DNA of 32,946 nucleotides from a virus. The translations under genes were made by a program, and so were the position numbers. The number at the start of each line of letters is the position of its first letter. The first letter of the stretch is position 1. Location of the stretch: IMG/VR virus record IMGVR_UViG_3300042864_000090, positions 1-32,946 of that record; one strand, 5' to 3'. The notes under the pieces are model-generated. The model worked only from the letters and a program-made list of their open reading frames with translations. It was not told the origin of the DNA and did no database searches. This document shows, one piece after another, positions 1-32,946 of the stretch.

Positions 1-150
1 CGGGTCGAGCACAAGGACGAGATGTGGACACGGCTGATGACCCGCATCCACCGGGTGGAGAAGTCCTTGGAGACTGACAACTGGCCGGCCAAACCCAGCG
101 GGCTGTGCAAATTCTGCCCATGTAAGGGCTTCTGTGAATTTGCGAGTTGA
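1..150 (+). CDS. PD-(D/E)XK nuclease (Cas4/RecB-like), C-terminal end only
   Basis: The reading frame is open from the left edge and stops with TGA at 148-150, so only the last 49 residues are visible. They end in a cysteine cluster (LCKFCPCKGFCEF) preceded by W-P-A-K-P-S-G. This arrangement is typical of the C-terminus of RecB/Cas4-like PD-(D/E)XK nucleases, where clustered cysteines bind an Fe-S cluster or a metal. The catalytic motifs lie outside the window, so activity cannot be judged. In phage replication operons such proteins usually act as exonucleases in recombination or host DNA breakdown. The next gene starts two bases after this stop, so the two are probably co-translated. The family call rests on this tail alone. 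Confidence 0.6.
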   Translation, partial: RVEHKDEMWTRLMTRIHRVEKSLETDNWPAKPSGLCKFCPCKGFCEFAS

Positions 151-152
151 CG

Positions 153-482
153 ATGGCTACCCCAGAGGGCAAGATCAAGACGGCGCTAGACAAGATGTTG
201 AAGGCTGAGCGGGTGTGGTTTTACCCCCCGCAAGCCGGACCATTTGGTAGTGCAGGAATCCCCGACCGAGTTGCGGTCGTGGACGGTTTGTTTGTGGGTA
301 TCGAGTGTAAAGCTGACGCCACCAAAAAGCCCACCGCCTTGCAGATAAAGTGCATGGCGGACATCGAAGCTGCGGGTGGCAAGTGTTTCGTGGTCTATGA
401 CAAGGCCACAATCGAGCAGGTAAGGGAGTGGATACATGCTTGTCGTCGAGTCCGCGAGGGCCGTAGCCCTCAAACTGAGTGA
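153..482 (+). CDS. VRR-NUC domain nuclease
   Basis: A 109-residue protein made of a single VRR-NUC domain, a compact branch of the PD-(D/E)XK nucleases related to FAN1 and Holliday-junction resolvases. Visible motifs are GIPDRV (Asp38), then GIECKAD (Glu51 and Lys53 of the ExK signature), then a Gln at 64 in TALQ, which is the usual order. Stand-alone phage members probably cut branched or flap DNA during replication and recombination. ATG at 153 was chosen over an in-frame TTG at 147 that lies inside the previous gene's end. No clear Shine-Dalgarno is present, so coupling to the upstream gene is likely. The 3' end overlaps the helicase gene by 47 bases. Confidence 0.85.
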   Translation: MATPEGKIKTALDKMLKAERVWFYPPQAGPFGSAGIPDRVAVVDGLFVGIECKADATKKPTALQIKCMADIEAAGGKCFVVYDKATIEQVREWIHACRRVREGRSPQTE

Positions 483-1995
483 CCCACACAGGGTCTTAGA
501 GTGCATACCCAAGGCGCGGCAGCTGCCGTCCGACCCACGCATCGTCGTGGTACCCCATCGGGTAAGGGAGATGCAGCGCCTAAGGGAACTGGGGTTCAAC
601 CCACCATCGCCCATTGGATACCAGTACGACTGGCCCGGGCGCTTCACGCCATACGAGCATCAAAAGTCCACGGCCGAGTTCCTTACACTACACAAGCGCT
701 GCCTTGTGCTGAACTCGATCGGCACGGGCAAGACTGTCAGCGCCCTGTGGGCTGCCGATTACCTGATGAACATGGGCGTCATCAAGAAAGTGCTGATCCT
801 GTCGCCGCTGTCCACCCTTGAGCGTGTGTGGGGTGACGCCGTGTTTAAGGAACTCTACCACCGCAAGTCGGTGACCCTCTATGGTGACGCCAAGCGTAGG
901 CTCAAGCTGCTTAACACCGAGGCCGACTTCTACATCGTCAACCACGACGGTTTCCCGATCATCGCCAAGGAGGCACTGGACAAGTTCGACCTTGTCATCA
1001 TCGACGAGGCAGCGGTCTACCGGAACCCATCGACCAAGAGGTTCAAGCAGTTCTATCGCTGGCTGCAGGTGCAACCGCACATGAACCTATGGCTGATGAC
1101 AGGGACACCCACCCCGAACGAACCCACCGATGCGTGGGCACTGGCTAAGCTGGTGGACAGCCCGCACATGAGCAAGAGCTACACTGGCTTCCGTGAGCAG
1201 GTCATGATGAAGATGGGCCAGTGGAAGTTCATCCCTCGCCCCGAGAGCGTGGACGTTGTGAAGCACGTGCTCCAGCCATCCATCCGCTTCACCCGTGAGG
1301 AGTGTCTCGATCTGCCGGACACTGTGACCCAGACGCGTAAGGTGCCACTGACCCCTGAGCAGGCCAAGCACTTCAAGCAGATGGTCAAGCAGCTGGTCAC
1401 TGAGGTGGCAGGTGGTACGATCACCGCTGTCAACGAAGCAGTAAAGGCACAGAAGCTGATCCAGATCGCACTGGGTGTAGCTTACGGGGAGAATGGAGAG
1501 CTGCTCGAACTGGACTGTGGTCCGCGGATCAGCGCCGTGAAGGAAGTCATTGAGGAAGCAGGAGAAAAGGTGATCCTCTTTGTTCCCCTAACGGGAACTC
1601 TGCGGATGTTGGAGCGCGAACTGTCCAAGGACTGGACGGTCGGCGTGGTCAACGGCGAGGTGTCGGCGTCTAAGCGCAACGACATCTTCCACAACTTTCA
1701 GAACGCCCGCGACCCTCGTATATTAATTGCACATCCTGCGACAATGGCGCATGGATTGACCTTGACAGCGGCGTCAACCGTTGTATGGTATGGTCCGATC
1801 ACTAGTAATGAACAGTATGTTCAGGCCAACGGTCGTGTCGAACGTATCGGCAAGAAGCATGTGTCGAACGTCGTACACATTGAAGCAACTGAGGTGGAGC
1901 ATCGTATCTATGAACGTCTGCAGAATAAGCAGAAGTTGCAGGGTGTGCTGCTAGACCTGATAGCCCAGATGGGAAAGGAACAACATGTCGTTTAG
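436..1995 (+). CDS. SNF2-type DEAD/DEAH-box helicase
   Basis: A 519-residue superfamily 2 ATPase with both RecA-like lobes. The first lobe has a Q-like YEHQ (73-76), Walker A SIGTGKT (94-100), Walker B IIDEAA (188-193) and motif III TGTP (222-225). The second lobe has motif V around AHGLTLTAA (438-446) and motif VI QANGRVERIGK (463-473). The layout matches phage SNF2-like helicases, which remodel or unwind DNA during replication, recombination or repair. An AAGGGAG Shine-Dalgarno lies just before the ATG. The gene starts inside the VRR-NUC gene, and its last 11 bases overlap the next gene. Sitting beside two nuclease genes, it could work with them on branched DNA; this is inferred from order only. 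Confidence 0.92.
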   Translation: MLVVESARAVALKLSDPHRVLECIPKARQLPSDPRIVVVPHRVREMQRLRELGFNPPSPIGYQYDWPGRFTPYEHQKSTAEFLTLHKRCLVLNSIGTGKTVSALWAADYLMNMGVIKKVLILSPLSTLERVWGDAVFKELYHRKSVTLYGDAKRRLKLLNTEADFYIVNHDGFPIIAKEALDKFDLVIIDEAAVYRNPSTKRFKQFYRWLQVQPHMNLWLMTGTPTPNEPTDAWALAKLVDSPHMSKSYTGFREQVMMKMGQWKFIPRPESVDVVKHVLQPSIRFTREECLDLPDTVTQTRKVPLTPEQAKHFKQMVKQLVTEVAGGTITAVNEAVKAQKLIQIALGVAYGENGELLELDCGPRISAVKEVIEEAGEKVILFVPLTGTLRMLERELSKDWTVGVVNGEVSASKRNDIFHNFQNARDPRILIAHPATMAHGLTLTAASTVVWYGPITSNEQYVQANGRVERIGKKHVSNVVHIEATEVEHRIYERLQNKQKLQGVLLDLIAQMGKEQHVV

Positions 1996-2212
1996 CATCG
2001 AGAAGGATGTCCCGCTGCCGGAGAAGAACGTGCGCTGGAAGTATCCATTCGACCAGATGGAAGTTGGTGACAGCTTCTTCGTCGTGAACAAGGACACCAC
2101 GCAGATGTCTGCGCTGTGCAAGCGGGCTGGCAAGCGTCTCGAAGGGCGCTTCGTTACCGCCAAGGTGGAGAAGGACGGCCAGTCTGGCGTCCGGGTCTGG
2201 AGGATGGAATGA
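1985..2212 (+). CDS. Small conserved phage protein, unknown function
   Basis: A 75-residue basic protein. The segment YPFDQMEVGDSFFV followed by a lysine/arginine-rich stretch (ALCKRAGKRLEGRFVTAKVE) resembles small phage proteins that recur beside replication genes. I know of no assigned function for them. The start overlaps the helicase stop by 11 bases. The stop overlaps the next start as ATGA, so translation is probably coupled on both sides. The basic charge would allow nucleic-acid contact, but no fold is recognised. Confidence 0.75.
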   Translation: MSFSIEKDVPLPEKNVRWKYPFDQMEVGDSFFVVNKDTTQMSALCKRAGKRLEGRFVTAKVEKDGQSGVRVWRME

Positions 2213-2610
2213 GCTTTACAGTCGAGCAGGTGGTGGAGACCTATCTCAAACTGCGGAGGAAGAAGGAGGCAGTCGAGAACGAGACCAAGGAGAAGGTCGC
2301 TGAACTTAAGGCCAAGATGGCCAAGCTGGAAGCATGGCTGATGCAGAAGGCTGACGACGAGGGTGTTACCTCATTCAAGACTTCGGCTGGCACGGCCTTC
2401 GTGACCAGCACTGACTTCGCCAACGTGGCGGACTGGGACGCTGTGCTCACCTTCATCAAGAACCATGACGCGTTCGACATGCTGGAGCGGCGTGTGTCCA
2501 AGACCGCGGTCCGGTCTCACATGGATGAAACTGGCGACGTGCCACCGGGGATCACCTACGGCACCAAGCTGGGCATCAACATCCGCAAGGCATCAGGGGG
2601 TGACGAATGA
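2209..2610 (+). CDS. Coiled-coil protein of the replication operon, unknown function
   Basis: A 133-residue protein. An upstream in-frame ATG at 2116 would add 31 residues, but those codons lie inside the previous gene. The ATG at 2209 overlaps the previous TGA as ATGA, so it is preferred. Residues about 8-44 are rich in E, K, L and A and look like a long charged coiled coil. A compact C-terminal part ends in YGTKLGINIRKA. This layout, and the position between helicase and ssDNA-binding-like genes, recalls phage Gp157-like or Gam-like (nuclease-inhibitor) proteins. No diagnostic motif supports either, so the function stays open. Confidence 0.72.
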   Translation: MSFTVEQVVETYLKLRRKKEAVENETKEKVAELKAKMAKLEAWLMQKADDEGVTSFKTSAGTAFVTSTDFANVADWDAVLTFIKNHDAFDMLERRVSKTAVRSHMDETGDVPPGITYGTKLGINIRKASGGDE

Positions 2611-2885
2611 GGTGGCTTCGCAGAATGGTGCGCCGCTGGTTGGAAGGACCCATGCCAGATGCGGTTGGCCGTGGTCACGGTGAGCACTCGACGCTGCAGA
2701 TGCTGACCTCCATGGATAACCCGGCGACGCACGTCGTGACACCGATCCGCAATGGCTTCCTTATCAGCACTCGCGCCTACAACCCCAATGGTCCGGACAA
2801 AGTCGACGCAGTCTACGCAGCAAGCGCAGACGAACTCGGGCCCCTGCTCGTCGCCGAGATGGCGACGCAGCGTCTCACCAAGTAA
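2607..2885 (+). CDS. Hypothetical protein
   Basis: A 92-residue protein starting in an ATGA overlap with the previous gene. The first 13 residues (MRWLRRMVRRWLE) are strongly basic and amphipathic. The remainder has a short beta-like middle (THVVTPIRNGFLIST) and an acidic/alanine-rich helix near the end. There is no membrane segment, signal peptide or known motif. Its place just before the ssDNA-binding-like gene suggests a minor role in DNA metabolism, by position only. Confidence 0.65.
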   Translation: MRWLRRMVRRWLEGPMPDAVGRGHGEHSTLQMLTSMDNPATHVVTPIRNGFLISTRAYNPNGPDKVDAVYAASADELGPLLVAEMATQRLTK

Positions 2886-2902
2886 CGCTCAGAGAGGACA
2901 AC

Positions 2903-3883
2903 ATGAGCAACATCGTACCTTCCAACATCCAAATCCCGGCCCACCTCGCACGTGTGGTCGGTCAACCCTCTGCTCTGTCGGCCGCTCTGGCCGGTGGTCT
3001 GGCAGGTGGCGCGGAGTTCCCGCGCATCTCCATCAAGGGCAGCCGCTTCCGCATCATCGAGGGCGGCGCCGAGACTGTGCTTGAGGACACCAAGCTGTCG
3101 GTGGTGATCGTGGGTGCCAACCCGCGCCTGTCCAAGACGTTCTACGCCAAGCAGTGGACCCCGGACAGTGAGCCCTCGTCGCCTGACTGCTACTCGCTGG
3201 ACGGCATCCGCCCGCATGGTGAGAGCACCGACCCGCAGAACGACACCTGCGCTGGCTGCCCGATGAACGCATGGGGTTCCAAGATCACGCCGATGGGCCA
3301 GCAGATCAAAGCCTGCGCCGACCAGAAGCGTCTGGCTGTCGTGGCATCCAACGATCCCGAAGGCCCGGTGTACCTGTTACAGATCACCCCGGCTGCACTC
3401 AAGGGTCTGGGTTCCTACCAGAAGGAACTGCAGATGCGGGGCATCCCGGTCGAGGCAGTCAAGACCGTGGTCACCTTCGACACTGACGCCAGCTTCCCCA
3501 AGCTGATGTTCAAGTTCGGCGGCTTCCTCGACGAGGGTGAGTACGCTGCGGTCGAAGGGCTGTTCGGTTCGGACAAGGTGCTTGAGATCACTGGCGAGAA
3601 AGAGACCGCCGCTGAACCCAAGGCTGAGCCCAAACCTAAGGCTGCCGCCAAGCCCGCCGCTGTCGCTGCCAAGCCCAAGCCTGCTCCGGTCGAGGAAGAA
3701 GCCCCGGCACCCAAGCGTGGGTTCGGTGCGAAGGCTGCACCCGTCGAGGAGGAAGAAGCTCCGGCCCCCAAGCCTAAGGCTGCTGCACCTAAGCCCGCAG
3801 CACCCAAGGTGGAGAAGGCTGGTGCTGGCTCCCTCGCTGATGAGATCGCCAACCTGATGTCGGACATGGACGATGATGACTGA
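2903..3883 (+). CDS. Probable ssDNA-binding protein with zinc site and acidic tail
   Basis: A 326-residue protein in three parts. Residues 1-232 are folded and contain four cysteines (C96, C116, C119, C138), with CAGCPMNAWGS followed by KACADQKR. That spacing suggests a zinc site, as in T4 gp32-like ssDNA-binding proteins. Residues about 233-306 are a low-complexity Pro/Ala/Lys/Glu linker containing a duplicated APVEEE(E)APAPK segment. The end is an alanine-rich helix followed by the acidic tip DMDDDD, the kind of tail SSBs use to contact partner proteins. A GAGAGG Shine-Dalgarno precedes the ATG. The ssDNA-binding call is inferred from architecture and from the neighbouring helicase and primase; no OB-fold signature can be confirmed by eye. 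Confidence 0.62.
   Translation: MSNIVPSNIQIPAHLARVVGQPSALSAALAGGLAGGAEFPRISIKGSRFRIIEGGAETVLEDTKLSVVIVGANPRLSKTFYAKQWTPDSEPSSPDCYSLDGIRPHGESTDPQNDTCAGCPMNAWGSKITPMGQQIKACADQKRLAVVASNDPEGPVYLLQITPAALKGLGSYQKELQMRGIPVEAVKTVVTFDTDASFPKLMFKFGGFLDEGEYAAVEGLFGSDKVLEITGEKETAAEPKAEPKPKAAAKPAAVAAKPKPAPVEEEAPAPKRGFGAKAAPVEEEEAPAPKPKAAAPKPAAPKVEKAGAGSLADEIANLMSDMDDDD
3683..3772 (+). repeat. Duplicated APVEEE(E)APAPK segment in the ssDNA-binding-like linker
   Basis: Two near-copies of an 11-12 codon segment (3683-3715 and 3737-3772) are separated by codons for RGFGAKA. They form part of a long Pro/Ala/Lys/Glu-rich linker. Such linkers easily change length by slippage, and here the repeat probably only spaces the acidic tail from the folded domain. 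Confidence 0.7.
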
Positions 3884-4160
3884 GCAGAAGCGGATCACGT
3901 TCGACAAGATCGACGCGCTCCGTAGGCACATGCTGCTCACGCACACCCAGATGGCAAGGTTACTCGGGGTATCCCGGGTAACCTACTACAACTGGAAAAA
4001 AGAGGGCCACCCTGCTGAGCGAAATCTCACGAAAACACGGGCTATCCTAAAGGACATGCTCCGTGTTATGACAGAACACGACTGGCCGGCGCCGGCCGTT
4101 GTGGCGATGACTCAGGATGAGCGACTGATCGAGCTACAGAAGTTGCTTCTCGTAAGATAA
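3873..4160 (+). CDS. Helix-turn-helix DNA-binding protein
   Basis: A 95-residue basic protein with a clear helix-turn-helix at about residues 24-44 (HTQMARLLGVSRVTYYNWKK), of the Cro/C1 type. The segment LLGVSRVTYYNWK holds the turn and recognition helix. It starts at 3873, or at the adjacent ATG at 3876, inside the acidic tail of the previous gene, so translation is probably coupled. It is the last gene before the 46-base gap upstream of the primase-helicase, where it could act as a local regulator. Target and sign of regulation are unknown, and no operator repeat was recognised. Confidence 0.82.
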   Translation: MMTEQKRITFDKIDALRRHMLLTHTQMARLLGVSRVTYYNWKKEGHPAERNLTKTRAILKDMLRVMTEHDWPAPAVVAMTQDERLIELQKLLLVR

Positions 4161-4161
4161 A

Positions 4162-4186
4162 GGTAGGGGGCCCCGCGCCCCCTATC
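4162..4186 (+). other. GC-rich hairpin in the gap before the primase-helicase gene
   Basis: GGTAGGGGG (4162-4170) can pair with CCCCCTATC (4178-4186), including one G-U pair, around a 7-base loop. The predicted stem is strong, but no T-run follows, so a simple intrinsic terminator is unlikely. An mRNA processing site, a decay barrier, or a partial attenuator of the primase-helicase gene are the plausible roles. The only other content of the 4161-4206 gap is the AGGGTAGGG ribosome-binding region. Confidence 0.5.
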
Positions 4187-4206
4187 GCACCGAGCAGGGT
4201 AGGGAC

Positions 4207-7085
4207 ATGGACACAACAGAGTTCTTGGGCAGAGTGCTGCCCGACGAAGGGTATTACGTAGCGACAGTTATCAACCCGGACAAACGCGCGCAGAAGTCTT
4301 ATGAGACCATAGACGCGCTGTCCAATGCGGTAGTCCGGATCGACATCGCTGGTGGTAACGTGTACTACGCAATGTCTTCATTCAACGAGGCGGGCAACCG
4401 CAAGCAGGTAAACGTCAAGCAGACCAAGGCTCTGTTCATTGACATCGACTGTGGCGAGGAGAAGCCCTTCGCCGACCAACGCGAGGGTGCCAGAGCCCTC
4501 AAGACATTCCTCAAAGCCAGTGGCCTGCCGCCACCCATGATCGTCAACTCCGGCCGTGGTCTCCACGTGTACTGGCCGTTGACCGAGGCGCTTGCGCCCG
4601 CTGACTGGCAGCCTCTGGCTGATGCACTCAAGGAGTGCGCGAAGCAGAACGGCTTCGAGATCGACCCGGCAGTTACCGCCGACAGCGCCCGAGTGTTGCG
4701 CCCCGTGGGTACCCACAACCCTAAGAACGGGGCGGAAGTGGTGCTCATCAAGGACGCACCCGACAACGATCCCGACGACCTACGCCAGCTCCTAGCAAAC
4801 TACATGCACCGTGCGCCCACCAAGCGGGGCTTCGCTGCGCAGGCCAAGCCAGTGTCGAGCATCACGGGAGCGCTTGCGTCCGGGCAGGAGTACGAGCCAG
4901 CCGTTGCGGGCAACATCATCGAGGGCTGCGCACAGGTGCGCTGGGCTGCCAACAACCAAGGGGATGTGGAGGAGCCGTTCTGGTATGCGCTGCTCGGCAT
5001 CGCTGCCTTCTGCGACGACCCGGAAGGGACGGCCGTTGCGTGGTCAGACCAGCACCCGGACTACGACTATAGTCGTACTGTCCTCAAGGTGGAGCAGTGG
5101 AGAGGCAAGGCCACAGGACCAACCACCTGTGCCAAGTTCAAGGACCTGCGCTCGGCTGGCTGCAACAAGTGCCCCTTCGCTGGCAGGATCACCTCACCCT
5201 GCCAGATCGGACGCAAGCTGACTGAGGCCGAGGGTCCGGCCGAGGACGCGCTCGACGAAGTGGCACGGGAAGTGCCCATGCCTCCGGGCTTCAAGCGTGT
5301 GGCCAAGGGCGGCATCGCCCAGACCATCGACGACACGGACATCATGGTCGTACCGTTCGACCTGTATCCTGTGAGCTACGGCAAGGATGAAGCCCTTGGC
5401 TACGAGGTCGTCCGCTTCCATTGGAAGCGCCCGCACAAGGGCTGGCAGGAACTCAAGTTCAGGCAAGCCTACCTCGCCGACGGCAACCGTGAGTTCCCCA
5501 CAGCAATCGCTGACCAAGGTATCGTGCTGCCCTTCAAGGGCATAACCGAGAGGTTCCAATACATGCTTCGCTCCTACATGGATGAACTACGCAGGCTCAA
5601 GACAACCACCAACCTCTACACCACGCTGGGGTGGAAGGAGGAGAACACGCTGTTTGTTATCGGCGACAAGCAGGTGCGCAAGGATGAGCAAGGCCAGACC
5701 GTGGTCGAGGATGTCGTGCTGTCCTCTGCAGTGCAGCGGATCAGCACCGGGATGTATGGCGCGAAGGGTGACCACGAGAAGTGGGTCAAGATCACCAAGC
5801 TCATGGAAGCTGCCGGGCTCAAGGCTCACATCTTTGCCATGGGTGTGTCCATGTCCGCGCCGCTCTACCAGTTCACCGGGCTCAAGGGTGCAGTGCTGTC
5901 GCTCTACGGGCCGACAGGCAGCGGCAAATCTCTGGCTCAGCTGGCGATGCAGTCCGTCTGGGGCAACCCTGTCGAGTTGCACTACCAATCCAAGTACACC
6001 CAGAACGCGCTGTTCACGCGCCTGTCCTTCTACAGCAACCTGCCTATGACGATCGACGAGACCACCATGATGCCCGACAAAGAGGTCGGCGACTTCATCT
6101 ACGGTGTGACGCAGGGCCGGGACAAGAGCCGCCTCAATGCCCGGGTAGAGGAGCGTGACCCTAAGACATGGGCCGCACCCGTGACGCTCTCGACCAACCG
6201 CCCTATGGGTGGCAAGCTGCTGGCTGCCACCTTCGAGACTGACGCGCAAATGGCCCGGATGCTGGAGCTTTCGTTGGAGAGTTCGGACATCTTCACCAAG
6301 AGCACGGATGTGGGGCGCAAGTTCTACAACACCATCACCCGCAACTATGGACATGTCGGCCTGCTGATCCTGCAGTGGCTGGTGGACAAGGGCGAAGCCG
6401 CCATCGTCAAGATGATTGCCGACCACATGGTCGCCTTTGAAAAGAAGTACAAAGTCCGGTTCACCGGAGAGGAGAGGTACTGGGAAGTCATGATCGTGCT
6501 GTCTGACCTGATGAACATGGTTGCCGTGCAGAATGGCTGGGTGGACTACGACTACGCCAAGGCCACTGAGTTCGCACTGGAGCAGGCTGGCATGATCCGC
6601 CGCAGCATCAGCGCCGCCAAGCTGGATGAGTTCGACTTGCTGGGTGAATACCTCAACGAGATGCGTGCTGCCACTGTCCTCGTCTCCCACATCGACGGCC
6701 ACGATCTGCCGATCTACGATCCCAGCAGGCTGCCGCGCGCAGAGGTCCGGGTGCGGTTCGATCTGTACCGCAAGGCCACCAATGCCAAGAACGATCGCGG
6801 CATCCTGCTCGTGGACCGCACCCACTTCCGTCAGTGGATGGCCAGCCGGGGTGGAGACTGGAAGAAGTTTAGCGACGTGCTCGTGTCGGAAAGCATCGAC
6901 GCCACACCGTCATCCAAGAAGGCCATCCTTGGCAGGGGCATCCCCGAACTGCGGCTCCCTCAGACCTACGTGGTCGGTATCAACATCGCCCATGACCGGC
7001 TCAACACTCTCTTGGAGAATGAGGATAACCGGCCGGAGAGCCTGACGCTTGGACAGTTGCGCCCAGTTACGCGCCCGCAGGTTCA

Positions 7086-7089
<4 letters not shown>
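4207..7089 (+). CDS. Primase-helicase (AEP-like primase fused to DUF927/D5-like helicase)
   Basis: A 960-residue two-module replication enzyme. The N-terminal part has archaeo-eukaryotic primase-like features: a metal-binding DxD in LFIDIDC (Asp79, Asp81), SGRGLHVYW with His120, and a DSARVLRPVGTHNPK block (159-173). Four cysteines follow (C308, C319, C322, C332), a likely metal site. The C-terminal part resembles DUF927/D5-type SF3 ATPases, with Walker A GPTGSGKS (568-575) and Walker B MTIDE (614-618). It probably makes primers and unwinds the phage replication fork. ATG 4207 follows an AGGG-containing site. The stop at 7087-7089 overlaps the stop of the convergent virion gene. The helicase call is firm and the primase call good; the role of the cysteines is inferred. 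Confidence 0.88.
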
Positions 7090-15029
<7,940 letters not shown>

Positions 15030-15040
15030 GTGTGCCTCCC

Positions 15041-16846
15041 TTAGTAGACTTGTTCGTAACGCGTAATCTCGTTGCCAGTGGCGTCAATCTCGGTGACGGG
15101 CGTGTACTGGGCGGTCGGTTCGCCATTACGGAACACCACGATGATACCGGTTTGCTCATCCTTTTGGAAGTCAATTGCGTCCTGCTCGCCGAAGCCAAGA
15201 TCGCGTTTCATGGCCAGCAAATCAATGTCGGTCAAGCCAACACGCAGCGCCTTGTCTACGTCGATCGCAGCTTTGGCCTCGTACTCGGAGACGTTGGCCG
15301 CGGCCTGACCCATACCCTTAGCCCTAGCTTCTGCTTCCATCGTGGCCAGTGCGGCCTGCTGCTGCGCGTAGTTGGCATCAGCCAACAGCAGGGTTTCCTC
15401 GGCGAGTACGTTCATGTCCACGCCCTGCTGGTACAGATCGCCGTTGACGTACATGTCATAGACGCCTGCGGCAGTAGGTACGAACTCATACTGCATCCCA
15501 GTGATGTCAGACCAGATGGCATTGAGGCGCTGCGGCGCGTTGCTATACCGCGCTTCGCTGATGGCCATACGGGCCACGCCTGCTTCCAGCGCGATGTCCA
15601 GTTCCATGATCTTAGTGGCTGCAGCTTGGTAGGTCTGCATGTCGTTGAACTCAAGCGCAGCTTGGGCCAACTGGACCTGACGATCGCGTTCGGACATGAG
15701 CCGGGTAACGGCGCGGTTAGGGGCGCCGGGCTCACCCATCGCTGGCGGCGCAGGCGGACGCTGGTCAGCACCCGTGCGCATCATCAGCTCATCAACGAAG
15801 ATGTCTTCCTGTGTGCGGTCAGGCGAGCCTAGCTTGGGACCGAAGGTCAGCTGCGTCGGTTGCCGCGGTGCCACTGTACCAGTGGACAGGACCAATTGTT
15901 GCCCGTCAGGCAGCGTGACGGACACTTCGGGCGGGACGCCAGCAGCCGCTGCTACGGCAGCGGGTTCGGTGGGGGTGGGTGTAGTTACGACTGGTTGTCC
16001 TGCGGCGGCAATAGCAGCGGCACGCTCAGCGTCTACTGCAGCTTGTTCTCCACGAGTACGGCCCCCGAACGCACCGGCCAGATAATCGACGATTGCTTCT
16101 TGGCCGGGGGCTGGGACATACGTCTCCGTAACGGGAGTGACTCCGGGGGCGTTAGCAGCCATCTGTTCTTGGGCGCTAGGAATGTAGCCAGACTCAATCA
16201 TGGCCTGCACGTCGGCGGCTTGCTGCCCAGTCAGATTGCCAGCTTCGACGGCGGCAATAAGTTGATCTGCGGTGGGCATACGTCCGCTGCGTGCGGCGGC
16301 GACAAATTGTGAGTAGTCCATAGCTGCCACGGGTGAGACCCCGGCCGGGCGGAAGCGCGTTTGCGCGGGGGCACCAAGGCGATCAGTACCAGTACCGCCA
16401 CTAATAGAACCCGACCCGGCGCCGCCAGAAATCACGTCACCGCCACCAAACGAGAGCGGCGTGTAGGCCGGGCGGACACCGGCTGGGGCAGTAACTGCCG
16501 GAGCAGGAGCCGCAGGGGCAGCGGGGGCAGTAGCGGCAGGCAACGTCAACCCAGCAACCGCAGGAGCAGCGCCGGGAACACCAAAGATGGAACGGTAGCG
16601 TTCGTTCATAGCCTCGGTACGCGCTTTGGATGCAGCTGCAGCAGAAGCTGCTGCAGCTCGGCGACGCTTGGCCTCCTCACGGTCTTCGATCTTGAACTGC
16701 TGGTCCTGCGCGCGGATGTTCATCACTTGCCGCGACTCGCGCTGGCCTAGCGCGGTGTTGACACCCGCACCAAAGGCTTCCGACATGCCACCACCCGGGG
16801 CGCCGATGCCACCGAGAATACGGTTACCGAATGTTTGGACTACCAT
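15041..16846 (-). CDS. Internal virion/ejection protein, coiled-coil and low-complexity
   Basis: A 601-residue protein. An AGGAGG five bases before the ATG gives one of the clearest ribosome-binding sites in the window. The N-terminus has a charged helical stretch (IEDREEAKRRRAAAASAAAA) followed by Ala/Pro/Gly-rich linkers. The C-terminal third (about 390-560) is largely alpha-helical with many Glu, Ala and Gln residues. There is no signal peptide or enzyme motif. It lies between two other internal-virion-type genes and directly before the giant protein, the place of the T7 gp15-like middle ejection protein. Function is assigned by position and composition, not by sequence family. Confidence 0.6.
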   Translation of the reverse strand: MVVQTFGNRILGGIGAPGGGMSEAFGAGVNTALGQRESRQVMNIRAQDQQFKIEDREEAKRRRAAAASAAAASKARTEAMNERYRSIFGVPGAAPAVAGLTLPAATAPAAPAAPAPAVTAPAGVRPAYTPLSFGGGDVISGGAGSGSISGGTGTDRLGAPAQTRFRPAGVSPVAAMDYSQFVAAARSGRMPTADQLIAAVEAGNLTGQQAADVQAMIESGYIPSAQEQMAANAPGVTPVTETYVPAPGQEAIVDYLAGAFGGRTRGEQAAVDAERAAAIAAAGQPVVTTPTPTEPAAVAAAAGVPPEVSVTLPDGQQLVLSTGTVAPRQPTQLTFGPKLGSPDRTQEDIFVDELMMRTGADQRPPAPPAMGEPGAPNRAVTRLMSERDRQVQLAQAALEFNDMQTYQAAATKIMELDIALEAGVARMAISEARYSNAPQRLNAIWSDITGMQYEFVPTAAGVYDMYVNGDLYQQGVDMNVLAEETLLLADANYAQQQAALATMEAEARAKGMGQAAANVSEYEAKAAIDVDKALRVGLTDIDLLAMKRDLGFGEQDAIDFQKDEQTGIIVVFRNGEPTAQYTPVTEIDATGNEITRYEQVY

Positions 16847-16858
16847 GGGTGCCTCCTA

Positions 16859-17758
16859 TTAGGCGATATTACCGTACATCTGCCCGAAACCGCCAGCCAA
16901 GTCTTTAGCATAGTCAGACTTGCGCTGCTGAAGGTCTCTATAAATCGCCATGTTAAGCTCCTCGCCAGTGGTTGGGACACTGGTCGGAAGGGCTGACAGT
17001 CCTGCAGCCGTGGTTTGCGCAGCGCGAGCTTGCTCACCAGTGACAGCGGCAGTGCCGATTCGTGCACCCTCGATTGAAGCGCGGCGGCGCTCCGACTCTT
17101 GCAGGCCCGGACGACCAGAGACAGCAGCGGTACGCTCGACATCACGCAAGCCACGCTGGGTACCCATCTGGGCCTCGGCAAACGCACGCTCAGGGTTGGC
17201 TTCGCCAGCTTGGAGCAAGGAGCGAGCAGCGCCAAGGCGCTCGTCAAACACGCCACGCTCGATGGCGGCAGTCTCCATGTTGCGCTTAAGGAGTTCGCGC
17301 TCCTGCGCTGTTAGGTTCTGCGGCGCTTTACCAAACATGGACATGGCAAGCGGGGCGATGTTGCCGAGGTTAAGGCCGGAGAAGAACCCGCCTGCTGCGG
17401 GGGCAGCGGCGGCTGCGCCACCAACTCCAGCAGCTGCGGGAGCAGCTGCAACTCCGGCTGCGGGGGCAGCGCCCCCAGCGATACCGCCGAACATACCTCT
17501 AGCGGCTTGCCCGATCTGGCCGAAGCCACCCGCCGCACCAAAGCCGCCCAGACCACCAAGGGCTGCTCCGATCCTTGGGTCCATACCAGCCGCGGCAGCA
17601 CCAAGGCCACCAAGGGCTGCGCCCGTTAACGCAGTACCGATGGTACCGGAGATGCCAATCATGCCCGCGATAGGGCCCGCGATGAAGGGCGCGGCGATCA
17701 TAGCCACGGTCCCGACGACCTTTTTAAGTCCGCGCCAGACTTTCGACAGGAAGCCCAT
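16859..17758 (-). CDS. Gly/Ala-rich internal virion protein with hydrophobic N-terminus
   Basis: A 299-residue protein. Residues about 14-135 are rich in Gly, Ala, Ile and Phe (for example VVGTVAMIAAPFIAGPIAG) and could insert in membranes. Residues about 145-299 are charged and helical, with an ERRRASIEGARIGT stretch. This pattern resembles the small ejection proteins of podoviruses (T7 gp14-like or P22 gp7-like), which form the outer-membrane part of the DNA-ejection channel. The ATG shares one base with the previous stop (TAATG), and GGAGA lies upstream. The call is by architecture and gene order. Confidence 0.6.
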   Translation of the reverse strand: MGFLSKVWRGLKKVVGTVAMIAAPFIAGPIAGMIGISGTIGTALTGAALGGLGAAAAGMDPRIGAALGGLGGFGAAGGFGQIGQAARGMFGGIAGGAAPAAGVAAAPAAAGVGGAAAAAPAAGGFFSGLNLGNIAPLAMSMFGKAPQNLTAQERELLKRNMETAAIERGVFDERLGAARSLLQAGEANPERAFAEAQMGTQRGLRDVERTAAVSGRPGLQESERRRASIEGARIGTAAVTGEQARAAQTTAAGLSALPTSVPTTGEELNMAIYRDLQQRKSDYAKDLAGGFGQMYGNIA

Positions 17759-19059
17759 TACATCTCTCCTTCTTCGTAGTCGTCATCGCTCATACGCTCT
17801 TTACCATCCGCGCCGCGCGTCTTGGCAATCATTTTGTCGAGGTGGTCAGTGCCCAGCCTACGAACCACGTCAGCAGGGATAACGTACTCGCCCTCATGGG
17901 CGTTGATCGGGATCGACCCATCCGGGTTCTTGCTCTTGGCTGGCAGTGGCCCGCCCTTGGCCATCGACATCTGGGGTGCCTGTCCTGCGGACATCGGTGC
18001 AGGCGTGGTCATCTGCCCGCCACCCATGGTCTTACCGATGATGTAGAGAATGATGAGGAAGCCTTGGTCGTACTCCTCACCGATGTCCTCGGCGTCCAGC
18101 ATCCCCTGCTGGATCAGAACCTGACGCAGCTGCGGCCACATCTCCGGGTTTTGCAGCGCGGTCGTGGCAACCTGCACAAACATGTTGAGGCTCTGCGCGT
18201 CGACTTCGCCAGCAGCCATGGCCTGCTGAACCTGAGCCTTGATCTGTTCGACCTGCTGCGGATTCTGCTGCATGAACTGTTGCGCTTGCTGGTCGATGGC
18301 AGCAAAGTTAAGCGGACGACCTTGACCGCCCTGCGGGGCGAGACCGACCACGGGAGCACCGCCTTGTTGCGCGACGTTCATAGCCATGGGTGAGGCACCC
18401 ATGGGGCGCTGCGGCATACCGCCGGGGCCGACCATCCCGCCTTCGGCGTAAGACTGCATGGGCATGTCGAGCATACGCGCGAGCGCCGGTGGAAGATCAA
18501 GTGATGCGGTTGACGGGCGGATAGGCATACCGCCCTTACCGACGTAACCACCAGCCTCGTAGGTCGGCACGCGCGAACGCTCGGCGTTAAGCATACTTAC
18601 TTGCGCTCCAGTCATGAGATCATCCTGTCCGCCGCTTGGCGAGACAGTCGGTGGGACCACCGGCGGCAGCACGGGGGTTTGCATAACAGGGCGGTCGCGG
18701 TCGCGGTCGCGGTCGCCTCGCATTGGTGCTGCCATAGGAGCATCACCCGGAGAACGCGCAAGTCCAGAGATGCGGCCTGACATTGGGTCCGGTAGACCAA
18801 GAGAGCCAGTGCCCTCGCCACGTCGACCTACATCAATCCCGGCGACACTGGAGACACGACCCGACATCGGGTCAGGCAGTCCGAATGAGCCAGTGCCGTC
18901 ACGCTCTGCGCGACTACCTACTGGACCAATACCCATGGCGTTTGCACCACGAGAAAGCGCACCGCCACCCTCGAACGTAGCACCGGAACGGCCCGGACCG
19001 CCACCGTCAAACATGTCACGAAGGCCGGTGTAGCTACCCCGGGAAGGACTGCGCGCCAT
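17758..19059 (-). CDS. Virion-associated protein with internal repeats, unknown exact role
   Basis: A 433-residue protein. The N-terminal 120 residues are Gly/Ser/Arg-rich and hold two 16-residue copies of GTGSxGLPDPMSGRxS at 55-70 and 83-98, then a short Arg-Asp repeat. A YEAGGYVGKGGM/YAEGGMVGPGGM pair follows. Residues about 240-330 are Gln-rich and helical. The C-terminal EGEYVIPADVVRRLG is a motif I associate with proteins near the tail/internal-virion genes of podophages. AAGGAG precedes the ATG. A structural or ejection role is inferred from neighbours. Confidence 0.6.
   Translation of the reverse strand: MARSPSRGSYTGLRDMFDGGGPGRSGATFEGGGALSRGANAMGIGPVGSRAERDGTGSFGLPDPMSGRVSSVAGIDVGRRGEGTGSLGLPDPMSGRISGLARSPGDAPMAAPMRGDRDRDRDRPVMQTPVLPPVVPPTVSPSGGQDDLMTGAQVSMLNAERSRVPTYEAGGYVGKGGMPIRPSTASLDLPPALARMLDMPMQSYAEGGMVGPGGMPQRPMGASPMAMNVAQQGGAPVVGLAPQGGQGRPLNFAAIDQQAQQFMQQNPQQVEQIKAQVQQAMAAGEVDAQSLNMFVQVATTALQNPEMWPQLRQVLIQQGMLDAEDIGEEYDQGFLIILYIIGKTMGGGQMTTPAPMSAGQAPQMSMAKGGPLPAKSKNPDGSIPINAHEGEYVIPADVVRRLGTDHLDKMIAKTRGADGKERMSDDDYEEGEM
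18692..18715. repeat. CGGTCG hexamer repeat encoding (Arg-Asp)4
   Basis: Four tandem CGGTCG units. On the coding (-) strand they give an alternating Arg-Asp run within the linker of the 433-residue virion-associated protein. Copy-number change here would keep the frame and alter a charged spacer. Confidence 0.85.
18766..18897 (-). repeat. Two copies of a GTGSxGLPDPMSGRxS coding repeat
   Basis: The copies are at 18850-18897 and 18766-18813, repeating every 28 codons. The peptide is almost identical between copies (Phe/Leu and Val/Ile changes only), which indicates a recent or constrained internal duplication. The shared PDPMSGR core may be a protein-docking motif; this is a guess. Confidence 0.8.
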
Positions 19060-19061
19060 GG

Positions 19062-19409
19062 TTAGCTCCTTAGCTGAGAAATCAAAGTATTTACTGCTGC
19101 CCGCAGCACGGCTACGTCGTTTACCAGTAATTGTACATCACGGACCAGCGACTGATAGTCAGCAAGCGATGGCACTTGCGCACCACTGATTGATAGTCCG
19201 GACCCTACAGCAGAAACGGCGCGGATGGAAGGCTCTGGTGCACTGGTGATAGCTACTGATGATTTAAGCAATGCACGGCTTGTGAGGTCTTGCTCACCAC
19301 GCGTACCTATCAACAACTCCACGTTCTGCTTCATCGCGTTAAGGACGCGATACTGCCACTCCTCGACGCCAACCTGTGGCAAAGATGGGATGCCTGCAAA
19401 CCGCGCCAT
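19062..19409 (-). CDS. Small virion-region protein with C-terminal coiled coil
   Basis: A 115-residue protein, joined to the nozzle gene by a TAATG overlap and with GAGGT upstream. The N-terminus (IPSLPQVGVEEWQYRVLNAM) looks structured. Residues about 83-113 (YQSLVRDVQLLVNDVAVL) show a heptad-like pattern suited to an oligomerising coiled coil. The Ser/Ala-rich middle is probably flexible. It sits between the nozzle and the internal virion genes, suggesting a small tail or ejectosome part. No family is recognised. Confidence 0.65.
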   Translation of the reverse strand: MARFAGIPSLPQVGVEEWQYRVLNAMKQNVELLIGTRGEQDLTSRALLKSSVAITSAPEPSIRAVSAVGSGLSISGAQVPSLADYQSLVRDVQLLVNDVAVLRAAVNTLISQLRS

Positions 19410-21847
19410 TATGACCTCATGAGTGATGAGGGCGTCTCGCCCAGATGGATAGCGCGCACGCGCACAGTGCCGTCGACCTCAACTTCATAGGTGTCCGTCT
19501 TATAACCGGCCGGAAGTCGGAACACGTCGCTGTTACTACGCGTTGTGGTGAGGACCAGATTCTTGTTGGCGTAGAGCTTGAACGTAATCGGCTCTGACAC
19601 AAACCAGTCTTCGTCGGCGCTGCCCCACTCAACGTCGTAGTCGCCCCAGATGGGCGAGACAGCAACCCCAGCGTAGTCCGCAACGACTCGGGCTGCGCCC
19701 ATGTTGAAAGGCACCTGCGAGATAAAGACCTTGGACTTCCACGCAAAGTCAGCATTGGGCTGCGCCGGGTCATCCCACCGGACGATGTCGCCATCGTCGC
19801 CTGTCGTGTAGTAGAGCGCACCCGTTAGCGGATCGAACCATGTGGCGGTGAAGGTAAGCTCGTGGTCAACGAAGTCACCCGGCGTCTGGCCATCCTGCGA
19901 GCGGCGGTAGAAGAACGACCCGGTGCTGTGCGAGCCAAAGTACATGCTGTCGTAGAATGCCCCAACGATCGTCGATGGATCGAGCGCAGCGTTCCAAGTA
20001 TCAGGGCTATGGGCTGGCGCCGTGGCAATCTGGACACCACCGGCAAACGAGGCAAGAGCCAACCCCTCATGGGTTGCGTACATAACCCCAACGTCAGCCT
20101 GCACGATGCTACGCTTGCTGAGGCACGGGTAGTTGGTGGCATAGCGCGTGGTCGAGAGAACCGCAGGGTCCGAACCCGAGATCACGTAGGGGAACCCCTC
20201 TGTCATGACCAACAGGTCGCTGCCAAGAGCAACCATGCCAACGATGTTGTACTCCAGCGAAATCTTGTACTTTACAGGCCACGCATGAAACTGTCCCGGT
20301 TCCGTGAAGTAGATGTCGTTGCCAACAAAGCCGGCCATGATGCTGTTCTGGATAACTGTCACACCCTGCAAGTCTTCCGGCGGAGCGTCGTAGTCACTTG
20401 AACTCAGGATGTTGAGCAGGCTGCGGAAGTTGAAGTCATCGGTGAAGTCGTATGTCGCGTCGCCCCAGTAACGCGCCGGGTCCGTCGGCGGGTTTTCAGC
20501 GATGTCGTAGTAGACCGTGCCGGTGGCCGCGGTGGTGGCCGTTACCGTGCCTGCCTGCGCGTAAGTGATGGTGAACCGATCTGGCACGTCGGTCACTACG
20601 GCGCCCGTGATGTCAAAGCCTGCGACGCTGCACCCTGCCAGCTTGAGGCGGTCGTCCTTAATGAACTTGTGCTGCTCTGCAAACTTGAGCGTGACGACTC
20701 CGCCAGTCCGGGCAACGGAGGCAATGGCCTGTGGGAACCACATGGTGGCGAGCCGGAAGTAGTCCGCGTCCAGAGTCTGCGAAGTTGAAGCCACAGTGCG
20801 GTAGAGGCGGATACCACGGATGAAGTTGTCACCGGCCGGTGGTGCGGTCGGGAGACCGCTGACAGTAACGATCTGACCTTCCTTGATGAAGATCGCCGTC
20901 GATGGCTCCGAGCCGATCGACTCCTCGTCCCACGGAGTGTACCACGTGTAGAGGTAGTTGCGGGACTGGACCAGCCCGCCAAGATCGACCTTACCATCCG
21001 AGCTAGTGGTCGTAGCTACTTGCGCTCCGGGAGAAAAGTAAGTCAGCGTGGTGGGGTTGATGACCGTAGCCGTCGTGGTGATGTTAAGGTCTCGAATGTC
21101 CCAACGGCAGTCGCCGGTCGCGGCGCCGGACACGGTGTCGATAACTGTAAAGGTGTTGGTGCCGGTCACTGTGACTGTGTAGGAGTTGGTTGTCGCACCA
21201 CCAGTGGTGAACTCAATGTAGATGCGCGTGCCGGTTACAAGCCCATGGTTATTGATCGTGACGGTAATCGTGGTGCCTACACGGGCATAGGTGCCCGTGC
21301 GGTAAGAGAACCCGGACACGGTGATAAGAGCGCCATCCTTGAGGTTGTGCGACGTTGCCGTCACCAAAGTGACGTTTCCGCCTCCGTCGCGGGCGAAGCT
21401 CGCAGAGGTGACCGTGGAGAATGACGTGGGTGTGGCCGTGGTCGTCGTCGTGGGCAGCGGGAGCCCCAGATCGTAGTACCCACCAATGGCTGGGTACGGT
21501 TCGAGACCAGCTGTTGCCAGAGCGTAGGTGCTGACCTTGGGCTTGCCATCACCCGTAAAGTAGAACCGCTGCTCGGCAAGTTCATCCGCGGCAGGCGTGA
21601 CAATGTCGATCTCGTTGGCCCATGTCAGCCACTTGAGTTCGTCCGTGTCCGGATCACGCAGTGCATAGAGCGTGCGCAGCACACCGGTACGTTCGGCGTT
21701 TGCGTAGACCACGGGTTCAGGGATAGGGATAAGATCGCCAGAGTAGAGTTTAACATCGCGTGCAATCTGCGCTGCAGTCCCCGGGAGTAACTCCGGGGAG
21801 ACACGCGGAAGCGTACCCTTGAACTCGGCGATCTTAGTCGTTGTCAC
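19409..21847 (-). CDS. Tail nozzle / tail tubular protein B-like
   Basis: An 812-residue protein, mostly beta-strand. The N-terminal AAQIARDVKLYSGDLIPIPE is the kind of start seen in podovirus nozzle proteins of the T7 gp12/P22 gp10 type. The C-terminal half has repeating short strands with Tyr, Trp and Asp, such as MYFGSHSTGSFFYRR and ALYYTTGDDGDIVRWDD, suggestive of a beta-propeller. Inserted near the N-terminus are three related beta modules with the pattern hydrophobic-His-Asn/Gly/Lys-x2-x-Asp/Thr-Gly-Ile (about 157-186, 191-247, 383-448). The start is GTG, overlapping the TGA of the microprotein gene upstream. It would form the distal tail channel; the assignment is by architecture and order. 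Confidence 0.72.
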   Translation of the reverse strand: MTTTKIAEFKGTLPRVSPELLPGTAAQIARDVKLYSGDLIPIPEPVVYANAERTGVLRTLYALRDPDTDELKWLTWANEIDIVTPAADELAEQRFYFTGDGKPKVSTYALATAGLEPYPAIGGYYDLGLPLPTTTTTATPTSFSTVTSASFARDGGGNVTLVTATSHNLKDGALITVSGFSYRTGTYARVGTTITVTINNHGLVTGTRIYIEFTTGGATTNSYTVTVTGTNTFTVIDTVSGAATGDCRWDIRDLNITTTATVINPTTLTYFSPGAQVATTTSSDGKVDLGGLVQSRNYLYTWYTPWDEESIGSEPSTAIFIKEGQIVTVSGLPTAPPAGDNFIRGIRLYRTVASTSQTLDADYFRLATMWFPQAIASVARTGGVVTLKFAEQHKFIKDDRLKLAGCSVAGFDITGAVVTDVPDRFTITYAQAGTVTATTAATGTVYYDIAENPPTDPARYWGDATYDFTDDFNFRSLLNILSSSDYDAPPEDLQGVTVIQNSIMAGFVGNDIYFTEPGQFHAWPVKYKISLEYNIVGMVALGSDLLVMTEGFPYVISGSDPAVLSTTRYATNYPCLSKRSIVQADVGVMYATHEGLALASFAGGVQIATAPAHSPDTWNAALDPSTIVGAFYDSMYFGSHSTGSFFYRRSQDGQTPGDFVDHELTFTATWFDPLTGALYYTTGDDGDIVRWDDPAQPNADFAWKSKVFISQVPFNMGAARVVADYAGVAVSPIWGDYDVEWGSADEDWFVSEPITFKLYANKNLVLTTTRSNSDVFRLPAGYKTDTYEVEVDGTVRVRAIHLGETPSSLMRS

Positions 21848-21945
21848 TTCTTAGCGGCCTTCTTCATGCACTTGCCCATGGCGGTGCACTTCTTGGGGTT
21901 GGGGCAGCCCGGGCAGGGCTTAAACTTAGGCATCGGCGCTTTCAT
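21844..21945 (-). CDS. 33-residue Cys/Lys-rich microprotein
   Basis: A 33-residue ORF. It begins with ATG after GGAG (7-8 base spacing) and ends TGA inside the GTG start of the nozzle gene (GTGA overlap). The peptide is strongly basic and has four cysteines, with a CPGCP pair and a KKC...GKC pair, the spacing of a small zinc knuckle. The overlap, the Shine-Dalgarno and the biased composition together argue that it is a real gene. It may regulate nozzle translation by coupling, or be a tiny metal-binding virion or host-interaction factor. No function is known to me. Confidence 0.7.
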   Translation of the reverse strand: MKAPMPKFKPCPGCPNPKKCTAMGKCMKKAAKK

Positions 21946-21980
21946 TTGCAGTACTCCGTTTGCGTTGCAGTTACCTTACA

Positions 21981-22835
21981 TCACCCGAGCAGTTTAGCCA
22001 ATGTTTTTGGGCCGGCTACGCCGTCGGCGGTAAGTCCGTTTGCAGTCTGCCATTTCTTGAGTGCGGCCTCAGTGCCGGGACCGAAGTCCCCGTCGGCCGA
22101 CAAGCCCAGCTTGGCCTGCATTTTCTTTACGTCGTCACCCTTAGAGCCACGGCGCAGCGTCTGCGTTACGGCGTCGGTGATCTGCGGATTGACAGGGACA
22201 GTGATCTTGCCACCCAGAGCAGCCACGGCCTTGGAGTAACGCGCCTGACGGTCTGCAAGGCCGATGTCTCCGCCGTTGATCTTCTTGGTGAGGGCAGCCA
22301 CGTTGCCGGTGTCGGCGATGGCGTTCAGCTTGTTGGTGTTCCAGAACCACAGAGCCGATGCCAGCGCGCCTTCCTTGGTCTCGACCCACACAGCAGCTTC
22401 TTCCGCCGTCATGTCGTAGTCCTTGGCGAAGCGCGTATAGTTATCCCGCCCGGTCAGCTGTTTGAGCCCGCGACCGCGGAAGCGCCAGCCGTCACCGGGA
22501 TGCACGTTGCCCAGCTTCGAGGTGCGGAACTCGTCCATGTAGACATAGTTGGCAATCTTCTCAGGGTTCTTGGCGTACTCGGCTGCGTTGCGCTTGCCGG
22601 GACCAAAGTAGCGCGGGAAGACCTTGTTCAGCGTTTCCTCACGGTAGTTGAGGTTCTCGCTCATGGCGTTGAAGTCCATCGACTCGTGAGCGCACTGCGA
22701 GATGAACCCGGCGATGCGCTGGTCAGTCGTGATGTCGTACTTCGGCAGTGCTTTGTTCAGCTCCTCGCACCAAGCCTTGATCTCTTTGTTGGTCGGGATC
22801 ATTGCGGCCAGCTGGCCTTCGGTAATCAGGCTCAT
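21981..22835 (-). CDS. Endolysin: GH19-type muramidase/chitinase-like domain plus peptidoglycan-binding domain
   Basis: A 284-residue peptidoglycan hydrolase. The N-terminal domain has the GH19-type pattern of phage lysins: AHES with the likely catalytic Glu51, SENLNY with Glu60, and WRFRGRGLKQLTGRDNY (117-133). Residues about 224-284 form a PG_binding_1 domain (GSKGDDVKKMQAKLGLSADG...GPKTLAKLL). There is no signal peptide, so release probably needs the nearby holin-like protein. GGAGA precedes the ATG. It would cut the glycan chains of the cell wall at the end of infection. The catalytic residues appear present. Confidence 0.92.
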   Translation of the reverse strand: MSLITEGQLAAMIPTNKEIKAWCEELNKALPKYDITTDQRIAGFISQCAHESMDFNAMSENLNYREETLNKVFPRYFGPGKRNAAEYAKNPEKIANYVYMDEFRTSKLGNVHPGDGWRFRGRGLKQLTGRDNYTRFAKDYDMTAEEAAVWVETKEGALASALWFWNTNKLNAIADTGNVAALTKKINGGDIGLADRQARYSKAVAALGGKITVPVNPQITDAVTQTLRRGSKGDDVKKMQAKLGLSADGDFGPGTEAALKKWQTANGLTADGVAGPKTLAKLLG

Positions 22836-22845
22836 CTATGGTCTC

Positions 22846-23253
22846 CTATTCGCACCACGAGGACTTGGCCTCGCCTTTGTATGGACGGGCTAGGCCCGCA
22901 GAGATCAGGCTTTGAGCGAGGCTCTGGTGGTCTAGGTAGACCTCGCCCAGCACCCGGCCACCGTACTTGTCCCACTTGAGGATTTTGATATCGACCTCGA
23001 GGGCGTTGGCCACAGCGTCCTTGGTGAACGCGCTGGCCTTCTTTGCTAGGGCTGCCTCGGCATCGCACTGTGCGCGAGGTGCCTTCTCGGGCGTATCGAT
23101 GCCCATCACCCGGATCGAGAGCTTGGGCGGAAGGGGCGACGGCAAGAAGTCCACCGCAATCTCCACAGTGTCGCCGTCGATAACACGCGTGATATCATAG
23201 GGCGTAGCGGTCGCGCAGGTCGCGGACAGGAACAGGGCAACGAGCCACCTCAT
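22846..23253 (-). CDS. Exported staphylococcal-nuclease-like thermonuclease
   Basis: A 135-residue SNase-family protein. An N-terminal signal peptide (MRWLVALFLSATCATA, probably cut after residue 16) points to export to the periplasm or beyond. The catalytic set looks complete by comparison with S. aureus nuclease: Asp28 in VIDGDT, Arg48 and Asp53/Glu56 in RVMGIDTPE, and Arg100 in YGGR. The family cuts DNA and RNA with calcium. The gene starts in an ATGA overlap with the upstream small gene and lies ten bases before the endolysin, so it belongs to the lysis cassette. Clearing host DNA at lysis or attacking DNA of competing phages are possible roles; both are inference. Confidence 0.9.
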   Translation of the reverse strand: MRWLVALFLSATCATATPYDITRVIDGDTVEIAVDFLPSPLPPKLSIRVMGIDTPEKAPRAQCDAEAALAKKASAFTKDAVANALEVDIKILKWDKYGGRVLGEVYLDHQSLAQSLISAGLARPYKGEAKSSWCE

Positions 23254-23465
23254 TTCTTTTTCACCCTCTTGGTGACTGCACCAAGCACAGCTTCCTTGGC
23301 CATGTCCTTACCCATGCCGCCGAGCAGATCGCCCACGTTGCCCGTGGCCGCAACCTTGATTGCGTTCTCCACCGGGTCAGGCAGGTTCACCTTGTCCAGC
23401 ACTGCGTCCACGGCCTTCTCTTTGAGCTTGCGGCCCATGAACATTCCGATAATGCGTCCGATCAT
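23250..23465 (-). CDS. Small protein of the lysis cassette, unknown function
   Basis: A 71-residue protein, coupled at both ends by ATGA overlaps (holin-like gene upstream, nuclease downstream). The N-terminal MIGRIIGMFMGRKLKEKAVD is short, hydrophobic then basic. The middle is Ala/Gly/Val-rich and the end is VTKRVKKK. There is no full membrane span, so at most it is peripheral or amphipathic. It may modulate holin timing, but nothing in the sequence proves this. Confidence 0.65.
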   Translation of the reverse strand: MIGRIIGMFMGRKLKEKAVDAVLDKVNLPDPVENAIKVAATGNVGDLLGGMGKDMAKEAVLGAVTKRVKKK

Positions 23466-23728
23466 TCTTGTGGCTCCTGTGGTTCGTCGCGTTTGCGGTT
23501 GTTGCCTGCAGCCATCACGCCGCCCAAAGCACCAGTGATAAAGCTGGCAATCGGGGTGAGGATGGCAAACAGCGCCCGGTCGTTTTCTGAACTCTCACCC
23601 AGAGGCTGGGTCACGAAAACCAAGCTGTAGAGAATGATGAAGATGCTGCCGCCCAAGATCATGGTGAGCGACACGCCGATGAAGTAGCGCAGCTTACTTT
23701 CCAGATAGTCAGGATCGTTCTTTTTCAT
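23462..23728 (-). CDS. Putative holin, two membrane segments
   Basis: An 88-residue protein with two hydrophobic spans, about 14-38 (FIGVSLTMILGGSIFIILYS) and about 52-75 (ALFAILTPIASFITGALGGV), and a charged C-terminus (NNRKRDEPQEPQE). Size, topology and place directly upstream of nuclease and endolysin fit a class II-type holin that opens the inner membrane for the signal-less lysin. It is coupled by ATGA overlaps on both sides. Another small membrane gene in this cassette could be the true holin, so the call is moderate. Confidence 0.68.
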   Translation of the reverse strand: MKKNDPDYLESKLRYFIGVSLTMILGGSIFIILYSLVFVTQPLGESSENDRALFAILTPIASFITGALGGVMAAGNNRKRDEPQEPQE

Positions 23729-23916
23729 GGCGCGGCCCCTCCAGTTAAATCGTCAGCGCAGTTCTTGGTACGAAGGCAGATCGGCGGCTGACACTCAAGC
23801 GCGCTCCAGTTTGCCGGGTCTTGACACGGATAGCGATACCAGCCGTCGCCGCTGAACCAAAACAAGACGCCTATTGCGGCCGCGGCGGCAGGCCATATCC
23901 AATGTTCGAGTGCCAT
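23725..23916 (-). CDS. Small single-span protein with Cys-rich exported tail
   Basis: A 63-residue protein starting at the ATG that shares a base with the previous stop (TAATG). An in-frame ATG further upstream would overlap that gene far more and is rejected. The first 22 residues (ALEHWIWPAAAAAIGVLFWF) span a membrane. The tail contains four cysteines (CQDPANWSALECQPPICLRTKNC), likely paired by disulfides in the periplasm. No lipobox is seen, so a classical outer-membrane spanin lipoprotein is not supported. It may still contribute to envelope disruption, given its place before the holin-like gene. Confidence 0.68.
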   Translation of the reverse strand: MALEHWIWPAAAAAIGVLFWFSGDGWYRYPCQDPANWSALECQPPICLRTKNCADDLTGGAAP

Positions 23917-24407
23917 TACCACCTCCCCAAATAGCGGCCCCAGAAGTACAGACCAAAGCCTGCAATAACGTTTGTCGCCAAGATGATGCCTGTCCAAAGC
24001 GCAGCTTCTAGGATGCTTTCGATCAGTTCTTTGCGACGGTAGACCTGTTCGCGCTGTTGTTCACGGACCCTGCGCTCGATGTTGATGAACTGCTGCCACG
24101 CGTCGTGGCCGTAGCTGTAGGTGATGAGCTGTTTTAGCTCCTTGCGCTGCTGTTCGCATTGTTTCTGAGCGGCGAATATGTCAATAGCGCTTTTTTGAGT
24201 ATCACCGCCAAACAACGTCTTGAATACGCCGGGAGGCTCGTTGGCTTTTTCCGCAGCGTAAGCAATGTCAGAAACAGCCTTGCCCCATTCGGATAGCTGA
24301 GAAGCCATGTCCTGAATTTCACGGCCAGCGGCGATGCCCTGCTTTAGCAGGCCAAACGCCTTGCTGCCGATGCTAACAGCCATTCCAATGGAAACTGGGT
24401 CGAACAT
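23916..24407 (-). CDS. Coiled-coil membrane-anchored protein of the lysis region
   Basis: A 163-residue protein. The chosen ATG (24407-24405) follows GGAG with 6-base spacing and overlaps the previous stop as TGATG. A longer frame starting at 24512 is only the shadow of the 47-residue gene. The N-terminus has a short hydrophobic helix (FDPVSIGMAVSIGSKAFGLL). Residues about 80-130 are charged helix (AAQKQCEQQRKELKQLI, then RRVREQQREQVYRRKELIE). The end has a membrane span (ALWTGIILATNVIAGFGLYF) and GRYLGRW. The order soluble-coiled coil-membrane anchor is the reverse of a typical inner-membrane spanin. Function unknown. Confidence 0.68.
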   Translation of the reverse strand: MFDPVSIGMAVSIGSKAFGLLKQGIAAGREIQDMASQLSEWGKAVSDIAYAAEKANEPPGVFKTLFGGDTQKSAIDIFAAQKQCEQQRKELKQLITYSYGHDAWQQFINIERRVREQQREQVYRRKELIESILEAALWTGIILATNVIAGFGLYFWGRYLGRW

Positions 24408-24550
24408 CACAAACTCCAGAACGGCGGGCATGGGTAGAGCGGATGAACCGCCAGCGCCACGTCCGCAGTATACCTGCAAATCTTGACAAATACCATGCGC
24501 CCATCGATCCACAGGTGGGTATAAGCCACCCAGATCAGCGGCACGTTCAC
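24407..24550 (-). CDS. 47-residue overlap-defined gene, unknown function
   Basis: A short reading frame that fills what would otherwise be a 139-base gap. It starts with GTG overlapping the TGA of the upstream gene (GTGA) and ends TGA overlapping the next ATG (TGATG). There is no separate Shine-Dalgarno, so translation would depend on reinitiation. The peptide is rich in Val, Trp, Tyr and Pro, has two cysteines (KICRY and YPCPPF), and has only weak hydrophobic stretches. Both junctions match the style of the whole arm, which is the main reason to accept it. No family is recognised. Confidence 0.6.
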   Translation of the reverse strand: MNVPLIWVAYTHLWIDGRMVFVKICRYTADVALAVHPLYPCPPFWSL

Positions 24551-24789
24551 TTTGTCAGACTTCGCAGCAGCGCGTCGATCTTGTTGTCAAGGTTGTCGAT
24601 GCGCGTGATGAGCATGTTCATGCTGGACTGTACGTCAGTCTTTGTAACGTAATCCTTGGCCACTTCCTCGCGGGTGCGGTTTATCAGGATTTGCAGCCGC
24701 TTGATTTCTTCGGCGTAGCCCCGCAGCACCCAGCTTACAAAGCCGAGTGCTGCAGTGAGGCCAAAGTTCCAGAGCATCTCAGTCGGCAT
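24547..24789 (-). CDS. Small N-terminal membrane anchor plus coiled coil protein
   Basis: An 80-residue protein with a hydrophobic N-terminus (MLWNFGLTAALGFVSWVLRG) followed by a helical stretch with heptad spacing (EEIKRLQILINRTREEVAKD, then TDVQSSMNMLITRIDNLDNK). This is the layout of inner-membrane spanin-like or membrane-tethered scaffolding proteins. GAGGGA precedes the ATG. It is the first clearly membrane-type gene of the lysis region after the tailspike group, which favours a role in envelope disruption. The spanin idea is architecture-based only. Confidence 0.7.
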   Translation of the reverse strand: MPTEMLWNFGLTAALGFVSWVLRGYAEEIKRLQILINRTREEVAKDYVTKTDVQSSMNMLITRIDNLDNKIDALLRSLTK

Positions 24790-24798
24790 GGCTATCCC

Positions 24799-25089
24799 TC
24801 AGTGTCGATCTTTGTCTTCACGCCCGAGGCGCACGACGACAGTACCAGAGGTGAACGCGCCTGTCTTCACCCCAACGCGGTACCACATGAACTCCGGCTC
24901 GAAGCCGACCTCCTCACTGTTGGCAGTGAAGGTGTCCACGTCAACCCATGTCGAGTTGTCGATGCTGCGCTGGACTGTGACGGTCGCCACCCACGTGCCC
25001 GAGACGGACAGGTTGAAGTACCCCTCCAACCGTGCGGCGTCGGTGAAGGTATTCTGGGCAGTGATGCTCGCTGTTGCGATCGTGGTCAT
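24799..25089 (-). CDS. Small beta-rich structural accessory protein
   Basis: A 96-residue protein, mainly beta-strand, with SGTWVATVTVQRSIDNSTWV followed by DVDTFTANSEEVGFEPEF. The pattern of Trp, Val and Thr suggests a jelly-roll or Ig-like sandwich, common for decoration or fibre-associated proteins. A strong AGGAGGT lies before the ATG, which overlaps the previous stop as ATGA. It lies just after the tailspike, so attachment to fibre or capsid is plausible; no family is confirmed. Confidence 0.68.
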   Translation of the reverse strand: MTTIATASITAQNTFTDAARLEGYFNLSVSGTWVATVTVQRSIDNSTWVDVDTFTANSEEVGFEPEFMWYRVGVKTGAFTSGTVVVRLGREDKDRH

Positions 25090-25343
25090 TGGCCTACCTC
25101 CTGCGCTGCGGCATAAGCAGCCCGTGCCTCGTCCGTGAAGACCGCGCCGGCAATGGCAACCACGTCTGCATCCTCGCCAGACAGATCAGCGTCAGGGGTC
25201 AGGACATGGCGATGGAACGTGCGGCTGATCTCTGCGCCATCCTCTGCGATAATCGTCGCCGTTCGAACCTGCACCACGGGGTAGCCCAAGGCGGTTTGGA
25301 TGACTTCGATCTTGTCGTTCTTGGTGGTTTTCGTAAGAGCCAT
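25086..25343 (-). CDS. Small conserved accessory protein downstream of the tailspike
   Basis: An 85-residue protein. The ATG at 25343-25341, preceded by AAGGAG, is preferred to an in-frame ATG ten codons upstream without that site. The sequence starts MALTKTTKNDKIEVIQTALG and continues VVQVRTATIIAEDGAEISRT, predicting several beta strands, then an Ala-rich acidic end. I recall similar small proteins in other podophages beside tail fibre genes, without known function. It may be a chaperone or fibre-associated subunit. Confidence 0.68.
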   Translation of the reverse strand: MALTKTTKNDKIEVIQTALGYPVVQVRTATIIAEDGAEISRTFHRHVLTPDADLSGEDADVVAIAGAVFTDEARAAYAAAQEVGQ

Positions 25344-25390
25344 GATTTTCTCCTTTGGCTTAGGACTGTCCACGGTCTAGCCGCACTGTG

Positions 25391-26797
25391 TTACACGGTC
25401 CCGTCATGCAACACTTTGTATGTTGTCGTTCCGACTTGAAGCTCGACGTATTGTTTCCCTGCACCAGCAGAGCCTGTCCCGCCAGTGTCGCCATCAGAGA
25501 TGGCTGTCAGGAAGTCATTGGTGTCAGAAGTGTCCTTCAGCGGAACTGAGGAGTAAACACCTTGGAACTCTGCGGTGACGTGGTTTCCGTCAGTGCTGTT
25601 TCCGAACAGGTTGTTCTGGGCGCTCAGGCTTGAGAAGCCAATGGTTTGCGTAGGAATAGTCTGACTGTCACCAGCCAAGTTTCCAACCAGCGTGTTGTTG
25701 ATCTGGTTGCTCGTAACCCCGAGGCGGAACCCAACACCAGTGCCGTCGAAAGCACCGTTCCCGACATGAAGGTTCCGCGCGTTGTCAGCCGAAGGTTGGT
25801 AGCCACCGATGGAAGCCCCGACAACAATGTTGCCCGTTGCAACGCAATAGGTGTTGATCCTCACACCATAGCTGCAATCAAACACGGTGTTCCCGGTAAC
25901 GACGTTAAACGAACCAAGGGTTGTCACCGTGATGCCAGTGATGGTGTCATTGACCGTGTTGCCAGTGATGGTGGCGTATTTCGATGCCTGAATGTTGATC
26001 CCAATCGACGCCGGCGCGTTTATGACGTTCCCAGTGACGGCGCTATGGTCAGCCGGATATGGCGCATGACCGACAGTGATGCCAAACGCGCCGCCGACGG
26101 TGATGTTCCCAGTGCAAACAGATTTCGGATCGTTGAAAGAAAACGCCGACGTTGTGGTGTTCGCTGGGGAAATAACCGTGCAATTTGCGTATCGGTTGTA
26201 GCCGCCGCCAGAGGTGTCAATGGCAGACTCTTGGTTCGTCGTTGTGGTGATGTGCAGACCATCAAACACGGAGTTGGTGTTGTTGAGCGCATTGTATCCT
26301 ATGCCACCGACATTGGTCATCACAATGTCTTTCAGGAACAACCTATTATTCGTCAGACCGCGCACGGGGCCAAGCGGAAAGCGGTCATTGTCAGCGTCGA
26401 TGATGCGAACATTTTTGATCACCACATCGGTCGAGTTGGTGACAAGGAAGATGTTGTTGTCGTAAGCAGGGAAACCAGAGAAGTCGATCAGGCCGCCGTC
26501 CCACTCAACACTTGATCTTGCGCTGATAACGAATGCGCCAAGATAGGAAGCCGCAGGGATCGCGTCGGTAACAATAATTTTCCCGTCGCATTTGATGCGA
26601 ACATTTGACGGGACATTAACGGGAACCCCGGAGACGCGATACGTCCCTTGCGGGATGTAGATATTGGTCGCCCCGCTGCTGAACGCTGATTGGATTGCTG
26701 CTGTGTCGTTTGCAGAACCATCCCCGACTGCGCCAAAGTCTTTGACGTTAGCGACTGCGCCCTCAATCATTCTGAAGTGTGCTTTGGTGAGTGCCAT
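25391..26797 (-). CDS. Tailspike with right-handed parallel beta-helix fold
   Basis: A 468-residue protein. VKDFGAVGDGSANDTAAIQ (18-36) is the classic start of pectate-lyase-like beta-helix domains. After it come many short repeating turns rich in Asn, Gly, Val and Thr (for example ITGNTVNDTITGITVTT), as in a right-handed beta-helix that holds a sugar-binding or depolymerase groove. The N-terminal MALTKAHFRMIEG probably attaches it to the virion. GAGGT lies upstream of the ATG. It likely binds or cuts host surface polysaccharide and so sets host range. Base composition here is visibly less GC-rich than in the internal virion genes. The catalytic residues cannot be named by eye. Confidence 0.88.
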   Translation of the reverse strand: MALTKAHFRMIEGAVANVKDFGAVGDGSANDTAAIQSAFSSGATNIYIPQGTYRVSGVPVNVPSNVRIKCDGKIIVTDAIPAASYLGAFVISARSSVEWDGGLIDFSGFPAYDNNIFLVTNSTDVVIKNVRIIDADNDRFPLGPVRGLTNNRLFLKDIVMTNVGGIGYNALNNTNSVFDGLHITTTTNQESAIDTSGGGYNRYANCTVISPANTTTSAFSFNDPKSVCTGNITVGGAFGITVGHAPYPADHSAVTGNVINAPASIGINIQASKYATITGNTVNDTITGITVTTLGSFNVVTGNTVFDCSYGVRINTYCVATGNIVVGASIGGYQPSADNARNLHVGNGAFDGTGVGFRLGVTSNQINNTLVGNLAGDSQTIPTQTIGFSSLSAQNNLFGNSTDGNHVTAEFQGVYSSVPLKDTSDTNDFLTAISDGDTGGTGSAGAGKQYVELQVGTTTYKVLHDGTV

Positions 26798-26807
26798 GTT
26801 CTATACC

Positions 26808-27398
26808 TCAGACAGCATAAGTGACGTTAAACGACAAAAAGTGGTTGGCGTTTACACTTTGGATTTGTGCGATGCTAAGGGCGCCTGCGGTCAAACTGTC
26901 GAAGCCTGTTGTAATGGACATGCTGCCATCAGTTCTGACAGCGACACCAAGGCTGATGCAGCCAGCAGGCGTATCCACAAAGCTTATACGAGAAACGCAT
27001 CCACCAGTGTATGTGCTTTGGTCCGTGCCTGGCGCAAACGGCAGACTGCGTATCCAAGCGATGTTTGATGTGGTGACTCCAACCACACTGGAAATCCGAA
27101 AACTTCCTTGGATATTAACGATCCGACCAATTTTAGTGTATGAGCCAAATGTAACGCTTCCAACGGTCATACCGCAGGCGTTCCCACCAGTTACAGCATC
27201 CCATACAACCGGAGACCATGTCCCTTCCTCGTAGTCATCAAACAGTTCGCTTGTGCCAGTGCCGGCGGTGGCAGAGAAATCTATGCCCATGCCGTCTGCC
27301 ATGACGATATTCTGTCCAGCGGTCAGGATACCACCAACAGTGACGGTGTTGAAGGTCGGGTTGCGACCGAAGATTCCACCATTGCCTTTGATCGTCAT
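26808..27398 (-). CDS. Fibre-type protein with DYEEGTW module
   Basis: A 196-residue protein. The N-terminal part (FNTVTVGGILTAGQNIVMAD) is typical of marine podophage fibre tips. The core begins at DDYEEGTWSPV and has a GSYTKIGRIVNIQGSF strand motif, a module that also occurs in the partial fibre gene at the right edge. GAGGTGA precedes the ATG. Local GC is clearly low (26 of 60 bases in 26821-26880), which suggests exchange of this host-range part. It is probably a tail fibre or receptor-contact subunit working with the tailspike next to it. Confidence 0.7.
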   Translation of the reverse strand: MTIKGNGGIFGRNPTFNTVTVGGILTAGQNIVMADGMGIDFSATAGTGTSELFDDYEEGTWSPVVWDAVTGGNACGMTVGSVTFGSYTKIGRIVNIQGSFRISSVVGVTTSNIAWIRSLPFAPGTDQSTYTGGCVSRISFVDTPAGCISLGVAVRTDGSMSITTGFDSLTAGALSIAQIQSVNANHFLSFNVTYAV

Positions 27399-27402
27399 TG
27401 TA

Positions 27403-27990
27403 TCACCTCACCACGACTTCTATAGCCGCATTGAGCGGCGGGGCTTCAGAGAAGGTCAGGGTTGTGCCTGACACCGTATAGGTATTTTTATACTGGTATA
27501 CACCGTCGATGTGGATGTCGGTCAGCGTACCGAAACCCAACGCCGAAGAAAGCGTATATGCTACTGTAGACCCGTTCCCAGTAAAATTATTTACTGCTGG
27601 CGCACGCAATTCCTGCAATGCCGCCTCAACGTTCGTCCCGGTGTAGTAGTTACCGGCGTCAGCAATGCTGATCTCCGCGGCTTGGTCGTGCTCGTCCACA
27701 AGGTCTGTTACCGAGGCGGCGTTGACCCGCATCTCAAGTAACGCACCAGATGCAAAGCTGGCAGCCGACGAGCCGTCCTGCGCACGCACCACCGTCATGG
27801 AGTTACTAGCCCGGGCCGTGACCTTGATGATCTCGGTCGTGCCGCCAGACGATACCAGCGTGGCGTAGAAGTAATCGCCCGCGCCTAGCGAGGGGAACTG
27901 GCTGCCGTTAGCCACCACAATGCCGGTATCAGATGCAGAGATCGCCGTGGCAAGCGTGCTGGAGGCGTTGTTCTTTAGGATGACTGGCAT
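27403..27990 (-). CDS. Fibre-associated protein, longer of two tandem paralogues
   Basis: A 195-residue protein. The ATG at 27990-27988, preceded by GAGGG, is preferred to a start 38 codons upstream that would overlap the neighbour. The first 100 residues match the next gene upstream (shared FPxLGAxDYFxATL, then EI-KVTAR and MTVVRxQDG). After a coiled-coil-like NVEAALQELRAPAV region comes a small beta domain ending LTFSEAPPLNAAIEVVVR. This looks like a virion-attachment head plus an oligomerising fibre part. The exact role is unknown. Confidence 0.68.
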   Translation of the reverse strand: MPVILKNNASSTLATAISASDTGIVVANGSQFPSLGAGDYFYATLVSSGGTTEIIKVTARASNSMTVVRAQDGSSAASFASGALLEMRVNAASVTDLVDEHDQAAEISIADAGNYYTGTNVEAALQELRAPAVNNFTGNGSTVAYTLSSALGFGTLTDIHIDGVYQYKNTYTVSGTTLTFSEAPPLNAAIEVVVR

Positions 27991-27997
27991 GGTGCCC

Positions 27998-28327
27998 TCA
28001 CAGCAGAAGGAAGTCGATGGAGTCGAGATACTCTTGCGCGTTGCCCGCAAGAACCCGAAGCTCAAAGCGGCTATTAGCCGCGAAAGGAACCGCCAAAGTG
28101 CCATCTTGCCCCCTCACCACGGTCATGGTGTCGTCGGTACGGGCCGTGACCTTGACGATCTCGAAGTTGTTGTTGGTGTCCTGCAGGGTCGCCTTGAAGT
28201 AGTCGCTCGCACCAAGCGTAGGGAACAGGGCGCCCGCGCCCGAAGCTACGACGATGGTTGTAGCCGTGCTGCTGAGCAGCCCCACCGTGGTGGTCGTTGC
28301 GTTGTTGCTGAACTTGGGCGTTGCCAT
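27998..28327 (-). CDS. Fibre-associated protein, shorter of two tandem paralogues
   Basis: A 109-residue beta-rich protein that corresponds to the N-terminal half of the following gene: NNAT...TTIVVA, FPTLGASDYFKATL, EIVKVTARTDDTMTVVRGQDG. It lacks the helical and C-terminal beta parts of its paralogue and ends after EYLDSIDFLLL. GAGGT lies before the ATG. The two may form alternative adaptor subunits, or one may be a truncated duplicate kept by selection. Confidence 0.68.
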   Translation of the reverse strand: MATPKFSNNATTTTVGLLSSTATTIVVASGAGALFPTLGASDYFKATLQDTNNNFEIVKVTARTDDTMTVVRGQDGTLAVPFAANSRFELRVLAGNAQEYLDSIDFLLL

Positions 28328-28335
28328 TGTCTACC

Positions 28336-29106
28336 TCACGCAAACTTAGGGGCGGAGGCGACCATCGTCCCCCGATAGTTACCAAGGTTGGCACGGGCCC
28401 GACGCTCAGTGAGCGTGAACAGCCCCTGCTTGGCGTGGTACGACGCCAGCTCTCTGTCGCTCCAAGCTACACCCGGCATGACGAGCAGATGCTGCAACGT
28501 CGAGTGCACAATCACTTCTTCGAGGTCGTTGAAGATCGTAAGGTCCATGCCAGCTGCAGTGCGTGTCGGCTTCAATGCGTAGAACATACGCATAGCATAT
28601 GGCTTCTCGTCATCCGGCAGCGGCAGAAGGATGTACTTGTCCGGCGTGAGCTGGGTCACAGCCCGCGGCTCGGATGCCAAAGCAACCACCGCCTCGGGCA
28701 GCACAAACGGCTCGTTGTCGTTGAACAGGTTCTCGTTGTAGTCGAAGGTGTTGTACGAGCCGGGTGGTGTCAGGCTCCAGAGTACAGACGGGTTCTCGCC
28801 ACTGTAGAGATCGGCCCACTCAGGGTATTGATATAGCGCCTGCTCTAGCGTCAGCTTGTGCATTGGGCGGTCGTTGACCAGCGCGTCGAACAAGACATGG
28901 ACCTCAGTGTCCACAGGCTTGTCGTAAACGTACTCGTGCACCCCCGGGAGCAGGTTGAACCGCGGCTGGGTGTAACGCCATGCGAGCGTGCGCTCGCAGA
29001 CCCGGATCGCTGCGTCGCGAATGTGTTGGATCGCCAAGGGCTGAGGGCACCCGGGCACGTTGGGCAGGACCTTAGGCAGGAGGTCAGTGAACGCGCGAGT
29101 TGGCAT
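28336..29106 (-). CDS. Head-tail connector/adaptor-like protein
   Basis: A 256-residue protein. RDAAIRVCERTLAWRYTQPR (30-49) followed by LPGVHEYVYDKP is a pattern seen in podophage adaptor/tail-connector proteins encoded before the tail genes. Later parts are mixed alpha/beta, with ALASEPRAVTQLTPDKYILL and a helix near the C-terminus (LEEVIVHSTLQHLLVMPG). It starts in a TGATG overlap with the next gene upstream. It probably forms part of the ring between portal and nozzle. The pairing with the adjacent adaptor-like gene supports this; the family name is uncertain. Confidence 0.66.
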   Translation of the reverse strand: MPTRAFTDLLPKVLPNVPGCPQPLAIQHIRDAAIRVCERTLAWRYTQPRFNLLPGVHEYVYDKPVDTEVHVLFDALVNDRPMHKLTLEQALYQYPEWADLYSGENPSVLWSLTPPGSYNTFDYNENLFNDNEPFVLPEAVVALASEPRAVTQLTPDKYILLPLPDDEKPYAMRMFYALKPTRTAAGMDLTIFNDLEEVIVHSTLQHLLVMPGVAWSDRELASYHAKQGLFTLTERRARANLGNYRGTMVASAPKFA

Positions 29107-29750
29107 CAGATCACCTCACCCTTATCCATACCGGCGTTCTTCGTGTCGGTCACTTTGCGGCTCTGCAGAGTTGCGCCGAGCTGCTGGGTGAAGCTGTCGT
29201 AGAACAGCTTGGCCCGGCCGGAGTCCACATGCTCATCGTCGATCGACTGGGCCAAGAACACGGCGCCGTCCACGATGACGGGGAAGTACACGTCCGAGAT
29301 CACCGAGATCGTGTCACCAAGCGCGTAGTCCACCGGGCTCTTGGCGTACTCCCCGACGAGCACAACCCCAGCTGCAGGGCGGGGGTAGAGGAAGTACCGA
29401 TCCGGGTTCTTGACGTGTCGCATGAAATTAACTGGCGTGCCGGAGGTCTCCGTCATCCAATTGGGGTAGTTCCGGTTCATCGTCTCCCGGTCAACCTCGT
29501 TGATCGCCGCGCCGTTCTTGACTTGGAAGATGTCGAGGAGGCGGATGGCATCAACAGGCAGTGACTGAACCGCAGAGTCCGCGGTGGTCGGGATGTCAAC
29601 GATGTCGGAGAACAAGTCAGGCCGCAGGATGGCCATGCGCTTGAGCGTCTGGTTGACATAACCAAGCATGACCGCATCGCTGTAGCGAAACGGAGCGAGC
29701 GTATCTTGGACGATACGCCGAACTTCGGTTATGACCTCCGCTGGTGTCAT
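29106..29750 (-). CDS. Tail adaptor/connector-like protein (DUF6682-like)
   Basis: A 214-residue protein with an N-terminal helical region, VRRIVQDTLAPFRYSDAVML followed by GYVNQTLKRMAILRPDLFSD. This is the pattern of phage proteins in which helices R..l.D...yrysd...l.yiN precede a beta part. The middle carries FLYPRPAAGVVLVGEYAKSP and the end is helical again. I associate this with DUF6682-type adaptor proteins, from memory. Its start overlaps the previous stop as ATGA and its stop overlaps the next start as TGATG. It likely acts in head-tail joining. Confidence 0.66.
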   Translation of the reverse strand: MTPAEVITEVRRIVQDTLAPFRYSDAVMLGYVNQTLKRMAILRPDLFSDIVDIPTTADSAVQSLPVDAIRLLDIFQVKNGAAINEVDRETMNRNYPNWMTETSGTPVNFMRHVKNPDRYFLYPRPAAGVVLVGEYAKSPVDYALGDTISVISDVYFPVIVDGAVFLAQSIDDEHVDSGRAKLFYDSFTQQLGATLQSRKVTDTKNAGMDKGEVI

Positions 29751-29995
29751 TCAGGCAAGCCCCTTGATGCGTCCGCCGACAACTCGGGCGAAGTATACAC
29801 AGGTGGCTCGGGGATGTCATCAGTTGAAAGTTCAATTCGCTTGGTGCGGCGCTTGGCTTTCTCAACCACCGAGGCCGGCGCAAAACGCTCCGGGTACGCT
29901 TCCTCCTCGGTCACTTCTTCGCACTTGGGGTGCCGGGCTAGGATTTCGTTCCACTCGTAGATGAAGCCATCGGCCTTGTTCCGTAGGTACCGCAT
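29747..29995 (-). CDS. Small acidic/charged protein, unknown function
   Basis: An 82-residue protein starting MRYLRNKADGFIYEWNEILA, followed by KCEEVTEEEAYPERFAP and a Lys/Arg cluster (EKAKRRTKR). The C-terminal 25 residues are Pro/Ser/Glu-rich and probably disordered. Both ends overlap neighbours (TAATG and ATGA). The short start motif resembles small podophage proteins placed just before connector genes. No function is known; a minor structural or assembly role is possible. Confidence 0.66.
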   Translation of the reverse strand: MRYLRNKADGFIYEWNEILARHPKCEEVTEEEAYPERFAPASVVEKAKRRTKRIELSTDDIPEPPVYTSPELSADASRGLPE

Positions 29996-30135
29996 TATTT
30001 CTTACTCCCTGTTTTGGTCACACCTTTGATGGTGCCTTTGTTTTCGGCAGCGTAGAATACGCTCGTGCCCTTCTTCTTGCCGTACTGCTGTTGCATAGCA
30101 GTCTTGATCTTCTTACCCTTGGCGTTCAGTGGCAT
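29995..30135 (-). CDS. 46-residue Lys/Gly-rich phage microprotein
   Basis: A 46-residue ORF. AGAGGA stands before its ATG, and its TAA overlaps the next gene's ATG (TAATG). The peptide begins MPLNAKGKKIKTAMQQQYGK and contains KKKGTSVFYAAENKGTIKGV. I know this type of small protein from many phage genomes, always without assigned function. The strong positive charge would allow binding to DNA or RNA. It belongs to the run of four tiny basic genes described in the findings. Confidence 0.8.
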   Translation of the reverse strand: MPLNAKGKKIKTAMQQQYGKKKGTSVFYAAENKGTIKGVTKTGSKK

Positions 30136-30136
30136 G

Positions 30137-30367
30137 TCACGTCCTCTTGCCTGATGGTTTGACCGGCCACGACTTACGCGCTGGGCCCGTCTTCTTGGTC
30201 GCCATGGTGCGCTTCTCTGTCGCGCTCATCTTTGCAGCAGCCGCGGCTGGACGACAAGCCGGATAGGCACGCGAGGACTTCTCAGACCCGGAGCGACCGC
30301 ACTCCTTGCCGGTCTTGACGTCAACCCACTTCTCACCAAACCATTTGCCCAGACCGCCCTTGCTCAT
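30137..30367 (-). CDS. Basic small protein (DUF5872-like)
   Basis: A 76-residue protein. The chosen ATG (30367-30365) overlaps the stop of the upstream gene as ATGA; a longer frame from 30433 would run across that gene. GGLGKWFGEKWVDVKTGKEC near the start, followed by GRSGSEKSSRAYPACRPAAA and a Lys/Arg-rich end, is the pattern I associate with DUF5872-like phage proteins (from memory). It has two cysteines (KEC and PAC) and a very basic composition. Possible roles include nucleic-acid binding in the virion or during assembly; none is shown. Confidence 0.75.
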   Translation of the reverse strand: MSKGGLGKWFGEKWVDVKTGKECGRSGSEKSSRAYPACRPAAAAAKMSATEKRTMATKKTGPARKSWPVKPSGKRT

Positions 30368-30531
30368 TTCTTCACCCGATTGTCCGGGCCGCTCCACCCT
30401 CCGCCGCGCTTCTTGTACTCCTTGGCAGCCCACGCGTTGGCGTAGGCAGAGGGGTAGACGTCGAACTTGGCTTTAGCCGCGGCTTTGACCTTGGACCAGA
30501 GCGCGGGGTTGGTTGGTTTGGGGCTGGCCAT
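30364..30531 (-). CDS. 55-residue basic microprotein
   Basis: A 55-residue ORF. ATG shares a base with the previous stop (TAATG) and TGA lies within the next ATGA. The core FDVYPSAYANAWAAKEYKKR followed by GGGWSGPDN is a recognisable small-phage-protein pattern that I recall from other podophages and algal-virus-like proteins, with unknown function. Lys-rich with several aromatic residues. Both junctions are tight, so expression is surely linked to its neighbours. Confidence 0.78.
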   Translation of the reverse strand: MASPKPTNPALWSKVKAAAKAKFDVYPSAYANAWAAKEYKKRGGGWSGPDNRVKK

Positions 30532-30812
30532 TACCACTTCACCTTATGCGACCAGTACCGGGCAGACAGTTTGTCCGGGCTGGAGTCCTGCGCGTTATGC
30601 CGGGCATAGTACGACTTCTTTCGGGCTTTGTCTTTCTCGCTCGTCGGATTTTTACCGGCACCTTCGACGCCCTGCTGGCCGAAACGGATTGTCTTGATCT
30701 GGTCACCGCTCTTGGCGACGACCACGTGGCTCTTGGTGGGGTGGCTAGGCGTGCGCTTTGGCTGGTTGAACCCGCTCACGCCTGCGCGCTCAAGTCGAGG
30801 GTCCTTGGCCAT
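30531..30812 (-). CDS. Basic small protein (DUF6321-like)
   Basis: A 93-residue basic protein with a sharply conserved-looking layout: DPRLERAGVSGFNQPKRTPS, then SHVVVAKSGDQIKTIRFGQQ, and an end YWSHKVKW. This matches small phage proteins that I remember under DUF6321. Its start overlaps the fibre-type gene stop as TAATG and its stop overlaps the 55-residue gene. A role in DNA packaging or as an internal core protein would fit the charge, but nothing more specific can be said. Confidence 0.78.
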   Translation of the reverse strand: MAKDPRLERAGVSGFNQPKRTPSHPTKSHVVVAKSGDQIKTIRFGQQGVEGAGKNPTSEKDKARKKSYYARHNAQDSSPDKLSARYWSHKVKW

Positions 30813-31918
30813 TACGCGATCCTCTCGGCGGCAATGATGGCAGAGGGGATAGCCGGTACGGCGGGCGGGCCCGCGGCAGCAGCAGTGTGGTCGAGGGTCA
30901 CTGCGACGTTTTCTGGGAGCCAGAGAACCTGTACGTACTGTCCTGCGGTCACGGTGACATAGAAGATGATCTGGAAGAAAGTGTTACCGCCATCGGCAGC
31001 CTTGGGCACCGTCACCTTAGTCGCCGACCGATCTACGTTGGTGCCGTTCAGGGCCAGCCACACAGTGGTGTCGTGGTCATTGCTGTCAGAGTTTGACAAC
31101 TGCAAGTTTGGAGCGACCATGTAGGTACCAGCCGCGGCGAAGGTCAAGCGCGTTAGATTGGTCCCGTCAGTGACCATGGTAATGCCGGCGCCAGCCACTT
31201 CGGTCGTGCCGAACTTAACTGGCGTGGCTGCGGTCGTGCTGCCCGTCTGATCCGTGACGTCAGAGAAGGACGCGAAGGCCCGGCCGGTAATCGTGGCGTA
31301 AGGCACCTTACCACTGAGCACGTCGATATTGGTGACGTTCACCTCACCGGTGCCCTTGGGCGTGATGTTGATGTCGATGTTGGTGTCGGTGCCGTCAGCG
31401 GCCAGAGTGTTGCCGTTGAGGTTGACCCCCGCAGCTACGGCGCTCGTGGCGAGCGTGGTGGACTCTACCAGCGTCATACCCGAGAAGCTACCCGAGAAGA
31501 CCACACCGGAGACCGTGCCGCCTGTGATAGCGACCGCGTTCGCGTTCTGAGTGGCAATGGTGCCGAGTCCGAGGTTGGTCCGTGCACCCGAGGCGTCAGA
31601 CGCCCCTGTGCCGCCGTCTGCGATGGCGAGGTCGGTGATCCCTGCGATGGTGCCGCCCGTGATGGCTGCCTTAGCGATGGCGACAGAGCCGGTCCCATTG
31701 GGGGCCAGCGTGAGGTTGCCGTTCGTGTCGAGCGTGCGGATGGTGTTGCCGTCGAGCTGGACGTTATCCACCGAAGCAGAGCCGGTCCCGACCTTGAGCG
31801 CCGTGCCCACACCAGTCCCGCTGTAGACCGTTTTCTCCGCAGCCTCCGGACCCCCGTCAACGTGCAGGACTTGGTCGAAGGTGTCTTTGATCTTCTGCGT
31901 CGTCAGGTTGGTGGCCAT
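30812..31918 (-). CDS. Fibre-type structural protein with C1q/TNF-like C-terminal domain
   Basis: A 368-residue protein. The N-terminal half contains short hydrophobic/Gly/Thr repeats (DNVQLDGNTIRTLDTNGNLT, ITGGTIAGITDLAIADGGTG and ASDASGARTNLGLGTI at about 106-121), typical of tail fibre shafts. The C-terminal ~145 residues (about 225-368) have strands such as AAGTYMVAPNLQLSN and TVWLALNGTNV, fitting a C1q/TNF-like trimeric jelly-roll tip. AAGGA lies before the ATG. It is probably a receptor-binding or decoration fibre, produced just before the small basic genes. Confidence 0.72.
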   Translation of the reverse strand: MATNLTTQKIKDTFDQVLHVDGGPEAAEKTVYSGTGVGTALKVGTGSASVDNVQLDGNTIRTLDTNGNLTLAPNGTGSVAIAKAAITGGTIAGITDLAIADGGTGASDASGARTNLGLGTIATQNANAVAITGGTVSGVVFSGSFSGMTLVESTTLATSAVAAGVNLNGNTLAADGTDTNIDINITPKGTGEVNVTNIDVLSGKVPYATITGRAFASFSDVTDQTGSTTAATPVKFGTTEVAGAGITMVTDGTNLTRLTFAAAGTYMVAPNLQLSNSDSNDHDTTVWLALNGTNVDRSATKVTVPKAADGGNTFFQIIFYVTVTAGQYVQVLWLPENVAVTLDHTAAAAGPPAVPAIPSAIIAAERIA

Positions 31919-31930
31919 GGTGGTTGTTCC

Positions 31931-32026
31931 TTACAGTAGGATCGCGGGCAGTACGACTGTAGCACCTAGTGCCGTGGCAATGAAGTCCCTGTGAGTTGAC
32001 GGGTATTCTGTGTCGTTAGGGGCATT
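31931..32026 (-). pseudogene. Possible small ORF interrupted at a C-run
   Basis: In this gap (31919-32024) the fibre gene's TAA overlaps an ATG at 32025-32023, but that frame stops after 19 codons. A frame one base off encodes a hydrophobic end (DFIATALGATVVLPAILL) and stops at 31931, just before the AAGGA of the next gene. It joins the ATG frame if the run of four C (4 G on the + strand, 32019-32022) had five, or if ribosomes slip by -1 there. The feature is tentative: the ORF has no intact start and may be chance, an assembly error, or a real frameshifted gene. Confidence 0.3.
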
Positions 32027-32946
32027 ATACTGCCGCGATATAGGTTGCAGAGAACTGGAGAGCGTTTGCGTTTGCCCCAGTCCCAACGTCCGAGACCGCC
32101 ATGAACGACGTGGCACCATTGGAGGCTGCTCTAGTAAGCAGGTGCATCCGAGTTGCACCATTAAAGATCAGGCCCGCGCAGGGCTGGTTGGTGACAAACG
32201 CAGAAGTTGTTGAAATCGCACCTGCCGCATAGCCGTCGTTGGTGCTAGGGGAGTTCCCAACAGAAGTAAACGGTAAGCCACCGACAACAACAAAACCGCT
32301 GGCGGCCGTCTTGTCAACTGCGTCAGTTCTGATCGAACCTTGGACATACACCACGTTGCCGATCTTGGTATAACGACCGCCAGTAATTGCGTCATAAGTG
32401 ACAGACACAAAGTTCGTGCCATCCGTAGCCAAGGTCGGCGTCCATACGCCCTCAAGGTAATCGTCAAGAATGTTGACGTTTGTGCTTGCAGCCGTGTTGG
32501 TGAAGTTCACGCCAGAGATCGGTTGACCTTGGTTTTCTTGGTAAGTTGAGGTTACGACGTTACCTGAACCATCTTCAAGGAACTGACCGTTTGTAATCAG
32601 CGACCCAGCCGCGTTGATAATTGTGACAACGGCATCACCACCTGCAACGTCCATACGGAACGGACGAGTGGACCCAGAGATGCTCTTGTAGCTATCAGCT
32701 TGGCCAAAGGCGTTACGAATAGAAACTGTACCACGGTCGCAGATCAGTGCGCGGTCAACAAACCCAGACGATCCGTTCCCAAAGTGCTTCCAGTCCGTGA
32801 TGTCAGTCGAACTGCCAGTCGTCGCGTGGTTGATGTAGATGTGAGCCTGAACCGCGCCTTCTGTCCACACCCCATCCAGAAGGTTTCTGGAGAACGTGGT
32901 AGCCGTCACTTCAATGTTGAAGCCGATGTTGTTCCCGCTGGCGAGA
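32025..32946 (-). CDS. Fibre-type protein with DYLEGVW module, 5' end outside window
   Basis: The frame is open to the right edge and stops with TAA at 32027-32025. At least 306 residues are visible, so an internal GTG at 32909 is not the start. It carries repetitive short beta stretches (GTVSIRNAFGQADSYKSIS; ITNGQFLEDGSGNVVTSTY) and near residue 150 of the visible part DDYLEGVWTPTLATDGTNF followed by GGRYTKIGNVVYVQGSI. The same module occurs in the protein encoded at 26808-27398. It is probably a tail fibre or virion surface fibre that contacts the host. The N-terminal attachment domain is off the window. Confidence 0.72.
   Translation of the reverse strand, partial: LASGNNIGFNIEVTATTFSRNLLDGVWTEGAVQAHIYINHATTGSSTDITDWKHFGNGSSGFVDRALICDRGTVSIRNAFGQADSYKSISGSTRPFRMDVAGGDAVVTIINAAGSLITNGQFLEDGSGNVVTSTYQENQGQPISGVNFTNTAASTNVNILDDYLEGVWTPTLATDGTNFVSVTYDAITGGRYTKIGNVVYVQGSIRTDAVDKTAASGFVVVGGLPFTSVGNSPSTNDGYAAGAISTTSAFVTNQPCAGLIFNGATRMHLLTRAASNGATSFMAVSDVGTGANANALQFSATYIAAV

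Follow-up and report, generated by a model that had tools for sequence, protein, structure and literature searches.

An optional gene for a predicted exported SNase-family nuclease in the lysis operon of freshwater phages

The nuclease described here resembles the thermonuclease of Staphylococcus aureus (Nuc) and the secreted bacterial SNases in its predicted fold, its catalytic residues and an N-terminal secretion signal. It is about 31% identical to the S. aureus enzyme, but has a shorter C-terminus, an extra PLPPKL-type loop and a pair of cysteines (Cys63 and Cys134), and unlike these secreted enzymes it is encoded by a phage, within a lysis operon. Nucleases that are likewise both phage-encoded and exported are known from prophages of Streptococcus pyogenes (Spd-3, Sda1 and Sdn); these have a different nuclease fold and are not SNases. 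A role in lowering viscosity after lysis has been proposed for them: the extracellular DNase degrades bacterial DNA after prophage induction and is said to cut viscosity and to promote the spread of virions (PMC3629212). Their genes, which serve the lysogen, are located adjacent to paratox at the attR end of temperate phages (PMC6224593), whereas the gene studied here is an insert inside the lysis operon.

An engineered parallel is the autonucleolytic E. coli strain, in which an SNase with a signal peptide is held in the periplasm. There it is harmless during growth, in contrast to a cytoplasmic nuclease, which is lethal, and upon homogenisation it degrades the host DNA and lowers viscosity (PMC5674116). 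That system is man-made, and responds to mechanical breakage rather than to phage lysis. The cytoplasmic phage SNases of cyanophages, staphylococcal phages and phage Abba have a PF00565-type core in common with the present protein; the Abba gene lies between holin and lysin A, and the others are mostly located away from lysis genes. In the open-access literature that we searched, we found no report of a lysis cassette that includes an SNase or a secreted nuclease. Neither the SNase family nor exported DNases of phages nor the proposed effect on viscosity is new; what appears to be new is the recurrence of an exported SNase gene as a one-gene insertion in a lysis operon.

A nuclease gene in a lysis cassette

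We analysed a 32,946-nucleotide stretch of viral DNA (IMG/VR record IMGVR_UViG_3300042864_000090, positions 1 to 32,946), referred to below as the window. It carries replication genes at 1-7089(+) and late genes at 7086-32909(-), which converge at about 7086. An ORF of 2647 aa at 7086-15029(-) probably encodes a large polyvalent protein, in which the HExxH-like motif HESMGH suggests a metalloprotease domain.

The nuclease ORF, at 22846-23253(-), begins with ATG and encodes 135 aa. Its product matched the Pfam SNase family PF00565 with 48.1 bits against a cut-off of 21 (E 1.7e-12) and phrog_452, annotated as endonuclease (E 6e-22), and could be aligned by phmmer with the solved S. aureus nuclease (E 2e-8). 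In this alignment D28, R48, D53, T54, E56 and R100 correspond to D21, R35, D40, T41, E43 and R87 of the S. aureus enzyme, its known catalytic set, and the six phage residues were invariant across 18 aligned phage proteins. The AlphaFold model (mean pLDDT 87.8) has an SNase fold, composed of an OB-like β-barrel and helices, and the top Foldseek matches of this model were all SNases (E 3e-10, TM 0.64). By alignment and predicted structure, the product is an SNase-family nuclease with a complete catalytic set. An earlier sequence-only reading of the window had named Asp28, Arg48, Asp53, Glu56 and Arg100 as this set, and the alignment confirmed the residue numbers.

The same reading had claimed a signal peptide. 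In the N-terminus, MRWLVALFLSATCATA followed by TPYD, a positive n-region, a hydrophobic core and an A-x-A site can be recognised. When a rule was applied that asks for a positive n-region, a hydrophobic 9-mer and small residues at -3 and -1, 108 of the 109 distinct nuclease homologues passed it, compared with 13.5% of the other ORFs in these loci (n = 1,964). The single homologue that failed has the core and the cleavage site, and its positive charge is missing. Several unrelated N-terminal sequences occur among the homologues, all with signal-peptide properties retained. A signal-peptide-like N-terminus is thus conserved, as claimed, and the nuclease is predicted to be exported by the Sec pathway. 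The signal part is variable in sequence; the mature part had a median dN/dS of about 0.06, which corresponds to strong purifying selection.

Both C63 and C134 were found in 106 of the 109 distinct homologues, neither of them in two intact copies and one frameshifted copy, and just one of them in no homologue. The cytoplasmic phage SNases examined (P-RSM4, Abba, Fpv8 and metagenomic relatives) have neither the signal peptide nor the cysteine pair. The joint retention or loss of the two cysteines, together with the absence of the pair from the cytoplasmic proteins, points to a disulfide formed after export, and a C63-C134 disulfide is therefore probable. In the frameshifted copy (L178:1901-2222) the shift lies between residues 60 and 75, through either decay or an assembly error.

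The genes of the cassette are all on the (-) strand and tightly packed (Table 1). Membrane-associated proteins of 80, 198, 90 and 88 aa are encoded in this order, followed by g71, the nuclease and the endolysin. The start codon of the nuclease overlaps the stop codon of g71 as ATGA, and the endolysin starts 10 bp past the nuclease stop codon, which in relatives is joined to the endolysin site as TAGGAGA or TGAGGAGA. Within the cassette, no promoter-like or terminator-like sites were found beyond those expected by chance. An export signal or TM-like segment was looked for in the endolysin and none was found, so the endolysin would depend on the holin, whereas the nuclease has its own predicted exit. 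The sequence-only reading had placed the nuclease between a holin-like operon and the endolysin. The endolysin side of this statement held; the holin-like operon is plausible but weaker, as the 88-aa holin candidate has two TM segments and its match to phrog_9987 is marginal.

Table 1. Features of the lysis cassette and the nuclease gene, in window positions
Feature	Position	Strand	Basis or remark
Small protein, N-terminal hydrophobic stretch and coiled-coil-like tail; first conserved cassette gene	24547..24789	(-)	phrog_7885, phrog_462, synteny
Membrane protein found in some of the cassettes, TM at its C-terminus	23916..24512	(-)	weak phrog_32327
Small cassette protein, N-terminal hydrophobic stretch and Cys-rich tail; start probably near 23913	23725..23997	(-)	synteny
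Holin candidate, 88 aa	23462..23728	(-)	TM segments 21-39, 53-71; phrog_9987 holin E 0.009; phrog_25359 E 3e-11
g71, small basic protein upstream of nuclease; also in nuclease-less cassettes, abutting endolysin	23250..23465	(-)	cassette comparison
Predicted Sec signal peptide, residues 1-16, MRWLVALFLSATCATA	23206..23253	(-)	rule-based; cleavage after A-T-A
Mature nuclease domain	22849..23205	(-)	alignment to S. aureus nuclease; catalytic residues invariant
D28 codon	23170-23172	(-)	catalytic
R48 codon	23110-23112	(-)	catalytic
D53 codon	23095-23097	(-)	catalytic
T54 codon	23092-23094	(-)	catalytic
E56 codon	23086-23088	(-)	catalytic
R100 codon	22954-22956	(-)	catalytic
Span from C63 (23065-23067) to C134 (22852-22854)	22852..23067	(-)	paired non-catalytic cysteines
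GGAG, Shine-Dalgarno-like site for endolysin, overlapping nuclease stop (TAGGAGA)	22843..22846	(-)	sequence
Endolysin, GH19-type catalytic part (PHROG) and C-terminal PG_binding_1	21981..22835	(-)	PF01471; phrog_181 E 1e-66

Nuclease and endolysin genes in related phages

A scan of IMG/VR with the nuclease returned 80 loci, in 78 of which an endolysin was the next gene within 87 bp, while the other two ended at a contig edge. The IMG/VR scans were then pooled and duplicates removed, which gave 103 distinct nuclease loci; 4 of these were truncated and 99 were counted. An endolysin adjoined the nuclease by the distance rule in 98 of the 99, with gaps of about 10 bp, and in the sole miss (L141) the endolysin is the next gene too, its distance being inflated by a partial match. 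The SNase-endolysin adjacency, which the sequence-only reading had proposed to survey in related phages, is therefore conserved. Across the nuclease loci the adjacent endolysins were 38 to 93% identical. Because the endolysin falls to 38% identity while the nuclease remains at least 84% identical (first scan), the link is more than overall genome similarity. The nuclease-endolysin arrangement is not due to chance and is a real conserved feature. The carriers of the insert are many freshwater phages. The flanks of most loci have hardly a gene in common with the window, yet most of the relatives resemble one another; an initial view of the cassette as present in many phages of unrelated background was toned down, as most of the well-flanked loci form one broad group by shared genes.

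A reverse scan with the endolysin gave 79 loci, with the nuclease upstream in 44 and missing in 35. In 31 of the 35 nuclease-less loci g71 directly abuts the endolysin (the junctions inspected show the ATGA overlap again), and in the other four (L147, L150, L153, L154) a different, membrane-protein-like gene lies upstream. With g71 as the query, the nuclease was present in 69 loci and missing in 9. To judge from a comparison of occupied and empty sites, the nuclease gene, together with a new ribosome-binding site, was inserted exactly between g71 and the endolysin, or was removed from there. The endolysin tree requires at least 14 changes in nuclease presence, 8 of which are forced by well-supported branches. 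By this distribution the nuclease is an accessory that a phage lysis operon may carry or lack, and, since almost half of the related endolysin loci are without it, it is apparently not needed for lysis. A substitute exported nuclease was sought in the 35 nuclease-less loci and not found.

Two further ideas were rejected. The first, that g71 is an immunity or inhibitor protein of the nuclease, fails as g71 is equally present in nuclease-less cassettes. The second was a recent host origin of the gene: the nearest relatives in GTDB representatives were mostly about 33-36% identical and that on plasmids 38%, and no close cellular relative of the cassette-form nuclease was found among GTDB genome representatives or plasmids.

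More distant phage SNases were found both beside and away from lysis genes. A divergent exported sub-family, about 47% identical and with the signal peptide retained, lies directly before the endolysin in four loci (L152, L336, L337, L338), and in L345 and L346 an exported SNase lies directly after an i-/o-spanin pair (phrog_739, phrog_812). In T4-like contigs an exported SNase adjoins gp46/47-like SbcCD genes or UvsX, and in Rhizobium phages the SNase is near nucleotide-metabolism genes, among them ribonucleotide reductase, in both cases away from lysis genes. The linkage to lysis is thus not universal, and exported phage SNases extend beyond these cassettes. The sequence-only reading would have been abandoned had no export signal been predicted or had homologues lain away from lysis genes in all relatives; only some of the more distant exported SNases do so. 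In five T4-like loci (L354, L356, L359, L360, L362) the exported SNase is right behind the gp46/47-like SbcCD genes, and in some cases a further small exported protein comes next. Arthrobacter phage Abba (L363:3729-5335; holin, SNase, lysin A), an unrelated phage of a Gram-positive host, was considered as an independent exported case and rejected, as its SNase lacks a signal peptide; the cysteine pair is missing from it as well.

Possible roles of the nuclease

The sequence-only reading had listed clearance of DNA at lysis, degradation of the incoming DNA of competing phages and nucleotide scavenging as functions, without choosing among them. Clearance at lysis fits best with the conserved slot, the predicted export and the engineered precedent, and scavenging fits least. 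On the clearance reading, the nuclease would be translated late in infection together with the holin and the endolysin. Sec would carry it to the periplasm, and there it would fold with its disulfide. Periplasmic storage would separate it from replicating phage DNA, and cytoplasmic Ca2+ would presumably be too low for SNase activity, which would provide a form of Ca2+ control. Once the holin, the endolysin and disruption of the outer membrane open the cell, the nuclease would meet Ca2+ together with released host and unpackaged nucleic acid and degrade it, while packaged genomes would be shielded by the capsid. The phage would gain a lysate of lower viscosity, in which virions are not caught in host DNA. 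The phage arrangement would in this way reproduce the engineered periplasmic-SNase design, by analogy: the enzyme would be made with the lysis proteins, be stored outside the cytoplasm, and meet its substrate only when the cell opens.

We consider the chances about even that a periplasm-held nuclease cuts host nucleic acid at bursting, so thinning the lysate and freeing virions. The position in the operon suggests co-expression, not function, and in dilute freshwater a viscous lysate should be less of a problem than in dense cultures, which counts against clearing. The many related endolysin loci that lack the gene and the exported SNases located away from lysis genes weigh against it too. More tentatively, and with somewhat less than even confidence, we propose that in some cassettes of Gram-negative type the holin, endolysin and spanin are joined by one more, optional lysis function: a periplasm-stored nuclease that digests host DNA at bursting. 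Its gene would come and go as a single insert, and is seen next to endolysin or spanin genes in phages of distinct backgrounds.

The main rival is that the periplasmic nuclease destroys incoming DNA, either superinfecting phage genomes or DNA that recombines with the resident phage, and so acts in superinfection exclusion. Export and strong conservation would suit such a role, frequent gain and loss is typical of genes for phage-phage competition, and the T4-like exported SNases, away from lysis genes, make a non-lysis role possible. However, membership of the lysis operon implies late synthesis and leaves little time for exclusion, tailed phages usually deliver their DNA via a protected channel, and a generic competition gene would not need a constant slot before the endolysin. 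We therefore regard this role as unlikely.

Unlikely too, and ranked just behind, is an outward version of lysate clearing, in which the nuclease acts after release on the extracellular DNA of biofilms, aggregates or mucus around neighbouring cells. It would require the same anatomy as lysate clearing, and the exported DNases of streptococcal prophages do act extracellularly (PMC3629212). A review calls active degradation of extracellular DNA by phages plausible, though unreported (PMC9145820). In open water, however, the nuclease from one small cell would dilute at once.

It is improbable that the gene is a selfish passenger which brings no benefit to the phage and is kept only by frequent transfer. 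Its optional, repeatedly gained and lost presence and the one frameshifted copy (L178) would agree with this, but the low dN/dS, the retention of catalytic residues and signal-peptide properties, and a slot and orientation that are always identical would not be expected of a passenger. SNases cleave RNA as well as DNA, and the nuclease might instead supply phage DNA synthesis with nucleotides taken from the nucleic acid of the host, or act as an RNase on host RNA. This is the least probable of the roles considered: one roseophage SNase has been classed with nucleotide metabolism (PMC11981692) and the Rhizobium phage SNases lie near ribonucleotide reductase genes, but predicted export would put host DNA and RNA out of reach until the membrane is breached, phage DNA synthesis is over after lysis, and the benefit would come after the death of the host.

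Near-identical natural lysis cassettes with and without the exported nuclease offer a direct test of whether spilled host DNA hinders phage release and whether phages act on such DNA. The nuclease gene could also serve in the preparation of clear, low-viscosity phage lysates.

Other genes of related cassettes

Two further genes were noted in relatives. A second exported protein (about 255 aa, MERNCPMSYLKKTVALLCLSVSAAHAEPTM...) is encoded slightly upstream of the nuclease in L057:2437, L011:8119 and similar loci that lack g198. In lysis cassettes of relatives, a small protein in which TM segments come after an EF-hand-like DxDGDGxxSxxE motif lies next to holin-like genes (L338:3942-4319, L345:4088-4438), and such a protein is also found upstream of the endolysin in L147, L150 and L154; a Ca2+-sensing lysis component would be of interest.
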